Shown here: positions 1-64,000 of the stretch, one piece after another
Numbering within the stretch: the first letter of the stretch is position 1
How the letters are laid out: each line of letters starts with the position of its first letter
Source: Arthrospiribacter ruber
GTDB lineage: Bacteria; Bacteroidota; Bacteroidia; Cytophagales; Cyclobacteriaceae
Direction of reading: 5' to 3'
NCBI RefSeq assembly: GCF_019343195.1
Contig: NZ_RPHB01000001.1
Span: 124,001 to 188,000, forward strand
Length of the DNA stretch: 64,000 nucleotides
The notes under the pieces: generated by a model
What the model was told of the DNA's origin: nothing
What the model saw: the letters and a program-made list of their open reading frames with translations, nothing else
The model's database searches: none
Position numbers and translations under genes: made by a program

Positions 1-1572
1 AAGATTTCTTTTCCAATTACCAGGGATATTCCCCGGTGTTTCATATTTGATGATTTTGTCTACGGCTATTCGCGCTTCGGCCGGTGTTATCGCAGGAATT
101 CTCCCTACACCTATGTCCATCACTTCGTCTCCTTCAGCATTTTCTATCCATTCCCCTTTGCCGAGTTCCAAAAAACCAAAAAAGTCATCAGAACTGTAAG
201 TGGTAAGTGGATTTAGGCTGTTTCTGCTGGTGTAAGTATAGACAAGGTTAGGTCTTCCTCCCAGTTTGGATTTGAAGTCAAAAGTGCCTTTACCAAACAG
301 AAGTACATTTTTAAGCGAGGAACTATTGTGGAAATGAAAAGCAAGGTAATTCCGGATAGCACTTACGTCTTTGTTTCCATATCCAAAAGCATCGAAGATT
401 TCCTCTGGTGTAAGTACAGTAGTGTTAATTCCCATGCCCTGCTTGTGTGCTGCCAATCTCCTTGCTTGATTGAGCAGCAGGGGGGATGAAATGATGACCA
501 AAGGACTGCTGATAGACTGCGTTCTGGCACTGATATCAATTCTTTTGAAATCACTGATTGTCGAGGTGCTTGATGGGTTAAAGACTATCAAAAGATCACC
601 TTTTTCCAGATTGCCCTGATTTTTTATTTGACTGATATTGCCTGAATTGCTTTTTTTCCACAATTCCAATTCGCCTGAATAATTGATAATTGCTTTTTCA
701 GTCAGATTAAAATATACACCCTCAGATAATCGGTTTACAGGATAAGGAACCGCCAGAAGCATATAATCCACATAACCACTTCCATTTGCATCGCCTGTGG
801 AATAAGTTGAACGTATGGTAGTGTTGCCTCCGGGATTTGTGAGCATGCCTGAGAAAACTTCTTCCCGTCCTTTAATTCCGTAAGTGGTGTTGGGGATGGC
901 TGGTAAATCAATTGATCCTAAGTTTTGACTACCATTTGAAAAGGCAAAGGCTGAGGATGTAAATGACTGTGCCATTACTTTGGCTTGGAAAAAGGCATTT
1001 TCAAGGTTTCCCGTGGGGATTTCTACGTGAAATTCCAATTGTCCATTGTTTGGGATGGGGTTGGAGTACCATTGCCTTCCTGAATTTAGTAGGTTGATAT
1101 TTTCCCATTTTTTGCTCCAGACCCTGTAAAGTGATGCCTCGATTCCGGATGTGACCGAAGCTTGTTCAGGCCCTATTGATTTTCCTTTTGATTTGGGTCC
1201 AATAATGTAAAATAAGGTGTCGGAATAATGGTGATGGGAATACTGAAAATTATCTTCCAAGAGGCTGACCACATGTGGTCCGCTTGCATAAAAAAGTATC
1301 TGATCACCTGAAATTTTGGAAGGGATTTCCTGTAATTCAAAAATAGTACTGTCAATTTTTTGAGGGAGCATCCCGTGATTACCATATATGGATACTTCTT
1401 CAACACTGGAAAAGCCAAGAGTATTAATTTCATTGAGGCTGATACTATAGACCCCCTCTGACTGGATTGGAAATTTAAAAAAATTCTGTTGGGCAGTAGC
1501 TGTATGAAAGAGCAACTGACTTTGAAAAAAAAGGACTAAACCCACCCAAAGATGTGAACGGAAACTATGCAT
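1..1572 (-). CDS. porU: Type IX secretion system sortase PorU, N-terminal part (cut by window edge)
   Basis: An open frame of 524 codons runs from an ATG at 1570-1572 to base 1 with no stop, so the C-terminal half lies outside the window. Residues 1-27 form a signal peptide ending TATA before QQ. About residues 365-500 match the start of the gingipain-type C25 peptidase domain: an NQARRLAAHKQGMG stretch, SSDDFFGFLE and DIGVGRIPA. PorU is the outer-membrane sortase that removes the C-terminal signal of T9SS cargo and attaches cargo to the surface; family members usually exceed 1000 residues, and the catalytic His and Cys would lie beyond the edge. The start overlaps the pssA stop by 8 nt (ATGCATAG), so it is probably the last-transcribed gene of the MBL-pssA-porU operon. 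Family assignment is firm; activity cannot be judged from this half. Confidence 0.85.
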   Translation of the reverse strand, partial: MHSFRSHLWVGLVLFFQSQLLFHTATAQQNFFKFPIQSEGVYSISLNEINTLGFSSVEEVSIYGNHGMLPQKIDSTIFELQEIPSKISGDQILFYASGPHVVSLLEDNFQYSHHHYSDTLFYIIGPKSKGKSIGPEQASVTSGIEASLYRVWSKKWENINLLNSGRQWYSNPIPNNGQLEFHVEIPTGNLENAFFQAKVMAQSFTSSAFAFSNGSQNLGSIDLPAIPNTTYGIKGREEVFSGMLTNPGGNTTIRSTYSTGDANGSGYVDYMLLAVPYPVNRLSEGVYFNLTEKAIINYSGELELWKKSNSGNISQIKNQGNLEKGDLLIVFNPSSTSTISDFKRIDISARTQSISSPLVIISSPLLLNQARRLAAHKQGMGINTTVLTPEEIFDAFGYGNKDVSAIRNYLAFHFHNSSSLKNVLLFGKGTFDFKSKLGGRPNLVYTYTSRNSLNPLTTYSSDDFFGFLELGKGEWIENAEGDEVMDIGVGRIPAITPAEARIAVDKIIKYETPGNIPGNWKRNL

Positions 1573-2260
1573 TTTTAGAATTCAAACCCTCCACTACCGA
1601 CAGCCCAATATAAGAAATAATCAGAAGCGGAATACCTGCCAATCCAAATGCTAAAACACAGACAAGGCCAATAACCAAAGTCAGGTAACGGTAAAGGTTG
1701 TCCTTGATGCCATAACTTTTGAATTTCAGTGCAATCAATGGTAATTCTGCAACCAAAAGAAGAGACATCACAATGCTTAAAGCTATCAGAACTTCCGGTT
1801 TGGATAGGAATTCCCCTAAAGTTTCAAACCTATCTATTAAAAAAGGCAAGGTGCTGATCAATAATGCATTGGCAGGGGTTGGAACTCCTATGAATTTGTC
1901 AGATTGTCGGGTATCTATATTGAACTTTGCGAGTCTTAAAGCTGAGAAAATACCCACCACTAAGGTGATATAAGGAAGTATTTCAGAATCCGTATTTTCC
2001 GAAACCATCTGGAATAGTATAAATGAAGGAAGTACCCCGAATGTCACCAGATCAGCCAATGAGTCAAGTTGTTTGCCTATTTCGGAATGAACCTGCAGGA
2101 TTCTCGCTACAAATCCATCCAGAAAATCAAACAAAGCAGCCAAAAAAATCAAGTATGCACCCCAAGAAATGTCTCCGTCCAAAACGAAAACAATCCCTAC
2201 CATACCGCAAAGTAGGTTGAGGGAAGTAAGCGTATTAGGTATATGTTTTTTGATATTCAA
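1565..2260 (-). CDS. pssA: CDP-diacylglycerol--serine O-phosphatidyltransferase
   Basis: Integral membrane enzyme of 231 residues that makes phosphatidylserine from CDP-diacylglycerol and serine, the precursor of phosphatidylethanolamine. The CDP-alcohol phosphotransferase signature is complete: D48-G49-x2-A52-R53-x8-G62-x3-D66-x3-D70. Several hydrophobic helices follow. The start is a TTG at 2258-2260, giving MNIKKHIPNT, which matches how the family begins; no ATG is available before the first helix. That TTG overlaps the TGA of the upstream MBL gene as TTGA, which suggests translational coupling. porU overlaps the other end. Assignment to serine rather than another head group rests on overall similarity and size. 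Confidence 0.88.
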   Translation of the reverse strand: MNIKKHIPNTLTSLNLLCGMVGIVFVLDGDISWGAYLIFLAALFDFLDGFVARILQVHSEIGKQLDSLADLVTFGVLPSFILFQMVSENTDSEILPYITLVVGIFSALRLAKFNIDTRQSDKFIGVPTPANALLISTLPFLIDRFETLGEFLSKPEVLIALSIVMSLLLVAELPLIALKFKSYGIKDNLYRYLTLVIGLVCVLAFGLAGIPLLIISYIGLSVVEGLNSKNA

Positions 2261-2910
2261 AATCCGGCTCTTTTACCCACAAAAGGATTGTACTCTTTTT
2301 CATAACCTATGGTGGTCATTGGACCATGACCTGGATAGATCTTAGTGTCTTCAGGAAGCGAAAACATTTCTTTCTTTATAGCATTCAGCAGTGTCTGATG
2401 ATCTCCTCCGGGTAGGTCAGTTCTTCCAATACTGCCTTGAAAAAGCGTGTCACCAGCAATGCAGATTTTTGAATTTTCATGGTAAAATACCAAATGGCCA
2501 GGTGCATGTCCCGGAACAAAAAGCATTTTTATGATAGCAGTGCCCAGCAAAAGATCTGTGTTTTCGTCCAAAAAATCATCAGGTTCCGCTTCCTCATAGG
2601 CAGGGAATCCGTAATTTGAAGCATAAGTGAAAACTGACTTCAGTACAGGAAGTTCTTTTTTATGAATCAGGAATGGAACCTTGTACTTTCTTTTGACATA
2701 GGCATTTCCCAGGACATGGTCTATATGGCAATGGGTATTGATCAGCATCCGCACGAGGAGCTTTTCCTGGCTGATGAAATCGTCCAATTCTTTTTTCTCG
2801 TGATTTTCATAACAACCCGGATCAAAAATTATGGCCTCCTTACTGTTGTTATACAGTATGTAAGTGTTTTCCATGAAAGGGTTAAATGTAAAAGTTTTCA
2901 AATGCAGCAT
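2257..2910 (-). CDS. MBL-fold metal-dependent hydrolase (glyoxalase II-like)
   Basis: Cytosolic metallo-beta-lactamase-fold hydrolase of 217 residues. The dinuclear metal site is visible: THCHIDH (H60, H62, D64, H65), PGHAPGH around 134-139, D154 in AGDTLF and H195 in YPGHG; GRTDLPGGD is also typical of the small glyoxalase II-like subgroup. The substrate is unknown; thioesters such as S-lactoylglutathione analogues are only a family expectation. A longer frame begins at a TTG at 2934, but the ATG at 2910 (MLHLKTFTFNPF) fits the usual start of relatives and is preferred. It is first in a minus-strand operon with pssA and porU, and divergent from the FAD oxidoreductase gene. Confidence 0.85.
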   Translation of the reverse strand: MLHLKTFTFNPFMENTYILYNNSKEAIIFDPGCYENHEKKELDDFISQEKLLVRMLINTHCHIDHVLGNAYVKRKYKVPFLIHKKELPVLKSVFTYASNYGFPAYEEAEPDDFLDENTDLLLGTAIIKMLFVPGHAPGHLVFYHENSKICIAGDTLFQGSIGRTDLPGGDHQTLLNAIKKEMFSLPEDTKIYPGHGPMTTIGYEKEYNPFVGKRAGF

Positions 2911-2963
2911 ACTGAAATGAGTTGTTTGGGTCAAAATAACGAAGAAAGAATATATTTTTGGGC

Positions 2964-4007
2964 ATGGAAGTAGATTTTTTACTCATTGGACAAGGATTGG
3001 CCGGGACGGTTTTATCTTTCAGACTATTGGAAGCGGGCAAATCGGTTTTGGTCTTGGATACACCTGCCCAAAATAAAAGCAGTAGGATAGCAGCAGGACT
3101 GTACAATCCGGTAACAGGTAAGAAAATGGTCAAGACCTGGATGGCGGATCTGCTTTTTCCTGAGATTGAGTTTTTTTATGAAAAATTAGAAAAACTACTA
3201 AAGACTAAGCTCTTACACAAAAGGAACATTTACAGGCCATTTCTCAGTATTGAAGAGCAAAACGAATGGATGGGACACAGCGGAGACCCTGGAATGGGAG
3301 CTTACATAGAGAAGATACTTACCAGTCCTCTATATGAAGATGTATATAATCCTTATGGAGGAGTACTTTTGAAAAACTCCGGATTTTTGGATATAAATGC
3401 TCTTTTGGATGCTTATTCGCATTATTTGCTGTCGCAAAATGCTTTGCGTCAAGAAAGGTTCCTTGAAGAAAATCTTATAATTGAACAGAATGGTGTAAGT
3501 TATGGAGATGTACTGGCAAAAGGGGTTGTTTACTGCAACGGACTTGGAGCGATGGAAAGCAGATTTTTTGAGAGTATGCCTTTTGCACCGGTAAAAGGAG
3601 AAATTTTGGATTTGGAGCAAGATTTTTCACCCGAATCCATCATAAACAGAGGCGTGTTTCGTATATCATTGGAAAATGGTCTGAAAAGGGTAGGCTCAAC
3701 ATATTCTTGGCATGATTTGGATATTGGCCCAACAGAAAGGGGTAAAAATGAGTTAATGGAAAAGTTAGATAAGCTAATTCCGGAAAAAAGTGTTGAAATA
3801 ATTCATCATAAATCAGGAATCAGACCAGCTACTAAAGACAGAAGACCTTTATTGGGAAAACATCCTGAGCATCACAGCGTTTATCTCTTCAATGGTCTGG
3901 GTGCAAAAGGAGTTTCTTTAGCACCATATTTCAGTAAAATGATGATTGACTTGCTCCTTAATGGAAATGAACCCCAAAAAGAAGTAAACATTAATCGGTA
4001 TAAATGA
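2964..4007 (+). CDS. FAD-dependent oxidoreductase (DAO family)
   Basis: Protein of 347 residues of the D-amino-acid/glycine-oxidase-like FAD family. The dinucleotide-binding motif G9-Q-G11-L-A-G14 follows the first beta strand, and the C-terminal FAD-contacting region has GIRPATKDRRPLLG and NGLGAKGVSLAP. No signal peptide is seen, so it is probably cytosolic. The frame extends to a TTG at 2958, but the ATG at 2964 (MEVDFLLIGQG) places the Rossmann strand at the usual position. The substrate cannot be told from the sequence; an amine or amino acid is a family-level guess. It stands alone between the divergent MBL operon and the large outer-membrane gene, 48 nt upstream of the latter. Confidence 0.8.
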   Translation: MEVDFLLIGQGLAGTVLSFRLLEAGKSVLVLDTPAQNKSSRIAAGLYNPVTGKKMVKTWMADLLFPEIEFFYEKLEKLLKTKLLHKRNIYRPFLSIEEQNEWMGHSGDPGMGAYIEKILTSPLYEDVYNPYGGVLLKNSGFLDINALLDAYSHYLLSQNALRQERFLEENLIIEQNGVSYGDVLAKGVVYCNGLGAMESRFFESMPFAPVKGEILDLEQDFSPESIINRGVFRISLENGLKRVGSTYSWHDLDIGPTERGKNELMEKLDKLIPEKSVEIIHHKSGIRPATKDRRPLLGKHPEHHSVYLFNGLGAKGVSLAPYFSKMMIDLLLNGNEPQKEVNINRYK

Positions 4008-4055
4008 ACATAAAAAGTATTTTTCAGTATATTTAAATCCAAGTGGATACTAAGA

Positions 4056-7000
4056 ATGAAAAGTAGGATTTACCTCATCATCGGATTTTTAATCTTGGCT
4101 ATGGGTCAGGTTTTCGGGCAATTTGAGAGAGAGCGCTTTGGTAAAAACAGGGTTCAGCACAAAAACATAGAGTGGTATCACTATACCTCCAATAATTTTG
4201 AGGTTTATTATTATGACGGTGGAATCAACAATGCCCGGATGGCGATAGATTTTCTGGAGGCCGAGTTTGACCGGCTTACCCAGATGATAGGCTATGTGGC
4301 TTATACCAAGCCTAAGATTTTTATTTATAACTCAAAAGATGAAATTAGACAGAGCAATCTCAATCTCAATAAAGATGAGTTTACCATAGATGGCCAGACA
4401 TTTTTCAGTAGACTATTGGGAGAGGTTGCGTTCCCTGGTAATTGGGATCAGTTTAAGGAGGATTTGATCTATACTACTTCCAGGGTCATCATTGAAGAAA
4501 TGCTTTATGGCTCTACCATAGCTGATGCTTTTCAATCTAACCTGATCAACAGTTTCCCTGAATGGTATATTGATGGAGCAGCCAGGTATCTCGCTTATGG
4601 TTGGAGCAGAGAGATGGATGATTATGTAAGACACTACTTCAAAAACAATAAGAACATAAAAATCCACAGACTCAAAGGTATTGAGGCAAGTCTGATGGGT
4701 CAATCCATCTGGAATTTTATAGTAGAGAAATACGGTAGAAGATATGTGTCCAGTATACTTAACCTGAGTAGAATAAATAGAAATGAAGAAAACAGCATTG
4801 CCAATACCATAGGATTAAATTATAAATCATTCACCGAACAGTGGCGATTATTCTATGAATCTACTAGCGAACCGGTATTTACTACATTCAAGGATGTTAA
4901 TTTTTCCAATGAAATTGCCAGTACTGTCCCAAGTCATTTCGGTGTAATTACTGATATTAAGTTCAGCCCTGATTCCAAACATCTTGCCTATGTAATTAAT
5001 AATGGAGGTAAATATAAGGTTCAGATCAGGGAGATGTCCTCTGGTACGGAGAGGACTCTTTTTTCAGGTGGTTCAAGGACCAATGATTTACCTGTCAACA
5101 CTGTAGGGCCAGTAATTGCTTGGAGAGATACCCTTAACCTAGCCTTGGCAACAAACAGAAGAGGAACCACTGCTTTGAGGGTACGGGCGATAGATGGTTC
5201 TTTTCAGGATAGGATTTTTCTTAGAAATATAACCCAGATCTTAAGTCTGGATTTTAACTCTACAGGTAGAAATATGGTGTTGTCAGCCATAGCCAATGGG
5301 AAATCAGATGTTTTCACACTCAATACCAGAGGACAGGGCAGAAGGCTTACCAATGATGTTTTTGATAATCTTCATCCCGTTTTTTTAAATGATTCTACGG
5401 TTATCTATTCCTCTAATTTCACTGAAATTGCCGACACACTTCTTACCAGAACTCCGGATGTAAATCTGTTGCCAAATTATTTCAACTTGTTCAAGGTAGA
5501 TCTTCTGGATTCCCTGAAAACCACAAAACTTACAAACCTCAATACCAGGAATGTCAAACCAAGGGTCTTGAATTCTAACAACGTGTTGATGATTAGCGAT
5601 CAAAGTGGTATCAATAACCTCATGAGACTCACCATTTCCAATGGAATCGCAAGTCAGGTCTCAGCATGGAACAGAAGTATAGAGGTGTTTGATTACTCAT
5701 CTACCACTAATAGAATCGCTTTTGCTGTGCGAGATGGATCCCAAAGCAGGTTGATTATAGAGTCTTTTTCCAATGCAGATCAGTTTACCCCGAGTACTCC
5801 AAGGGTTCAGCTAACGCAAGCCAAAAATTTAAGTGAAAGAATTTCAACAAGAAGAGCTGAGCAACCAACGCAAACACAGGCAGAACCAGAGTCTGTGGAG
5901 TCTCAGGCAGAAGCGATAGAACAACTTAGGATGAGAAGGCCACTTCGTACACCTGCTACTGCAACAGAGGAAGGTCAAGAAGAAGTTGAAAGTGAAGAAC
6001 AATTGGAAGAGCTGTTAAGCGAGGAAGAGCTGGAAGAGCTTTCTACAGAATCAGAGCTACAGGAAGAAATAGAAGGGCAAGAAGAGAGATTGGAACAGCT
6101 TGCTGGAGAATCCCAAGAGCTTGCAAGAGATACTACAGTGCAAATCAGACTGGAGGACTTGATGTTGGGAATTCCCCCCGCGTCCGCGCCGGCACCTAGA
6201 ACCCAACAGCCAACATCTCCGAGTCCAGCACCTTCTCCAAGGCTTCCAGAACAGGAATCCGTACAGGATACTGTTCCTCAGCCACAAAGCCTGACAGGAA
6301 GTATCAATATAGAAAGGCTTCGGTTTGAGAGGAGAGCTGGGGTAGATACAGATAACTACACCTTTGATACTATTCCTGTTGTGAGTCCACAGCCTCAACA
6401 AACAGGTAGGACACAAGGAGTACTGGGAACCAGAAGTAACCTTTTGGAGAATTTCCGAAGGCAAAGTGCCCAAAAGCGAGTGACAGGTCCAAGGCGTATG
6501 ACGCCTCAATTTATCACAACCAGCTTGAGCAATGACTGGGTGGTAGATCCATTGAGAGGGTTTGGCTTGTCGCTGTCCGGTAAAATGACGGATCTTTTGG
6601 ATAACCATTCCTTTCAGGGAGGCTTGATGTTCCCGCTTGATTTCAGATCGGGAAGTGATATATTTTTCGAGTATGAATACCTAAAGCAAAGAATTGATGC
6701 CAGATTTAGGTTTGATAGAAGGGCAATTGTATTTACTTCTCCGGATCTCAATCAAAGATATGTGTTGAATAAGGCCGAATTAGGTCTTTCCTATCCATTG
6801 AATGTGCATTCCCGAATTACTGTAGCACCGTTTATCGCGAGAACCCAATTCTTTAATCTCAACGCAGATTCCATCATCCGAGGAGTCATTCCTGAGCAAA
6901 ACAGATTGGATGTCCAATATGCAGGTGGTAGAGCGGAATTCGTCATCGACAAAACCGATCAGTTGGGATTGTTCATGCAGCAAGGATTCAAAGGAAAAGT

Positions 7001-7685
7001 TGGGTATGCGCACTTTCAGGGATTGAATAGGGGAGACAGGTCCTTTTCCAATTTTTACTTAGATGTAAGAAACTACCAAAAAATACATAAAAATATCATC
7101 TTAGCTTCAAGGCTATATGCGGGTTCCTTCTTTGGGAATAATCCTCAAAATTATCTTGTTGGTGGCATGGACAATTGGTTGTTTAACCAATTCTATTCCC
7201 CACCGGCCAACAGACCTGAAGAGTCTCCTGTCCGCAACCCAAATGCCGTAGAAAACTCCAATATTCTTTTTGCGGAATTTGTGGACTTGAGAGGATACTC
7301 TTTTGATGAGATCCGGGGAAGAAATGTGATGACCTTCACTACAGAACTGAGGATTCCACTGTTCTCTTACCTGTCCAGAGGGAACATTACCTCCAATTTT
7401 ATCAAAAACTTCCAGTTGGTTGGATTTTATGATATAGGATCTGCTTGGAATGATGCAGCGCCATGGGAACGGGTCAATGACCAGAATACAGAAGTGATTA
7501 CTACACCTGGGTCACCATTTACCATTACGATAAATAATTTTAATAACCCTTGGCTTCAAAGCTATGGAGCGGGATTAAGAACAGTTCTGCTTAATTACTA
7601 TTTCAAATTTGATTTGGCCCAGCCCGTCCGAAATTATACTAGGGAAGATTTAAGGTTTTATGTTACCTTGGGCTATAATTTCTAA
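4056..7685 (+). CDS. Large outer-membrane protein: dead-peptidase-like domain, TolB-like propeller, C-terminal beta-barrel
   Basis: A 1209-residue exported protein. Residues 1-21 are a signal peptide ending in VFG before QFERERFG. Residues about 30-270 resemble the secreted gluzincin/peptidase-MA fold (EWYIDGAARYLAYG, then GQSIWNFIVEKYG), but the place where HExxH is expected reads IIEEML, so it is probably not a peptidase. Residues about 300-590 hold TolB/WD40-like repeats (FSPDSKHLAYV and similar). A Glu/Gln-rich, then Pro-rich, linker spans about 600-780. The last 350 residues look like a transmembrane beta-barrel ending in an aromatic residue (GYNF), the usual outer-membrane signal. Function is not known. 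Similar fused proteins are often annotated as TolB-like, which describes only the middle. Confidence 0.7.
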   Translation: MKSRIYLIIGFLILAMGQVFGQFERERFGKNRVQHKNIEWYHYTSNNFEVYYYDGGINNARMAIDFLEAEFDRLTQMIGYVAYTKPKIFIYNSKDEIRQSNLNLNKDEFTIDGQTFFSRLLGEVAFPGNWDQFKEDLIYTTSRVIIEEMLYGSTIADAFQSNLINSFPEWYIDGAARYLAYGWSREMDDYVRHYFKNNKNIKIHRLKGIEASLMGQSIWNFIVEKYGRRYVSSILNLSRINRNEENSIANTIGLNYKSFTEQWRLFYESTSEPVFTTFKDVNFSNEIASTVPSHFGVITDIKFSPDSKHLAYVINNGGKYKVQIREMSSGTERTLFSGGSRTNDLPVNTVGPVIAWRDTLNLALATNRRGTTALRVRAIDGSFQDRIFLRNITQILSLDFNSTGRNMVLSAIANGKSDVFTLNTRGQGRRLTNDVFDNLHPVFLNDSTVIYSSNFTEIADTLLTRTPDVNLLPNYFNLFKVDLLDSLKTTKLTNLNTRNVKPRVLNSNNVLMISDQSGINNLMRLTISNGIASQVSAWNRSIEVFDYSSTTNRIAFAVRDGSQSRLIIESFSNADQFTPSTPRVQLTQAKNLSERISTRRAEQPTQTQAEPESVESQAEAIEQLRMRRPLRTPATATEEGQEEVESEEQLEELLSEEELEELSTESELQEEIEGQEERLEQLAGESQELARDTTVQIRLEDLMLGIPPASAPAPRTQQPTSPSPAPSPRLPEQESVQDTVPQPQSLTGSINIERLRFERRAGVDTDNYTFDTIPVVSPQPQQTGRTQGVLGTRSNLLENFRRQSAQKRVTGPRRMTPQFITTSLSNDWVVDPLRGFGLSLSGKMTDLLDNHSFQGGLMFPLDFRSGSDIFFEYEYLKQRIDARFRFDRRAIVFTSPDLNQRYVLNKAELGLSYPLNVHSRITVAPFIARTQFFNLNADSIIRGVIPEQNRLDVQYAGGRAEFVIDKTDQLGLFMQQGFKGKVGYAHFQGLNRGDRSFSNFYLDVRNYQKIHKNIILASRLYAGSFFGNNPQNYLVGGMDNWLFNQFYSPPANRPEESPVRNPNAVENSNILFAEFVDLRGYSFDEIRGRNVMTFTTELRIPLFSYLSRGNITSNFIKNFQLVGFYDIGSAWNDAAPWERVNDQNTEVITTPGSPFTITINNFNNPWLQSYGAGLRTVLLNYYFKFDLAQPVRNYTREDLRFYVTLGYNF

Positions 7686-7702
7686 ATTTTACTTAAAAAG
7701 AC

Positions 7703-8581
7703 ATGATCAAATCTATGACAGGATATGGGTCTGCCAGTTATGAGGATGAAGACGTTCTAATAAGCGTAGAAGTCAAAACTCTCAATTCTAAATTTTTAGA
7801 CCTCAATATCAGAAGCCCCAAGCAACTTTCAGAAAAGGAATTAGAAATCCGAAATCTGGTATCCAAGGTTTTGGATAGGGGAAAGGTGAATCTCAACATT
7901 GAATACTTGGACAAATCAGGTCAAGACCTACCTGTTCAGATCAATGAGGAGCTTTTTGAAGCGTATATCCTTAAGTACCAAAACCTAGCTGATAAAGTAG
8001 GGATAGAGGTAGCAGATCTTTTCAAATTAGCCATACAATCTGCCAATGTGGTCACTAATGTGGTGGAGAAGAAGTCTGATACCGGCAACTGGGATTTAAT
8101 CAAAAAAGTCATAGAAGAAGCCCTGGTGAATTGTGACGCATTCAGGATGGATGAAGGAAATGTCCTTCTTGGCAAGTTTCGCGAAAACCTAGATGTAATT
8201 CAAAATGGTTTGGAAGAAATAAAAAGGCTCGATCCAGTTAGGAAAGAAAGAATCAGAGAAAGAATCAGCTCAAATTTCAAAGATTGGTTGGAAGAAAATG
8301 AATTTGACAAAAACCGATTTGAGCAAGAGTTGATTTATTACTTCGAAAAAATAGATATCACCGAAGAAATTGTAAGGCTAGGAGCACACCTGGATTATTT
8401 TCTTAAAAATATGGAAGAGGGAAATGCCCAAGGAAAAAAGCTAGGCTTTATTTCTCAGGAAATTGGAAGGGAAATCAATACCATTGGCTCAAAGGCCAAT
8501 GATGCCAAAATGCAGCAGTTTGTAGTTGTGATGAAAGATGAACTGGAAAAGATCAAGGAACAATCTTTAAATATCCTTTAA
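7703..8581 (+). CDS. YicC/YloC family endoribonuclease
   Basis: Protein of 292 residues, the normal length of the YicC family. The hallmark N-terminus MIKSMTGYG is present, and the C-terminal domain carries GFISQEIGREINTIGSKA, the conserved acidic/Asn motif of this family. Family members are endoribonucleases linked to RNA turnover and stationary-phase fitness. The ATG lies 17 nt after the previous stop. In many bacteria yicC is followed by gmk; here it is followed by a strong hairpin terminator and the convergent cdaA gene, so that link is absent. Confidence 0.9.
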   Translation: MIKSMTGYGSASYEDEDVLISVEVKTLNSKFLDLNIRSPKQLSEKELEIRNLVSKVLDRGKVNLNIEYLDKSGQDLPVQINEELFEAYILKYQNLADKVGIEVADLFKLAIQSANVVTNVVEKKSDTGNWDLIKKVIEEALVNCDAFRMDEGNVLLGKFRENLDVIQNGLEEIKRLDPVRKERIRERISSNFKDWLEENEFDKNRFEQELIYYFEKIDITEEIVRLGAHLDYFLKNMEEGNAQGKKLGFISQEIGREINTIGSKANDAKMQQFVVVMKDELEKIKEQSLNIL

Positions 8582-8590
8582 AATTAAAAA

Positions 8591-8623
8591 AGCAGGCAAT
8601 AAAGTTTATTGCCTGCTTTTTTT
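8591..8623. terminator. Bidirectional rho-independent terminator between yicC and cdaA
   Basis: A perfect 13-bp stem (AGCAGGCAATAAA, 8591-8603, with its complement at 8605-8617) closes on a minimal loop and is followed by a T run; an A run precedes it. It can serve yicC on the plus strand and the end of cdaA on the minus strand, whose stop codon lies within the T run. Confidence 0.9.
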
Positions 8624-9503
8624 AAACATTAGTGGTGCTTCCTGTGCCTGAACGCTTTTTAAGTTGCCTCCTTTCGTAGGCCGAGATAGGCTCAAACTTG
8701 TCGTCAATATCTACTCCTGTGAGATAATCATTGATAAACTCCCGTACTTCCTGAAAAGAAAGGTTATGCAATATTTTTCCGTTTTTTGCCAGTGAAACTT
8801 GCCCTGTCTCCTCAGAAATGATCAAGACAAGGGTTTCTGTGGCTTCAGACATTCCGATGGCAGCCCTGTGTCTAAGACCGAATTGGGCTGGTACATCGCG
8901 TTCCGTGACAGGGAGGATACACCTTGCTGCTTTTACCTTTCCGTTGTGTATGATTACGGCTCCATCATGAAGTGGGCTGTATTTGTTGAAAATAGAAATG
9001 AGCAACCTTTTAGATACCAATGCGTCAAGAATGTCACCACTTTCTGCATAGAATTTCAGTTCCGAATTACTGGAAATGACCATTAGAGCTCCAGTGTTTG
9101 TCCCGGACAGACTTTTTGCCGCTTCTATAATAGGGTTGATATTGAAAGCTTGGGTTTCTCTTTTTCGCCAAAACAATAATTCCTGCAAGATATTGTCATT
9201 TGACAGAAAAGATGACCTTCCTATGATCAGAAGGAATTTTCTGATTTCAGGAGCAAAAATAATGATGGCGGCGATCACACCGACCCCCATAAACTGGCCC
9301 AAAATGATAGAAAGTAATTCCATCCTCAATGCACTTACCATGAGGTAAATCAAATAAATGGATAGAAAGCCAAGGAAGATTTTTATCGCTACACTTCCCC
9401 TCAAAAGTTTATATACCTGATAAATAAGGATACTCACCAAAGTGATATCTATCAGATTCACGATGGAAATATCTAAAAATCCTATTTTGAAGAGTAAATT
9501 CAA
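8622..9503 (-). CDS. cdaA: Diadenylate cyclase CdaA (c-di-AMP synthase)
   Basis: Membrane-bound cyclase of 293 residues that joins two ATP into c-di-AMP, a second messenger for osmotic and cell-wall homeostasis. Three hydrophobic helices lie in about residues 12-90, followed by the DAC domain with D180-G181-A182 and R211-H212-R213, the catalytic and nucleotide-binding motifs. The start is a TTG at 9501-9503; the next Met lies inside the helices, so the TTG is very likely real. It overlaps the folP stop as TTGA, indicating translational coupling. No cdaR-like regulator is adjacent. The folP-cdaA order is one I recall as common in Bacteroidota. Confidence 0.92.
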   Translation of the reverse strand: MNLLFKIGFLDISIVNLIDITLVSILIYQVYKLLRGSVAIKIFLGFLSIYLIYLMVSALRMELLSIILGQFMGVGVIAAIIIFAPEIRKFLLIIGRSSFLSNDNILQELLFWRKRETQAFNINPIIEAAKSLSGTNTGALMVISSNSELKFYAESGDILDALVSKRLLISIFNKYSPLHDGAVIIHNGKVKAARCILPVTERDVPAQFGLRHRAAIGMSEATETLVLIISEETGQVSLAKNGKILHNLSFQEVREFINDYLTGVDIDDKFEPISAYERRQLKKRSGTGSTTNV

Positions 9504-10384
9504 GGGTAAAGTTGTTTGTATAGCGTTAAGGTTTGTTTAGCTTCTTTCACGTCATGAACCCTTAAAATGTTCGCTCCTTGAATCAAAGAAAACATATTTA
9601 GGGCTGTAGTTCCATTCAGCGATTCCTTAGGTGTCAAATCCAGTTTTTTATATATCATTGACTTTCTAGATAATCCTACTAAAATCGGCGTATGAATATT
9701 CTTAAAATAAGATAAATTTTTGAGAATCCAATAGTTTTGTTCCAAAGTTTTGGAAAAACCGAAGCCTGGATCAATTATTACATCTTTTATGCCAGCTTTA
9801 TAGCAGACTTCAACTTTCTCCGAAAAATATTTACTGATTTCCAATAAGATGTCTCCGTACTCAGTCTGCTCTTGCATGCTCTTTGGATTGCCTCTCATGT
9901 GCATGGCAATGTAGGGGACGGAAAGATGGCCTACGGCAGGTATCATATCAGGGTCCAGCTGTCCAGCTGAAATGTCATTGACCATATCTCCTCCGGAAGC
10001 AATTGCCTCTATTGCTACCTGACTTCTGAATGTATCAATAGATAAAAGAACGTCTGGGTGACTTTCCCTGATAGCCTCAATCGCAGGGATTACCCTGTCC
10101 AATTCTTCTTGTAGGCTTACTTCATCAGCACCCGGCCGGCTGCTGTAGCCGCCAATATCAAGGATGTCAGCACCTTCTTGGACCATTTTATTGGCTTGTC
10201 TTTTGACCAAATCAGTATTTTTGTCCAGCCTGCTTTCTTGATAGAAGGAGTCAGGTGTCACATTGAGAATTCCCATTATCTTGGGCTTATCCAAGAAAAC
10301 GAGCTTTCCTCTACAAGTGAGTGTTTTTTTTGGGGGAAATACTATATCTTCGAAATCCGAAGAATTATTGAAAAGACCAGACAT
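9500..10384 (-). CDS. folP: Dihydropteroate synthase
   Basis: Cytosolic enzyme of 294 residues joining p-aminobenzoate to dihydropterin pyrophosphate in folate synthesis; the sulfonamide target. The pterin-binding signatures are intact: MGILNVTPDSF (37-47) and DILDIGGYSSRPGAD (about 73-87), followed by LSIDTF and IIDPGFGFSKT. The ATG at 10382-10384 is only 14 nt from the divergent DUF1599 start, so its promoter must overlap that gene or the intervening bases. It is the first gene of a folP-cdaA operon. A possible aminodeoxychorismate lyase and thyA, also folate-linked, lie 29 kb away. Confidence 0.95.
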   Translation of the reverse strand: MSGLFNNSSDFEDIVFPPKKTLTCRGKLVFLDKPKIMGILNVTPDSFYQESRLDKNTDLVKRQANKMVQEGADILDIGGYSSRPGADEVSLQEELDRVIPAIEAIRESHPDVLLSIDTFRSQVAIEAIASGGDMVNDISAGQLDPDMIPAVGHLSVPYIAMHMRGNPKSMQEQTEYGDILLEISKYFSEKVEVCYKAGIKDVIIDPGFGFSKTLEQNYWILKNLSYFKNIHTPILVGLSRKSMIYKKLDLTPKESLNGTTALNMFSLIQGANILRVHDVKEAKQTLTLYKQLYP

Positions 10385-10398
10385 TAAATAAAGAAGCT

Positions 10399-10944
10399 TT
10401 GAAAACGCAAACGGTAGGCGAATATAATGAAGTTATCAGCCTTTGTAAAGAACTTTTTAAGAAGAAAACATTAGATTATGGAACAGCCTGGAGAATTCTA
10501 AGGTTGCCTTCGATTACGGACCAGATTTTTATCAAAGCGCAGCGTATCCGTTCCATTCAGGAAAAGGGAAATCAAAAGGTAAATGACCCCATTGCAGATG
10601 AATTTATCGGGATCATCAATTATTGTATCATTGCTTTGATACAGCTTTCCTTGCAGGAAGATGATCGCCTTGAGCTTCCCTATGAAGAACTCGAACCTTT
10701 GTATGATCGTTGGGTTGATTTGACCAGAGGGCTATTAGAAAATAAAAACCACGATTATGGTGAAGCGTGGAGGGATATGAGGGTGTCTTCCATGACCGAT
10801 ATAATTCTCATGAAACTTTACCGGGTAAAACAAATCGAAGACAATCAGGGTAAGACAATCGTGTCAGAGGGTATTGAAGCCAATTATCAGGACATGATCA
10901 ATTATGCCGTATTCTGCTTAATCAAATTGAAAAGTAATGTTTAG
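10399..10944 (+). CDS. DUF1599 protein with duplicated domain
   Basis: Protein of 181 residues made of two copies of one motif: DYGTAWRILRLPSITDQI near residue 27 and DYGEAWRDMRVSSMTDII near residue 119, each followed by an alpha-helical stretch ending in IINYC or MINYA. This is the Bacteroidota DUF1599 family; no signal or membrane segment is seen. The biochemical role is unknown to me. The start is TTG at 10399, because no ATG occurs before the first motif. Its end overlaps the DoxX-like gene by 8 nt (ATGTTTAG), so the two are co-translated; this gene pair is familiar from other Bacteroidota. Confidence 0.8.
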   Translation: MKTQTVGEYNEVISLCKELFKKKTLDYGTAWRILRLPSITDQIFIKAQRIRSIQEKGNQKVNDPIADEFIGIINYCIIALIQLSLQEDDRLELPYEELEPLYDRWVDLTRGLLENKNHDYGEAWRDMRVSSMTDIILMKLYRVKQIEDNQGKTIVSEGIEANYQDMINYAVFCLIKLKSNV

Positions 10945-12037
10945 ACAATCTGTTCTGTTTATTATCCGCCTCTTTGTAGGGGGATTGTTTATTTTCTCGG
11001 GATTGATTAAGGTCAATGACCCTGTGGGTACAGCCATCAAGCTGGAGGAGTATTTTGATGTATTCAGCAATGATATAGCCTCTTTCTTTTATGTTTTTAA
11101 GGATATAGCACTGCCTTTAGCGGTGTTTTTGGTGGTGGCTGAAGTAGTCTTAGGGGTAATGCTCATATTAGGTGTCAGGCTTAGATTTACTGTCTGGGCC
11201 TTGGGCTTGATGATATTGTTTTTTACATTTCTGACTTTTTATTCGGCATATTTCAATAAGGTCACTGATTGTGGTTGTTTTGGAGATGCGATCAAGCTTA
11301 CTCCTTGGGAGTCATTTATCAAGGATGTGATTCTCTTGGTGCTTATAGGGGTTTTATTTGTATATAGGAATACTTTTTCAAATGAGGGCCCTTCTTGGGC
11401 CAAATGGTCTGTCAGAATAAGTTTGGTGCTTTCGGTAGCTTTGGCAATTACTGCTATTAGAAATCTTCCTTTCATTGATTTCCGGGCGTATAAAGAGGGA
11501 GTAAATATTCCTGAAGCCATGCAGCCATCTGCTCCTTTGGAATATGAATATGTGATGACCAAAGACGGTGAGGAATTTGTGTTTACCCAATATCCTTCGG
11601 ACGATTCTTATGAGTTTAAGGAAATGCGGCTCATCAATGAAGATGCTCTTCCCAAAATCTCTGATTTTGCTGTTTGGAATGAGGATGGTGATTTTACAGA
11701 TGAAATTCTAATGGGTAGAAAGGCCGTGATACTTATTACCTCAATTTCGAAAATGAATACCACTCAATTGGATAATTACGATGATTTGGTAGCCGGCCTT
11801 AATGGAAGCCCAATTGAACTACTGGTAGTAGCGGCATCGTCCCAAGAAGAAATCAACGGTTTTATTCAGCAGCGTGGATGGGATCTACGAGGCTACCAAG
11901 CGGATGCTACAGTTATCAAGACCATCATGAGGTCCAATCCTGGCCTGATGCTTTTGGATGATGGTAAAGTCTTGAGGAAATATCATTTTAGGAATACCCC
12001 GGATACTGAGGAAGTGATAGGGGTCTATGCCCAATGA
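10937..12037 (+). CDS. DoxX/MauE-like membrane protein (BT_3928-type)
   Basis: Membrane protein of 366 residues. About residues 1-180 hold the DoxX-like helices, beginning with a LFVGGLFIFSGLIKVNDP signature and a CGCFGD motif near residue 113 typical of MauE/DoxX-like redox membrane proteins. After a last helix (about 155-175) comes a soluble C-terminal part with a thioredoxin-like pattern (AVILITS, IELLVVAAS, PGLMLLDDGKVL) but no CxxC. A role in disulfide or quinone redox is family inference only. The gene overlaps DUF1599 upstream by 8 nt and aroK downstream by 4 nt. Confidence 0.75.
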   Translation: MFRQSVLFIIRLFVGGLFIFSGLIKVNDPVGTAIKLEEYFDVFSNDIASFFYVFKDIALPLAVFLVVAEVVLGVMLILGVRLRFTVWALGLMILFFTFLTFYSAYFNKVTDCGCFGDAIKLTPWESFIKDVILLVLIGVLFVYRNTFSNEGPSWAKWSVRISLVLSVALAITAIRNLPFIDFRAYKEGVNIPEAMQPSAPLEYEYVMTKDGEEFVFTQYPSDDSYEFKEMRLINEDALPKISDFAVWNEDGDFTDEILMGRKAVILITSISKMNTTQLDNYDDLVAGLNGSPIELLVVAASSQEEINGFIQQRGWDLRGYQADATVIKTIMRSNPGLMLLDDGKVLRKYHFRNTPDTEEVIGVYAQ

Positions 12038-12567
12038 GGATGAGAACGCCCCTCAAAATAGTATTGGTAGGAATGCCGGGAAGCGGCAAGTCAACCTTTG
12101 GTAAAGCATTGGCAAGACAGCTGAACTTCGCCTTTGTAGATCTGGATGAGGCCATTGAAAATGAAGAGAGCAAATCCATAAGGGAAATTTTTGAAATAGA
12201 GGGAGAGGGCAGGTTTAGGGAATTAGAAACCGACTACCTTGAAAAAGTACTCGATGGAGTTGAAGGTTTTGTGCTTTCCACTGGTGGAGGAACTCCTTGT
12301 TTCAACGATAATATGGACTTGATTAATGAAAAGTCCGTGTCAGTGTATTTAGAAGTTACCAATGAGGAACTCTTAAAAAGGCTTCTTAAAGATCAAGCTG
12401 GGAAACGGCCTATGTTTGCCGGAATGGATGAAGGTGAAATGATCCTTAAAATCAAAAATCTTTTGGCCCAGAGAGAAGCTTACTATTTGAAAGCAAAAAT
12501 AAAGCTCAGCGGAGATGATATTTCCACTGAGCTTTTGATATCTGAACTGATGTCGTTTTTTAGATAA
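12034..12567 (+). CDS. aroK: Shikimate kinase
   Basis: Cytosolic kinase of 177 residues that phosphorylates shikimate at the 3-hydroxyl in the chorismate pathway. The P-loop is GMPGSGKST (13-21); the shikimate-binding residues appear in FVDLDEAIE, GRFRELE and STGGGTPCF, and the lid region has AGKRPMF. The first ATG at 12034 overlaps the previous stop as ATGA; a second ATG at 12040 is also possible. Last gene of the DUF1599-DoxX-aroK operon. No clear terminator separates it from the convergent lipoprotein gene 13 nt away. Confidence 0.94.
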   Translation: MRMRTPLKIVLVGMPGSGKSTFGKALARQLNFAFVDLDEAIENEESKSIREIFEIEGEGRFRELETDYLEKVLDGVEGFVLSTGGGTPCFNDNMDLINEKSVSVYLEVTNEELLKRLLKDQAGKRPMFAGMDEGEMILKIKNLLAQREAYYLKAKIKLSGDDISTELLISELMSFFR

Positions 12568-12580
12568 AAGATTTTTAAAT

Positions 12581-14176
12581 TTATCTAAGCTCGATAGGTT
12601 CTACTATAAGGTGTAATCTACCTGTCGTCACTGTATAAGGTTCGTATGTAATTATTTGGGTATTTATTAATTCACATGGAGGACTATTACGTCCACCGCA
12701 TCCAATTGGCCAGTTTCCATTGCTGATCGTGTAGTTAAGAAAGATAGGGTCTTCAAAATGTAATCTTGCTTCACCTAATAAATCTGAAGATTGAGTCGTT
12801 TCTATTGCAAAAGATTCCGATTCAGTGATTTCCCCTGTTGCACCGAATTTAAACCCGACTTTTTCCCCGAATTCAAAATTAGTTCCAATTTTCGTTTGAT
12901 TGGTTGTCGTTATTGTAGTTTTTATATCAGGGTCTTTTTCAATTATAACAAACTTCCAAGTATTTCCATATCTTTCAAAATTCCAATCTTCTATAGGAAT
13001 ATTTAAAGATACAGTGGGAGCTTCTTCGCTTATACCTTCAAATATTCTAAATGTTCGACCTCTTCCACCATTTTCAATTCGGTATTTAATATTAAATAAT
13101 TCATATGGCTTTAAGGAAAAAGATCTAACATATTTTTCTTGACCTGTTGGGGTCGTAATTAAGACATTTATCTCAAAATCAAAATAGCCGTCAGTCCATT
13201 CTGGTAGTATATTTATCATTTGGTCATTTCCAGTTGGAGATGGGTCCTCTGGGCTATTGCTTATAAAATTAAAATCCGCAGGTGGAAAATTGAATCTCAT
13301 GCCTGTTATGACCTCCATGTATTTTCTATTCAAAGGGCCTCTTGTTATATTTTGGGAAGCGTCTAGGCCATAGTAAATATTGTCGCGTTGCCACTCTACT
13401 TCTGATTCAATTGCATTAATAATATGCGAATAATCAGAAAGTAAACCGACTCTAAAATAACTTGAATTTGTTTCTATTCTTGAAATGGCTTCATTTTCAT
13501 AGTTGTGATTAATATCTTTAGTTTTATAGTTATTGTCTGTTATGAAATAAGATTCACCATTTAAATTTAATACTAAATCACCTAGATTATTATAGTTTTT
13601 TATTTGAGTATCACTTGATGAGATAATTCTCTCATTGTTTTTGATTACTATGATTGGATATGCAGGTTGGTACCCTCTGGGTATTTCATACTTTTCTCCA
13701 TCGCTACTAATTGCAGTAATAGCTGTTTTTCTATCATTAACATCATCTATAGCTATGTCTACAAGTTCATTTTCTGAGTCCCAATCAAAAGCGGTAAAAT
13801 CTATTAAGTCAGGGACTAGAATTGTAAGTAAAGGAAGGTTTTGGATGGCTGAATTTGTTTTTTCTCTATTTTCAGAATAATCTAAAATTGTCTCATGCAC
13901 ACTTTTACCTGATTTCATTAAAGTTTCTTTGAAGGTATGATAAAGAATATCATAATCACCATTAAACATCTTTAATGCTTCCTCCTTTATGAGATTCCTT
14001 AACTCTGGTTCGTTGAAAATTGCATTTCTAAGTGCCAGTGCAAATGTTATTTTAGCTTCTTTTTCATTAATTTGAATTTCTTTTTTCTTAAACTCCGTGT
14101 TGTCTGAGTAATCTTGTTCGCATGAAAGCGTGAATAGTGCTACTGCAATTAGAATGATTTTAGATAATTTTTTCAT
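12581..14176 (-). CDS. Orphan lipoprotein of unknown function
   Basis: A 531-residue protein with a lipoprotein signal: positive N-terminus, hydrophobic core and lipobox LS-C19 followed by EQDYSDN. An Asp two residues after Cys is absent, so outer-membrane anchoring is plausible. I recognise no domain. The first 200 residues are mixed helix/strand; the rest is beta-rich, and the C-terminal part has three Cys near residues 493-502 (GCGGRNSPPCELI). Base composition is visibly AT-richer than the flanking aroK and proS regions, and the codon choice is A/T-ending, which hints at a later arrival. It is followed upstream by a 455-nt AT-rich gap and stands alone. Confidence 0.6.
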   Translation of the reverse strand: MKKLSKIILIAVALFTLSCEQDYSDNTEFKKKEIQINEKEAKITFALALRNAIFNEPELRNLIKEEALKMFNGDYDILYHTFKETLMKSGKSVHETILDYSENREKTNSAIQNLPLLTILVPDLIDFTAFDWDSENELVDIAIDDVNDRKTAITAISSDGEKYEIPRGYQPAYPIIVIKNNERIISSSDTQIKNYNNLGDLVLNLNGESYFITDNNYKTKDINHNYENEAISRIETNSSYFRVGLLSDYSHIINAIESEVEWQRDNIYYGLDASQNITRGPLNRKYMEVITGMRFNFPPADFNFISNSPEDPSPTGNDQMINILPEWTDGYFDFEINVLITTPTGQEKYVRSFSLKPYELFNIKYRIENGGRGRTFRIFEGISEEAPTVSLNIPIEDWNFERYGNTWKFVIIEKDPDIKTTITTTNQTKIGTNFEFGEKVGFKFGATGEITESESFAIETTQSSDLLGEARLHFEDPIFLNYTISNGNWPIGCGGRNSPPCELINTQIITYEPYTVTTGRLHLIVEPIELR

Positions 14177-14631
14177 AATAAATTAATGTTTTTAATAGCT
14201 GTAAAGTTAAAAAAACATATTAAATATAACTAAAGTAATTTTAAATAATAATAAAATTATAATTATTGATTTTTATTATGTTACACATAATGATTTTTTT
14301 ATTTCAAACTATAAAATATGTTGAAAATAATAATTAATTAAAAAGAATTAGCTTTTTGAAGCTGATTTATCGAAAAATGACAAGGGAATTATTTTTTTTA
14401 AATTTTTTCTGAAAAATGAAAAGCAAATTGTTGCATTTCAAATGATTTTTTTGATATAGAATAAATTAATTCAATTTCTTGATAGAGGAATATTCAATCT
14501 TGAAAAAATTGGATTTAAAAACTCTTTTAAGAATTGAATACGTTATGCAAGGTAATTTTGCAAAAAAAAAAAGCCTATTCATTAAATTCTCATAATGAAT
14601 AGACTTCTTAATATCTATTTATTTTGTTCAA
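14177..14631. other. AT-rich intergenic gap (455 nt)
   Basis: No credible gene on either strand. It is strongly AT-rich with long A and T runs. The side near 14560-14606 holds the terminator of the FadL-like gene. The side near 14177-14215 should carry the lipoprotein promoter: read on the minus strand it has a TAACTTTA sequence close to the Bacteroidota -7 consensus TAnnTTTG, though the last base differs. Confidence 0.5.
14562..14606 (-). terminator. Rho-independent terminator of the FadL-like gene
   Basis: On the minus strand, 26 nt after the stop codon, AAGTCTATTCATTA (14593-14606) pairs with its partner at 14571-14584 with one G-U pair, followed by an 11-base T run. One-sided: the plus strand lacks a matching T tract. 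Confidence 0.85.
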
Positions 14632-16122
14632 TTAGAAATTAAAACCAATAGTCAATAATCCTTGATTTACATTCCTTCTTATTGTACTTAAAGGTCCAAT
14701 ATTATTTCCCAAATTATTAAATAACGAATATGAAAAATATGGATTTTCAGAAGTCGAATTAATTAATGCGAAATCCACGTAAAACTTCTCTAATTTAACT
14801 CCTAAACCACCTGAGAATTGTATTAGGCTTCTATCAAAATTTTGGTCAATCGTAGGGTCTCCATAAAAAGCATAGCCCGCCCTTAGTCTCCAAAAATTTA
14901 ACCTATATTCACCTCCTATTCTGTAATTTATTGTTTGTCCGAGAGAATTTGAAATTTCAAAATTATCTATTGTAGGATCAAAATCTCTAGAATTAATTCG
15001 ATTTTGGCTATAATCAATATAATCTATATCAGCACTAATGAAGCCATTTTTACCAAAGAAATAAGTCGCCCCACCACTTACAAAAATTGGGGTTCTTAAA
15101 CTATTCGTACTCAATTCTATATTGCTAAACTCTCTTTCTGAAAATTCTAGTTGACCATTTAAATCATAAAATTCCCCAATAATATTAGCATCCACTTCTT
15201 TATTAAGTCTATGCCAGGTTGGACTTTTGAAATTCAATCCTAAATTAATAGTTTCAATTGGTTTGTAAATTAATCCCAAATTTATATTTGCTCCAAAGCC
15301 ATTAATTTGAGTGTTATCTTCAATGGAATAAATTAAGGATCGAATCCCATCAGAATCTCTAAATTCTTCACCAAAAATCCTATTTTGAAAAAAGTTGACT
15401 GATTGTAACCCTATACCTCCACCTATAAAAAGTTTGTTGTCAAAATTGGCTCCGTAAGATATTGATGTCTGCGAAATTCCACCTTCAGTAATTATTATTT
15501 CATCACTTAATGGCTGTCCTATTGCGTACAATGGATCTCTGAAAAAACCATCTGTTTCATTTCCTTGAACTAGTTCAATATCAAGGACTAATCCATCGGT
15601 AGCACCAAGAGGGGGTTCTCCAAATGCATTATATTGACTTATGTAAAAATCAAGCAGTGAGCTCTGATTGTTTTGAGTTGAGAAATGACCGAACTGATTA
15701 TTAAAATTAGCAATGCGATTAAAACTTATACCAAAGGTTCCACCTCGAAAAGATCCAGCTTCAAGTGGTCCTTTAGGACTACTCAAGGCTAAACTAAGAT
15801 TTGGTAATGAAAAATTTGGAGTTCTGTCGTTTTGCAGTTGTCCTAAAAAGGTTGTTTGAGATTGAGCAATGCTATAAGAAGGTGACAGGCTGAACTCTGA
15901 TTTCCGAAAAAATCCTAATCCGGCTGGATTGGAATGTATATTAGAAATATCCCCTCCGAGTGATATTTGTGTACCCCCTAATCCTAAAATTCTAGCAGAA
16001 CCTGTTGAATAATATTTACTAAATCTTAAAGCATCCTCGAAATAACTTGTCTGGGCCAAAGAAAAACCCGCAGACAATAGAAAAAAGGATGTAGCAAATA
16101 ATAGCTTTTTGGTTGATATCAT
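14632..16122 (-). CDS. OmpP1/FadL-family outer-membrane protein
   Basis: Outer-membrane beta-barrel of 496 residues. A signal peptide ends near residue 23 (FSLAQ). The N-terminal stretch ARILGLGGTQISLGGDISNIHSNPAGLGFF is of the FadL/TodX type, where the hatch region contacts an Asn-Pro-Ala motif; alternating hydrophobic strands run to a terminal Phe (TIGFNF). Members carry hydrophobic solutes across the outer membrane; the substrate here is unknown. It lacks the shorter length and motif set of the T9SS protein PorV, which I considered. It is AT-rich like the neighbouring lipoprotein, and is followed by its own terminator. Confidence 0.78.
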   Translation of the reverse strand: MISTKKLLFATSFFLLSAGFSLAQTSYFEDALRFSKYYSTGSARILGLGGTQISLGGDISNIHSNPAGLGFFRKSEFSLSPSYSIAQSQTTFLGQLQNDRTPNFSLPNLSLALSSPKGPLEAGSFRGGTFGISFNRIANFNNQFGHFSTQNNQSSLLDFYISQYNAFGEPPLGATDGLVLDIELVQGNETDGFFRDPLYAIGQPLSDEIIITEGGISQTSISYGANFDNKLFIGGGIGLQSVNFFQNRIFGEEFRDSDGIRSLIYSIEDNTQINGFGANINLGLIYKPIETINLGLNFKSPTWHRLNKEVDANIIGEFYDLNGQLEFSEREFSNIELSTNSLRTPIFVSGGATYFFGKNGFISADIDYIDYSQNRINSRDFDPTIDNFEISNSLGQTINYRIGGEYRLNFWRLRAGYAFYGDPTIDQNFDRSLIQFSGGLGVKLEKFYVDFALINSTSENPYFSYSLFNNLGNNIGPLSTIRRNVNQGLLTIGFNF

Positions 16123-16205
16123 ATAAAATCAGAATTGTTGACTGAGTATATGTTTTCTCAAATAATATGCCTTTAAGGTAATAAGTTGGCAAAAAAAAGG
16201 GGGAA

Positions 16206-17633
16206 TTAATTCCCCCTTCCTCCTCGTGATCCTCCGGAGCTCATTCCGCCTCCGCCGCCACGGCTAGCGCCGCCGCTGCTGAAACCTCCACCACTGCTGC
16301 CTCTACTTGGCGCGCTTCTCATGGCTGGAGAACTGCTCCTGCTCGGAGAGCTCATCTGATTTCTTGAAGGGCTCATGCTTCTTGATGGAGCCATTCTGTT
16401 ATTGTTGTAAGTACCGGCATTGCTTCTATTGTAAGAAGGACTTGTACTTCTGGTACCCATTGTACTTCTTTGCGTATTTGCTCTTGAAGGAGCTGTATAT
16501 GCACTTCTAGCATTCTGTCTAGTGTTAGTGTTATACGCAGGCCTCGCATTGTTGATCCCAGTTCTTGAACTAGGTCTTGTTGCAGCAGCAGAGCCTGTAT
16601 TCCTAACACCCGGACTGGCAGAAGTGTTTGCAATTCTACTATTTTGTCTTACGTATTCATTTTGGGAAGTCCCAAAATCTCTATTGGCATTTCTACTGGT
16701 AGAAGGAACTAATCCTGATCTGCCTGTAGAAGTGGCAGTATTTGCCGCATCTCTTCTTGCAGCTCTTGTTGTAGCGGGATAATTGGAAGAGGCCAATCCA
16801 CTAGTACCTACAGCAGTACCTGCACCTCTGGTAGGTCTGGCTCCTCTTACGATTTGCCTTCCTGCTTCACCCGGATAACCTGGAGTGACGAAGATAGGTC
16901 TTCCGCCCCATCCCCAACCGGGACCCATGCCCCAGCCGCCCATCATAGGCATGCCCATACCCCAACCGAAGCCACCGCCCCAGCCGAAGCCCATGTTCAT
17001 GCCCCACATGGAGTTCCATCCCATGCCCCATCTAGGACCCATGCCCCAGCCAAAACCTGGTCTCATACCCCAACCCATCATGCTAGGTCCCCAGAAAGGA
17101 TCCCAGAATGGGTCATAAAAACCTCCCATCATCCATGGATTTCCAAAACCCATTCCCATCATAGGGCCTCCCCAACCCCACATCGGTGCACCAAAACCCA
17201 TCCCGAAACCTAAATTAAGGTTGAATCTGCTTTGGTTGAAGCCTTGTCCAGGTAGACCTGCGCCTGATCCGTAGAAATTATTGTAAACGTTGATGTTCGG
17301 ATTATTTTCCTCACCCTGACTTTCGTCAAAATATACAGTTCCTTCTTCTTGGTTGGAAGTAGTAGACTGGTATCTGGCCAAGTATTCAGGGTTTACATTT
17401 CTTGCAGAAAAGTTTTCCTGATCAAATTCATCAGATGAAATTGTACTTAAACTTTGGAAATTTTGAGGGTTGTTGTTTGAAACTGCAAATTCTGTAGCGA
17501 CTTGAGCATCAGATGCCATAAAATACAGGTCATCTGTTTCGCCACCTCTCATAGCATTGTAGCTGGTGCTACAGGATGCTAGCAGAAGCATAGCTCCAGT
17601 TCCAAGTGTGAGGATGTGATTGAGGTTTTTCAT
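16206..17633 (-). CDS. Low-complexity Gly/Met/Trp-rich lipoprotein
   Basis: A 475-residue lipoprotein with lipobox LLAS-C21. Residues about 22-115 are ordinary. Residues about 125-245 are made almost only of Gly, Met, Trp, Phe and Pro in degenerate GMGWGMGP-like units. Residues about 260-475 are rich in Ser, Arg, Asn and Thr, ending in Gly/Ser runs (SSGGASRGGGG). No catalytic motif is present. The composition suggests a flexible or phase-separating surface or periplasmic protein, but that is inference. Local base composition is much more GC-rich than neighbouring genes because of the Gly, Pro and Trp codons, which also creates long spurious frames on the plus strand. Divergent from proS. Confidence 0.7.
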   Translation of the reverse strand: MKNLNHILTLGTGAMLLLASCSTSYNAMRGGETDDLYFMASDAQVATEFAVSNNNPQNFQSLSTISSDEFDQENFSARNVNPEYLARYQSTTSNQEEGTVYFDESQGEENNPNINVYNNFYGSGAGLPGQGFNQSRFNLNLGFGMGFGAPMWGWGGPMMGMGFGNPWMMGGFYDPFWDPFWGPSMMGWGMRPGFGWGMGPRWGMGWNSMWGMNMGFGWGGGFGWGMGMPMMGGWGMGPGWGWGGRPIFVTPGYPGEAGRQIVRGARPTRGAGTAVGTSGLASSNYPATTRAARRDAANTATSTGRSGLVPSTSRNANRDFGTSQNEYVRQNSRIANTSASPGVRNTGSAAATRPSSRTGINNARPAYNTNTRQNARSAYTAPSRANTQRSTMGTRSTSPSYNRSNAGTYNNNRMAPSRSMSPSRNQMSSPSRSSSPAMRSAPSRGSSGGGFSSGGASRGGGGGMSSGGSRGGRGN

Positions 17634-17679
17634 TGTGATTGGTTTTACTGACTACTACTTTATACGGACCATATAAGAG

Positions 17680-17707
17680 AGGGTTATTAAATTTTAAATT
17701 ATATTTG
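17680..17707 (+). promoter_or_regulatory. Predicted proS promoter
   Basis: TATATTTG at 17700-17707 is an exact match to the Bacteroidota -7 consensus TAnnTTTG. The -33 element is weak. A start site a few bases downstream would give a leader of about 50 nt before the proS ATG. Confidence 0.45.
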
Positions 17708-17761
17708 CCTCCCGCAGTATTGAGCGAAGATAACTAGATTTTTGAATTCAACAAAAACACT

Positions 17762-19243
17762 ATGAGCAAAGGATTGCCAAAAAGAAGTGAAGATTACTCT
17801 TTATGGTATAATGAGTTAGTTAAAAGAGCAGATCTGGCTGAAAATTCTCCGGTAAGGGGTTGTATGGTCATTAAGCCCTATGGTTTTTCTATCTGGGAAA
17901 AAATGCAGGCCCAACTGGACAAGATGTTCAAAGAGACTGGACATCAGAACGCATATTTCCCGCTTTTTATTCCAAAGTCATATCTTTCCAAAGAAGCAAG
18001 CCATGTAGAGGGGTTTGCCAAAGAATGTGCGGTGGTGACCCATTACCGTCTCAAAAACTCTGAGGATGGAAAGGAAGTAGTAATAGATCCTGACGCTAAG
18101 CTGGAAGAAGAACTTATTATTAGACCTACATCGGAAACCGTCATTTGGAGTACGTATAAAAATTGGATACAGTCTTACAGAGACTTGCCTCTATTGGTCA
18201 ATCAGTGGGCCAATGTGGTAAGGTGGGAAATGAGAACTCGGCTATTCCTTAGAACTGCGGAGTTTTTATGGCAAGAAGGACACACTGCCCATGCTACCAA
18301 ACAGGAGGCAGTGGATGAAGCAGTTCAGATGATGGAAGTGTATGCGGCGTTTGCCGAACAGTATATGGCTGTGCCTGTAGTAAGAGGTATCAAAAGCGAA
18401 AATGAAAGGTTTGCTGGAGCTGAAGATACCTATTGTATCGAGGCGCTGATGCAGGATGGTAAGGCACTTCAGGCAGGGACTTCCCATTTTCTTGGTCAGA
18501 ATTTTGCCAAAGCTTTTGACGTGAAATTCGCCACTAAAGAAGGAGGACTGGAATACGTTTGGGGAACATCCTGGGGTGTAAGTACGCGTTTGATGGGGGC
18601 TTTGATCATGGCCCACTCAGATGACAATGGACTCGTGCTTCCTCCCAAACTTGCTCCCAATCAAGTGGTGATAGTGCCTATCTATAGAGGAGATGAGGAA
18701 CTGGCTAAAATTTCAGAAAAAGCCAAAGAAATCATGACCAAGCTAAGGTCAAAAGGTATTACCGTTCACTTTGATAACAGAGATACGCATAAACCAGGAT
18801 GGAAATTTGCCGAATATGAATTGAAAGGTGTGCCTTTGAGAATTGCCATGGGACCGAGGGACTTGGAAAACAATACCATTGAGCTGGCCAGAAGAGATAC
18901 TTTGAGCAAAGAAACTGTGAATCTTTCTGAGGTGAATTTGGAAGATTATATCTTTGATAAATTGGAGGAAATACAGAATTCAATTTACACAAAGGCACTT
19001 AGCTTTAGAAAAGAAATGACCACCGAGGTGAATTCCTGGGAGGAGTTTAAGGAAATTTTGGAAAGCAAAGGTGGATTTATTTCTGCCCATTGGGACGGTA
19101 CCGGGGAAACCGAAGACAAAATCAAGGAACTTACAAAAGCTACTATCAGGTGTATCCCTATTGATCGTGAGGATGAAGATGGCCAATGTGTGTTTTCAGG
19201 CAAGCCTTCAAAAGGAAGGGTTTTGTTTGCCAAAGCATATTAA
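17762..19243 (+). CDS. proS: Prolyl-tRNA synthetase (short, eukaryote/archaea-like type)
   Basis: Class II aminoacyl-tRNA synthetase of 493 residues that charges tRNA-Pro. The start [20 protein letters not shown], motif 2 around [26 protein letters not shown], and the [13 protein letters not shown] region are of the short ProS type without the editing insertion of the long bacterial form. The anticodon-binding domain begins near residue 300 ([10 protein letters not shown]) and a C-terminal zinc-like domain of this type ends in GRVLFAKAY. It stands alone, divergent from the Gly/Met/Trp-rich lipoprotein gene. Confidence 0.95.
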
Positions 19244-19580
19244 ATTCAGAATAAACGGGAATGGGATAGTTTGGTCACAGAACTCATTTTAATAGTTTAC
19301 ATTACTTTGTCCAGTTATAAAATGACAAGAAAAAAGCTGTCAGTTTTCTTTTTGGAACGATAAAAATTTAAGGTGTTTTGATTTGTAAACCCGGCTTGAT
19401 TAACCTGATCTGTTAATATGACAAACTAGGACTACGAAAAAAAAGTAAAAATCTATGTGCTTCCCATCTAAAGAGTTAATAAAATGAACTAAATATAAAA
19501 AAACCTCCACAATGGAGGTTTTTTTATGCCTGTTTTAGTTCTGATTTTACTAGATTTGATTTATCCTTTAAACTTATCCT
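19244..19580. other. Intergenic gap between proS and nfeD (337 nt)
   Basis: No credible gene. About 255 nt of unassigned sequence follow proS before a hairpin terminator at 19502-19525; this may be a long 3' untranslated region or a separate small RNA ending at that terminator. No tRNA-like fold was found by eye. Confidence 0.4.
19502..19525 (+). terminator. Rho-independent terminator upstream of nfeD
   Basis: AACCTCCA (19502-19509) pairs with TGGAGGTT (19513-19520) across a CAA loop, with an A run before and a T run after. It lies about 260 nt past proS and 55 nt before the nfeD start. Confidence 0.85.
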
Positions 19581-20042
19581 ATGACTTGGTTTATTTTGAT
19601 CTCCTTGATTTTGGTCGGAGTTATTTTGGTTTTGACCGAAATAATTTTTGTACCAGGGACAACATTGATCGGTATTTTAGGGTTGCTTTTTTCGGTAGCT
19701 GGCATTTACTATGGCTTTCTGGCATTTGGCAATGAACTTGGCTGGTGGATTCTGGCAACCACCTTTACAGTTAATTTTGCTTTGCTGTTCTATGGCTTCC
19801 ATTCGGGTGTCTGGACCAAGTTTGCCCTTAAAGATGCCATTACATCCCGTTCTTTTGATGACAGGCTTTTGGGTTTGGAAAAGGGGCAGGAAGGCAAAGC
19901 AGTATCAGACATTAAGCCAATAGGGAAAGCAGAGTTTGGAGACCTAATTTATGAAGTAAAATCCGATTCGGGCTTTATCCGGGTAGGTTCAACAGTATTT
20001 ATTACTAAATTGGAAGACAATAAAATCATCGTTAAATCTTAG
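19581..20042 (+). CDS. NfeD-like membrane protein
   Basis: A 153-residue protein with three hydrophobic helices in about residues 1-70 and a C-terminal OB-fold-like domain (about 95-153: GLEKGQEGKAVSDIKPIGKAEF, then GFIRVGSTVFITKLEDNKIIV) typical of the NfeD C-terminal domain. Such proteins pair with flotillins in membrane microdomains. It lies 3 nt upstream of floA, so the two form an operon. This is the short form without the ClpP-like protease domain. Confidence 0.88.
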   Translation: MTWFILISLILVGVILVLTEIIFVPGTTLIGILGLLFSVAGIYYGFLAFGNELGWWILATTFTVNFALLFYGFHSGVWTKFALKDAITSRSFDDRLLGLEKGQEGKAVSDIKPIGKAEFGDLIYEVKSDSGFIRVGSTVFITKLEDNKIIVKS

Positions 20043-20045
20043 TCT

Positions 20046-21065
20046 ATGGAAATGACCAATTCGGCATTTATATTATTTGCAGCTTTTGCCGGGCTGATAC
20101 TCCTGTTTATCTTTCTTTATTTTGTCCCAGTCAACCTTTGGATCACTGCGATATTTGCCAATGTAAAAGTAGGTATCGGAGAACTGATAGGTATGCGGAT
20201 CAGGAAAGTGCCCCCCAGCGTCATAGTCAATTCCCTTATCACAGCTACCAAAGCAGGGCTGGACCTTACTACAAATGAGCTGGAGACACACTACCTTGCA
20301 GGTGGAAATGTGCCCAATGTAATCCGGGCTTTGATTTCGGCAGATAAAGCCAACATCAAACTCAGTTTCAAGCAGGCCACAGCCATTGACCTGGCAGGTA
20401 GGGATGTGTTTGAAGCGGTACAGATATCCGTGAATCCAAAAGTGATCAATACGCCAAATGTGGCTGCAGTAGCTGCTGATGGAATACAGTTGATCGCCAA
20501 AGCAAGAGTGACCGTAAGGGCCAACATTGCCCAATTGGTAGGTGGAGCAGGTGAAGATACCATTTTGGCAAGGGTAGGGGAAGGTATTGTGACTTCTATT
20601 GGTTCTGCTCAAAATCACAAGAGTGTATTGGAGAATCCTGACAAAATATCCAAGCTGGTACTGGAAAGGGGGCTGGATGCAGGGACTGCATTTGAAATCC
20701 TTTCTATTGATATTGCCGATATTGACGTAGGTACCAATATCGGAGCCAAGCTACAGATAGATCAGGCCTCTGCCGATCTGAAAGTGGCTGAAGCCAAAGC
20801 TGAAGAAAGAAGGGCAATGGCAGTTGCATTGGAGCAGGAAATGAAAGCCAAAACAGTAGAGATGAGAGCTAAGGTTATCGAAGCAGAGACAGAAGTGCCT
20901 AAAGCCATTTCTGAAGCATTCAGATCAGGGAAGTTGGGAGTGATGGATTACTACAGAATGGAAAATATCAAATCAGATACAGACATGAGGTCTTCTATAG
21001 CCGGAACGGATCAAGGTTCTTCGGGTTCATCTGCAGGCAAAGGTAAGTCGGGAGACAAAAAATAA
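20046..21065 (+). CDS. floA: Flotillin-like protein FloA
   Basis: A 339-residue membrane-associated scaffold protein. A hydrophobic N-terminal helix (about 8-28) is followed by the PHB/SPFH-like region and then an Ala/Glu-rich coiled coil (about residues 240-290, [18 protein letters not shown]). The end is Ser/Gly-rich. Length and the [23 protein letters not shown] segment match the FloA (YqfA/UPF0365) family that organises membrane microdomains. Operon with nfeD, followed by a strong terminator. Confidence 0.92.
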
Positions 21066-21127
21066 CCGGTTATATTTATTCCAAATATGTTATACGTTCA
21101 AAGGTTCTGATTAATCAAATAAAAACA

Positions 21128-21156
21128 AAAGCCGGAAAGCATCTTTCCGGCTTTTT
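21128..21156. terminator. Bidirectional terminator after floA
   Basis: GCCGGAAAG (21131-21139) pairs with CTTTCCGGC (21143-21151) over a three-base loop, with A-rich sequence before and T-rich after. It can also serve the convergent DUF389 gene, whose stop is 44 nt away. Confidence 0.9.
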
Positions 21157-21199
21157 CTTTTGTTATTTTGAGTAAGGCTGAGCTACTGAAATCAACAGC

Positions 21200-22576
21200 T
21201 TAATCGACAATTAAGGTGAGTGAATCTGCCTTTGTCCTTATTTTCAGCCATTGTTCAAACCTGTTCAATTCTTGCCTTGATGGAAGCTGCCTGAATTTAG
21301 CATAAGCCATCAAAATTGTATCTTGTTTGTTTTCCGACAAGTTGGCAATTACGGATCTATTGATAGAAAAATTCTGAAGATTGCTATGGTTTACCTTGGC
21401 CTCTCTACCAATGTCCAGCACCTCCCTATTGCTCTTGCTGTATTCTTCCAGCTCCCTTTCCAGAAGTGCTATTCTTCTGTCCTTGTCCTGAAGTTGGAGT
21501 TCGTTTCTTTCGTAAAGATCTTTTAGTACATCAGAGCGGAGTATATTCAGGTCAGGGCTGCCATCTCCGCTTTGCTTCACATTCAGATAAGTATTTTTAA
21601 GGTTGAAAGCTTCGAGTTTCCTCCGAAGAATGCTGATTTCTTCATCACTGATCCTTTCACCTATGAGACTAATATCGATAACAGCCGAATCTCCATCATA
21701 AATCAAGTTAGACGAAATTACCTGAGTTCTGGGGAATTCCATTTCTGTGGTTACGAACTGACTTGCGGCTTTTTCCCAGATAGTCCTTTTGACAATGTTA
21801 TAAGCCAGATAAATAGATGGGACTATGGTCAGGATAGTGAATACTGTAATATATGTTTTGACCGTTTTTTCACGTTTTGGGTCCATGAATTCTTTTTTAG
21901 GAAATTTCATAAACCGTACAATCAGATAGGTGGAAAGGCTGATAAATACAGAGTTGATAAAGAATAGGTAGAATGCTCCAAAGAAGTAATACAAGTTGGC
22001 TGTGGCGAGTCCATATCCAGCGGTACAAAGTGGCGGCATCAAAGCAGTGGCAATTGCCACTCCCGGTATGGCATTGCTCTTTTCCTTCCTTGATCCTGCG
22101 ACGATCCCTGCAAGTCCTCCGAAGAGAGCAATCAATACATCCCAAATGGTCGGTTCGGTCCTGGCTAGGAGTTCCGATTGCGCATCATTAAGTGGCGTAA
22201 AGGAAAAATAAATGGTGCTGGTCAATATGGAGATTAGGACGGCAATCCCCAGGTTTTTCATTGATTTTTTCAGCAGTTCAAAGTCATTGATTCCTGCAGC
22301 CAACCCGATTCCCATAATAGGACCCATTAGGGGGGAAATCAACATGGCACCTATGATGACGGCAGTGGAGTTGACGTTGAGTCCTACCGATGCCACAAAA
22401 ATTGCAAAGATCAAGATCCAGAGATTGGCTCCTTTGAACTCTACGTTTTTTCTGATGTAATCAATGGTCTCCAGTTCATCTTCTTTGCCTTCATGCAGGT
22501 CAAACCTATCTTTGAAAAAAAGCAATAATTCGAGGATTTTTTTTCTCAGATTGAGGGCTTTGTTGGGTGCTTTCAT
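21200..22576 (-). CDS. DUF389 (TIGR00341-type) membrane protein
   Basis: A 458-residue protein. Residues about 45-260 hold the DUF389 membrane domain with the conserved IIGAMLISPLMGPIMGIGLA signature and further helices (GGLAGIVAGSR, ATALMPPLCTAGYGLA). After a last helix (about 245-265) the C-terminal 190 residues are soluble and contain a coiled-coil-like segment (DLYERNELQLQDKDRRIALLEREL). Function is unknown; the family is membrane-bound and widespread. Monocistronic, with a long upstream region shared with the response-regulator operon. Confidence 0.85.
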   Translation of the reverse strand: MKAPNKALNLRKKILELLLFFKDRFDLHEGKEDELETIDYIRKNVEFKGANLWILIFAIFVASVGLNVNSTAVIIGAMLISPLMGPIMGIGLAAGINDFELLKKSMKNLGIAVLISILTSTIYFSFTPLNDAQSELLARTEPTIWDVLIALFGGLAGIVAGSRKEKSNAIPGVAIATALMPPLCTAGYGLATANLYYFFGAFYLFFINSVFISLSTYLIVRFMKFPKKEFMDPKREKTVKTYITVFTILTIVPSIYLAYNIVKRTIWEKAASQFVTTEMEFPRTQVISSNLIYDGDSAVIDISLIGERISDEEISILRRKLEAFNLKNTYLNVKQSGDGSPDLNILRSDVLKDLYERNELQLQDKDRRIALLERELEEYSKSNREVLDIGREAKVNHSNLQNFSINRSVIANLSENKQDTILMAYAKFRQLPSRQELNRFEQWLKIRTKADSLTLIVD

Positions 22577-22849
22577 TAACAGCTAATAATAAAATACTTG
22601 TCGTTCGGTAATACAATGAAAAACAATTGCAGCGGTTTTTCAAATTTATTTTGTGCCAATGAGGCGTATTTTAAATGCTCACAATACCAAAATAAGGGTA
22701 AAAACCAAGATGAATTGGAGGGTTTTTCCTGCTTTTTTCGGTGAAAAGGGTTTCTCTTGCCCAGTTTTTTTTCTTAAATAAGTATAAAATTCTTCCTAAT
22801 ATATTCTTAAAGCGTGTTGCGTTTGTTTTTGCTTAATTGATTGATTGGT

Positions 22850-22867
22850 AATGAATTATAATTCATT
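22850..22867. repeat. Perfect 18-bp palindrome
   Basis: AATGAATTATAATTCATT is its own reverse complement. It lies directly before the first TTAGTCA-type site and about 95 nt upstream of the predicted -7 box of the response-regulator operon, a plausible place for a regulator site. Confidence 0.6.
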
Positions 22868-22917
22868 TAGTCAAGACTTAATTAGTTATGACTAAAAAAA
22901 TTAGTCATAACTTAATT
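22867..22917. promoter_or_regulatory. Three related sites, two direct and one inverted (possible operator array)
   Basis: TTAGTCAAGACTTAATT (22867-22883) and TTAGTCATAACTTAATT (22901-22917) agree at 15 of 17 positions. Between them, AGTTATGACTAA (22884-22895) is the exact reverse complement of TTAGTCATAACT (22901-22912), forming a 12-bp inverted repeat with a 5-base A spacer. A bound regulator is inferred, not shown; the inverted pair has no T tract and does not look like a terminator. Confidence 0.5.
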
Positions 22918-22960
22918 TCAATTCCGTATATTAATTTCCTTTATGGCTATCATTTGTTTT

Positions 22961-22968
22961 TATATTTG
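22961..22968 (+). promoter_or_regulatory. Predicted -7 box of the response-regulator/mlaEFD operon
   Basis: TATATTTG matches TAnnTTTG exactly. It lies about 100 nt upstream of the chosen response-regulator start and 44 nt after the repeat-site cluster. A convincing -33 element is not seen. Confidence 0.45.
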
Positions 22969-23069
22969 TGTCACTTCATGATGTGGAGCTTGCATGGAAT
23001 TTGCAGAATTGTAAGACTATTGCTGTGAATACTTGTTTTTTTGAATTTGTAAAAAGTAAAATTCGTAAG

Positions 23070-23435
23070 ATGATCAGAAGAATATTATTTGTAGATGATG
23101 ATACCATCCAGCACATGATAAACAAAAAAAATCTGCTAAAGTTAAATCCTGAGCTGGAGCTTTTCTTCTTTGAAAATCCGAACAATGCATTGAATTGGTT
23201 GGAAGAAAACGATGCCGATTTATTGATACTTGATGTGAATATGCCTGAAATGAGGGGTTGGGATTTTTTGGATTTACTTAAAAGTAGAGGCAGGACAATT
23301 GAGGTAAAAATGCTCACTTCCTCAATGGATCCGGAAGACATTCAGATGAGCATGGATTACGAGATGGTGTCAGGATTTCTGGTGAAGCCACTCAAAAATG
23401 AAATAATGGCTGAAATCCTCGGCATTGAAAATTAA
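23070..23435 (+). CDS. CheY-like single-domain response regulator
   Basis: A 121-residue receiver domain with no output domain. The acidic pocket VDDD (8-11), phospho-acceptor D55 in LLILDVNMPE, the Ser/Thr in MLTSS and the Lys in FLVKPLK are all present. The frame can be extended to 22968, but the extra 34 residues begin with a non-ATG codon and do not resemble the family; the ATG at 23070 (MIRRILFVDDD) fits. No histidine kinase is adjacent. The mlaE start is only 20 nt downstream, so co-transcription with the phospholipid transporter genes is likely. Confidence 0.88.
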   Translation: MIRRILFVDDDTIQHMINKKNLLKLNPELELFFFENPNNALNWLEENDADLLILDVNMPEMRGWDFLDLLKSRGRTIEVKMLTSSMDPEDIQMSMDYEMVSGFLVKPLKNEIMAEILGIEN

Positions 23436-23455
23436 ATGTATCTCAACAGAATACT

Positions 23456-24253
23456 ATGTCAAAAATAAACCATGAGAAAAAGCCTTTAATCAGTAAAAAA
23501 ATTGACCGTTTTTTTATTGGGCTAGCCAGTGCTTTTTCTTTTGTCAAAATGTTCTTTCAGGAGGTTTTCAAACCGCCTTTTGAATTCAAGGAAATCATCA
23601 GGCAATGTTATGAAATAGGGTATAGGTCTTTGCCTTTGATTTCATTGACAGGATTTATCGTTGGGATAGTTTTTACCAACCAGTCCCGACCTTCTTTATC
23701 AGAATTTGGAGCCACCAGCTGGCTTCCTGCATTGATTTCCATTGCCGTGGTGAGGGCCATGGGTCCATTAGTTACTGCATTGATTGCCGCAGGTAAAGTA
23801 GGTTCCAGTATAGGTGCGGAAATAGGTTCAATGAAAGTGACAGAGCAGATTGATGCTATGGAGGTATCCGCGATCAATCCATTCAAATACTTGGTAGTGA
23901 CCAGAACAGTGGCTACTACTCTTATGATCCCAATTTTGGTAATGTATACAGATTTTGTGGCCTTGATGGGATCTTTTATCAATGTAAATCAAAATGAGCT
24001 GGTCAGCCTGTCCACTTTTTTTGTGCAGGTTTTTGAAGCCATTTCATTTCTGGATCTTTTTTCTTCCCTGATCAAATCTTTGGTGTTCGGGTTTACCATT
24101 GGGATAGTAGGATGTTACAAAGGCTATAATTCCTCTAAAGGAACTGAAGGAGTCGGAAAAGCCGCCAACTCCTCAGTAGTTATGGCCATGTTTCTGATAT
24201 TTATCGAAGAGTTATTAGCATTGCAAATCGTAAACGCCATCAGATATGCTTAA
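23456..24253 (+). CDS. mlaE: MlaE-family ABC transporter permease
   Basis: Inner-membrane permease of 265 residues with five or six hydrophobic helices. The region GSSIGAEIGSMKVTEQIDAMEVSAINPFKYLVVTR is the family signature (only part is quoted elsewhere), with the EQIDAMEV motif that contacts the ATPase. It belongs to the MCE-type system that moves phospholipids between membranes. It overlaps mlaF by 8 nt (ATGCTTAA). No mlaB- or mlaC-like genes are present, as is common outside Proteobacteria. Confidence 0.9.
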   Translation: MSKINHEKKPLISKKIDRFFIGLASAFSFVKMFFQEVFKPPFEFKEIIRQCYEIGYRSLPLISLTGFIVGIVFTNQSRPSLSEFGATSWLPALISIAVVRAMGPLVTALIAAGKVGSSIGAEIGSMKVTEQIDAMEVSAINPFKYLVVTRTVATTLMIPILVMYTDFVALMGSFINVNQNELVSLSTFFVQVFEAISFLDLFSSLIKSLVFGFTIGIVGCYKGYNSSKGTEGVGKAANSSVVMAMFLIFIEELLALQIVNAIRYA

Positions 24254-25007
24254 TCAGGATAGAGGAAAGGTAGTTGAAATTAGGGGATTGAAGAAATCCT
24301 TCGATGACAACCATGTCCTGATGGGTGTGGACTTGGATTTATATAAAGGAGAAAACTTGGTTGTTTTGGGGAAATCTGGTTCAGGTAAATCTGTTTTGAT
24401 CAAGATTATGGTCGGTCTGCTGAAGCAAGATGAAGGAAGTATAAGAATTCTTGGGACGGACACAGATGGTTTGACATTAAAAGAACTCAATAAGCTCAGG
24501 TTAAAAATTGGTTTTTCATTCCAGCATTCGGCTTTATACGACAGTATGACGGTCAAGGAAAATCTGGAATTTCCCTTGACAAGAAATATTAAAGGCTTGT
24601 CCAGAAAAGAAATTGACAAAAGGGTGGATGAATTGCTGGATGCAGTAGGATTGCCACAATCAGTCAATCAAATGCCTTCGGAACTTTCCGGTGGACAAAA
24701 AAAGCGGATAGGAGTCGCCCGTACCCTGATTCTCAATCCGGAAATTATGCTTTATGATGAACCTACCGCAGGTTTGGATCCCATCACCTGTATGGATATC
24801 AATAAATTGATCAATCAGGTTCGGGAGCAGTTCAATACTTCTTCTATTGTGATCACCCATGACTTGACTTGCGCCAAAGAAACAGGGGACAGAATGACTG
24901 TCTTGTTGGACGGTCAGTTTAAGGCTACCGGTACTTTTGAGGAGGTCTTTGCTCAGGCAAGTGATCAGCGTGTGAAATCATTCTATGACTATAACTTCAT
25001 TAAATAA
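24246..25007 (+). CDS. mlaF: MlaF-family ABC transporter ATP-binding protein
   Basis: ATPase of 253 residues for the MCE-type lipid transporter. Walker A GKSGSGKS (42-49), Q-loop FQHSALYD (92-99), signature LSGGQ (147-151) and Walker B MLYDEPTAGLD (168-178) with a following H-loop in VITHD are intact. It overlaps mlaE by 8 nt; its TAA shares one base with the mlaD ATG. Confidence 0.94.
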   Translation: MLNQDRGKVVEIRGLKKSFDDNHVLMGVDLDLYKGENLVVLGKSGSGKSVLIKIMVGLLKQDEGSIRILGTDTDGLTLKELNKLRLKIGFSFQHSALYDSMTVKENLEFPLTRNIKGLSRKEIDKRVDELLDAVGLPQSVNQMPSELSGGQKKRIGVARTLILNPEIMLYDEPTAGLDPITCMDINKLINQVREQFNTSSIVITHDLTCAKETGDRMTVLLDGQFKATGTFEEVFAQASDQRVKSFYDYNFIK

Positions 25008-25975
25008 TGAGAAACGATAATAAGAAATCTGTCATTGTCGGGATATTTGTCCTGATAGGTATTGCTATCCTCGTGGCCGGTATCATGACCATGGGCGGGC
25101 AGCAGAAAAAATTTGTAAAAAGCATCTCCCTCAATGCCGTATTTGATGATGTGGCCGGGTTGCAGGTAGGTAATAACGTTTGGTTTTCAGGAGTGAAAAT
25201 CGGGACTGTTAGGAGGATCAACTTTTATGGGGATTCTCAGGTTGAAATAGTGATGAATGTGGAGGAGAAAGTAAGGGAGTATATCCGGAAAGATTCCAAA
25301 GCTACTATTGGATCTGATGGTCTTATAGGTAACAAAATCATAGTTATTTATGGAGGAACCACCCAGGCTCCTTCTGTGGAAAGTGGGGATAGATTACAAG
25401 CCGAAATGCCTCTTGATACCGACAGGATGATGGAGACATTACAGGAGAATAATCTCAATTTGGTGACCATCACAGAAAATCTCAAAGTGCTTACTTCCAA
25501 GATAGCAGAAGGTCAGGGGATTGTAGGTACTGTGATGACGGATAGTCTGTTGGGAGAAAATTTCAAAAACACCCTTAAAAATCTTGAAATAGCTTCTGTT
25601 AATAGTAATAGGATGGTTGCGGAGATGAACAAGTTTGCCCAAAACCTGAATAAAGAAGGAAACCTTTTTCATGACCTTTCTACCGACCAGGAATTATATA
25701 AAAATCTTAGGGAGTCTATTGCTGAGCTGCAATCCACGGCTTCCAATGCCAATGAAATGACCCAAAACCTGAATACGGTTACCCAAAAGCTTAACGAGAA
25801 GGATAATACCCTTGGAATGATTATCAATGATCCTGAATTTGCAGAAAGGCTCAAGCAGACATTGATTTATGCTGACAGTTCCGCAATGAATTTGAACAGA
25901 GGTTTGGAAGCATTGGAATATACCTGGCCTTTCAGAAGAGGGTTCCGTCGAATGGAAAGGGCCAATGAAAATTAA
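25007..25975 (+). CDS. mlaD: MlaD-family (MCE domain) substrate-binding protein
   Basis: A 322-residue protein anchored by one N-terminal helix (about residues 8-28). The MCE domain spans about 36-120 (FDDVAGLQVGNNVWFSGVKIG, then GSDGLIGNKIIVIYGG). The rest is long helical/coiled coil, Asn- and Gln-rich, longer than the Proteobacterial MlaD. It would hold lipids for the MlaE/MlaF pump in the periplasm. Last gene of the operon; a terminator follows 20 nt later. Confidence 0.92.
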   Translation: MRNDNKKSVIVGIFVLIGIAILVAGIMTMGGQQKKFVKSISLNAVFDDVAGLQVGNNVWFSGVKIGTVRRINFYGDSQVEIVMNVEEKVREYIRKDSKATIGSDGLIGNKIIVIYGGTTQAPSVESGDRLQAEMPLDTDRMMETLQENNLNLVTITENLKVLTSKIAEGQGIVGTVMTDSLLGENFKNTLKNLEIASVNSNRMVAEMNKFAQNLNKEGNLFHDLSTDQELYKNLRESIAELQSTASNANEMTQNLNTVTQKLNEKDNTLGMIINDPEFAERLKQTLIYADSSAMNLNRGLEALEYTWPFRRGFRRMERANEN

Positions 25976-25995
25976 AGGATATTTAGAATCAATGG

Positions 25996-26020
25996 AAGCC
26001 GGCAAAAGTCGGCTTTTTTT
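25996..26020 (+). terminator. Terminator after mlaD
   Basis: AAGCCGGC (25996-26003) pairs with GTCGGCTT (26008-26015) with one G-U pair, loop AAAA, then a T run. It overlaps the stop of the convergent EEP gene by a couple of bases. Confidence 0.85.
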
Positions 26021-27071
26021 ATGCTTTTCTTATTTTTTCTTTTGCTTCAAGTTTTTCGCTTAGAGTTGCTTTGAGTCCTTTGTTATTATTGTCAGGATCC
26101 AATGTGAAATACCCGCTGATAGGGAAATGATCTGATCCCACATACCTGTGGACTTTGAGTTTTTGAAGGGTGAAATGCCTGCTGACAAAAATATGATCCA
26201 AAGGCCAGCGCATAAAAAAATATTTGGCGTGAAAGGTATTGAACATTCCTCGGCCTCTTCTAGGATCCAGCATGCCGCTAATCTTCAGGAAAAGTTCGCT
26301 GGTATATGACCAGCCCACATCGTTCAGATCGCCTAGGACGAGCACCGGGCTGTTCATTTTGGCAACCATTTTCCCTACCAACAAAATTTCAGCGTCCCTT
26401 TCTGTACTTTGAGGATTTTCGCTCGGTACTGGTGGGGCTGGGTGCAGGGCAAATAAGGTAACTTCCCCAAGCTCATCACAGTCCAAAACCACCTCAATTG
26501 AAGGAACATCTTCTTCTACAAGATACCTGACGGAATGGCTTTTTACTTTTATTTTTGAATAGAAAAGCATTCCGTACGTATTATCTTTTGGAATTTCGAT
26601 ATGGTAAGGAAAATCTGATTTGAAATGAGATATCTGGTCAGCCCATTTTTGGTCAGTTTCTACCAAAACAAAAAGATCTGGTTGCTCCTCATTTATCAGA
26701 TTGATGACTTTTTGGTAAGAATCATTATGCTGATAGACATTGATCACCATCACAGAAAGCATTTTGTTGCCTTTATACTTGCTGTCCTGAACCATTTTTT
26801 TCGAAAAAACAGTGAAAGGAAAAACTTGATACATGAGGAAAACTGTACTAAATCCCAATAGGATAAAGAAAGTCCAATAAAGTATTACATTATCCAATCC
26901 AATTACTGGCCAAAGAATCAATACTGTAAGGCAAAGGAGCAGTTTTTGAAATCTCGGATAATCAAAAACCCGGAAGGTCCAGTGATCCTTTTTTACAGCT
27001 GGGATAAATGTAGCTAAAATCAAAATGCAGCTTAAAATCAAAAGAAATACATGCATAATAATATCATCCAT
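26019..27071 (-). CDS. Membrane-anchored endonuclease/exonuclease/phosphatase-family protein
   Basis: A 350-residue protein with three N-terminal hydrophobic helices (about 5-85) and an EEP domain. Catalytic motifs are intact: VLVETD for the metal-binding Glu, GDLNDVG for Asp/Asn and GSDHFPISG for the final Asp-His. The substrate could be nucleic acid, a phosphoinositide-like lipid or another phosphodiester. With the domain placed after three helices it probably acts at the membrane, likely on the outside. A paralogue of the same plan lies at 42792-43871. Confidence 0.82.
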   Translation of the reverse strand: MDDIIMHVFLLILSCILILATFIPAVKKDHWTFRVFDYPRFQKLLLCLTVLILWPVIGLDNVILYWTFFILLGFSTVFLMYQVFPFTVFSKKMVQDSKYKGNKMLSVMVINVYQHNDSYQKVINLINEEQPDLFVLVETDQKWADQISHFKSDFPYHIEIPKDNTYGMLFYSKIKVKSHSVRYLVEEDVPSIEVVLDCDELGEVTLFALHPAPPVPSENPQSTERDAEILLVGKMVAKMNSPVLVLGDLNDVGWSYTSELFLKISGMLDPRRGRGMFNTFHAKYFFMRWPLDHIFVSRHFTLQKLKVHRYVGSDHFPISGYFTLDPDNNNKGLKATLSEKLEAKEKIRKA

Positions 27072-27189
27072 AGGTCTAAAAAAACAAACTTAAAAGGTTT
27101 TAATGGGTATAAATTAATTAAATTGAGAATTAAAATCTTTGAATTGCAGTTAATATTACGAATCATCTTTTTAATAAAAACTATATGTT

Positions 27190-29964
27190 ATGAAAATACA
27201 TCCACACGAAACCAAAAAACATTTAGATTTAAAATCAGGTAAACTGACTTATTGGAGCTTGCAATCACTTCAGGATGCAGGGTATTCGGTAGATAAATTG
27301 CCCTTTTCGATAAGGATTTTGTTGGAAAATGCCCTTAGGAATTTTGATGATTTCGGCATCACCCAAGAACATATAGAAACCCTTGCCACATGGTCACCGG
27401 AACCCTCGGATAAAGATATTCCATTTAAGCCAGCCAGGGTATTGATGCAGGATTTTACAGGAGTGCCTGCGGTAGTGGATATCGCTTCACTTAGGGCTGA
27501 AGCCGTTCGTAAGGGAAAGGATCCTGAAAAAATAAATCCTTTGATTCCAGTGGATTTGGTGATTGACCATTCTGTTCAGGTGGATTTTTTTGGAACCAAT
27601 TATTCTTACAAGAAAAATGTAGAGGTCGAGTATGAGAGAAACGGGGAAAGGTATCAGTTTTTGAAATGGGCGCAGAAGGCATTTGATAATTTTTCGGTGG
27701 TGCCTCCCGGGATGGGGATCTGTCATCAGGTGAATCTTGAATATCTGGCACAGGGAGTGATAGCTAGGGATGGTAATGTATTCCCAGATACCTTAGTGGG
27801 TACAGATTCCCACACTCCAATGGTCAATGGTATAGGCGTTGTAGCTTGGGGTGTAGGTGGTATAGAAGCCGAGGCTGCCATTTTAGGTCAGCCTATCTAT
27901 TTCATTATGCCAGAAGTAGTAGGGCTGAAACTTACAGGTAAGCTACCATTGGGAATTACCGCCACTGACATGGTATTGACCATTACTGAATTGCTGAGGA
28001 AGCATGGTGTAGTAGGTAAATTTGTAGAAGTTTTCGGTCCCGGGTTAGACAACTTATCAGTGCCAGATAGGGCTACGATCTCCAATATGTCTCCAGAATT
28101 TGGATGTACGGTCACCTATTTCCCAATTGATGACCGAACGCTCGACTACATGGGCAAAACCAACAGGAGCGAAGATCAGATTGACCTGGTAAGGCAATAT
28201 TGTAAGAACAATATGCTTTGGAGAGAAAATGAAGATAAAATCAACTACAGTTCGGTACTAGAGCTTGATTTAAGTAGCGTAGAACCCACCGTTTCCGGTC
28301 CAAAAAGACCTCAGGATAAAATTCTATTGAAAGAATTCAAAAGTAAATTCGGTGAGCTCCTTCAGGATGTCCATGGTAGGGAGTATATACCAATTGATAA
28401 AAGAGACGTAGGGAGATGGCACGCTGAAGGAGGCAGTCAGCCTGGAGAAAACAGAGGAGGGGATGCAGATGGTGTGGAGTATGAGACTAAGGTAAAAAAT
28501 GGACTCAAAACTGTGGTGGTTAAACTGCACAATGAAAAATTCGCTTTGCATGATGGGTCAATAGTCATTGCAGCCATCACTTCATGTACCAATACCTCTA
28601 ATCCTTCGGTAATGCTTGGAGCAGGTTTGGTAGCCAAAAAGGCACGTGAAAGAGGTCTTGATGTCAAGCCTTGGGTAAAGACCTCTTTGGCTCCAGGTTC
28701 GAAGGTGGTGACGGATTATTTGGAAAAATCAGGCTTGTTGGATGATCTTGAAGCTTTGAGGTTTCATGTGGTTGGGTACGGTTGTACTTCCTGTATTGGT
28801 AATTCGGGGCCTTTGCCAAGGCATATTGCCAGCGCCGTAGAGGACAATGACCTTGTGGTAAGTTCCGTCCTTTCCGGCAATAGGAATTTTGAAGCTAGGG
28901 TGCATCCACAGGTAAAAATGAATTACCTGATGTCGCCTATGCTTGTAGTGGCATTTGCATTAGCGGGTAGAGTGGATATTGACCTTTTGAATGAACCTTT
29001 GGGTTATGATCCAAACTTAGAGCCTGTTTACCTGAAAGATATTTGGCCTTCCAATGAAGAAATCAATGATGTGATGAGCCAGGTCTTGTCTCCTGGAGAT
29101 TATGCAAAGAGTTATGGGGAAATATTTGAAGGTAATGACATGTGGAAGCAGCTCGAGGCTCCAAAGGATAAAGTGTACCAATGGTCATCTGAGAGTACTT
29201 ATATTAAGGAAGCGCCGTTTTTTGAAGGAATATCAGAAAAGGTAGGTGAACCCAATGATATTTCGGAAGCGCATGTACTTCTGAAGTTGGGTGATTCCAT
29301 TACTACAGATCATATTTCTCCGGCAGGTTCTTTTGCTGAGTCCAGTCCTGCTGGACAGTATTTGGTCAATAGGGGAGTAGAGAGAAAGGATTTTAATTCC
29401 TATGGCTCTCGAAGAGGCAATGATGAAGTGATGGTCAGAGGGACTTTTGCCAATGTAAGGATCAAAAACAAGCTTGCCGAAAGGGAAGGTGGTTATACCC
29501 TACACATTCCTTCAGGGGAAGAAATGAGCGTGTTCGACGCCGCACAAAAATACAGGTCAGAAAATATCCCGCTGTTGGTATTGGCCGGTAAGGAATATGG
29601 TAGTGGCTCTTCCAGAGACTGGGCTGCAAAGGGTACCAATCTTCTGGGTATCAAAGCTGTAATCGCTGAGAGTTACGAAAGGATACACAGAAGTAACCTT
29701 GTCGGTATGGGTGTTTTGCCATTACAATATGAAGAAGGTCAGACCGCTGATAGTTTAGGATTGACTGGAAAAGAATCTTTCAGTATTACGGGTATCGCAG
29801 ATAATTTGAAACCCATGAAAAAACTAAAGGTTACAGCAAAAAAAGAGGAAGGCAAAAAAATAGAATTTGAGGTGCTTTGTCGTCTGGATTCTGCCATTGA
29901 AGTAGAGTATTACAAGAATGGGGGGATCTTACATTATGTACTGAGAGATTTTCTAAAGAAATGA
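27190..29964 (+). CDS. acnA: Aconitate hydratase AcnA
   Basis: TCA-cycle enzyme of 924 residues that interconverts citrate and isocitrate with a [4Fe-4S] cluster. The cluster ligands are C466 in ITSCTNTSNP and C532/C535 in YGCTSCIGNSG. Length and motifs (DSHTPMVNG, GSSRDWAAKG near residue 806) match the AcnA/IRP1 branch rather than AcnB. Monocistronic: an ATG 118 nt after the divergent EEP gene and a terminator 50 nt after its stop. Confidence 0.96.
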   Translation: MKIHPHETKKHLDLKSGKLTYWSLQSLQDAGYSVDKLPFSIRILLENALRNFDDFGITQEHIETLATWSPEPSDKDIPFKPARVLMQDFTGVPAVVDIASLRAEAVRKGKDPEKINPLIPVDLVIDHSVQVDFFGTNYSYKKNVEVEYERNGERYQFLKWAQKAFDNFSVVPPGMGICHQVNLEYLAQGVIARDGNVFPDTLVGTDSHTPMVNGIGVVAWGVGGIEAEAAILGQPIYFIMPEVVGLKLTGKLPLGITATDMVLTITELLRKHGVVGKFVEVFGPGLDNLSVPDRATISNMSPEFGCTVTYFPIDDRTLDYMGKTNRSEDQIDLVRQYCKNNMLWRENEDKINYSSVLELDLSSVEPTVSGPKRPQDKILLKEFKSKFGELLQDVHGREYIPIDKRDVGRWHAEGGSQPGENRGGDADGVEYETKVKNGLKTVVVKLHNEKFALHDGSIVIAAITSCTNTSNPSVMLGAGLVAKKARERGLDVKPWVKTSLAPGSKVVTDYLEKSGLLDDLEALRFHVVGYGCTSCIGNSGPLPRHIASAVEDNDLVVSSVLSGNRNFEARVHPQVKMNYLMSPMLVVAFALAGRVDIDLLNEPLGYDPNLEPVYLKDIWPSNEEINDVMSQVLSPGDYAKSYGEIFEGNDMWKQLEAPKDKVYQWSSESTYIKEAPFFEGISEKVGEPNDISEAHVLLKLGDSITTDHISPAGSFAESSPAGQYLVNRGVERKDFNSYGSRRGNDEVMVRGTFANVRIKNKLAEREGGYTLHIPSGEEMSVFDAAQKYRSENIPLLVLAGKEYGSGSSRDWAAKGTNLLGIKAVIAESYERIHRSNLVGMGVLPLQYEEGQTADSLGLTGKESFSITGIADNLKPMKKLKVTAKKEEGKKIEFEVLCRLDSAIEVEYYKNGGILHYVLRDFLKK

Positions 29965-30015
29965 TCTTTTATTCGGGGTTTTGATTTTCAAAATCTTGAG
30001 ATCTGAATGACTATG

Positions 30016-30042
30016 AAGGCCGGCTATATCCGGCCTTTTTTG
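30016..30042 (+). terminator. Terminator after acnA
   Basis: AAGGCCGG (30016-30023) pairs with CCGGCCTT (30030-30037) over a six-base loop and is followed by a T run. Confidence 0.9.
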
Positions 30043-30089
30043 TATATTTTTAAGGTAAGTGTGAATTTTTTGCCTTTTTTAGATGAAAA

Positions 30090-30109
30090 AATACCCAAAA
30101 TTGGGTATT
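30090..30109. repeat. Inverted repeat upstream of the zinc-ribbon gene
   Basis: AATACCCAA and TTGGGTATT face each other with two bases between (9-bp arms). There is no T tract, so it is unlikely to be a terminator. It lies about 85 nt before the zinc-ribbon gene and could be an operator. Confidence 0.45.
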
Positions 30110-30192
30110 GCTTCAATATTATCGAATTGTTAATTTCAACAGTAGATTTAGTTCCCCTCCGGGGTTTCTTCAAACTTTAAAAAATTAATTTT

Positions 30193-30600
30193 ATGGAGTT
30201 AAAAAGAAAACGATGCCTCTATTGTGGGTCGATTATTCACGGGAGGTCAGACAAGAAATTTTGCGATGATAAGTGCAGAAGCAGCCACAACAATCAGCAT
30301 AAAGATGAAGTGGTAGATGAAGTAAAGTCCATCCAGTATATCCAAAAGGCAAACCGTAAAATTCTGATGATGGTATTGAAAGACGGAGTAGAAAGTGTAA
30401 AAGTGCCTAAAGAGCGACTTTCTCAAATGGGATTTAACTTTAAGTACCATACCCATCATTTTGCCCATTCTCCCAATAAGTTTTTTTGGTTTAATTTTGA
30501 TTATGGGATTCTGGATTATTGGGACGGCTGGGTGCTGGTTGTCAGGGATATGGGAGAAGGTTATCTGGAAAATCTTAAAAGGATTGGTGGAGACCTTTGA
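30193..30600 (+). CDS. Small zinc-ribbon protein of unknown function
   Basis: A 135-residue soluble protein. An N-terminal zinc ribbon has CLYC at 8-11 and CDDKC at about 24-28, each pair followed by basic residues, as in proteins annotated DUF2116-like. The rest, ending FFWFNFDYGILDYWDGW and a helix, has no family I can name. The ATG at 30193 is preceded by an AT-rich leader. It lies 47 nt upstream of the EcsC gene and may be co-transcribed with it. Role unknown; nucleic-acid or protein binding is possible from the ribbon only. Confidence 0.7.
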   Translation: MELKRKRCLYCGSIIHGRSDKKFCDDKCRSSHNNQHKDEVVDEVKSIQYIQKANRKILMMVLKDGVESVKVPKERLSQMGFNFKYHTHHFAHSPNKFFWFNFDYGILDYWDGWVLVVRDMGEGYLENLKRIGGDL

Positions 30601-30647
30601 CATCGTTTTTTCAGGCAATACGTATATTCGATTAGCCTGAAAAAATT

Positions 30648-31397
30648 ATGGATAACAGCCCCGATCTAAATGATGATTTCTATGAAGAATTGGCTTTTGC
30701 GGAGATGTCAGCTTGGCTTGCCAAAAACCATCAAAGGCCTTCTTTGATCAATTTCATTACAAAGGGGACCCAAAAAACCATCAATCAGATTCTACCTGAG
30801 AGGTTTCACAAGGCCGTTACTTTTGCCATTGAAAATATGGTGAAAGGTGTTTTGTTCGGTACCCGTTTCATAACTCCTAAGGCTCTTGATGGGGTTTCAC
30901 TTCAGGAAAGAGAAAAGAAAGTTCGGAAAATCATCAAGTTTTATAAGAATACCGCTTCAGCTGAAGGTGCGATCACAGGAGCAGGGGGGATTCTTATGGG
31001 AATAGCTGATTTTCCGGCCTTTTTGACCATTAAGATGAAAATGCTTTTTGAAATCGCTGCAGCCTATGGCAAGGATGTCAGCGATTTCAGAGAGCGTTTG
31101 TTTATGCTTTATATCTTCAAACTGGCATTCTCTAGCCAAGAGACCAGGAATCAGACGGTCAAGCTTATTGAAGATTGGGAGAATGACGCATCAGATCTTC
31201 CGGAAACGGTCAATGATTTTGATTGGCGCTCTTTTCAATTGGAGTATAGAGATTATATGGATTTGGCCAAGTTGGCGCAGCTTATTCCAGTCATCGGTGC
31301 CGGAGTTGGTGCTGTTGCCAATTACCAATTGAGTGGTAAGCTGGGAGAAACCGCGCTTCAGTGCTATAGGGTGAGGTATTTTCGGTGGGAAGTGTAG
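30648..31397 (+). CDS. EcsC-family protein
   Basis: A 249-residue protein of the EcsC family. The central glycine-rich segment with AITGAGGILMGIADFPAFL (about 105-123) and the C-terminal VIGAGVGAVANYQ are the typical features; both are hydrophobic enough to touch the membrane. EcsC proteins were first linked to the Ecs ABC transporter, but no such transporter is here and the molecular role is unknown. Downstream lies the WYL remnant on the opposite strand. Confidence 0.85.
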   Translation: MDNSPDLNDDFYEELAFAEMSAWLAKNHQRPSLINFITKGTQKTINQILPERFHKAVTFAIENMVKGVLFGTRFITPKALDGVSLQEREKKVRKIIKFYKNTASAEGAITGAGGILMGIADFPAFLTIKMKMLFEIAAAYGKDVSDFRERLFMLYIFKLAFSSQETRNQTVKLIEDWENDASDLPETVNDFDWRSFQLEYRDYMDLAKLAQLIPVIGAGVGAVANYQLSGKLGETALQCYRVRYFRWEV

Positions 31398-31426
31398 AGT
31401 TTGATTGATATTAAAATACTAAGTGT

Positions 31427-31732
31427 TTAGCCTAATACTCCCCCCACATTATTCCTAGCCTTCTCCTTAATAATATCCCTTAACCTCTCCGGAGCATCGA
31501 CCCTGACTTCGTCACCATGGGAAAGGATCTCGGAGATCAGTTCATACTCGATTTTCACACGGAGTCGGATGGTGAGGATATTGCCGTCATCAACCAAGAT
31601 CTCCTGACTTGTATGCCAAGGTAAGGATTTGATATAGCGACCTTTGAATTCTGTGAAAGTTAGGATCACTTCTTCAACTGGATTGTTTGGCGTGTTGATG
31701 TTGCTAATGGATCTGAAATAAAACCCAAATGA
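31427..31732 (-). pseudogene. C-terminal remnant of a WYL-domain transcriptional regulator
   Basis: About 101 codons in one open frame end at TAA 31427-31429; upstream the frame meets a stop at 31733-31735. The text NPVEEVILTFTEFKGRYIKS, then LPWHTSQEILVDD and a basic end (ERLRDIIKEKA) match the last part of WYL regulators, where the second half of the WYL domain is followed by the WCX extension. The N-terminal helix-turn-helix and first WYL half are missing; the 160 nt upstream do not encode them. No insertion element is nearby. It is most likely a decayed gene; expression as a short protein from an internal ATG (at 31669) cannot be excluded. Confidence 0.65.
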
Positions 31733-31831
31733 TTAACGACAGTCTTTTAATATCCCAATAGGTTGAGTTTTGTAATTTACAATAATACTTGATTATTAGA
31801 ATTGGGGGTAGCATGGAGTTTACTAATGTGT

Positions 31832-32677
31832 TCACTTCATAAAGTTCAAATAATATCGCCAGAGGAGATAAGTGAAGTTTCTTAGAAATAGAGCAGGGTT
31901 CCTATGAAGGTAAATAAAGATCAGCCAATTGAGGGTAAACCTTTCCATGTGAACTTTCTTTACTGATTTAAGCCGATATAAACCATTTCTATTATACCTG
32001 TAGAATGAGGTGGTTTCAGGTGTTGATATTACTTTGCCACGGTTTTTTAGATAAACAAACAATATTACATCCATTACAGGAGCCTTTCTAGTTATCTTAT
32101 TATTTAAAAAATCATTCATATCATTTTTAAAAAACCAGCTTGAAATATGTCCGAGATAGGCAACATTCCTAAGTTCCTTTGGGGATTTAATGGAAAAGGT
32201 GTCAACCAACGGTTTTGCACTTTCCCCAGAGGATTTCTCTAGTAAAGTGTTTGTCAGACATAAGTTCGCTTCAGGATTTTTTTCCATCAAATCAAATTGA
32301 AGCTGAAGCTTGTTTTCATCTATCCAATAATCATCTCCATCGCAGTAGGCTAAGTACTTGCCTCTAGCACACTTGAAATTTTCTAAATGGTTAAATCTGC
32401 CAACCTTTTTTCCTTTTATGAAGATTTTATCCTCTTCTTTTCTTAAAAAAAGACGAATTTTATCTGGGTATTTTTCTGCATATTCAATACATATCGCACG
32501 GGTTCCATCAGTGCTGGCATCTTCTCCTACAATAATTTCGAATGCGAAATTAGTCTTTTGGCTGAGAATGCTATCAAGACAGGTTGATATGAAATCTACA
32601 TGTTGAAAAGTCGAAACTAAAACAGATACAGTAGGTTGGATTTTAGATATTGGCTTATCGGACCCAAGATATTCCAT
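31832..32677 (-). CDS. Glycosyltransferase family 2
   Basis: A 281-residue GT-A glycosyltransferase. Visible motifs are VSVLVSTFQHVDFI at the start, EIIVGEDASTDGT (nucleotide-sugar binding Asp) and YCDGDDYW (DxD metal site). No membrane helix is needed for this type. It resembles the GT2 enzyme at 62480-63376 in the polysaccharide locus (shared DDYW and QKTNFxFE context), so both probably build related surface glycans. It is last in a tight three-gene unit: one base separates it from the acyltransferase stop. Confidence 0.88.
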   Translation of the reverse strand: MEYLGSDKPISKIQPTVSVLVSTFQHVDFISTCLDSILSQKTNFAFEIIVGEDASTDGTRAICIEYAEKYPDKIRLFLRKEEDKIFIKGKKVGRFNHLENFKCARGKYLAYCDGDDYWIDENKLQLQFDLMEKNPEANLCLTNTLLEKSSGESAKPLVDTFSIKSPKELRNVAYLGHISSWFFKNDMNDFLNNKITRKAPVMDVILFVYLKNRGKVISTPETTSFYRYNRNGLYRLKSVKKVHMERFTLNWLIFIYLHRNPALFLRNFTYLLWRYYLNFMK

Positions 32678-32678
32678 G

Positions 32679-33326
32679 TTAAATTTCTTTGACTACTTTA
32701 CAAGGGTTTCCAAAAGCTATGCAATTAGCAGGAATGTCTTTGGTAACCACACTTCCAATACCGATAACTGTGTTTGCTCCAATATTTATATTGTCTTTGA
32801 TAACTGCTCCCGACCCTATAGTGCAGCCCGGACCGACATTAACCTTTCCTGATAGAACGGCTCCTGGGTTAATATCGGTAAAATCCCCAATGGAATTATG
32901 ATGGCCAATTGAGGCCCCTCTTTTTACAAATACCCCAAATCCTATCGAAGATTGAGATCCTATTACAGTTTTTGGTTCAATAAGTACTCCTTTTTCCAAT
33001 TTTGATGAAAGTGCCAAATAGCTTGTAGGGTGAACCAATTGTTGATATCTTTCTTTATCAACCTGAAATTCAGAAAAGAAGTAATCAAAAATAGCTCTCT
33101 TATTAGAAGCTCCTGATGTTCCAAAAAAGACAGCACCTGAAATTTCCGAGTATGAATTCATCGGATGAGCTTCATAAGAATATTGAAGAACAGGCATAAA
33201 AGGTTCTAAATACTGCTCCTGATTGATAAAGAATTCAAATCTTGAAATACCATAAATCTCTTGAAACATATCAAAAAGGATCGTGCTGGTATCCTTAGAT
33301 ATACCTAGTAGTTTGGTAGATTTCAT
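32679..33326 (-). CDS. Hexapeptide-repeat acyltransferase (NeuD/PglD-like)
   Basis: A 215-residue protein. Residues 1-95 form a Rossmann-like N-terminal region as in PglD/NeuD; from about 98 the left-handed beta-helix begins (VHPTSYLALSSKLEKG), with hexapeptide turns and the catalytic His pair H142/H143 in ASIGHHNSIGDF. The end AFGNPCKVVKEI is the usual GNPA-type closure. Members acetylate amino sugars or nucleotide sugars with acetyl-CoA. The ATG overlaps the BKACE stop as ATGA; it is therefore translationally coupled to that gene. Confidence 0.85.
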   Translation of the reverse strand: MKSTKLLGISKDTSTILFDMFQEIYGISRFEFFINQEQYLEPFMPVLQYSYEAHPMNSYSEISGAVFFGTSGASNKRAIFDYFFSEFQVDKERYQQLVHPTSYLALSSKLEKGVLIEPKTVIGSQSSIGFGVFVKRGASIGHHNSIGDFTDINPGAVLSGKVNVGPGCTIGSGAVIKDNINIGANTVIGIGSVVTKDIPANCIAFGNPCKVVKEI

Positions 33327-34153
33327 CGTTTTCTATTGTAAAAACCTTTATTTCCAAAGTCTTTCGGGTGATAAAATTCTTTTCCATGAATTTCGATAAG
33401 CTGGTGAATTCTCTTTACCAATTCTAAATTGGTACAATGTCTACTGCGGTTATGGTCCCACCAGATATTATCCTCTATGCCTACCCTAACACCGTAACCA
33501 AGAGCAATGGCCGCTGCATTTACAGATAATTGATGGCTACCTAGGCCAGCCATTGCAATATAATGTTCATTTGGAATTTCATTGATAGCCATTCCAATTT
33601 GGCTAAATTTTGGCTGAAGGCCTGCGATGTTTCCAAAAAGAATGTTCCAATAGAAAGGCCCTTCGACGAGCCCCTTCTTGATTAGGTAATGACCAAAGTT
33701 AATCATCCCCATATCAAAACATTCCAACTCTGGCACAACACCGTATTGTTGCATTTTTTCTGCCAATCGTTTTATCATTTCAGGTGTATTCATTGACGCC
33801 TGATTAGCAAAATTTAGCGAAGAAAGGGTAAGCGAACACATGTCAGGTTGAAGCTCAATTACAGCAGATCTTTTTTCAAATTCAGGGAAATTTCGCCCTG
33901 AAGTGCTACCACAAATAATCAATTCCGGGCAATGTTTTCGAACTCCTTCGAATATTTCCTGGTATACATTTTTCTGGTACGTCGGAACCCCATCATCTTG
34001 TCTGGCATGCAAATGAGCAATGGTTACTCCAAGCTCATATGCCTCATGGGTTTGTTCAATAATTTCTTGAGGGGAAATGGGTACATTAGCCGTTGTTTGT
34101 TTGGTGGGAACCATACCCGTCGGGCAAAAATTTATTATAATTTTTGAATTCAT
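33323..34153 (-). CDS. BKACE-family enzyme (3-keto-5-aminohexanoate cleavage-like, DUF849)
   Basis: A 276-residue TIM-barrel enzyme of the beta-keto-acid cleavage family. The family reaction combines a beta-keto acid with acetyl-CoA to give acetoacetate and a CoA ester. The zinc ligands are visible: H47 and H49 in IAHLHAR and E227 in GIEDNIWW. It shares an operon with an acyltransferase and a glycosyltransferase, not with lysine-fermentation genes, so the substrate is probably different from the classic one. The product could feed an acyl-CoA to the neighbouring acyltransferase (inference). First gene of the unit. Confidence 0.85.
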   Translation of the reverse strand: MNSKIIINFCPTGMVPTKQTTANVPISPQEIIEQTHEAYELGVTIAHLHARQDDGVPTYQKNVYQEIFEGVRKHCPELIICGSTSGRNFPEFEKRSAVIELQPDMCSLTLSSLNFANQASMNTPEMIKRLAEKMQQYGVVPELECFDMGMINFGHYLIKKGLVEGPFYWNILFGNIAGLQPKFSQIGMAINEIPNEHYIAMAGLGSHQLSVNAAAIALGYGVRVGIEDNIWWDHNRSRHCTNLELVKRIHQLIEIHGKEFYHPKDFGNKGFYNRKR

Positions 34154-34286
34154 TTAATTTTTGAAAATTTTGGATTTATTTGAATCGAAAATCTAATATA
34201 AGGACCTTATTAATATATTTAAACAAAAAGAAGATGTATTGACTTCCATTTTAAATTAACTAATAATTACTTGATGAAAATTAAAT

Positions 34287-34311
34287 TTAATTAATAAATA
34301 TTATTAATTAA
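34287..34311. repeat. AT-rich inverted repeat between the BKACE and AAA genes
   Basis: TTAATTAATA (34287-34296) and TATTAATTAA (34302-34311) are exact complements with a five-base spacer. It lies in the divergent region between the glycan cassette and the AAA gene. The AT content makes chance formation fairly likely. Confidence 0.35.
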
Positions 34312-34398
34312 GCTATGTTTGATGGCTTGAGTCCTTAAGTTTTTAAATTTCGTTTGTGTGTCTCTCTGATCCTTTTTGATTTTTTGGAACAGGACATC

Positions 34399-35190
34399 AT
34401 GATTAACCTTGATTGCTTAAGAGATATCTGTAGGATTTATTATAAGTATTCTGATGATAATATGGTGAATAGTTACAGGGAAAGGCTACTGAAGTTTAAA
34501 ATAGTAAAGAGGAGAAAGTCAACAATTTCTATCTTGATGAAGACAGACGAAGGCTTTAAGCTGAAACAAATGCCCATTTTAAAACCTAAACTGGAAATTC
34601 TAGATAATTATAATCCTGATTTCCCTGACGTTCACAATCAAATAAAGAAAAGGCTCAATAAAAAAAATGATAAGGGGATATTATTGCTTCATGGAAAACC
34701 AGGAACAGGAAAAACGACCTACTTAAGATACCTTATAAACTCAATCAAGAAGAATATAATATTTTTCCCGCCCAATCTAGCTTCACAGATCGTTCAGCCA
34801 GACTTTGTTCAATTTCTTATATCAAATCCCAATACCATTTTGGTCATTGAAGATGCTGAGAATATAATTACCAACAGAGAAAATTCTGGGACCTCAGCAG
34901 TCTCATCTTTATTGAATATTTCAGATGGCTTACTTTCAGATTTTCTAAATATACAGGTGATATGTTCATTCAATACTGAGATTACCAATATTGATAAAGC
35001 TTTGGTCAGGAAAGGAAGATTAATTGCCAATTATGAGTTTAAGGATTTGGAGATTGAAAAAGCCAAAAAACTTTCTGAAAGATTAGGACTGGAAATTCAA
35101 ATCGATCGCCCGATGTCTGTTTCTGAGATTTATAATTTGAAAGAAAGAGATTTTAATAAACCACATGAAGTGAAAAAAATTGGGTTTTAG
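34399..35190 (+). CDS. Stand-alone AAA ATPase
   Basis: A 263-residue protein. Walker A is GKPGTGKTT (99-107), Walker B is ILVIED (147-152), the sensor-1 Asn is N192 in CSFNTE, and arginines in LVRKGRL (about 203-208) may be sensor or finger residues; together this is a BCS1-like AAA module. The first 95 residues are a helical and beta region without a known domain. The frame extends to a TTG at 34354, but the ATG at 34399, preceded by AGGA, is preferred. No partner gene is adjacent, so its target cannot be named. Confidence 0.78.
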   Translation: MINLDCLRDICRIYYKYSDDNMVNSYRERLLKFKIVKRRKSTISILMKTDEGFKLKQMPILKPKLEILDNYNPDFPDVHNQIKKRLNKKNDKGILLLHGKPGTGKTTYLRYLINSIKKNIIFFPPNLASQIVQPDFVQFLISNPNTILVIEDAENIITNRENSGTSAVSSLLNISDGLLSDFLNIQVICSFNTEITNIDKALVRKGRLIANYEFKDLEIEKAKKLSERLGLEIQIDRPMSVSEIYNLKERDFNKPHEVKKIGF

Positions 35191-35207
35191 ATTTTTAACA
35201 TCTGATC

Positions 35208-35246
35208 AAAAAAAAAGCCCTGCCAGAAATCCTGGCAGGGCTTTAT
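35208..35246. terminator. Bidirectional terminator between the AAA gene and the efflux adaptor
   Basis: AGCCCTGCCAG (35216-35226) pairs with CTGGCAGGGCT (35232-35242). A long A run on the left gives a strong U tract on the minus strand for the adaptor gene; the plus-strand T tract is short. Confidence 0.9.
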
Positions 35247-35261
35247 CTAAATACTGATATA

Positions 35262-36563
35262 TTAATCTTTTTTCTCCTCTTTGGTGACTTTGATAAGGTC
35301 TCCATCTTTCAGTTGTCTGCTGACTACAAAGTAGGGCCCTGAGATGATTTCCTGTCCTTCTTCTATTCCTTCAAGCACTTCGATATTGTCAAAGTCAGAA
35401 ATTCCGGATTTAATCTCAACCAGTTTTGCCCTTCCATTATCATTGACAAAGACCAGTTCCTTTGGCCTCGTAGTTCCATCTGAAGAAGTAGTGGTTTGGT
35501 CTTCCCGGGTAGTGACAGCAGCCAATGGTACTGCAAGTACATTTTCTTTCTTCTGCGTGATGATGTCCACACTTGCTGTCATTCCTGGACGGAAAGGAAA
35601 TCTGTTTCTTTCCGTTACCAGTTCAGCATAAGAATCATTCAGGATACGGATCTTTACTTCAAACTCAGTCACCGCATCAGAGCTCGCCTTTTCATTGGCA
35701 GAATTGGCAATAGAGGTGACCACCCCTTTGAATTTCTTGCTGGATGCACTGTATGAGTCTACATCGATGATCGTCGTATCCCCTAGGCTCAGTCTGATGA
35801 TGTCGTTTTCGTTGACATTGACCCTAACTTCCATTCTGGAAAGGTCGGCAAGTCTCAACATTTCTGTACCTGCCATCTGCTGTGTACCTACCACTCTTTC
35901 GCCTTTTTCTACCAAAAGTTTAGAAACAATACCATTGACCGGAGAATATACATTCGTTAGTCTAAGGTTTTCTGCGGCCTCATTGACGGTGGCTTGGGCA
36001 GATTTGATGATGTATTCAGCTGCCAATACTGATTGCTCTGCTGCGTCAAGATCATTTTGTGCTGTAAGGAAGGTAGACTGGATTTGCTCCCAATCTGCAT
36101 CTGAAATTACCTTATCCTTGTAAAGTTTTTCATTCCGCTTGTATTCAAGTTCTGCCCTTACAAATTGTGCTTCCGCCCTTTTTAGGTTTGCTTTGGATTG
36201 TGCCAATTGTGCTTGATTTTGGTTGAGGTTGGCACGTGCCCGATCCAATGCAGAGATAAAATTATCAGGACGGATTTTTACCAAAAGGTCCCCAACTTTG
36301 ACTGAATCACCTTCCATGACATTCAGCTCGATGATTTCACCGGCCACATCAGGACTCATTTTAACTTCAGTTTCGGGTTCTACCACTCCGGATGCACTCA
36401 CTTTTTCAGTAATGGAGAGTTTTGAAGCTTTTTTGGCTTCTACACTTACTTCTTTTTCTCCACCGATCCAACCGGCAGATTTCCCAATGATCACAAAAAG
36501 GACGATTGCTCCCAATACTCCCAGTAAGATATAAATCAGTTTATTTGATTTTTTCTTTGCCAT
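35262..36563 (-). CDS. Efflux periplasmic adaptor subunit (MacA/RND-type membrane fusion protein)
   Basis: A 433-residue protein with one N-terminal membrane helix (about 8-27), a split lipoyl/barrel-sandwich domain (about 65-100 and 200-225: VMEGDSVKVGDLLVKI), a coiled-coil hairpin (about 105-200) and beta-barrel plus membrane-proximal domains (from 225). It links an inner-membrane pump to TolC in the periplasm. It follows the tolC gene by 8 nt. No MacB-type ABC pump or RND permease lies next to it; the MMPL permease gene is 4 kb away on the other strand and probably unrelated. Confidence 0.88.
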   Translation of the reverse strand: MAKKKSNKLIYILLGVLGAIVLFVIIGKSAGWIGGEKEVSVEAKKASKLSITEKVSASGVVEPETEVKMSPDVAGEIIELNVMEGDSVKVGDLLVKIRPDNFISALDRARANLNQNQAQLAQSKANLKRAEAQFVRAELEYKRNEKLYKDKVISDADWEQIQSTFLTAQNDLDAAEQSVLAAEYIIKSAQATVNEAAENLRLTNVYSPVNGIVSKLLVEKGERVVGTQQMAGTEMLRLADLSRMEVRVNVNENDIIRLSLGDTTIIDVDSYSASSKKFKGVVTSIANSANEKASSDAVTEFEVKIRILNDSYAELVTERNRFPFRPGMTASVDIITQKKENVLAVPLAAVTTREDQTTTSSDGTTRPKELVFVNDNGRAKLVEIKSGISDFDNIEVLEGIEEGQEIISGPYFVVSRQLKDGDLIKVTKEEKKD

Positions 36564-36571
36564 GTTGATAA

Positions 36572-37915
36572 TTATAATTTAAGTGAGTTGCCTAAGTAAA
36601 AGTCCAGCACCTTTACCCTGAAAATGTATGTGTATTTGGAGGTAATGAGATCTGCCTGGGCATTAAAGAAGTTGTTTTGTGCCAATTGGTAGTCCGCAAA
36701 ATTAATGGCTCCGGCATTGAATCGCTGTTCTGAGATCCTGAAAGCTTCTTCTAATGAGGATACTCTTATTTGGGAGGCTCTGTAGGATTGCCTGGCTGCA
36801 TTTGCATTGGTATAGGCGGACTCAATGTCCTGTCTCAACTGGTTTCTGGTCTCCACTTCCTGAATTTCTGAAAGCCTTCTTTGCAATCTTGCACGCTGAA
36901 CATTTGCCCTGTTCCTAAAATTAGAAAGTATTGGAATGTTTAGTTGTATGTTGGCAGAATTGGAGAAGTTGTTTCTTATCTGAGTTCCGAAATCTAACCT
37001 TTCTCCCAAGAAAAACTGGTCAATGTAGTTGGAAAATGCACTGGCTCCTATGCCTAAAGTAGGGTAATATCCTCCTTTGGCAATTCTTACTCCATAATCA
37101 GCACTTTCTATCCCCAATTCCGCAGCCCTGATTTCCGGCATAAGATCCAAGGCCACGTCAAAGATTTCGTCAACGCTTCGATCGGTCAGGGCAAAGTTGT
37201 CAGGTTCAAGTTCCGGTGCCACCACATCCATATCCTCTCTGAAAGGTATCTGCATGGCCTGCGCCAGGTTAAGTTTGGCAATCCTGAGGTTGTTTTGGGC
37301 ATTGACCACTTCAAGTTCGTTGGTGGCATTTTGCGCTTCTATATCCAGCCTATTGGCCAATGGCAGTGAACCTGCATCTACCAGTCTAATTGTGTTTTGA
37401 AGCTGCTCTTGGGTGGTCTTAAGTTGGTTTTCAGCTATGCGGAGTTGCTCTTTGGAAAAAACCACATTGATAAAAAGGTTGATGACATTTAGTGTGATGT
37501 TGTTTTCGGTTGCCAATACATTGTACTGAGCAGCCTCTATGTCAACCCTGTTTTGTCTGATGGAGTTGTCGATTTGTTGCCCCGCAAAAATAGTCATATT
37601 GGCATTTGCAAATAAGTTGACGTTTCCTATCCGGTTATTTTCAAACAGGTTGGTAACTGGGTTGATGGATCTACCCCAACGGTACCCTGTACTTCCACCT
37701 GTAGAAAAAGTAGGGATTCTCTGTCCGACGTTTCCGATAAGGTTGGCTTCCTGAGTAGCAAGATTCACTTGGCTACGTTGGAGCTGCAGGTTGTTTTCCA
37801 GTGCTGTTTCTATAACTCCTTCCAGGTCCATTGCACCATAGTCAGTAACCTGACCGGAGGATTCAAAGACACAAAAGAGTGCTAGAAATAGTCCACAAAA
37901 GTAAATTTTTCTCAT
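36572..37915 (-). CDS. TolC-family outer-membrane efflux protein
   Basis: A 447-residue protein with a signal peptide (first about 22 residues), then two repeats of long alpha-helical tunnel segments and short beta strands as in TolC/OprM. Helix text such as LEGVIETALENNLQLQRSQVNL opens the first repeat and VDEIFDVALDLMPEIRAAEL the second, in the classic places. It forms the outer-membrane channel of a tripartite pump. Its ATG is 2 nt after the stop of sdaAB, an unusual operon partner, and the adaptor follows it. Confidence 0.88.
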   Translation of the reverse strand: MRKIYFCGLFLALFCVFESSGQVTDYGAMDLEGVIETALENNLQLQRSQVNLATQEANLIGNVGQRIPTFSTGGSTGYRWGRSINPVTNLFENNRIGNVNLFANANMTIFAGQQIDNSIRQNRVDIEAAQYNVLATENNITLNVINLFINVVFSKEQLRIAENQLKTTQEQLQNTIRLVDAGSLPLANRLDIEAQNATNELEVVNAQNNLRIAKLNLAQAMQIPFREDMDVVAPELEPDNFALTDRSVDEIFDVALDLMPEIRAAELGIESADYGVRIAKGGYYPTLGIGASAFSNYIDQFFLGERLDFGTQIRNNFSNSANIQLNIPILSNFRNRANVQRARLQRRLSEIQEVETRNQLRQDIESAYTNANAARQSYRASQIRVSSLEEAFRISEQRFNAGAINFADYQLAQNNFFNAQADLITSKYTYIFRVKVLDFYLGNSLKL

Positions 37916-37917
37916 AG

Positions 37918-38595
37918 TTATAAATCAATATCAGGTATGTAAATGAGTTCTTTGACCCATGGAAGGCTTTTTAGGTATTCAATGGTGATCGGCTGAAGTC
38001 CGGAATCCATTTCTATTACATGGCAGGCTAGGTCATGTTTTCCTTTTCTGGAAACAGACATGGTGGCAATATTGGTTTTTTCCTGCGCGATGACAGAAGA
38101 AATAAATGCGATTGCGCCGGAAATGTCCTGGGCTTTGATAATCAAGGTATGGGACTGGGCCGAGAAGTTGGCATGAAATCCATCCACCTCCGCAATATTT
38201 ATGATCCCACCTCCAAGGCTTTCCCCAATCACTTCAATTTTACGGTCTCCACGGGTCAGATTGAGTTTGATGGTATTCGGATGGTATACCGAAGCATTTC
38301 CTATGGACTTGAACGTGTACTTTAAGCCATTTTCTTTTGCCTTTTCGAAGGATTTTTTGATGTTGGCATCATCAGTTTTCATATCCAGTAATCCTCCCAA
38401 AATCGCCAGATCACTGCCATGGCCTTCATAGGTTCTGGCAAAGGAATTATAAAAAGTGATAAGCGCTTCATCTGGGATTCCTCCAAGGATTTTTATGCTG
38501 GATCTTGCTATTCGGACAACACCGGCCGTATGTGAAGAGGACGGGCCGATCATTACAGGACCTATCATATCAAATACACTGCTTTTTGTACCCAT
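37918..38595 (-). CDS. sdaAB: L-serine ammonia-lyase, iron-sulfur type, beta subunit
   Basis: A 225-residue protein. Residues about 1-145 are the serine dehydratase beta domain (VFDMIGPVMIGPSSSHTAGV, then SFARTYEGHGSD); about 150-225 is an ACT domain (LIIKAQDISGAIAFISSVIAQE), which in this enzyme class can bind serine. The enzyme turns L-serine into pyruvate and ammonia and needs an alpha subunit with the Cys ligands, which is not in this window. It heads an operon with tolC and the adaptor. Confidence 0.9.
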   Translation of the reverse strand: MGTKSSVFDMIGPVMIGPSSSHTAGVVRIARSSIKILGGIPDEALITFYNSFARTYEGHGSDLAILGGLLDMKTDDANIKKSFEKAKENGLKYTFKSIGNASVYHPNTIKLNLTRGDRKIEVIGESLGGGIINIAEVDGFHANFSAQSHTLIIKAQDISGAIAFISSVIAQEKTNIATMSVSRKGKHDLACHVIEMDSGLQPITIEYLKSLPWVKELIYIPDIDL

Positions 38596-38713
38596 ATTTT
38601 TAAGTTTCCAATTAATGTGCTAAAGTAGCAAGTATTTTCAATCAGAGTGATGATAATCGACGAATCGGGTGATTTAGAAGATAATTTCTTAAAGATTTAA
38701 TTATTTTTAACCG

Positions 38714-38731
38714 CTGTTACCTGGAACAGCT
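38714..38731. repeat. Short inverted repeat between sdaAB and the aminotransferase gene
   Basis: GCTGTT (38714-38719) and AACAGC (38726-38731) face each other over six bases, 18 nt before the aminotransferase start. It could be a small hairpin or an operator; short enough to be chance. Confidence 0.25.
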
Positions 38732-38748
38732 TATTAAGGTGTCCATTT

Positions 38749-39582
38749 ATGAACTTCAATATGTCCGAAAACGATACATATTTTACTTATAAAAACCCGG
38801 GTAAGTTTTGGGAAGAAAAGGAGCCTACTTTTCACAACAGAGCTTTTCTATTTGGTGATGGATTGTTTGAGACCATGGTCTTAAGGGATGGATTTATTAG
38901 GTTTGGCAATTTTCATCAAGAAAGGATTTTGAAAGGTTGCGAGACCTTGTTTTTGGACAAGCAGGATCTTTCCGATATCAAACAAATTCAAGTGTTTTTG
39001 CGTGAAAACGGGTTTGAAAGTGGGACATGGAGGGTAAGGTGGAATGTGTACAGGTCAGGCTTTGGGAAATATACTCCGGAAAATGACAGTATTTCGGCTA
39101 CTCTGATGGTCAGTGAATTTGTGCCTGCTGTTCCTGTGAAAAGGAACCTTGCCTATTGCTCTTCAGTGAGGCTGATGCATTCTAGATGGAGCAGCTGCAA
39201 AACACTAAATGCACTTCCCTATGTCATGGCCAATATCGAGAGGAAGCAAAAAGGCTTGGATGACGTCATCCTTCTCAGCCAAGAGGGATTTATTTCCGAA
39301 GGAGCTTCTTCCAATATTTTTTGGGAAAAAGACGGTGTTTTTTACACCCCAAGCTTAAAATCGGCTTGTGTCGAGGGTGTAAGCCGAAGGGTAATCATTG
39401 AAAAATTGGAGAAAATGGAAATTGAAGTCCGGGAAGGGTTATATCTTCCACAGGAATTGCTTCAAGCAGATAGGGTTTTTACATCCAATGTGACCGGGTT
39501 GAGTTTGGTAGAAAAAATTGAAGGCAGCACATTAGATATTAATGCACTGCCTCCGGAATTGACAAAAGAATTTGAAATATAA
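38749..39582 (+). CDS. Class IV aminotransferase (PabC/IlvE-like)
   Basis: A 277-residue PLP enzyme. The PLP lysine is K151 in SSCKTLNALPY, and E184 sits in FISEGASSNIF, both standard for fold type IV. RAFLFGDGLFETM (31-43) is the N-terminal motif. The family includes 4-amino-4-deoxychorismate lyase (PabC, which makes p-aminobenzoate for FolP) and branched-chain transaminases; the short length and the thyA neighbour favour a PabC-like role, but this is not settled. The second ATG at 38761 (MSENDT) is another possible start. Convergent with thyA, one base apart. Confidence 0.8.
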   Translation: MNFNMSENDTYFTYKNPGKFWEEKEPTFHNRAFLFGDGLFETMVLRDGFIRFGNFHQERILKGCETLFLDKQDLSDIKQIQVFLRENGFESGTWRVRWNVYRSGFGKYTPENDSISATLMVSEFVPAVPVKRNLAYCSSVRLMHSRWSSCKTLNALPYVMANIERKQKGLDDVILLSQEGFISEGASSNIFWEKDGVFYTPSLKSACVEGVSRRVIIEKLEKMEIEVREGLYLPQELLQADRVFTSNVTGLSLVEKIEGSTLDINALPPELTKEFEI

Positions 39583-39583
39583 A

Positions 39584-40378
39584 TCAAACCGCCACCGCTG
39601 CTTTGATATGTGGGTGGGGGTCATAATTGATCAGTTCAAAATCTTCGAATTTAAATCCAAAGATATCCTTTACTTCAGGATTGATTTTCATGGTAGGAAG
39701 TGGTCTGATGTCCCGACTTAACTGAAGCCTTGCCTGATCCAAATGATTGCTGTAAAGGTGTGCATCTCCAAAAGTATGCACAAAATCTCCTGGCTCCAGA
39801 TCGCATACTTGGGCCACCATCATGGTAAAAAGTGCATAGGATGCGATATTGAAAGGAACCCCGAGAAATACATCAGCACTTCTTTGGTAAAGCTGGCAGG
39901 ATAATTTTCCATCTGCTACATAAAACTGAAACAAGGTGTGGCAAGGAGGTAGGGCCATATGATCCACATCTGTTACATTCCATGCTGACACAATGTGTCT
40001 TCTGCTGTCAGGCTTGTTTTTTATGCCCTCTATAAGGTTTTTGATCTGATCGATTTCCCCGCCTTTTCCGTCGGGCCAATGCCTCCATTGGTAACCATAC
40101 ACAGGGCCTAAATCTCCATTTTCATCCGCCCATTCGTCCCATATAGTTACTTTGTTTTCATTCAGGTATTTAATATTGCTGTCGCCGTTCAAAAACCAAA
40201 GCAATTCTATTATGATAGATCTGAGGTGCAGCTTTTTGGTAGTGACCAAAGGAAAACCCTCACTCAGGTCAAAGCGCATTTGGTGTCCAAATACACTTAT
40301 TGTACCTGTTCCTGTACGGTCTTCTTTTTTGACTCCATTATCCAAAATATGCTGCATCAAGTCATGGTATTGCTTCAT
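39584..40378 (-). CDS. thyA: Thymidylate synthase
   Basis: Enzyme of 264 residues, the classic length, that methylates dUMP to dTMP using methylene-tetrahydrofolate. The nucleophile is C146 in [10 protein letters not shown], and [17 protein letters not shown] is the substrate-binding signature. Start and end match the family (MKQYHDLM to PHIKAAVAV). Usually followed by folA, which is not here. Its stop lies one base from that of the aminotransferase gene, and no terminator separates them. Confidence 0.97.
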
Positions 40379-40527
40379 CGTTCTTTTGAATTTTTTATTT
40401 GGGGCAATTTATCAAAGATATCTAAGAATTAGAATCATCAATCCAAAATTAAACTGAAAAGTCAATGCTATACAATGGCAAAATGTTATAATAAATTTAG
40501 CCTTTTGTAAACAAATTTAACCTGAGG

Positions 40528-42798
40528 ATGTATCTTTCACAGGATATGTTTGATAAAAAGTTTTCTTTTTGGGCTTTGGGAGTGGCATTGTCTGCCACAA
40601 TATTGATGTTTTGTTTTCCTCCCAAAATCACATTCGATTATGATTTTGAAAGTTTCTTCCCGCAAGATGATGAAGAGTTGGCGTATTTCTATGCATTCCG
40701 TGAGCAATTCGGAAATGATAACGATTATTTGCTTGTAGCTTTAGGGGCAGAGGATATTTTTGAAAAAACATTTCTGGAAAAGGCCACTGCTGTCAATGAA
40801 AAGCTTAAAGGGCTTGAATTGGTAGAGGGGACGGTGTCTTTGCTGGACATGAAAGAGCCTGTCATAGGGCCTTTTGGAGTCAGAAATAGACAGACTTTGG
40901 ATCTTGAAGGAGACCTTTCTAAGCAGGCAGAAAAATTAATGAATTCACCACAATGGTCAGGTAACTTACTGGACAGTGAGGCAGATTACCTGCTTATTAT
41001 AGTCAACAACAAAAATCAGATTTCCAAAGAAGCCGGCGATGAATTATACGCAGAAATTTCTGAAATTTTGTCAGAGAGCGGGATTAATGACATCAAGACT
41101 GCGGGTAAAATCAAAGCCCAGGGTGAATTTGTGGAATTGCTTCAAGAAGAATTTGCCTTTTTTCTCAGCATTTCCTTTGGATTGATCATTGTATTGCTTC
41201 TCGTAATTTTCAGAAGCTTTTGGGGTGTCGTGATTCCTCTTCTGGTATTGACCATAGGGATTTTGTGGGCAATGGCATTTTCACTTTATTTCGGCAAGCC
41301 ATTGGATGTAATGTCCGTCATGCAGCCGACTATCCTATCTGTAATTGGCCTTGCTGCCTTGGTCCATTTTTTCAACCATTATCTCAATATGTTGCGTGAT
41401 GGAGATGCCCGTGATGTAGCAGTCAAAGAGTCCTTCTCAGAGTTGTCAATAGCTGTTTTTCTCACTGCATTGACTACAGCACTGGGATTTCTAAGTTTGT
41501 TTTTTACTTCAGTTCCCAGTCTCAGGTTGTTTGGTTTATATACTGGAGTGGGTGTAATGATCATGTTCTTGGCAGTGGTCACCATTGCTCCGGGATTGCT
41601 TTATTTGGTTCCGGCAATGAAATCCGCCCAAAGTGACAGCCTTAGAACCCTCTGGAGAATAGGGATGAGAAGTGCCTTTCTCTCAGTTACCAAAAAAAGA
41701 ATAACAATAGTATGTGTTTTTGTTTCTCTTTCATTGCTTTCCGGACTGGCATTGACTGACCTCAGGATCAATGGATACATTTTGGACAATCTTCCACGAA
41801 ACCATGAACTGGTAAAGGAGTTTGAGTTTTTTGATGAAAAATTCGGTGGATCCAAACCTTTGGAGCTTTCTTTAAAAGTTGGCGAAAAGGCCGATAATTT
41901 GCTGGAAAAGGAAGTACTTTTGGAACTTGAAAAGTTAGAAAATTTCGTAAGGGAAAACTATGAAAGTGCTGTAATCCTATCTCCTTTGAGCGCAGTCAAA
42001 GGAATCAATAAAGCGCTTAATTCAGGGAGTGAAAATGCTTTTCGGCTACCTTCACAGGGGCAGTTTGAAAGGGTTAGAGAATTTGTACCTCAGGCTTTGG
42101 AGCAAAGTCCTGTTCAAATACTTTCCCATGAATCTAAAGAGGGAAGGATGTCAACGCGGACTGCAGACATGGGTAGTCTTAAAAGTAATGTGCTCAATGA
42201 AAATTTATACAGATTTTTGGTGGAGGAGATTGATGAAAATCTGGTAGAAGTAAGGCTTACTGGAACTTCCCATTTGATTGACATTAGCCATGAAAGTGTA
42301 ACAAGACAAATGGCAAGGGGATTAGGAGTGGCATTCTTGATCGTGGCAGTGGTAGCTGGATTTCTTTTTCGGTCTTGGAGGATTTCAATGGTTGTTTTAT
42401 TACCTAATATAATCCCTCTGTTGTGGATGTGCGGAGTGATCTGGCTTTTGGGTATAGAGCTCAAACTGACTACTGCCATCATATTTACTGTAGCATTTGG
42501 AATTGTGGTGGATGATAGCATTCACTTTATGTCCAAGATGAGAATCGAACTGGCAAAAGGAAAGTCTTGGTTATACGCACTCAAGCGCACTTACCTAGAG
42601 ACCGGGAAAGCAATCATATTGACAACATTGATACTTGGTACTGGTTTTTCTGTGCTCACACTGAGTCAATTTGGTGTGACCTATTATTCTGGACTTCTGA
42701 TAAGTCTGGCTTTGGTTTTTGCGCTTTTGGCTGATCTTTTATTGCTGCCATTGATGCTGATACCGCTCAAGAAAATATGGGATAAAAAGAATCATTGA
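40528..42798 (+). CDS. MMPL/RND-type membrane permease
   Basis: A 756-residue protein of two repeats, each with one helix, a periplasmic loop and a block of five helices. The N-terminal DYDFESFFPQDDEELAYF motif after helix 1 and the sterol-sensing-like block (SVMQPTILSVIGLAALVHFF; VVDDSIHFMSKM in the second half) are typical of MMPL permeases. Substrates in the family are lipids or hydrophobic compounds; the one here is unknown. The ATG at 40528 follows a GAGG ribosome site. Convergent with the second EEP gene, with a 7-nt overlap. Confidence 0.87.
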   Translation: MYLSQDMFDKKFSFWALGVALSATILMFCFPPKITFDYDFESFFPQDDEELAYFYAFREQFGNDNDYLLVALGAEDIFEKTFLEKATAVNEKLKGLELVEGTVSLLDMKEPVIGPFGVRNRQTLDLEGDLSKQAEKLMNSPQWSGNLLDSEADYLLIIVNNKNQISKEAGDELYAEISEILSESGINDIKTAGKIKAQGEFVELLQEEFAFFLSISFGLIIVLLLVIFRSFWGVVIPLLVLTIGILWAMAFSLYFGKPLDVMSVMQPTILSVIGLAALVHFFNHYLNMLRDGDARDVAVKESFSELSIAVFLTALTTALGFLSLFFTSVPSLRLFGLYTGVGVMIMFLAVVTIAPGLLYLVPAMKSAQSDSLRTLWRIGMRSAFLSVTKKRITIVCVFVSLSLLSGLALTDLRINGYILDNLPRNHELVKEFEFFDEKFGGSKPLELSLKVGEKADNLLEKEVLLELEKLENFVRENYESAVILSPLSAVKGINKALNSGSENAFRLPSQGQFERVREFVPQALEQSPVQILSHESKEGRMSTRTADMGSLKSNVLNENLYRFLVEEIDENLVEVRLTGTSHLIDISHESVTRQMARGLGVAFLIVAVVAGFLFRSWRISMVVLLPNIIPLLWMCGVIWLLGIELKLTTAIIFTVAFGIVVDDSIHFMSKMRIELAKGKSWLYALKRTYLETGKAIILTTLILGTGFSVLTLSQFGVTYYSGLLISLALVFALLADLLLLPLMLIPLKKIWDKKNH

Positions 42799-43871
42799 TC
42801 TTCTGGGTCTTGTTTTTTTCTTAAAGGTTTTTGCCAGTCAAACATAGCAGAAATGGGGTAGTGGTCTGAATAATCTACCTCTTTGTGGGTTTTGAATCTT
42901 AGCGCTTTGAGCGGTTTTTCATAAAAAATATTATCGATTCTAAGGAAAAAAAGGACCTTGTTGTAAGTAAAGCCAAATCCACTGCCAGCTGACTCGAAGG
43001 CATTTTCCATGAATTTTCTCAAAGTGAAATAGGTATAGCTATATGGGACATCATTAAAATCTCCAACAAGAATATTCACATAGGGGCTGTTTTTCATATG
43101 CTCTTCCAAAATCCCTAACTGAGAGGCCCTGGTCACCTGGCCCCGTTTCAGTTTCCCTAGCGTTTCCCTGTAGTTTTCCTTAATGCCGTCTAGGTTGTTG
43201 AGCGTTTCGGATTGGATGCTCATGGATTCAAGGTGAGCATTGTATATGCGAATGGTATCTTTGTCCACTTTGATATCTGCGAATATTACTCCATTATTTC
43301 TTTTGGTGTCAAATACCCGCCCTTCATTTACAATTGGGTACCTGCTGAATATTGCCATTCCATAAGATTTATTCCTTGGGTTGCCTTCTATGATCTGATA
43401 GGTGTGTTCATAACCGGATTCAGTACCAAGGATTTTAATGGCATTACGGGAGGGAGTGGAATAATCCTGATAAAACTCCTGAATGCATTTGATATCAGCT
43501 TCATGATCCTGTAACCATTTGAGTACATTTTGTGGGTTGGCGGGTGTGTCTTTATCCCGTTTGAATGCGAAAAGAGCCACATTATAACTCAGTACAGAAA
43601 GGCCATCTTCAGAGATTGCGTTATTCTGGGAAGGTACCTGAAAAGTGACGCCTACAAATTTCCATCCTAACACCAAGGCGATAAGAGGAAGAATTGAAAG
43701 CCACCTTTTTGAAAATAATAGACTTATAAACAAAAAAGCATTGATGACCAAAAGAACAGGGATAGTAAGTGTGATCAATCCGATATACGGAAAAAATGCA
43801 GGAGAAATATATACACTGTAAAATAAAGTCAGTGAAAAAATGAAAAATAAGGAAGTGATAAATCTTACCAT
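42792..43871 (-). CDS. Membrane-anchored endonuclease/exonuclease/phosphatase-family protein (second copy)
   Basis: A 359-residue protein with two or three N-terminal helices (about 5-80) and an EEP domain whose motifs are intact: CIQEFYQD (Glu), GDFNDVPYS (Asp/Asn) and YSDHYPISAMF (Asp-His). It has the same plan as the protein at 26019-27071 but differs much in sequence. The substrate is unknown. Its 3' end overlaps that of the MMPL gene by 7 nt. Confidence 0.83.
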   Translation of the reverse strand: MVRFITSLFFIFSLTLFYSVYISPAFFPYIGLITLTIPVLLVINAFLFISLLFSKRWLSILPLIALVLGWKFVGVTFQVPSQNNAISEDGLSVLSYNVALFAFKRDKDTPANPQNVLKWLQDHEADIKCIQEFYQDYSTPSRNAIKILGTESGYEHTYQIIEGNPRNKSYGMAIFSRYPIVNEGRVFDTKRNNGVIFADIKVDKDTIRIYNAHLESMSIQSETLNNLDGIKENYRETLGKLKRGQVTRASQLGILEEHMKNSPYVNILVGDFNDVPYSYTYFTLRKFMENAFESAGSGFGFTYNKVLFFLRIDNIFYEKPLKALRFKTHKEVDYSDHYPISAMFDWQKPLRKKQDPEDQ

Positions 43872-43999
43872 TTAGGAGCTATTTGTGGCGAAATTATGTC
43901 TTAAACGCTTTTTAAACAAATAACGTGCAATATGGCGATAAATAGGGTAAAAGAATTTGATGTTAAATTTTAGTTGGGCTAGTTTTTTTATTGAACTAA

Positions 44000-45856
44000 A
44001 TGAATACATTTACTGCACTAATCCCGGCGCAAATGAACAAGTTTTTTGGCCTTCTCTTGGCCGTAGCTTTCAGTCTTGGTTCTGAATCTTTTTCTCAGGA
44101 TGAAAATAAATTTTATTCAACAATAAGTAAAGACCACAAAGTAATCATCAATGAAGATTATTCTGTTGATTACCACATCCAAGAAAAATTGAGGGTTCTC
44201 CATTCTGAAGGCTGGAGCCATGCTATTAAGAATATTGAAGTTACTCCGAGAATGAAGTTGGTGGATTTTGAGGCAATTGTCAAGGATCCTCTTACCGGTA
44301 AAGTTATTAAAAAATTCAAGGCCAAAGACTTAAAAGAAAAAACGCATCTCGACGGAATAAATTTGTACTCAGACACAAAGATTAATTCATTTATACCCTC
44401 AGGAATTTCAACACCTTTTGAAATAGAATATAAAATCCATAAGACATCAAAAGATAATTTTTTTATCTCTCCCTGGAATATTGTAGAATATTATTATCAA
44501 AAGGTATCCCATGCACATTTAGAAGTCATTTATCCCAATCAAATAGGTTTACGGTACAAGATCACTGACATAATTGATGAAGCGATTGTAGAAGAAGGGG
44601 ACTCAATTACCAAAATAAGCTGGACTTATGGGAATTTTGAAGCCCAGCAATTGTTTGATAAAACCAATCCTGCCGTCATTTTGGTGCCAGATCAGTTCAG
44701 GCTCGACAAATATTATTCCCGAATGGAAACTTGGGAAAAGCTAGGATCTTTTATCAATATGTTGAATGAAGGTAAAGGAGTGCTGCCTGCGAGATTTAAG
44801 ACAATAGTGCATCAGATGGTCGAAGGGGTCGACGATGAATTCGAAAAACTATCTATTCTCTATAAATATCTTCAGGAAAACTACAGGTATGTTGCCATTA
44901 CCTTAGGCGTTGGAGGCTGGGAGCCGAGATTTGCGGAAGATGTTATCAATACAAAATATGGGGAATGTAAGGCGCTGACTACCTTGATGAAAGCCATGTT
45001 GGAAGAAGTGGGGATACCCTCGCAGTACACTCTGGTATATGCAGGGGAAAATCACCGGGAACTGGATGAGGAATTTCCTCAAAACTTGTTTAATCATGCA
45101 TTTCTTAGGGTGCCGATTAAGGATGAAGTATTCTGGGTAGAATCTACCAGCAGAACTATGCCCCCTGGTTTCTCAGGAAATTTCACTAAAGACAGGAAGG
45201 TATTGGTGATTACACCTGAAGGAGGTGTACTGGACCATACCCCTGACTTTGCAGAATCCAGGTTCAATGCTTATCAAGGTGATTATTCCATCGCGATCAA
45301 TCAGATGGGGGATGGACAAATAATAGGCAAAACACGCTTTGATGGATTTCCAGCAATACCTTTTGTAGAATCCATGTTTTATGCGGGAGAAAAGGAGCTT
45401 AAGATAAATTTAATTGAAGCGTTGAATGCAAATAACTTATTCTTGAGCAGTATCAAGTCCGAAAGGGAAAATATTAGAAATCTTCCTAGGGTATATGCTG
45501 ATTTCGAAGGGTTTTATCAGAAATATGTGCAGCAAACAGGTAAAAGGATGATCCTGCCTGGTAATTTTCTACATCTGGATCTGGATATGCTCAAAAACGG
45601 CAGTTTCAGTTCAGAAGAATCACTTGAAATCAATTTGGAGCTACCTTTTGAAATAGAATCAGGGGGAGGAGAACAGTATGTCGAACATGAATTCTTTACT
45701 TTTTTAATAGAGGCGAGACACGAAAATCAGAAGATAATGGTAAAGAACAGACTTGAAGTGACATTGCCAAAGGATGCTGAAAAAGAACTAAAGGCCAAGA
45801 CTCTGGCTGAAATACACAAACAAACCAAAAGATCTATAATCCTGAAAAAGCTTTAA
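44000..45856 (+). CDS. DUF3857 and transglutaminase-like protein, likely active copy
   Basis: A 618-residue exported protein. A signal peptide is best if translation begins at the second ATG (44033, MNKFFGLLLAVAFSL) rather than 44000. Residues about 60-230 are DUF3857; about 265-400 form the transglutaminase-like domain with Cys in GECKALTTLM and His in NHAFLRV. The third triad position reads WVEST, with Glu in place of the usual Asp. The C-terminal third is a beta-rich domain. Function unknown; periplasmic cysteine-peptidase-like chemistry is possible. Followed after 1 nt by a paralogue. Confidence 0.8.
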   Translation: MNTFTALIPAQMNKFFGLLLAVAFSLGSESFSQDENKFYSTISKDHKVIINEDYSVDYHIQEKLRVLHSEGWSHAIKNIEVTPRMKLVDFEAIVKDPLTGKVIKKFKAKDLKEKTHLDGINLYSDTKINSFIPSGISTPFEIEYKIHKTSKDNFFISPWNIVEYYYQKVSHAHLEVIYPNQIGLRYKITDIIDEAIVEEGDSITKISWTYGNFEAQQLFDKTNPAVILVPDQFRLDKYYSRMETWEKLGSFINMLNEGKGVLPARFKTIVHQMVEGVDDEFEKLSILYKYLQENYRYVAITLGVGGWEPRFAEDVINTKYGECKALTTLMKAMLEEVGIPSQYTLVYAGENHRELDEEFPQNLFNHAFLRVPIKDEVFWVESTSRTMPPGFSGNFTKDRKVLVITPEGGVLDHTPDFAESRFNAYQGDYSIAINQMGDGQIIGKTRFDGFPAIPFVESMFYAGEKELKINLIEALNANNLFLSSIKSERENIRNLPRVYADFEGFYQKYVQQTGKRMILPGNFLHLDLDMLKNGSFSSEESLEINLELPFEIESGGGEQYVEHEFFTFLIEARHENQKIMVKNRLEVTLPKDAEKELKAKTLAEIHKQTKRSIILKKL

Positions 45857-45857
45857 T

Positions 45858-47789
45858 ATGGAAAGGAAATTAATTGCAAACCTGATTTTTTTACTTGTCA
45901 TTTCATTGCAGACAAATGCACAGGATATGAAGTATGGTAAAATCACAAAAGCTGAAAAGGAATTGACTTTTGTTGCTTTCGAACCGGATGCAGATGCGGT
46001 GGTTTTGGAAGAAAATTCCTTTAACATTTTCAACGGAGGAGTACTTCACAATCATTATCACAAAAGAGTGAAAATCCTCAAGGAAAGCGGAGTGGAAAAC
46101 GGAAACGTAAGAATACGGTATTTTTCCGGGAATAATGGGATACAAAATATCAACAAAATTTCGGCCCAACTGGTCAATTTTGATGGAGATAATGAAGAAG
46201 TAACCAAGCTTTCAAAAGCTGATTTTTTTTATGTTGACGGAGAAAACGGTTGGAAAGAGGTCAGGTTTACTTTCCCTGATGTAAGACCAGGGTCTATTTT
46301 GGAATTTGAGTACAACATGCAGGACAAGGGTATTACTTTTCTGGACAGCTGGATTTTTCAAAACCACATCCCAACCCTAAAATCGACCTATAGTATCAGC
46401 ATACCATCCTACCTGAATTACAGACTTATGTCCCAGGGTGAGCAGATCCTAAAAACCACAGCTAAGCAGTACGATGGAGTATACAAATGGACTTTAAATG
46501 ACCTCCATAGCATAAAAGAGGAACCTTTTATGACCAATTACCAGGATTACCTCGAAAAACTTGACTTTCAATTGGCCGGATATGTTTCTTCCAGTTCTGC
46601 TTTGGGCGGAGGAAGAAGTTTCAAAGAGACATACACAAATTGGCAAGAACTCAGTGATTTTATTTTTGAATCGGAGCGATTTGGCAGTTACTTGAAGCCT
46701 TCCAAATCACTTAGTGGTTTGTTTTACAATGCTACCGAAAATTCAGATAAATTATCTAAGGCCAAAGCTGTATACAGCTACGTCCAGAACTCAATCAAAT
46801 TCAACAATTGGCAGGGTTACTATCCTACACAGGATTTGAAGTCTTTATTGGAAAAGAAGCAAGGTTCCAGAGCAGATATTAATCTTTTGCTTTTGGCTCA
46901 GCTAAGGGCAAATGGCATCTCAGCAGTTCCATTTATGATAAGCAGTAAAGGGAATGGGCGATCTCATTTATTGGACTCTCCGTTTTTGGATCAGTTTAAC
47001 CAGTTGGTGGTATTAACGGAAATCGAAGGAAAGGAGTATTTCCTTGACGCTTCCAATGAGAATTATCCATTTGGTTATTTGCCTCTTTACTTTCATGTTA
47101 GCCAAGGATATGCTTTAAGAGATAAGAATTCTGGATTGGTTCCGGTGACGCAACAGCATCGTTCTGGGATCAATCAGGTTGGAAACATTAAAGTCAATGA
47201 AAGTGGAAAGTTGCAGTCCCAAATTCATTTAAGGTTTTCGGAATATGATGCCATCAGTCAGGCAATTTCAAAAGTAAAGCTTGGAGATGATGATTTTAAA
47301 AAGGAAGTTTTTAATAAAACGGGAGAATTTTTTGAGGTGAAAATCACTGAAAAATATGAACCTAAAAGAATTATGGATATAAGTGTCCTTGGACAAGAGC
47401 TGGAATTAGGCCAAGACTTGTTGATGGTATCTCCTTTTAATTATGTACGTTGGTCAGAAAATCCACTAAAAGCAGATTACCGGACTTTTCCCATTGATAT
47501 GCTGTATGTATTTAATGACATGTATTCTACTGTAATAGAAATTCCAGATGGTTATGAACTTGATGATTTTCCTGAACCAATAGAAGTAATGGTCCCGGGT
47601 AATATAGCTGCATTTTCGTACAAAGTGGAGCCTATGGGCGGAACCATCAAAGTGAGCAGTAGCATCAATTTCAAACATTCCTTAATTCCAGCGGGATTCT
47701 ACCCGGAACTCAAATATTTCTTTGGTTTGATCACTTCGAAATTGCAGGAACCTATAATTTTAAAAAAATCAGCAGTAGTAGCAGATTAG
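45858..47789 (+). CDS. DUF3857 and transglutaminase-like protein, likely inactive copy
   Basis: A 643-residue exported protein (signal peptide about 1-21, ending in TNAQ). The same domain order as its upstream neighbour is seen: DUF3857, transglutaminase-like fold (KAVYSYVQNSIKFNNWQGYYP, then GSRADINLLLLAQLRANGI) and a C-terminal beta domain. The catalytic Cys position reads Ser-Arg-Ala (GSRADIN), and the His position reads FNQLVV, so neither Cys nor His remains; the Asp in FLDASN is kept. It is therefore probably a non-enzymatic partner of the first copy. Confidence 0.8.
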   Translation: MERKLIANLIFLLVISLQTNAQDMKYGKITKAEKELTFVAFEPDADAVVLEENSFNIFNGGVLHNHYHKRVKILKESGVENGNVRIRYFSGNNGIQNINKISAQLVNFDGDNEEVTKLSKADFFYVDGENGWKEVRFTFPDVRPGSILEFEYNMQDKGITFLDSWIFQNHIPTLKSTYSISIPSYLNYRLMSQGEQILKTTAKQYDGVYKWTLNDLHSIKEEPFMTNYQDYLEKLDFQLAGYVSSSSALGGGRSFKETYTNWQELSDFIFESERFGSYLKPSKSLSGLFYNATENSDKLSKAKAVYSYVQNSIKFNNWQGYYPTQDLKSLLEKKQGSRADINLLLLAQLRANGISAVPFMISSKGNGRSHLLDSPFLDQFNQLVVLTEIEGKEYFLDASNENYPFGYLPLYFHVSQGYALRDKNSGLVPVTQQHRSGINQVGNIKVNESGKLQSQIHLRFSEYDAISQAISKVKLGDDDFKKEVFNKTGEFFEVKITEKYEPKRIMDISVLGQELELGQDLLMVSPFNYVRWSENPLKADYRTFPIDMLYVFNDMYSTVIEIPDGYELDDFPEPIEVMVPGNIAAFSYKVEPMGGTIKVSSSINFKHSLIPAGFYPELKYFFGLITSKLQEPIILKKSAVVAD

Positions 47790-47820
47790 GAATAATGGGG
47801 AAAGCATGTTTTTTAGGTAA

Positions 47821-47852
47821 AAAAACAGCCACCGAATAAAGTGGCTGTTTTT
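47821..47852. terminator. Bidirectional terminator
   Basis: AAAAACAGCCAC (47821-47832) pairs exactly with GTGGCTGTTTTT (47841-47852) over an eight-base loop. It closes the DUF3857 pair on the plus strand and the M24 gene on the minus strand. Confidence 0.92.
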
Positions 47853-47860
47853 CGATTGAA

Positions 47861-49204
47861 TTATTTGATCAATATCAATTCCTCCTGAGGTTTGATCAGA
47901 TACCGCGCTCCATCGCTGGTCACTACGGCTGTTTCTTCTACTGACATGGTTTTGGTGCCTCCTTCAGGTAATTTCCAGGCATGAAATCCATCAAATGCAA
48001 ACAGCATTCCTTCTTTCAAAGGTTTCATCGCAGCTGGGCGGACTGATGGGTCAGGTAAATTTCCAGCTCCAAGGTTAGGACCAATATCATGGGCTACATA
48101 GCCAACAGGATGTCCGGTACTCCACATCACATACTCAGACCCTCTTTCATCCATCCAATCTCTTTGAGCTTTGTCAACCTGATAACCTAAAACACCGGGC
48201 TTCATGGCTGCCAATGCTATCCTATTACCCCCTATGGAGGACTCAAAGTAGAACTGCACTGAATCAGGTGCCTGGGTTTCGCCTTCTCGCAGGACGTAAG
48301 CGAAGCGCTGAATATCCGATACCCACATGTCATAAACACGGATTCCAAAATCTGTCTGGATAACATCCCCTGGCATGATCACCTTATCTGTTGGATGGGA
48401 GTGACCTCGATCAGGGCCAGAGTTCACACTTGGGTTTTGGTCAGGAGACCAACCATCCTTAACACCATACTCTTCCATTTTCTTTTTCAGGAATTTGGCT
48501 ACATCCGCATCAGTTGTTTTTCCCGGAACCACCTGTGCATAGGCCTCCTCCTGCCACTTAGCCGTAAGTTCTGCTGCTTTGGTCATGATTTCCACCTCAG
48601 CCGGGAGCTTCACAGCCAGCCATTCATAGATCAATTCTTCTGCTGAAACCAATTTTCCAGCTTGATTTCCCAAGGCTTCTTCGAGAGTTTTTCTCTGGGT
48701 ATAGCTAAGTCCATCAGCCAATAGCTCATCATAAGAGCTGTTGATGGCAATTTTACCGAAGTTTTTTTCTTTGATATATTCTGCTCCTTGAAGCACAGCC
48801 GATTTTCCCCTTTCAATGGGAATCACTTCATCATGGATTTTCAGTTCGGAAAGAGCCGTAGCTTCACCTACAGGTGAAAAGACTTTGGATATGACTTTTT
48901 CATTTTCGAGATAAAAAAGAAACATGGCCGTTCCTCCGGCATTCTCTCCTCCAATATGGTGGGCAATGGGATCATTGTTGTTTTCCCGACAAATGATCAC
49001 CCAGGCATCTACTCCAGAAGTTTTCATTGCTTCAGGAAGTAACTTTTCAATTCGCTCTTTTCTGATTTCAGGCCAAGGACTGGGTCCTGCAAAAGGGTTT
49101 TCTATAAGTTCCTGGCTTGCTTCATTATTTTGACAGGAAAATAAAATTGACAATCCAATTGCCAATAGGCAAAAGGATTTTAAGTAGTAAAGATTTTTTT
49201 TCAT
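47861..49204 (-). CDS. M24-family metallopeptidase, lipoprotein (Xaa-Pro aminopeptidase-like)
   Basis: A 447-residue protein with a lipoprotein signal (LFS-C24). The N-terminal creatinase-like domain is followed by the M24 pita-bread domain. Metal ligands are seen in QTDFG (Asp), VSDIQR (Asp), GYVAHDIG (His) and MSVEETAVV (Glu); the place of the remaining ligand, normally Glu in a V-E-P-G context, reads AFDGF, so Asp may take this role. It would cleave Xaa-Pro or similar dipeptides outside the cytoplasm. Monocistronic. Confidence 0.82.
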   Translation of the reverse strand: MKKNLYYLKSFCLLAIGLSILFSCQNNEASQELIENPFAGPSPWPEIRKERIEKLLPEAMKTSGVDAWVIICRENNNDPIAHHIGGENAGGTAMFLFYLENEKVISKVFSPVGEATALSELKIHDEVIPIERGKSAVLQGAEYIKEKNFGKIAINSSYDELLADGLSYTQRKTLEEALGNQAGKLVSAEELIYEWLAVKLPAEVEIMTKAAELTAKWQEEAYAQVVPGKTTDADVAKFLKKKMEEYGVKDGWSPDQNPSVNSGPDRGHSHPTDKVIMPGDVIQTDFGIRVYDMWVSDIQRFAYVLREGETQAPDSVQFYFESSIGGNRIALAAMKPGVLGYQVDKAQRDWMDERGSEYVMWSTGHPVGYVAHDIGPNLGAGNLPDPSVRPAAMKPLKEGMLFAFDGFHAWKLPEGGTKTMSVEETAVVTSDGARYLIKPQEELILIK

Positions 49205-49432
49205 AACCGTTTGGTTGGTTTTTGACCTGAAAAAAGCAAATCCATTTTATAATCAAAAACCTTTTGTAAAAAGGTGTAACATTATTTGAGATGTTTCCGA
49301 AAAATGAGCTGGTTTCAATCAAAAAAAGAGCTTATGTACCATGATTTAATGCCATTAACGAAAAGCTCATGCATGGATTTTGAAAGTATAGAAAAAATTT
49401 CAATAACTTGTGGTTTGTAAAAACCTTCAATT

Positions 49433-50011
49433 ATGAAAAAAACCAATCTTTTGATGAACGTTGCATTAGTTTCCGCTTTCACCTTCATGACATCATGTGG
49501 CGGGGGCCAAAGCAACAAAACTGATGAGACAGTGGAGGAAGAAGTAAGCACAGAATCCTCTGAAGCCGGACAAAGGCAGAGTCCATTGAGAAAAATCGAT
49601 GGCAATATTGGTGAGGCAAAAGTAGAAATCCAATATGGTGCTCCTTCTGTAAGAGGAAGAGTAGTATGGGGTGACCTTGTTCCTTATAATGAAGTTTGGA
49701 GAACAGGAGCCAATGAATCTACTTACGTGGATTTTGACAAAGATGTCAAAGTAGAAGGCGCTGAACTAAAAGCCGGAAGATATTCATTGTTTACCATACC
49801 AAAACAATCCGGAAAATGGACAGTGATATTCAATTCTGAGTGGGATTTAGAGCATGGACATTTTCAATACAAAGAAGAAAATGATGTGCTTAGGGTAGAG
49901 TCTACTCCTGAATATGTAGATCAAAGTCAAGAGCAATTAAGTATTGCTATTGAATCTCCAGGGATAGTAGTAAGATGGGAAAAAGTAAAGCTTCCTATAA
50001 AAGTTGAATAG
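49433..50011 (+). CDS. DUF2911 lipoprotein
   Basis: A 192-residue protein with lipobox TS-C22 followed by GGGQSNK and an acidic Glu/Ser linker (to about residue 48). The DUF2911 domain follows (VEIQYGAPSVRGR, WRTGANESTYVDF, GRYSLFTIP), a beta-sandwich found mainly in Bacteroidota, of unknown function. The ATG at 49433 starts a good lipoprotein signal. Monocistronic, with its own terminator. Confidence 0.88.
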   Translation: MKKTNLLMNVALVSAFTFMTSCGGGQSNKTDETVEEEVSTESSEAGQRQSPLRKIDGNIGEAKVEIQYGAPSVRGRVVWGDLVPYNEVWRTGANESTYVDFDKDVKVEGAELKAGRYSLFTIPKQSGKWTVIFNSEWDLEHGHFQYKEENDVLRVESTPEYVDQSQEQLSIAIESPGIVVRWEKVKLPIKVE

Positions 50012-50031
50012 ACTGAACTGTGTAAAACCCC

Positions 50032-50073
50032 AAAAATATCCCTCCTGAAGTCATAAAGAGGGATATTTTTTTT
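50032..50073 (+). terminator. Terminator after the DUF2911 gene
   Basis: AAAAATATCCCTC (50032-50044) pairs with GAGGGATATTTTT (50058-50070) over a 13-base loop and continues into more T. Confidence 0.9.
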
Positions 50074-50145
50074 ATTAGGTGCCTATCTGCACTACATAAG
50101 CGTATTCTTTATAAATTAAGCCCTTGGTTTATAGCCTTAATTTCT

Positions 50146-52569
50146 ATGCGGTATTTTGCATTTCTATTTTGCCTGCTGATTACATTGTCATTGGGGGTTG
50201 CATTGTCTTTACAATTTGGTTCAGTGCCTCCCTTGGGTAGATTGCTGGATCCCAACCAGGGATTTTGGCAAAATGCTTTTTCAGAGGATTACGCTTATAC
50301 AGAGCAAGTGACTCTAAAAGGATTGAAAGAACCTGTCACTGTAAATTACGACGAACATTTGATCCCTCATATTTTTGCTGAACATGAAGAAGATCTCTTT
50401 AGGGTGCAGGGTTTCATAACTGCCAAACACAGGCTTTGGCAAATGGATTTCCAGACTTTGGCGGCTGCGGGAAGGATTTCTGAAATCGTTGGCCCGATAG
50501 CTTTAGATGTCGATAAATTATCAAGGAGGAAGGGACTTCCTTACGCCGCTGAAAATGCGCTCAATGCTTTCAAACAAAGTGATCCAGAGGTCTTTGTACT
50601 GATCCAAGCCTATACGGATGGTGTCAATGAATACATTAATGGACTTAGCTATGCTGAGCTTCCTTTAGAATATAAGATATTAAATTACAGGCCTGAAGAG
50701 TGGACACCCTACAAAAGTGCTCTTTTGCTCAAATATATGGCGGACATGTTGGTAGGGGATGTTGACCTTCAATACACCAATCTCAGAAGTATTTTGGGGC
50801 AAACTTTGCTGGATAAGCTTTTTCCTGATTTTCCGGAAGATAATGATCCAGTTATAGAAGCGGAAAAAAGGTGGAACTTCACACCATTAAAAATCGAAAG
50901 ACCCGAAAATCTGGATTACCCTAACGATAAAATACTTTTACCGGCTCTTGCACAGCCCGAACCTGGTATAGGCTCTAACAACTGGGCGGTAGCACCCAAG
51001 AAAACCAAAAATGGGCATGCGCTTATTGCCAATGACCCCCACCTTAGTCTGAATTTGCCATCACTCTGGTTTGCCATGCAGCTTAGCACTCCAAACTTTT
51101 CGGTCAAAGGTGCTACTTTACCTGGGGCTTTGGGGGTGATATCAGGATTTAATGAAAATATCGCCTGGGGTGTGACCAATGCTACTCGAGACGCCAGAGA
51201 CTGGTATAAAATCCAGTTTAAAGATGATGGTAGGTCAGAATATCTTTATAATGACCGCTGGATACAAAGCAATCTCCGTGTGGAAGAGATCAAGGTCAAA
51301 GGTCAACCGACAGTTTATGATACGGTAGTATACACCCATCATGGTCCGGTTGTTTATGATAAAAATTTCAAAGGTGAACGGCAGGATGTCAATGTTGCAC
51401 TTAAATGGACCGCACATATGGAATCCAACGAGCAGAAAACTTTTCTTTTACTCAATAAAGGAAAAAATCATCAAGATTATCTGGAAGCATTGGATTACTA
51501 CACCTCTCCTGCACAGAACTTCGTTTTTGCATCTAATACAGGAGATATAGCTATGAAAGTACAGGGAAGATTTCCGCTCAAATGGGAAGGTCAAGGTAAA
51601 TTCATCATGGATGGTAATGATCCTCGTTATGAATGGCAAGGCTTTATACCTTTTGATCAAAATCCTTCCACAAAGAACCCTAGCAGAGGTTTTGTATCTT
51701 CCGCCAACCAACATTCAGTGTCTGAAGATTATCCTTATTTTGTTTTTGATAACTCTTTTGAACATTACCGCAACAGAAGGCTAAATGAAAGGCTAAAGAG
51801 TATGGAAAACATGACCTTGGAGGATATGAAAAGCCTACAGTATGATTCTTATCACCTTCATGCAGCAGAAGCATTACCGCTTATGATGAACCTCTTGGAT
51901 CAAACCTCCCCGGCTATTGACAGCACTGAAGTCGGAAGATATCTCGAAAAATTGGCTGATTGGAATTTCAATACCTTTCCCAATCAAGAAGAACCTACCT
52001 TGTTTAATATTTGGTGGGAGGAGCTTTATAAGTCAGTTTGGTCATTTCTACTACAGGATAGCGTGCCGGTAGTTTTTCCCAATAAATATCAGACAGTACA
52101 GCTAATGATGAACGAGCCTTCCCATGAACTATTCTCAAGATCCAAAAAAGAGGGCCTTTTAAAAGCAGAAGATCATGTCAGGAAGAGTTTTGAGGTAATG
52201 GTTGAGAAAATCAAAAATTGGGAAGAGGAAAAAGGTGAGTACAATTGGGCAGCATATAAAAACACAAGTATCAATCATTTGGTACCTAATTTTGAATCAT
52301 TTAGCAGAAAAGGTATCTACACCGGAGGAGGATCGGGTATTTTGAATGCAACAGGTTCGCGTCATGGTGCAAGCTGGAGGTACGTGGCAGAAATGGGAGA
52401 GACGGTGACTGCTTACGGAATTTATCCTGGAGGGCAATCCGGCAACCCTGGAAGTAAATTTTATGATAATTTTATAAAAATCTGGGCAAACGGCGACTAT
52501 GTTAATTTCAACTTAAGGTCGAAATCCGATCGTGATGAGCTATTATTTTCCACAGAATTCATTAATTGA
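50146..52569 (+). CDS. Penicillin-acylase-family N-terminal-nucleophile hydrolase (S45)
   Basis: An 807-residue precursor with an N-terminal hydrophobic signal or anchor (about 3-22). The Ntn nucleophile is S277 in GIGSNNWAVAP; cleavage before it would free the beta chain. The alpha region has RVQGFITAKHRLWQMDF, and the beta chain has NDPHLSLNLPSLWF and NENIAWGVTNATRD, all standard for S45 enzymes. Family members cleave amide bonds of acyl compounds such as beta-lactam side chains or acyl-homoserine lactones; the natural substrate is unknown. It overlaps the small membrane protein if that gene starts at TTG 52566. Confidence 0.9.
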   Translation: MRYFAFLFCLLITLSLGVALSLQFGSVPPLGRLLDPNQGFWQNAFSEDYAYTEQVTLKGLKEPVTVNYDEHLIPHIFAEHEEDLFRVQGFITAKHRLWQMDFQTLAAAGRISEIVGPIALDVDKLSRRKGLPYAAENALNAFKQSDPEVFVLIQAYTDGVNEYINGLSYAELPLEYKILNYRPEEWTPYKSALLLKYMADMLVGDVDLQYTNLRSILGQTLLDKLFPDFPEDNDPVIEAEKRWNFTPLKIERPENLDYPNDKILLPALAQPEPGIGSNNWAVAPKKTKNGHALIANDPHLSLNLPSLWFAMQLSTPNFSVKGATLPGALGVISGFNENIAWGVTNATRDARDWYKIQFKDDGRSEYLYNDRWIQSNLRVEEIKVKGQPTVYDTVVYTHHGPVVYDKNFKGERQDVNVALKWTAHMESNEQKTFLLLNKGKNHQDYLEALDYYTSPAQNFVFASNTGDIAMKVQGRFPLKWEGQGKFIMDGNDPRYEWQGFIPFDQNPSTKNPSRGFVSSANQHSVSEDYPYFVFDNSFEHYRNRRLNERLKSMENMTLEDMKSLQYDSYHLHAAEALPLMMNLLDQTSPAIDSTEVGRYLEKLADWNFNTFPNQEEPTLFNIWWEELYKSVWSFLLQDSVPVVFPNKYQTVQLMMNEPSHELFSRSKKEGLLKAEDHVRKSFEVMVEKIKNWEEEKGEYNWAAYKNTSINHLVPNFESFSRKGIYTGGGSGILNATGSRHGASWRYVAEMGETVTAYGIYPGGQSGNPGSKFYDNFIKIWANGDYVNFNLRSKSDRDELLFSTEFIN

Positions 52570-52949
52570 AAGTTTATATGAAAGCAATCCTAATAGCTAT
52601 ACTCACCTGCTTGACAGTATTGTTGGTAGGTAAAATCGCACCCTATTGGGTATTGATGGTTTTGGTTGGATTCTGGTCTTTAATAATCAATCCGAGGCCT
52701 TGGACTGCTTTTTTTATAGGTGGATTAGCATTTGGATTGTCATGGTTTGTACTGACTATTTGGATTTCTATACAATCTGAATCCGCACTTCCAAGTCAAA
52801 TGGCGGATTTGATGGGAGTAAAAAATGATAATTTGTTGTGGGTGGCCACAGCTGTTCTTGGGTTTCTAATTGGTGGGTTTTCTTCAATGACCGGCTCGCT
52901 TTTTAGAAGAATAACAGAAAAAAGGGATTCAGGTATCTATCGTTCTTAA
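52566..52949 (+). CDS. Small membrane protein of unknown function
   Basis: A protein of 127 residues (from TTG 52566) or 123 (from ATG 52578). Four hydrophobic helices are separated by short loops (WVLMVLVGFWSLIINPRPW is in the second). The C-terminus is basic. I recognise no family. The TTG start would form the TTGA overlap seen at two other pairs in this window and would couple it to the acylase gene; the ATG is an ordinary alternative. Both place it in an operon with the acylase. Confidence 0.65.
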   Translation: MKVYMKAILIAILTCLTVLLVGKIAPYWVLMVLVGFWSLIINPRPWTAFFIGGLAFGLSWFVLTIWISIQSESALPSQMADLMGVKNDNLLWVATAVLGFLIGGFSSMTGSLFRRITEKRDSGIYRS

Positions 52950-53101
52950 AATAATCTATTATATCAGAACAGAAGTAAATTTATTGTCCTTATATTCATA
53001 TTCTTTTTGAAATGTCCCATCCATATTAAAAACTGCTGGAAATATTTTGCTTTTGAAAACAAGACGAGTACTTTTGTTGCTCATTTCCCAGCGCTTTTTT
53101 T

Positions 53102-53608
53102 ATGTTAGAATCTTTAATTACTTCCAAGACAAGACTGAAGCTGTTGGTCAAGTTTTTTATCAATGAAAATAACCAAAGTCATCTTAGGGGCCTAGCTGAG
53201 GAATTTGGAGAATCAACCAATGCTATACGAAAAGAACTCAATCATTTAACTGAGGCAGGATTCTTGGTAAAGCAGTCTGAAAAGAATAAAATAGAGTACA
53301 AAGCGAACACCCATCACCCCCTATATCAAAATATTCATGAGCTGGTCAGGAAATACCTGGGACTGGACAGATTATTGGAAGCCATACTCGAACGTATGGG
53401 CGAAGTTTCGCATGTCGTTTTGGTGGGGGACTATGCCAAAGGGAATAATTCAGGTGTGATTACAGTGGAGATTCTGGGGCAAAATCTCAATGAGGAATAC
53501 TTGGAAAAACTTGGCCTTAGGATCCAAGAGCTTATTGAAAAAGAGGTGAATTTCAGAATAATCCATGGTCAGATAGATCCTGAAGGATTGGTATTGTATA
53601 AAAGATAA
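53102..53608 (+). CDS. Winged-helix regulator with degenerate nucleotidyltransferase-like domain
   Basis: A 168-residue protein. Residues about 1-75 form a winged helix (SKTRLKLLVKFFINENNQSH, then STNAIRKELNHLTEAGFLVK). The C-terminal half has the GS/GDYAKGN...S pattern of MNT-type nucleotidyltransferases (VVLVGDYAKGNNSGVITVEI), but the two catalytic aspartates of G-S-x10-D-x-D are missing (GVITVE), so it is unlikely to transfer nucleotides and may instead sense a ligand. It sits at the head of the polysaccharide locus, 138 nt before the export gene, and probably regulates it (inference). The ATG at 53102 is preceded by T-rich sequence. Confidence 0.7.
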   Translation: MLESLITSKTRLKLLVKFFINENNQSHLRGLAEEFGESTNAIRKELNHLTEAGFLVKQSEKNKIEYKANTHHPLYQNIHELVRKYLGLDRLLEAILERMGEVSHVVLVGDYAKGNNSGVITVEILGQNLNEEYLEKLGLRIQELIEKEVNFRIIHGQIDPEGLVLYKR

Positions 53609-53746
53609 GGCTTTCTGTCCATCACAGAAGCCAAGGTAATAATAGTGAATCTTGTTAAGCACAAAAATGTGACTGAAAGGGCGAAGCTGTACCCGTCCAT
53701 CATTTTTTGTGAAACATCTCATATCTTCAAAAAAAAACGTTAATTC

Positions 53747-56401
53747 GTGAAACAATTGAAAAAACCTATGCAAGGGTATTTCCCCGGAAAAGTATTTTTC
53801 CTAGTAATAGTATCTTTTCTTCTCTTGATCCAAATGGGCTACTCCCAGTCCATGAATGACATACAGAACCTGAAAGTAGATAACCTGTCCGATGCGCAGA
53901 TTGAGCAATTGATCAAAAGGGCAGAATCAGCAGGAATGAATGAAATGCAGCTGGAGTCTTATGCCCGCGAAAGAGGTATGCCTGCCAATGAGGTAGCGAA
54001 GTTAAGGGAGAGAATTCAGCAGCTCAGATCCGGTGGAAAGGCTTCACAGCAGCAATTGCGACAAGGTCAGCAACCAGGACAGACGAGGCAGATTGAAGGA
54101 TTTAATTTTGATCCTGCACTTTTCGATTCTATTAGGAGAGCGGATCCTTATTTTGATCTGACTCCGGAGCAAAAGAAAATTTTTGGCTATAAGCTATTTC
54201 ATAACCGAAACCTCACGTTCAATCCTAGTCTTAACATTCCGACTCCTGGAAGTTATGTGATTGGGTCGGGGGACCAGCTTATCATCGATGTTTATGGAGC
54301 CTCCCAACAATCTTATGAGTTGACAGTGACACCAGAGGGCAGGATAATGATTCCAAATTTGGGCCCTATTACTGTCGGAGGATCTACTATAGATGCTGCA
54401 AGGCCAAGGATAAGGCAGCAATTGGGTAGAATTTATTCCGGTTTACTGGGATCAAACCCTAATACTTTTTTAGAGATCAGATTAGGAAACATCAGGTCTA
54501 TTTCAGTTTCAATGGTAGGAGAGCTGATCAAGCCAGGTACCTATACTTTGCCCTCATTTGCATCTGTATTCAATGCGCTTTATGCTGCAGGTGGTCCTAA
54601 TGAAAACGGAACATTCAGAAATATCCAAGTATACAGAGACAGCAAACTTCTTACGGAAGTGGATATTTACGATTTTCTAACCAAAGGAGATCATGGAAGC
54701 AATGTTACCTTAAGGGACAATGATGTGGTCATCGTACAACCGTTCAAAAGCAGGGTGGAACTCAAAGGTCCAGTCCGTAGAGAAGGCTATTTTGAAATGA
54801 AACCTGAGGAAAGTGTTGCAGACTTGATCAATTTTGCCGGAGGGTTTTCTTCTTTAGCATATAGAGAAAGACTTACGATCAGGAGAGCTACAGGGGAGCA
54901 AATGAAAGTTCAGGATCTAAGTGCTGAGGAGTTTGCTGCTTTTGGACTTCAGGACGGAGATGAAATTACAGTTGGGGAAAGGTTGAACAGGTTCGAAAAC
55001 CGGGTACAGGTAGCAGGAGCAGTTTTTAGGCCAGGAGAATTCAGTATTCCCGATTCAGGCATGGGGGTAAGGGATCTGATAGCAAAAGCTGAAGGACTAA
55101 GGGGAGATGCTTTTACAGGTCGTGCTATCTTATACAGAACCAAAGAAGACTTGACATTGGAATCCATGTCAGTGGATATAAGGGGGATTTTGGACGGAAC
55201 AATTCCGGATATCGCCTTAAGAAGAGAAGATGTGCTCAGCATTCCAAGCAGATATGACCTTAAAGAGGAATACTACATTAGGATAACTGGAGAAGTTAAC
55301 ATTCCAGGAGCCTATGCCTATGCCGAAAACCTGACTGTAGCAGACTTGATTACCAAAGCAGGAGGATTCAAGGATGCAGCTTCCAATTCTTATATAGAAA
55401 TAGCCAGAAGAGTACGTGACGATATTTCCGGAAAAGTGGCTGAGATCATCAATCTAGATGTAGATAACCAACTCAATCTGAGACCTGAAGATTCTAAAGT
55501 CAAGCTTCAGCCCTTTGACCATATCTTTGTAAGAAGGAGTCCCGGCTTTCAGAGAGAGAGATTGGTGGAGGTTCAGGGGGAAGTTTTTTATCCCGGGGAG
55601 TTTGCCTTGAGCAATGCCAATGAAAGAATCTCCGACCTTATAAGCCGTGCCGGCGGGCTCAACCAGTTTGCTTATCCGAAGGGGGCTACACTGATTAGGA
55701 GGACGGAGTATTTTCAGCCTAAGACTGAAAGTGAAATAAAAGAAGAGAATCTTAGGTCAGTGGTAGCTAAACTACAACGTGAAGGCTTAAGCCTCAGTGA
55801 GGCAGAGGAAATAGCTTTGGAACGGATTGAAAAAAGACTTGCCGACAAAGAGGAAGCCAAAGTGAAAATGGAAGAAAAGGAAAAGCAAACGCTAGCTTCA
55901 AGGTTTAGGGCAGAACGACTTCAGGATGTTTCAGTTGGAGATACTTCCTTGGTTCAATATGAATTTAAAGAGCAGGAGCTTATAGGAATAAACTTAGAAG
56001 CTATCATGTCAAACCCTGGATCAGCACAAGATCTGATTTTGGAAGAGGGAGATATCATATCAATTCCAAAAGAATTGCAAACAGTTAGGATGAGAGGAGA
56101 GGTTTTATTTCCAACCACAGCGAGATTCCAGGAATTGAGAGGGTTTAGGTCGTATATTTCCAGAGCTGGAGGATTTACAGAAGATGCCAGAAGGGGTAAA
56201 TCCTATGTGGTATACGCAAATGGAGATGTTCAGCGTACTAGGAAGTTTTTATTTTTGAAGTTCTACCCCCATATAGAGCCTGGAGCGGAAATTATTGTTC
56301 CTCAGAAGCCTGAAAGACAGCCTATGACCGCACAGGCTTGGGTTGGATTGGCAACAAGTATGGCAACCTTGGCTTTGTTGATCAGTAATTTGACAAATTG
56401 A
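53747..56401 (+). CDS. Polysaccharide export protein with six SLBB repeats (Wza-type)
   Basis: An 884-residue exported protein. Start is GTG 53747 or ATG 53768; the latter still leaves a good signal peptide. After an N-terminal helical and Gln-rich stretch (about 35-120) comes the polysaccharide-export domain (GSYVIGSGDQLIIDVYG, about 165-180) and SLBB repeats near residues 254, 336, 419, 511, 605 and 781, each in the form VxGEV..PG. A coiled-coil insert lies at about 660-720, and one C-terminal helix at about 862-882. The form is longer than E. coli Wza but normal for Bacteroidota. It would build the outer-membrane channel of the locus. Confidence 0.85.
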   Translation: MKQLKKPMQGYFPGKVFFLVIVSFLLLIQMGYSQSMNDIQNLKVDNLSDAQIEQLIKRAESAGMNEMQLESYARERGMPANEVAKLRERIQQLRSGGKASQQQLRQGQQPGQTRQIEGFNFDPALFDSIRRADPYFDLTPEQKKIFGYKLFHNRNLTFNPSLNIPTPGSYVIGSGDQLIIDVYGASQQSYELTVTPEGRIMIPNLGPITVGGSTIDAARPRIRQQLGRIYSGLLGSNPNTFLEIRLGNIRSISVSMVGELIKPGTYTLPSFASVFNALYAAGGPNENGTFRNIQVYRDSKLLTEVDIYDFLTKGDHGSNVTLRDNDVVIVQPFKSRVELKGPVRREGYFEMKPEESVADLINFAGGFSSLAYRERLTIRRATGEQMKVQDLSAEEFAAFGLQDGDEITVGERLNRFENRVQVAGAVFRPGEFSIPDSGMGVRDLIAKAEGLRGDAFTGRAILYRTKEDLTLESMSVDIRGILDGTIPDIALRREDVLSIPSRYDLKEEYYIRITGEVNIPGAYAYAENLTVADLITKAGGFKDAASNSYIEIARRVRDDISGKVAEIINLDVDNQLNLRPEDSKVKLQPFDHIFVRRSPGFQRERLVEVQGEVFYPGEFALSNANERISDLISRAGGLNQFAYPKGATLIRRTEYFQPKTESEIKEENLRSVVAKLQREGLSLSEAEEIALERIEKRLADKEEAKVKMEEKEKQTLASRFRAERLQDVSVGDTSLVQYEFKEQELIGINLEAIMSNPGSAQDLILEEGDIISIPKELQTVRMRGEVLFPTTARFQELRGFRSYISRAGGFTEDARRGKSYVVYANGDVQRTRKFLFLKFYPHIEPGAEIIVPQKPERQPMTAQAWVGLATSMATLALLISNLTN

Positions 56402-56420
56402 GTTAGGGAATTTTTAGAAA

Positions 56421-58211
56421 ATGAAGAAAAGAGAATCAGGCAGGTTGGTTTACTTTAAATATTTTTACTCGAAACTCGGCTATAAAGTATTTATAGCTTT
56501 GTTTTTAAGTTTATGCGTAGGTCTGTTAGATGGATTTGGCCTAGCTATGTTTCTACCATTATTGCAAATGGTGGGAGATACTGATACAGTAAGTAGCGGT
56601 GAAGAACTGGGAGGCCTTCAATTTTTAATTTCAGGATTGGAAAGTTTGGGAGTTCAGTTGAACTTACAGACTGTACTTTTCGTAATCATGTTTTTTTTTA
56701 TATTCAAAGGAGTTACTAAATTTTGCCAAGGATATTACAATGTGCTCACCCAGCAATACTTTATTAGAAAGCTGAGACTCACCTACGCTAAAATGTTGGG
56801 TAATTATTCCTATAAGTCTTTCGTGAACGTGGATTCAGGAATGGTTCAAAACACCATGGGTGGAGAAATGGGGCGTGTTTCAACCGCATTTAAAAATTAT
56901 TTCAGCACCATTCAGTCAGGTGTTTTAGTGGCCGTGTATTTAGGATTAGCCATTGCGACCAATTTTCAATTTGCAATATTGGTGGCAATAGGAGGTACTT
57001 TATCAAACTTGGTATACAACAGGATTTACAAAAAAACGAAGCTCACTTCAAAAAAAATCACCAAGGGAGGACATATATATCAAGGACTTTTGATTCAAAA
57101 TGTAGCGTTTTATAAATATTTGAGAGCTACGGGCCTGATGTCTTTATTTTATGACAAAATGAAGGTTGCAATTGAATACATAGAGCGTAGCAATAAGAAA
57201 ATAGGTTTTTATAATTCTCTGGTTGTCGCAGCCAGAGAGCCTTTGGTGATCACGGTGGTAGTAATTGTGATTTTGATTCAGGTAAATCTATTTTCGGAAA
57301 ATATCAGTGCAATAGTACTTAGCTTATTATTCTTTTATAGATCTCTGAACTCTCTTGTGGAATTGCAAAATCACTGGAATAATTTTCTAAATGTGACTGG
57401 ATCTTTGGACAATGTAATTGAGTTTGGTCAGCAATTGGCCAAAGCCCAAGACAAAAAGGGAAATGAAGAGTTTTTAGGCTTGAATAATAGCATAAAACTT
57501 GAAGATGTCTCATTTGGTTATTTTGAAGATAAAGTTCTTCAGAAGATTAATCTTGATATTCAAGCCAAGAGTACAGTGGCATTTGTAGGTGAAAGTGGAA
57601 GTGGAAAAACAACTTTGGTCAATTTAATAGCAGGCTTATTTGATGCTGATACCGGGAAGATATTAATTGACGATAAAGATCTTTGCAAAATTGATAAGTT
57701 AAGTTTTCAGAAAAAAATAGGTTATATCACCCAGGAACCTGTAATTTTTTCAGACACAATTTTCAACAATATTACAGCTTGGTCTGAAAAGTCACCTGAG
57801 AACCAAGAGAAATTTTGGAAGGCTTTGAAAAAGGCCGCAATTGATGATTTTGTCAAAGAGTTGCCTGAAAGGGAAGATTCAAAATTGGGTAATAATGGCA
57901 TTCAAGTAAGTGGAGGCCAAAAGCAAAGGCTCGCTATAGCAAGAGAACTATATAAAGAAACAGAAATTTTGGTGATGGATGAGGCAACCTCGGCATTGGA
58001 TTCAGAGACAGAAAAAATCATTCAGAAAAATATTGATCAACTTAAAGGTCAACTAACAATTTTAATTATTGCACACCGTCTTTCTACAATAAGGACAGCA
58101 GACAAAATTATTTTACTCAAAAATGGTAATATTGAAGCTGTGGGCTCTTATTCAGAATTGATAGTCGAATCGGAGAAATTTAAAAAAATGGTGCAGCTGC
58201 AAGAAGTATGA
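56421..58211 (+). CDS. ABC exporter with fused permease and ATPase (flippase-like)
   Basis: A 596-residue half-transporter. Six membrane helices lie in about residues 20-330; the nucleotide-binding domain has Walker A GESGSGKTT, signature VSGGQKQRL and Walker B ILVMDEATSALD near residues 393-400, 498-506 and 515-527. The order matches MsbA/PglK-type flippases that move lipid-linked glycans. It follows the export gene by 19 nt and overlaps the sugar aminotransferase by 4 nt, which supports a glycan-flippase role. Confidence 0.87.
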   Translation: MKKRESGRLVYFKYFYSKLGYKVFIALFLSLCVGLLDGFGLAMFLPLLQMVGDTDTVSSGEELGGLQFLISGLESLGVQLNLQTVLFVIMFFFIFKGVTKFCQGYYNVLTQQYFIRKLRLTYAKMLGNYSYKSFVNVDSGMVQNTMGGEMGRVSTAFKNYFSTIQSGVLVAVYLGLAIATNFQFAILVAIGGTLSNLVYNRIYKKTKLTSKKITKGGHIYQGLLIQNVAFYKYLRATGLMSLFYDKMKVAIEYIERSNKKIGFYNSLVVAAREPLVITVVVIVILIQVNLFSENISAIVLSLLFFYRSLNSLVELQNHWNNFLNVTGSLDNVIEFGQQLAKAQDKKGNEEFLGLNNSIKLEDVSFGYFEDKVLQKINLDIQAKSTVAFVGESGSGKTTLVNLIAGLFDADTGKILIDDKDLCKIDKLSFQKKIGYITQEPVIFSDTIFNNITAWSEKSPENQEKFWKALKKAAIDDFVKELPEREDSKLGNNGIQVSGGQKQRLAIARELYKETEILVMDEATSALDSETEKIIQKNIDQLKGQLTILIIAHRLSTIRTADKIILLKNGNIEAVGSYSELIVESEKFKKMVQLQEV

Positions 58212-59302
58212 AAACAATCCCCGTAACAAAGCCTTTCTCTCCACCCATTGAAGAATACAAAAAGTATTTAGATGAAATTTGGGAACGTAATTGGTATACC
58301 AATAATGGCCCTTTGCTTATTCAGCTTCAAGAAAACCTCAGGGAATATTTGGGAGTACGGGAAGTAGCATGTGTTTCGAATGGAACTGTCGCTTTGCAGA
58401 TAGCATTAAAGGCTTTAGGGATCAAAGGTAAAGTCATCACAACGCCTTTTAGTTATGTGGCTACTACCAGTAGTATTTTTTGGGAGGGTTGTACGCCAGT
58501 TTTTGCTGATATTGATCCACATTCCCTAAATATTGACCCATTAAAGATCCTTGAGGTAATAGATAAGGATACTGAGGCAATATTGGCAACCCATTGTTTT
58601 GGTAACGCCTGCGAAATTGATTTCATAGAAAAAATAGCCTCTGAGCATGGTCTCAAAGTGATTTATGATGCTGCACATTGTTTTGGTACTAAATATAAGG
58701 GAGAATCAATTTTTAATTTTGGCGATATTAGTACTACAAGTTTTCATGCTACCAAACTTTTTCATTCTATAGAAGGCGGTGCAATATTCAGCCAAGACAA
58801 AAATTTAAGAAAAAGGATAAGTTTTTTGAGGAATTTCGGACATGATGGTCCTGAAAAATTTAGTGGAGTCGGGATAAATGGTAAGAATTCAGAGTTTCAT
58901 GCTGCGATGGGGTTATGTAATCTCAGGTATATAGATGAAATATTAGAGAGAAGAAAACATCAATCTGAACTTTATCTCAGCGGATTAAGCTTTGAGAAAT
59001 CAAGAACTGTTCAGATACAAAAGAATACAACTTTTAATTTTGCGTATTTCCCCCTGATTTTTGATAGTTTTGAATTGATGAATATTGTTAAAAGTGAACT
59101 TGAGAAAGATAGTATTTTTCCAAGAAGATATTTTTTCCCATCCTTGAGCTCTCTGGACTATTTAGAAATAAAGCAGCCTACGCCAATTAGTGATGAAATA
59201 GCATCAAAAGTTATATGTTTGCCGCTATATCATGATTTGTTAGATAGTGAAATTGAGAAAACAATTGAGATAATTAATCACACTGTTTTCAATTATGATT
59301 AA
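58208..59302 (+). CDS. DegT/DnrJ/EryC1/StrS sugar aminotransferase
   Basis: A 364-residue PLP enzyme of fold type I. The PLP lysine is K183 in FHATKLFHSIEGG, and D154 in VIYDAAHCFG contacts the cofactor. Members transfer an amino group to a keto-sugar nucleotide, producing amino sugars for surface glycans. It overlaps the ABC gene (4 nt) and the ATP-grasp gene (8 nt), in line with a joint pathway. Which sugar is made cannot be read from the sequence. Confidence 0.9.
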   Translation: MKTIPVTKPFSPPIEEYKKYLDEIWERNWYTNNGPLLIQLQENLREYLGVREVACVSNGTVALQIALKALGIKGKVITTPFSYVATTSSIFWEGCTPVFADIDPHSLNIDPLKILEVIDKDTEAILATHCFGNACEIDFIEKIASEHGLKVIYDAAHCFGTKYKGESIFNFGDISTTSFHATKLFHSIEGGAIFSQDKNLRKRISFLRNFGHDGPEKFSGVGINGKNSEFHAAMGLCNLRYIDEILERRKHQSELYLSGLSFEKSRTVQIQKNTTFNFAYFPLIFDSFELMNIVKSELEKDSIFPRRYFFPSLSSLDYLEIKQPTPISDEIASKVICLPLYHDLLDSEIEKTIEIINHTVFNYD

Positions 59303-60287
59303 GAAGATTTACAATAGCTTAAGATGGTTTATTTCAAGAGAAAAAAAACTCAGTGACCCTTCCATTCCATTCAGTCAAAAAATATGGTGTTGGAAGAATG
59401 GATTTTTCTCTTTGCATCCTGAATTGTATGGATTGAATAAGGGAAATAAAGATAATTTTCTTGATAATGTAACCTACAAAAGAAAGCATCCAATAAATGG
59501 GATTTATTCCAAACTAATTGATAATAAGGCGTTTTTGCACACAGTATTTCCTCACACGGCTGAAATTCAAGTAATCTTTCAGAAGGGAAAAGAAATATCC
59601 AGAGTTGGTTTGGACTTGGGGGATCTTTTTGAATCGTTAGAAAAATGGATTTTAAAAAACAACCAATCATTGATCATTAAGCCATTGCAAGGAAGTGGCG
59701 GTACTGGTGTAGAGGAGTTGAAATCTGATAACTATAAAGAACAAATTAAAGAAAGAATTATAAACCGAGACAGTTTTATCATAAATGAAAAGATAAGTCA
59801 ATTAAGGTATAGTAATGAGATCTTTCCAGATTCCCTGAATACAATCAGATTTGTATTCTTTAGGGATTTGGAAAGCCAGGAAATTCATATTGCAGGTTGT
59901 TCACATAGATTTGGAACGAGCTTTTCAGCCCCTGCCGATAATGCCAAAAGAGGAGGAATATTTACGGAAATCGATCATGAAACCGGGGTCTTAGGTAGGT
60001 CTTTTGTTTACTTACATAAAAAATATGGAGGGTGGCATGATATACATCCCGAAACAAAGGCTCCCATTAAAGGAGTTCAGATTCCAAATTGGTCTCAAGG
60101 GATTCAAAAGGTAATTGGGACTCTGAGCCATCTTACTTGGCTGAAATATGGTGGTTTAGATCTAGTTTTTACAGAAGGTGGATTTAAAGTGATTGAAATA
60201 AATTCACTTCCTGATTTGGAATTGGTTCAGATGAAGAATCCATTGTTTCAGAACCAGGATTTTAGTAATTTTTTTAAAAGTTTATAA
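59295..60287 (+). CDS. Sugar-transfer-associated ATP-grasp protein
   Basis: A 330-residue protein resembling the ATPgrasp_ST family: a nucleotide-binding LIIKPLQGSGGTGVEEL (about 123-139), LNTIRFVFFR, then the GGIFTEIDHETGVLGRSF region and a KYGGLDLVF with a metal-binding EINSLPDLE near residue 301. Such proteins form amide or ester bonds using ATP, and the family name reflects frequent company with glycosyltransferases. The acceptor is unknown. Abuts the next gene directly (TAA then ATG). Confidence 0.8.
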   Translation: MIKKIYNSLRWFISREKKLSDPSIPFSQKIWCWKNGFFSLHPELYGLNKGNKDNFLDNVTYKRKHPINGIYSKLIDNKAFLHTVFPHTAEIQVIFQKGKEISRVGLDLGDLFESLEKWILKNNQSLIIKPLQGSGGTGVEELKSDNYKEQIKERIINRDSFIINEKISQLRYSNEIFPDSLNTIRFVFFRDLESQEIHIAGCSHRFGTSFSAPADNAKRGGIFTEIDHETGVLGRSFVYLHKKYGGWHDIHPETKAPIKGVQIPNWSQGIQKVIGTLSHLTWLKYGGLDLVFTEGGFKVIEINSLPDLELVQMKNPLFQNQDFSNFFKSL

Positions 60288-61502
60288 ATGCCAATATCGA
60301 GAGTTAATCAAAAGAAAATTTTGTTTCTAGGTGCAGGACATGCTCAGGTTCCTGCCATTATTGAAGCAAAAAAAAGAGGTTTTTTTACTTTAGTAACGGA
60401 TTATTTGTCAGATAACCCAGGTCATCAACTATCAGATAAATCATTTACAGTAAGCACTACGGACCTGCCTGCTGTGATGGAATTGGCCAAAAATGAAAAT
60501 GTGAATTTTGTTCTTGCTTATGCATCTGATCCTGCAGCTATTATTGCTTCCCAAGTTTCTGAAAAATTGAATTTGCCTGGAAATTCTAAAGAAAGTGTTT
60601 TTCAACTTACTGATAAGGGAGCATTCAGAGACCTTTTGGAAAATTTGAACTTACCTGTTCCTAATAGAATCGTTCTTGATGAAAGGGAAGTTAAAGAACG
60701 GGAAAACTTTTCATTAAATTACCCATTGATCGTTAAGCCTATTGATTCTTCAGGCAGTAAAGGAGTATCCAAGATTACGGCATTTGATCAGTTTAATGAA
60801 GCTGTTCAAAATGCTCTTAAATTTTCACGAAGCAAAAAGGTAATTGTAGAAGAATACCTTGATAATACATATGGTGATGTTCACGGTGATGGATTTGTAG
60901 TTGACGGAAAATTGGTTTTTTGCCATCTTGGAGACCATATCTATGGAAGTAAATCAAATGAATTTAATCCTACTGGTACGATGTGGCCAGCTCAAGTTTC
61001 AAAAGAAACTATTGATAGTTTTACTGCTGATGTTCAGAAAGTAATTACAGCCTGTGGTTTTATAAATGGACCTATCAATATTGAAGCTCGAGTCAATCAT
61101 CTTGGGGAAAAATTCATTATGGAAATTGGACCTAGAAACGGAGGACATTTTGTACCTCAGGCTATTCAACATGCTACTGGCTTTGACATGGTTGGAGCAA
61201 TTTTTGACTTGATGGAAGGCAAAAAAGTCATAATTTCGGAAAAGAAAAATTTCCCTGTAGCCTATCATGCCATTCATTCCTCTGGTTGTGGGATTTTAGA
61301 CTCAATCACTATTGACGCTGAATTGAAAAGGAGGCTTGTTTTTCAAAAACTATATAAAAAAAAGGGGGATGAAATACTCCCTTTTACTGGTTCCAATGCA
61401 GCACTAGGGATCCTCCTGTTTAAATTTGAGTCAGTAGAAGAAATGGTTGATAAAATGTCCAAAATCCAGGAATTGGTAAAAATTATATTCTATCATGAGT
61501 AA
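60288..61502 (+). CDS. ATP-grasp ligase (carboxylase/CarB-like fold)
   Basis: A 404-residue enzyme. Residues about 8-100 are a Rossmann pre-ATP-grasp domain (KILFLGAGHAQVPAIIEAKKRG); the ATP-grasp domain follows (IVKPIDSSGSKGVSKI, about 147-162; VEEYL; NIEARVNHLGEKFIMEIGPRNGG with metal-binding acidic residues near 265-282). The plan is that of biotin-carboxylase- or PurK-like ligases used to attach carboxylates to amines. With the DegT aminotransferase upstream, an amide on an amino sugar is a reasonable idea. Overlaps the next gene by 8 nt. Confidence 0.85.
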   Translation: MPISRVNQKKILFLGAGHAQVPAIIEAKKRGFFTLVTDYLSDNPGHQLSDKSFTVSTTDLPAVMELAKNENVNFVLAYASDPAAIIASQVSEKLNLPGNSKESVFQLTDKGAFRDLLENLNLPVPNRIVLDEREVKERENFSLNYPLIVKPIDSSGSKGVSKITAFDQFNEAVQNALKFSRSKKVIVEEYLDNTYGDVHGDGFVVDGKLVFCHLGDHIYGSKSNEFNPTGTMWPAQVSKETIDSFTADVQKVITACGFINGPINIEARVNHLGEKFIMEIGPRNGGHFVPQAIQHATGFDMVGAIFDLMEGKKVIISEKKNFPVAYHAIHSSGCGILDSITIDAELKRRLVFQKLYKKKGDEILPFTGSNAALGILLFKFESVEEMVDKMSKIQELVKIIFYHE

Positions 61503-62487
61503 GATATTGATTTTTGGGATCACAGGATCTGTTGGTGCATACCTCTCCACAGATTTGGCTTCCAAGGGCCACCAAGTAGTCGGAGTAGGCTCTAGGGAAA
61601 GTGACAATGGTTTTTTTGCTGAAAAAGGAATTGAATACTTACAGCTAGATATCACTCAGCGGGATCAGTTTAATAGACTTGAGGGTCATGTTTTTGATGC
61701 TGTGGTGCATTTGGCAGGAGCTATGCCATCTAAAATGGAAGGATATAATCCACATAAATACATTGATACGATAATGACAGGGACTTTAAATGTACTTGAC
61801 TTTGTAAAAAATCAATCTATTCCAAAAATAATCTTTACCCAAACGAGAGCTGATTCCAATCATTTGATGGGTTCTGAAAGACCTGTTCCATCAGAGATAC
61901 AAAGGAGTTTCCCAATGACTGGAGATCACAGTATCTATACAATTTGCAAAAACGCTGCAGTGGATTTGGTTGAACACTATTACCAATCTTTTGGTATTGC
62001 CAGATTTATTTTAAGGTTACCAACCATTTATGCTTTTCATCCTGACAAATATTTTTATGTAAATGGAAAACGGAAAGTTAAAGCGTACAGATATTTAATG
62101 GATTTGGCTGCTAATAGCTCACCTATCGAAATATGGGGGAATCCGAGCCTGAAAAAGGAAATTACATATGTTAAAGATTTAGTTCAAATTATTGAAAAAG
62201 CCATTGATTCGCATTTAGACGGAGGCTTTTACAACGTAGGCTGTGGAGTAGGAGTAAGTTTAGATGAGCAAATAAAAGGGATAATTAAAGTCTTTTCTCC
62301 AAAAGATAATCCATCACCTATTATTTATAGGCCTGAAATGTCTGACTCCAGGCAGTTTGTTCATGATATTTCTAAAACAAAGAAAGAATTAAATTATATC
62401 CCAGCCTACAATTATTTAGATCTTTTAAAGGATTTTAAAGAGGAGATGGAAATAAATAGGTTTGCTAAACTTTGGGGTAATGCTTAA
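61495..62487 (+). CDS. NAD-dependent epimerase/dehydratase (extended SDR)
   Basis: A 330-residue extended short-chain dehydrogenase. The Rossmann motif is GITGSVG (8-14), the active-site pair is Y148 and K152, and VVHLAGA (70-76) follows the second half of the nucleotide site. Members remodel nucleotide sugars such as UDP- or dTDP-hexoses. It overlaps its neighbours by 8 nt on each side (ATGAGTAA, ATGCTTAA). The exact sugar is not determined. Confidence 0.88.
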   Translation: MSKILIFGITGSVGAYLSTDLASKGHQVVGVGSRESDNGFFAEKGIEYLQLDITQRDQFNRLEGHVFDAVVHLAGAMPSKMEGYNPHKYIDTIMTGTLNVLDFVKNQSIPKIIFTQTRADSNHLMGSERPVPSEIQRSFPMTGDHSIYTICKNAAVDLVEHYYQSFGIARFILRLPTIYAFHPDKYFYVNGKRKVKAYRYLMDLAANSSPIEIWGNPSLKKEITYVKDLVQIIEKAIDSHLDGGFYNVGCGVGVSLDEQIKGIIKVFSPKDNPSPIIYRPEMSDSRQFVHDISKTKKELNYIPAYNYLDLLKDFKEEMEINRFAKLWGNA

Positions 62488-63376
62488 AAATCAAGGACCA
62501 ATTGTAAGTATTTCTTGCATTACGTATAATCATGCATCTTTTATTCGTCAGACTCTTAATGGTTTTCTGATGCAAAAGACCAATTTTGATTTTGAAGTTT
62601 TGATCCATGATGATGCCTCTACTGATGGGACACAAGAAATAATCAAAGAGTATCAAGAAAAGTATCCCGAAATCATCAAACCAATCTTACAGAAAGAAAA
62701 TCAATATCAAAAAGGACTTAGAGGGATTTCCAGAAACTTTAATTATCCCCGCGCAAAAGGAAAATATATCGCGCTTTGTGAGGGAGATGATTATTGGACT
62801 GATGAAAGAAAATTGCAAACACAAGTTGACTTTTTAGATGAAAACCCATCCTTCGTTGTTTCTTATCATGATGCTCAAGTAATCAATGAGAAAGGAGAAA
62901 TAATTGAACAGTCCAAAATGGATGAAAGTAAAAAAAAGGATTATTCTGAGAAAGAACTCATAAGCGGAAGTACTTTTATACTGACTTTATCTATGATGTT
63001 CAGAAACCTTGACATACTTAGGGATTATCCCTATGAAGCTAATATGATAAAGAATGGGGATAACTTTTTGACAAGTCTTTTAGGAATGTATGGAAAAGGA
63101 AAATACCATCCTGATATCAAACCGGCCGTATATAGAAAGCACAATTCCGGAATCTGGACAAAAATGTCTGATGAACAAAAGTCGGCTTCGAAAATTCTTT
63201 CCTATTATTGGACTTTTATGTTTTTCAAAAGAGTAGATCATAGATATGGAGAAAAAGCATATCTCAACAAGATATCCCAAACCTTAAACAGGCAAAGTAA
63301 AAATGAGAATATGATAGTCATCAAAAAGGGGATTTTCTCCAAATTTGCTTCTTTTTTCGCAAAATTAGCAGGGTAG
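62480..63376 (+). CDS. Glycosyltransferase family 2
   Basis: A 298-residue GT-A enzyme. The frame is open from TTG 62462, but the ATG at 62480, preceded by GGGG and forming the common ATGCTTAA overlap, is preferred. Motifs: VSISCITYNHASFI at the start, VLIHDDASTDGT and ALCEGDDYW (metal-binding DDx). No transmembrane part. Closely resembles the glycosyltransferase at 31832-32677 in order of motifs and wording. Confidence 0.9.
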   Translation: MLKNQGPIVSISCITYNHASFIRQTLNGFLMQKTNFDFEVLIHDDASTDGTQEIIKEYQEKYPEIIKPILQKENQYQKGLRGISRNFNYPRAKGKYIALCEGDDYWTDERKLQTQVDFLDENPSFVVSYHDAQVINEKGEIIEQSKMDESKKKDYSEKELISGSTFILTLSMMFRNLDILRDYPYEANMIKNGDNFLTSLLGMYGKGKYHPDIKPAVYRKHNSGIWTKMSDEQKSASKILSYYWTFMFFKRVDHRYGEKAYLNKISQTLNRQSKNENMIVIKKGIFSKFASFFAKLAG

Positions 63377-63380
63377 TGTT

Positions 63381-64000
63381 TTGAAGGTTTTAATTGTTAA
63401 CAAGCATATTTTTCAAACCATAGGCGGTTCTGAAATGCAATGTGATATTATTGCAAGAGGATTAATCAATAGGGGGCATAGTGTCATTTATGGTACTCCT
63501 TCAACTTTGCCTGTAAAAGGACAACCTGGCCAAAACCTACCATATCAAGTAGATTACTTTGATCTTGAAAATGTAAAAACAGTTCAACAGTTCCTGTTGG
63601 CCCACAAACCTGATATAATTTATTGGAGATTTAATAAACACTTTTTAAATATCATTGTACCTACAGCAAAAACACTTCAAATTCCATTTGTTTTTGCTGT
63701 ATCACATATAAATGATGTGACAAAGTTTGCCTTTAAGTCAAAGAAATTGAAGGGTATTACCGGAAGGTTTAAATCCATAATCAATATATGGAAGCAAAAA
63801 ATACACTCTGCCAGGCAATATCAATATTTCAATTACGTAGCAGGATTGACTTCCTTAAACTCTGAGTTTTTGGGGAAAGTAGGTGTGCCAAAACAGCGAT
63901 TGATAAGGAATGCAGTCCCAACTGGGATTATTGACTTTCATTGGGACAGGCCATTTATAGTTTGGATATCAAGTATTAAAGCTTCAAAACGACCAGAAGC
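63381..64000 (+). CDS. Glycosyltransferase family 4, N-terminal part (cut by window edge)
   Basis: An open frame from TTG at 63381 (MKVLIVNKHIF) to the window end gives about 206 residues. The start with IGGSEMQCDIIARGLINRGH is the GT4 acceptor-side Rossmann motif, and VAGLTSLNSEFL then VPKQRLIRNAVP the linker region; the C-terminal domain with the nucleotide-sugar site lies beyond the window. TTG is used because no ATG lies near; a GTG at 63376 is followed at once by a stop. It would extend the polysaccharide. Confidence 0.82.
   Translation, partial: MKVLIVNKHIFQTIGGSEMQCDIIARGLINRGHSVIYGTPSTLPVKGQPGQNLPYQVDYFDLENVKTVQQFLLAHKPDIIYWRFNKHFLNIIVPTAKTLQIPFVFAVSHINDVTKFAFKSKKLKGITGRFKSIINIWKQKIHSARQYQYFNYVAGLTSLNSEFLGKVGVPKQRLIRNAVPTGIIDFHWDRPFIVWISSIKASKRPE

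Follow-up and report, generated by a model that had tools for sequence, protein, structure and literature searches.

A DegT-type aminotransferase gene (DegT) in the window, by which we mean the whole stretch of 64,000 nucleotides of Arthrospiribacter ruber that was analysed, is followed by two unlike ATP-grasp ligase genes, and these ligases stand at a position that, among relatives of this DegT, is often filled by an N-acyl- or N-formyltransferase. Judging from sequence, we propose, with a probability of about 0.5, that the module would make an N-acylated dTDP-4-amino-4,6-dideoxyhexose for a surface polysaccharide, the ligase GRASP2 acting first and the ligase ATPgrasp_ST (ST) second. At least one of the two quite probably acts on the amine produced by DegT; that both of them build one chain falls a little short of an even chance.

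Organisation of the module

The module and its upstream flank comprise the following genes:

53747..56401, + strand: SLBB/Poly_export polysaccharide export protein, upstream flank (PF10531, PF02563)
56421..58211, + strand: ABC transporter, upstream flank (PF00005, 112.8 bits)
58208..59302, + strand: DegT/DnrJ/EryC1/StrS aminotransferase, predicted dTDP-4-keto-6-deoxyhexose 4-aminotransferase, VioA/DesI-like (PF01041)
59295..60287, + strand: ST, predicted carboxylate-amine ligase of RimK/ArgX type (PF14397)
60288..61502, + strand: GRASP2 (ATP-grasp_4), predicted L-amino-acid-ligase-like primary acylating ligase (PF13535)
61495..62487, + strand: extended SDR of epimerase/reductase type (PF01370, Epimerase, 106.4 bits vs cut-off of 20.9)
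62480..63376, + strand: GT2 glycosyltransferase, last gene of the module (PF00535, 77.7 bits)

The sequence-only reading had described the genes from DegT to SDR as one overlapping operon, and this was borne out: the four ORFs are present in the ORF list at that place and strand, all internal junctions are 8-nt overlaps or direct abutments, and Pfam scores exceed the curated cut-offs. The junctions measured -4 nt (ABC/DegT), -8 (DegT/ST), 0 (ST/GRASP2), -8 (GRASP2/SDR) and -8 (SDR/GT2), the last being counted from the GT2 ATG at 62480 (the ORF list begins this gene at the TTG at 62462). GC content was even from the ABC gene to a GT4 gene (0.333-0.355), and the block sits within an exopolysaccharide cluster. 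An RmlA-like gene, 64-72% identical to RmlA proteins passing TIGR01207, lies downstream in the same cluster, and the RmlB of this genome, scoring above its cut-off, is located on contig C12, outside the window cluster. Also downstream in the cluster are genes named by reading as Ugd, NeuB, NeuC and NeuA-like.

Aminotransferase and predicted sugar

DegT scored 284.2 bits against PF01041 (gathering cut-off 19.8) and had 2po3 as its best PDB sequence match (E 5e-56); K183 in the motif SFHATK, presumably the PLP-binding lysine, was invariant in 10 aligned relatives. The best of seven NCBIfam models was TIGR04427 (DesI), though with 246.1 bits DegT remained below its equivalog cut-off of 650. The product is most likely a dTDP-4-amino-4,6-dideoxyhexose that the ligases would N-acylate, since the formyltransferases found at the exchangeable position after own-family DegT genes all (3/3) pass NF005755 (dTDP-4-amino-4,6-dideoxyglucose formyltransferase) with 298.8, 284.8 and 277.6 bits vs 238. 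As for the supply of dTDP-4-keto-6-deoxyglucose, RmlA (489.2 vs 360.65) and RmlB (480.6 vs 365.1) stand immediately upstream of a DegT-GRASP2-G4-SDR-GT2 set in locus L199, G4 being an alternative ligase, and locus L195 has the order RmlB, RmlA, flippase-like gene, DegT, GRASP2. In these loci the two supply genes are direct neighbours of DegT or at most a few genes away, and the own genome has RmlB and the RmlA-like gene.

In SDR, the motif Y148-x3-K152 is present, and an alignment of 10 rows showed Y148 and K152, which we take to be catalytic-type residues, conserved at 90% or more. SDR was also considered as the missing 4,6-dehydratase and rejected (67.4 vs 475 bits for LegB TIGR04180; 41 vs 365.1 for RmlB TIGR01181).

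GRASP2 as the likely first ligase

GRASP2 matched PF13535 with 53.6 bits (gathering cut-off 27) and possesses K110, K150, E279 and R283, presumably catalytic-type residues. It had initially been labelled carboxylase-like. This had to be revised to L-amino-acid-ligase/PurT-like, as 4dim (phmmer E 1.7e-26) and the L-amino-acid ligase BL00235 (3vot, E 4.5e-19) were the best PDB matches, ranking above carbamoyl-phosphate synthase and PurT; the carboxylase-like assignment was rejected with L-amino-acid ligase/PurT-type and carbamoyl-phosphate synthase matches mixed and no NCBIfam cut-off passed. The structural model, built on 4 sequences with a mean pLDDT of 76.7 (58.0 or less for the other four models), matched L-amino-acid ligases (BL00235 3vot, 4wd3, RizA, BacD/YwfE), PurK and PurT. 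Sequence identity of GRASP2 and ST to the listed PDB chains was ~9-22%.

PurT and PurK among the sequence and fold matches, together with the formyltransferases filling the same position in other loci, would suit a PurT-like GRASP2 whose activated substrate is formate or bicarbonate, the amine being formylated or carbamylated as a result. We consider this very improbable, given that 4dim and BL00235 score better and that phage contig L175 carries GRASP2 plus a separate formyl-transferase-fold gene. PurT uses formate, and this was counted against the amino-acid reading of GRASP2.

The similarity of the GRASP2 fold to L-amino-acid ligases (3vot, 4wd3, YwfE/BacD) would likewise agree with a scheme in which the ligases begin by producing a dipeptide or modified acid in free form and only one of them then loads it on the sugar. 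Such a route is improbable: GRASP2 is the sole identified ligase beside DegT in genomes G363 and G820, and its LAL_C2 domain (PF18603) did not reach the Pfam cut-off (20.7 vs 29.4 bits). The same solitary arrangement is seen in G301 and on phage contig L175, and such loci, with GRASP2 but no other identified ligase next to DegT, make it the likely first ligase; ST or G4 may be the variable second ligase, serving chain extension.

In a tree of 27 proteins picked from loci already collected, GRASP2 fell into a 12-row set (support 97/96), 9 rows of which have a DegT-type gene adjoining or near. Relatives of GRASP2 were also found in nonulosonic-acid clusters, which counts against the main reading. 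Nonulosonic-acid modification as the main reading was itself rejected, the nonulosonic-acid ligases lying apart from the GRASP2 set in the tree. A Pfam scan of nine window ORFs revealed no NeuB-type synthase; a NeuB-like gene, so named by reading, is situated ~24 kb beyond SDR.

ST and its acceptor

ST scored 111.3 bits against PF14397 (gathering cut-off 31.4) and has K129, D289, E301 and N303, which we assume to be catalytic-type residues. Searching PDB with its sequence gave no credible match. Its model (mean pLDDT 86.8) matched the folds of ArgX, RimK and TTLL6, with RimK 5zct best in Foldseek and ArgX 3vpb best in VIA-align (Z 14.1, rmsd 3.3, 210 aligned). PF14397 is widespread, with matches in 7/14 control genomes, above the cut-off in 2.

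The genome search scored few candidates per genome, so that its counts are lower bounds. ST was found at E <= 1e-15 in at least six other genomes of the phylum draw (395, own included) and GRASP2 at E <= 1e-50 in at least five; in the family of G558 (f29), SDR was found at E <= 1e-70 in at least 9 of 201 genomes. Genes split in relatives would have refuted the sequence-only reading, and the outcome was divided. DegT was in the same stretch as ST in 3/6 (G445, G558, G325) and absent in 3/6 (G151, G383, G579). It adjoined or was near GRASP2 in 3/5 (G363, G445 and, ~3 kb away, G301) and was missing in two of the same genus (G373, G430), as well as in Brachyspira. SDR was beside this DegT in 3/9 (G558, G802, G820) and away from it in 6/9. 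Among ten annotated contig loci with ST (L161-L170; L171-L173 were left out, and L160 is the G383 stretch), a DegT-type gene was matched only in L162, 31% identical and ~3.6 kb from ST. A first contig scan with ST alone as query found no relative, and none was found for ST in viral contigs; for GRASP2, three matches came from the phage collection, all weak and partial.

These data bear on a rival model of two separate decorations, where GRASP2 acylates the DegT amine and ST uses another acceptor of the same polysaccharide, such as a further amino sugar, the carboxyl of a uronic acid or a lipid-linked intermediate. It draws on the three genomes having ST without this DegT, on Firmicutes loci with the ST domain inside long proteins, again without this DegT (ST may therefore act on something other than a DegT product), on f29 loci where ST adjoins a WcaJ-like sugar transferase and SDR, and on the other sugar genes named above in the own cluster. 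We nevertheless deem it unlikely: in the window, the start of ST overlaps the end of DegT by 8 nt, the order DegT, ST, GRASP2 is shared by G445, and an unrelated group, G4, replaces the second ligase in otherwise equivalent sets.

Recurrence of the gene set

Since these gene types are found together in other places as well, a local accident was rejected as an explanation of the grouping. A Bacteroides finegoldii plasmid carries DegT-GRASP2-ATP-grasp-SDR-GT2, with identities of 41% (DegT), 32% (GRASP2), 52% (SDR) and 44% (GT2). G445 has ST between DegT and GRASP2 in the window's order (ST 32%, GRASP2 50%, GT2 39%), and G558 (DegT 44%, SDR 47%, ST 24%, GT2 46%) has WbqC in the stead of GRASP2; the last-gene GT2 is thus 39-46% identical across these sets. 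The order DegT-ST-GRASP2-GNAT-GT2 was recorded too. Other families, a plasmid and a phage contig likewise have DegT paired with GRASP2. An amine made by the aminotransferase and used by amide-forming ATP-grasp enzymes, as supposed from the start, remains the best reading, with this recurrence and with the ligases in an N-acyl/N-formyltransferase position.

The gene after DegT

We compiled 63 own-family DegT loci (60 plus G118, G031 and the window), mostly the best-scoring among 124/390 genomes with a match and hence not a random draw; in 61 of them DegT was followed on its strand by a gene of 100 aa or more. Hexapeptide acyltransferases accounted for 29 of these genes, WbqC for 9, ATP-grasp proteins for 4 and N-formyltransferases for 3. 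The remaining 16 of the 61 (C-C bond lyase 3, sulfotransferase 3, Glyco_transf_56 3, methyltransferase 2, single cases 5) are none of these and count against the main reading. The four ATP-grasp genes are ST in the window, ATP-grasp_3 in L110 and L122 (in the latter barely above the cut-off, 23.6 vs 23.2) and ATPgrasp_Ter in L120. Ligases were additionally counted within ten genes downstream, using a reference set that came partly from the same loci and may miss other ATP-grasp kinds. For WbqC we saw no assigned function, which was counted as a caveat on the acyl-group reading of the position.

The matching locus of G118 keeps SLBB (94.5% over 164 aa), ABC (77%), DegT (64%), GT2 (50%), Wzz (79%) and Wzy (84%) and has a different cassette between DegT and GT2. 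We tentatively suggest that the position after DegT is an exchange site by which Bacteroidota may vary the end groups of surface glycans, where acetyl, formyl, WbqC-dependent, dedicated-acid and ligase-built versions would be swapped among related loci, some of them plasmid- or phage-borne, and that the ligases would form a residue-by-residue assembly line on dTDP-viosamine, GRASP2 first and a variable ST or G4 next.

Proposed pathway and its significance

RmlA and RmlB would supply dTDP-4-keto-6-deoxyglucose, which DegT would transaminate to dTDP-Qui4N (viosamine) or its C4 epimer dTDP-Fuc4N. GRASP2 may then convert a carboxylic acid (an amino acid being most likely) into an acyl phosphate and join it to the sugar 4-amine; with ST coupling a second residue to that one, a short amide-linked chain would result. 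SDR could adjust the sugar or the side chain, and GT2 would transfer the finished unit. The genes, how they are linked, the recurring set and the swap of ligases for N-acyl- and N-formyltransferases at one position are observed here; the substrate, the ligase order and the kind of acid are inferred.

CoA- or folate-dependent transferases are usually credited with the N-acylation of bacterial amino sugars; ATP-grasp ligases in the acyltransferase place would explain the making of amino-acid-bearing sugars. A predictive rule would follow, in which the gene after DegT foretells the end group. ATPgrasp_ST and, by position, WbqC, both poorly assigned Pfam families, become testable with one acceptor, dTDP-Qui4N. 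An exchangeable decoration site would also be of ecological interest because phages and immune systems can see glycan end groups.

Comparison with known systems

The set had not been recognised as a described pathway; literature searches indeed revealed no paper describing the exact gene set, but there is a precedent, the nearest being the Clostridioides difficile type B flagellin locus. According to passages of the two reports, CDR20291_0244-0247 has the FdtB aminotransferase beside a PF13535 ATP-grasp, and the product is Fuc3N bearing taurinyl-Ala-Gly through its amine (PMC5207246, PMC5207245). Both systems thus combine a DegT-type aminotransferase with a PF13535 ligase, with an amino sugar carrying an amine-linked chain. 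In those passages, the C. difficile locus has a FemAB-like protein, a putative ornithine cyclodeaminase, one ATP-grasp, a 3-amino sugar and flagellin as target, whereas the window has two ATP-grasps, SDR, a predicted 4-amino sugar and an exopolysaccharide cluster; no FemAB match was found among the nine window ORFs scanned with Pfam.

In Shewanella oneidensis, SfmE (SO_3265) is an ATP-grasp_4 protein of a glycan-modification operon whose deletion shifts flagellin mass; the passages concerned describe five flagellin genes, including a NeuB-domain gene, one ligase and no DegT (PMC3765264). A passage on a Bacteroides capsule-locus ATP-grasp protein is found in PMC12118408.

The folds nearest to GRASP2 include BL00235, RizA and BacD/YwfE, and those nearest to ST include RimK and ArgX. 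The substrates of L-amino-acid ligases, RimK and ArgX are free amino acids or proteins. Iyer et al., in Mol Biosyst in 2009, reportedly predicted ATP-grasp ligases by which surface polymers and peptides receive amino acids. Finally, the VioA/VioB viosamine pathway and the dTDP-4-amino-4,6-dideoxyglucose N-formyltransferases (NF005755, TIGR03570) share the predicted amino sugar and the gene position with the window, and differ in transferring acetyl or formyl groups where the window has ATP-dependent ligases.

Organisation of the module and its surroundings

The module consists of DegT (predicted sugar aminotransferase), ST (ATPgrasp_ST ligase, PF14397), GRASP2 (a second ATP-grasp, PF13535), an SDR and a GT2 glycosyltransferase, all lying on one strand together with two genes preceding them and one following.

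Genes of the module and its neighbours in the window
53747-56401, same strand as module, SLBB/Poly_export
56421-58211, same strand as module, ABC transporter
58208-59302, same strand as module, DegT
59295-60287, same strand as module, ATPgrasp_ST
60288-61502, same strand as module, ATP-grasp_4 (GRASP2)
61495-62487, same strand as module, SDR
62480-63376, same strand as module, GT2
after GT2, same strand as module, further glycosyltransferase-like gene

Counted from the ABC transporter, successive junctions were -4, -8, 0, -8, -8 and +4 nt; the 8-nt overlaps and direct abutment noted in the sequence-only reading were confirmed (DegT/ST -8, ST/GRASP2 0, GRASP2/SDR -8 nt). The window ends within an exopolysaccharide cluster, which further on holds Wzz-, Wzy-, Ugd-, RmlA- and Wzc-like genes, as well as NeuB/NeuC/NeuA- and AsnB-like ones (names from reading of translations). 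The RmlA-like protein was 64-72% identical to RmlA proteins passing TIGR01207; RmlB of the same genome, above its cut-off, is encoded outside the cluster, on contig C12. A relative from the same family, G151, matches a contig of Algoriphagus kandeliae in sequence; as Algoriphagus belongs to the Cyclobacteriaceae, this was taken as the family of the window. It should be added that GC content was 0.291 at positions 14001-16000 of the window and 0.347 and 0.444 in the adjoining 2-kb steps.

Recurrence of the gene set

Comparison of gene order, proposed in the sequence-only reading, revealed equivalent sets at three other loci. The Bacteroides finegoldii plasmid NZ_OY725904.1 carries DegT - GRASP2 - G4 - SDR - GT2, where G4 is an alternative second ATP-grasp group; identities to the window were 41% (DegT), 32% (GRASP2), 52% (SDR) and 44% (GT2), and DegT and GRASP2 overlap by 8 nt. 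In genome G445 (family f53) the order is DegT - ST (32%) - GRASP2 (50%) - GNAT - GT2 (39%), with DegT, its frame interrupted in the assembly, recognised through homology only. Genome G558 (family f29) has DegT (44%) - WbqC - G4 - SDR (47%) - ST (24%) - GT2 (46%), and GRASP2 is absent from this set. DegT proteins of B. finegoldii and G558 were 75% identical, and these two may therefore represent one family. Furthermore, two other f29 genomes showed RmlA - RmlB - DegT - GRASP2 - G4 - SDR - GT2 (G802, RmlA and RmlB both above equivalog cut-offs) and RmlA - DegT - GRASP2 - SDR (G820).

Separation of these genes in relatives, which would have spoken against a joint function, was found in part: they are linked in some genomes and apart in others. 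This DegT did not accompany ST in three of the six other genomes with that gene or GRASP2 in two of five (both from the phylum draw), nor did it lie beside the SDR in 6/9 genomes (f29 matches).

Exchange at the position following DegT

This DegT was found at E <= 1e-75 in 124 of the 390 genomes searched within the window's family; 63 loci were examined, mostly the best-scoring of the matches and favouring close relatives. The next gene lay on the DegT strand in 61/63 loci and encoded, by Pfam, a hexapeptide acyltransferase (29), WbqC (9), ATP-grasp (4), N-formyltransferase (3), C-C bond lyase (3), sulfotransferase (3), Glyco_transf_56 (3) or methyltransferase (2), with single cases of 2-hydroxyacid dehydrogenase, GT2-like, MaoC, AAA and a protein with no match. 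Acyltransferases, formyltransferases and ligases thus amounted to 36/61, or 45/61 counting WbqC, and other kinds to 16/61; a GT2 resembling that of the window comes later in many of these loci.

All three formyltransferases scored above the threshold of the dTDP-4-amino-4,6-dideoxyglucose formyltransferase model. The NeuD/PglB/VioB sugar acetyltransferase cut-off (160.8) was passed by one of two tested hexapeptide proteins (177.1) and missed by the other (128.4); the three Glyco_transf_56 proteins tested were similar to dTDP-N-acetylfucosamine transferases, below the respective cut-offs. An ATP-grasp of the kinds in our own reference set, the only ones recognised in this count, occurred within 10 genes downstream of DegT in 8/63 family loci, or 11/66 after adding G445, G558 and G325. 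WbqC (PF08889) occupies the acyltransferase position in 9/61 loci (including L115, L118, L124, L138 and L149), a placement after DegT that hints at acyl transfer or amide formation as the role of this family.

Genome G118 shows this exchange directly: SLBB (95% identical to the window), ABC (77%) and DegT (64%) are followed by an unrelated cassette, after which come GT2 (50%), GT4 (59% and 53%), Wzz (79%), GT4 (63%) and Wzy (84%). In addition to an ATP-grasp that shares just 27% identity with GRASP2, the cassette encodes a C-C bond lyase, MmgE/PrpD, a protein that matched no Pfam family, Ldh_2, an LbH protein, an enzyme resembling adenylosuccinate lyase and a cyclase. It recurs with small differences in genomes G031 and G325 and loci L108 and L109; following the same DegT it was located at L066:6860-15590, L067:7243-17868, L108, L109 and L057, with Ldh_2 in some of these five and the cyclase in four. 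It looks like a dedicated organic-acid pathway supplying its ligase, and would be a version of the module that also produces its own acid. Three unlike ATP-grasp-type genes stand in a row after the G031 cassette (L067:11669-15439): one is GRASP2-like, one RimK, and the third resembles TupA weakly, scoring below the cut-off.

Ligase phylogeny and predicted structures

In the maximum-likelihood tree of 27 ATP-grasp proteins, GRASP2 of the window grouped with that of G445 (100/100) within a 12-row set (97/96); a DegT-type gene adjoins or lies near in nine of these rows, the exceptions being Brachyspira, G373 and G430. Two further groups were separate: G4, with 4 rows, and the ligases of the alternative cassette, with 5 (both 100/100). 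GRASP2 was the only ligase identified beside DegT in G363, G820, G301 and phage contig L175. A second, different ATP-grasp accompanies it as ST in the window and G445 and as G4 in B. finegoldii and G802; G325 has one alternative-cassette ligase and two ST-like genes. The simplest reading is that GRASP2 would form one amide first, after which its variable partner, ST or G4, would add another.

The ST model, built from 12 sequences (mean pLDDT 86.8, pTM 0.84), best matched ArgX (3vpb, Z 14.1, rmsd 3.3, 210 aligned), RimK (5zct, Z 14.0, 3.4, 213) and TTLL6 (6vzv, Z 13.1, 3.7, 225), amino-acid ligases with peptide or protein acceptors, rows within 1 Z counting as tied; D-alanine ligases and glutathione synthetase came next (Z 12.3-12.6). 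For GRASP2 the model from 4 sequences reached mean pLDDT 76.7, and none of the other four exceeded 58.0; Foldseek placed 4dim, PurK, PurT and the L-amino-acid ligases 3vot and 4wd3 at the top of its list and biotin carboxylases lower down. The predicted folds would place both proteins in the carboxylate-amine ligase class, an assignment which does not name substrates. The SDR is likeliest an epimerase or reductase, since it retains Y148 and K152 and scored far below dehydratase cut-offs.

Related ligase loci in other genomes

Relatives of GRASP2 (33%, 31% and 25%) were present on viral contigs L174, L175 and L176: a short DegT-like gene immediately precedes GRASP2 in L174, and in L175 GRASP2, a formyl-transferase-fold gene and DegT lie slightly upstream of the terminase. 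On a Brachyspira hyodysenteriae plasmid (L177:1083-13745), acetyltransferase, SDR, methyltransferase, radical SAM and a GRASP2 relative are followed by a trio of ATP-grasp amidoligase genes, of which the two scanned are TupA-like; rhamnan genes surround them.

A Balneolaceae contig (L053:3-4240 and L160) carries four tandem ATPgrasp_ST-like genes, of which the first is truncated at the edge of the contig. Firmicutes ST genes (L165-L169) have a nucleotidyltransferase-like neighbour in L165 and L167-L169 and adjoining ABC-exporter genes in L167-L169; L165-L168 also encode long proteins containing the domain of ST, with PF14397 demonstrated in L166 and L167. In L167 a CDP-glycerol glycerophosphotransferase gene (PF04464) directly precedes ST, suggesting a teichoic-acid-like polymer. 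The second G445 locus (L055:5171-9602) comprises two FemAB-like genes, ST and another ATP-grasp-type gene, pointing to amino-acid addition once more.

The same SDR (about 48%) adjoins a WcaJ-like sugar transferase in L200-L203, with another ATP-grasp near, PylC-like in L200 and L203 (PF21360 with PF02655); ST-like genes occur in L200-L202, a PLP decarboxylase gene in L202, and this DegT in none of the four.

Comparison with known systems

Against the proposed N-acylation, by the ligases, of the amine that DegT would make stand the DegT score below the DesI cut-off, the other kinds of next gene (16/61) and the occurrence of ST, GRASP2 and SDR each without this DegT. In support of N-acylation are the position of the genes, their recurrence, the sugar supply genes, the formyltransferase assignment and the folds.

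In the C. difficile type B flagellin locus, an FdtB-like aminotransferase, a putative ornithine cyclodeaminase and a protein resembling FemAB accompany a PF13535 ATP-grasp (PMC5207246), and the glycan terminates in Fuc3N bearing taurinyl-Ala-Gly (PMC5207245). Other papers describe a shift in flagellin mass on deletion of Shewanella sfmE, which encodes an ATP-grasp_4 protein (PMC3765264), an "ATP-grasp amino acyl ligase", CA_C2189, in a clostridial sugar operon (PMC4000134), and successive ligations by linked peptide ligases, O-antigen being one example (PMC4431377). Judging from these cases, amino-acid side chains on amino sugars are already known; what would be new here, judged by the papers that the searches brought up, is the gene set itself and its exchange position.
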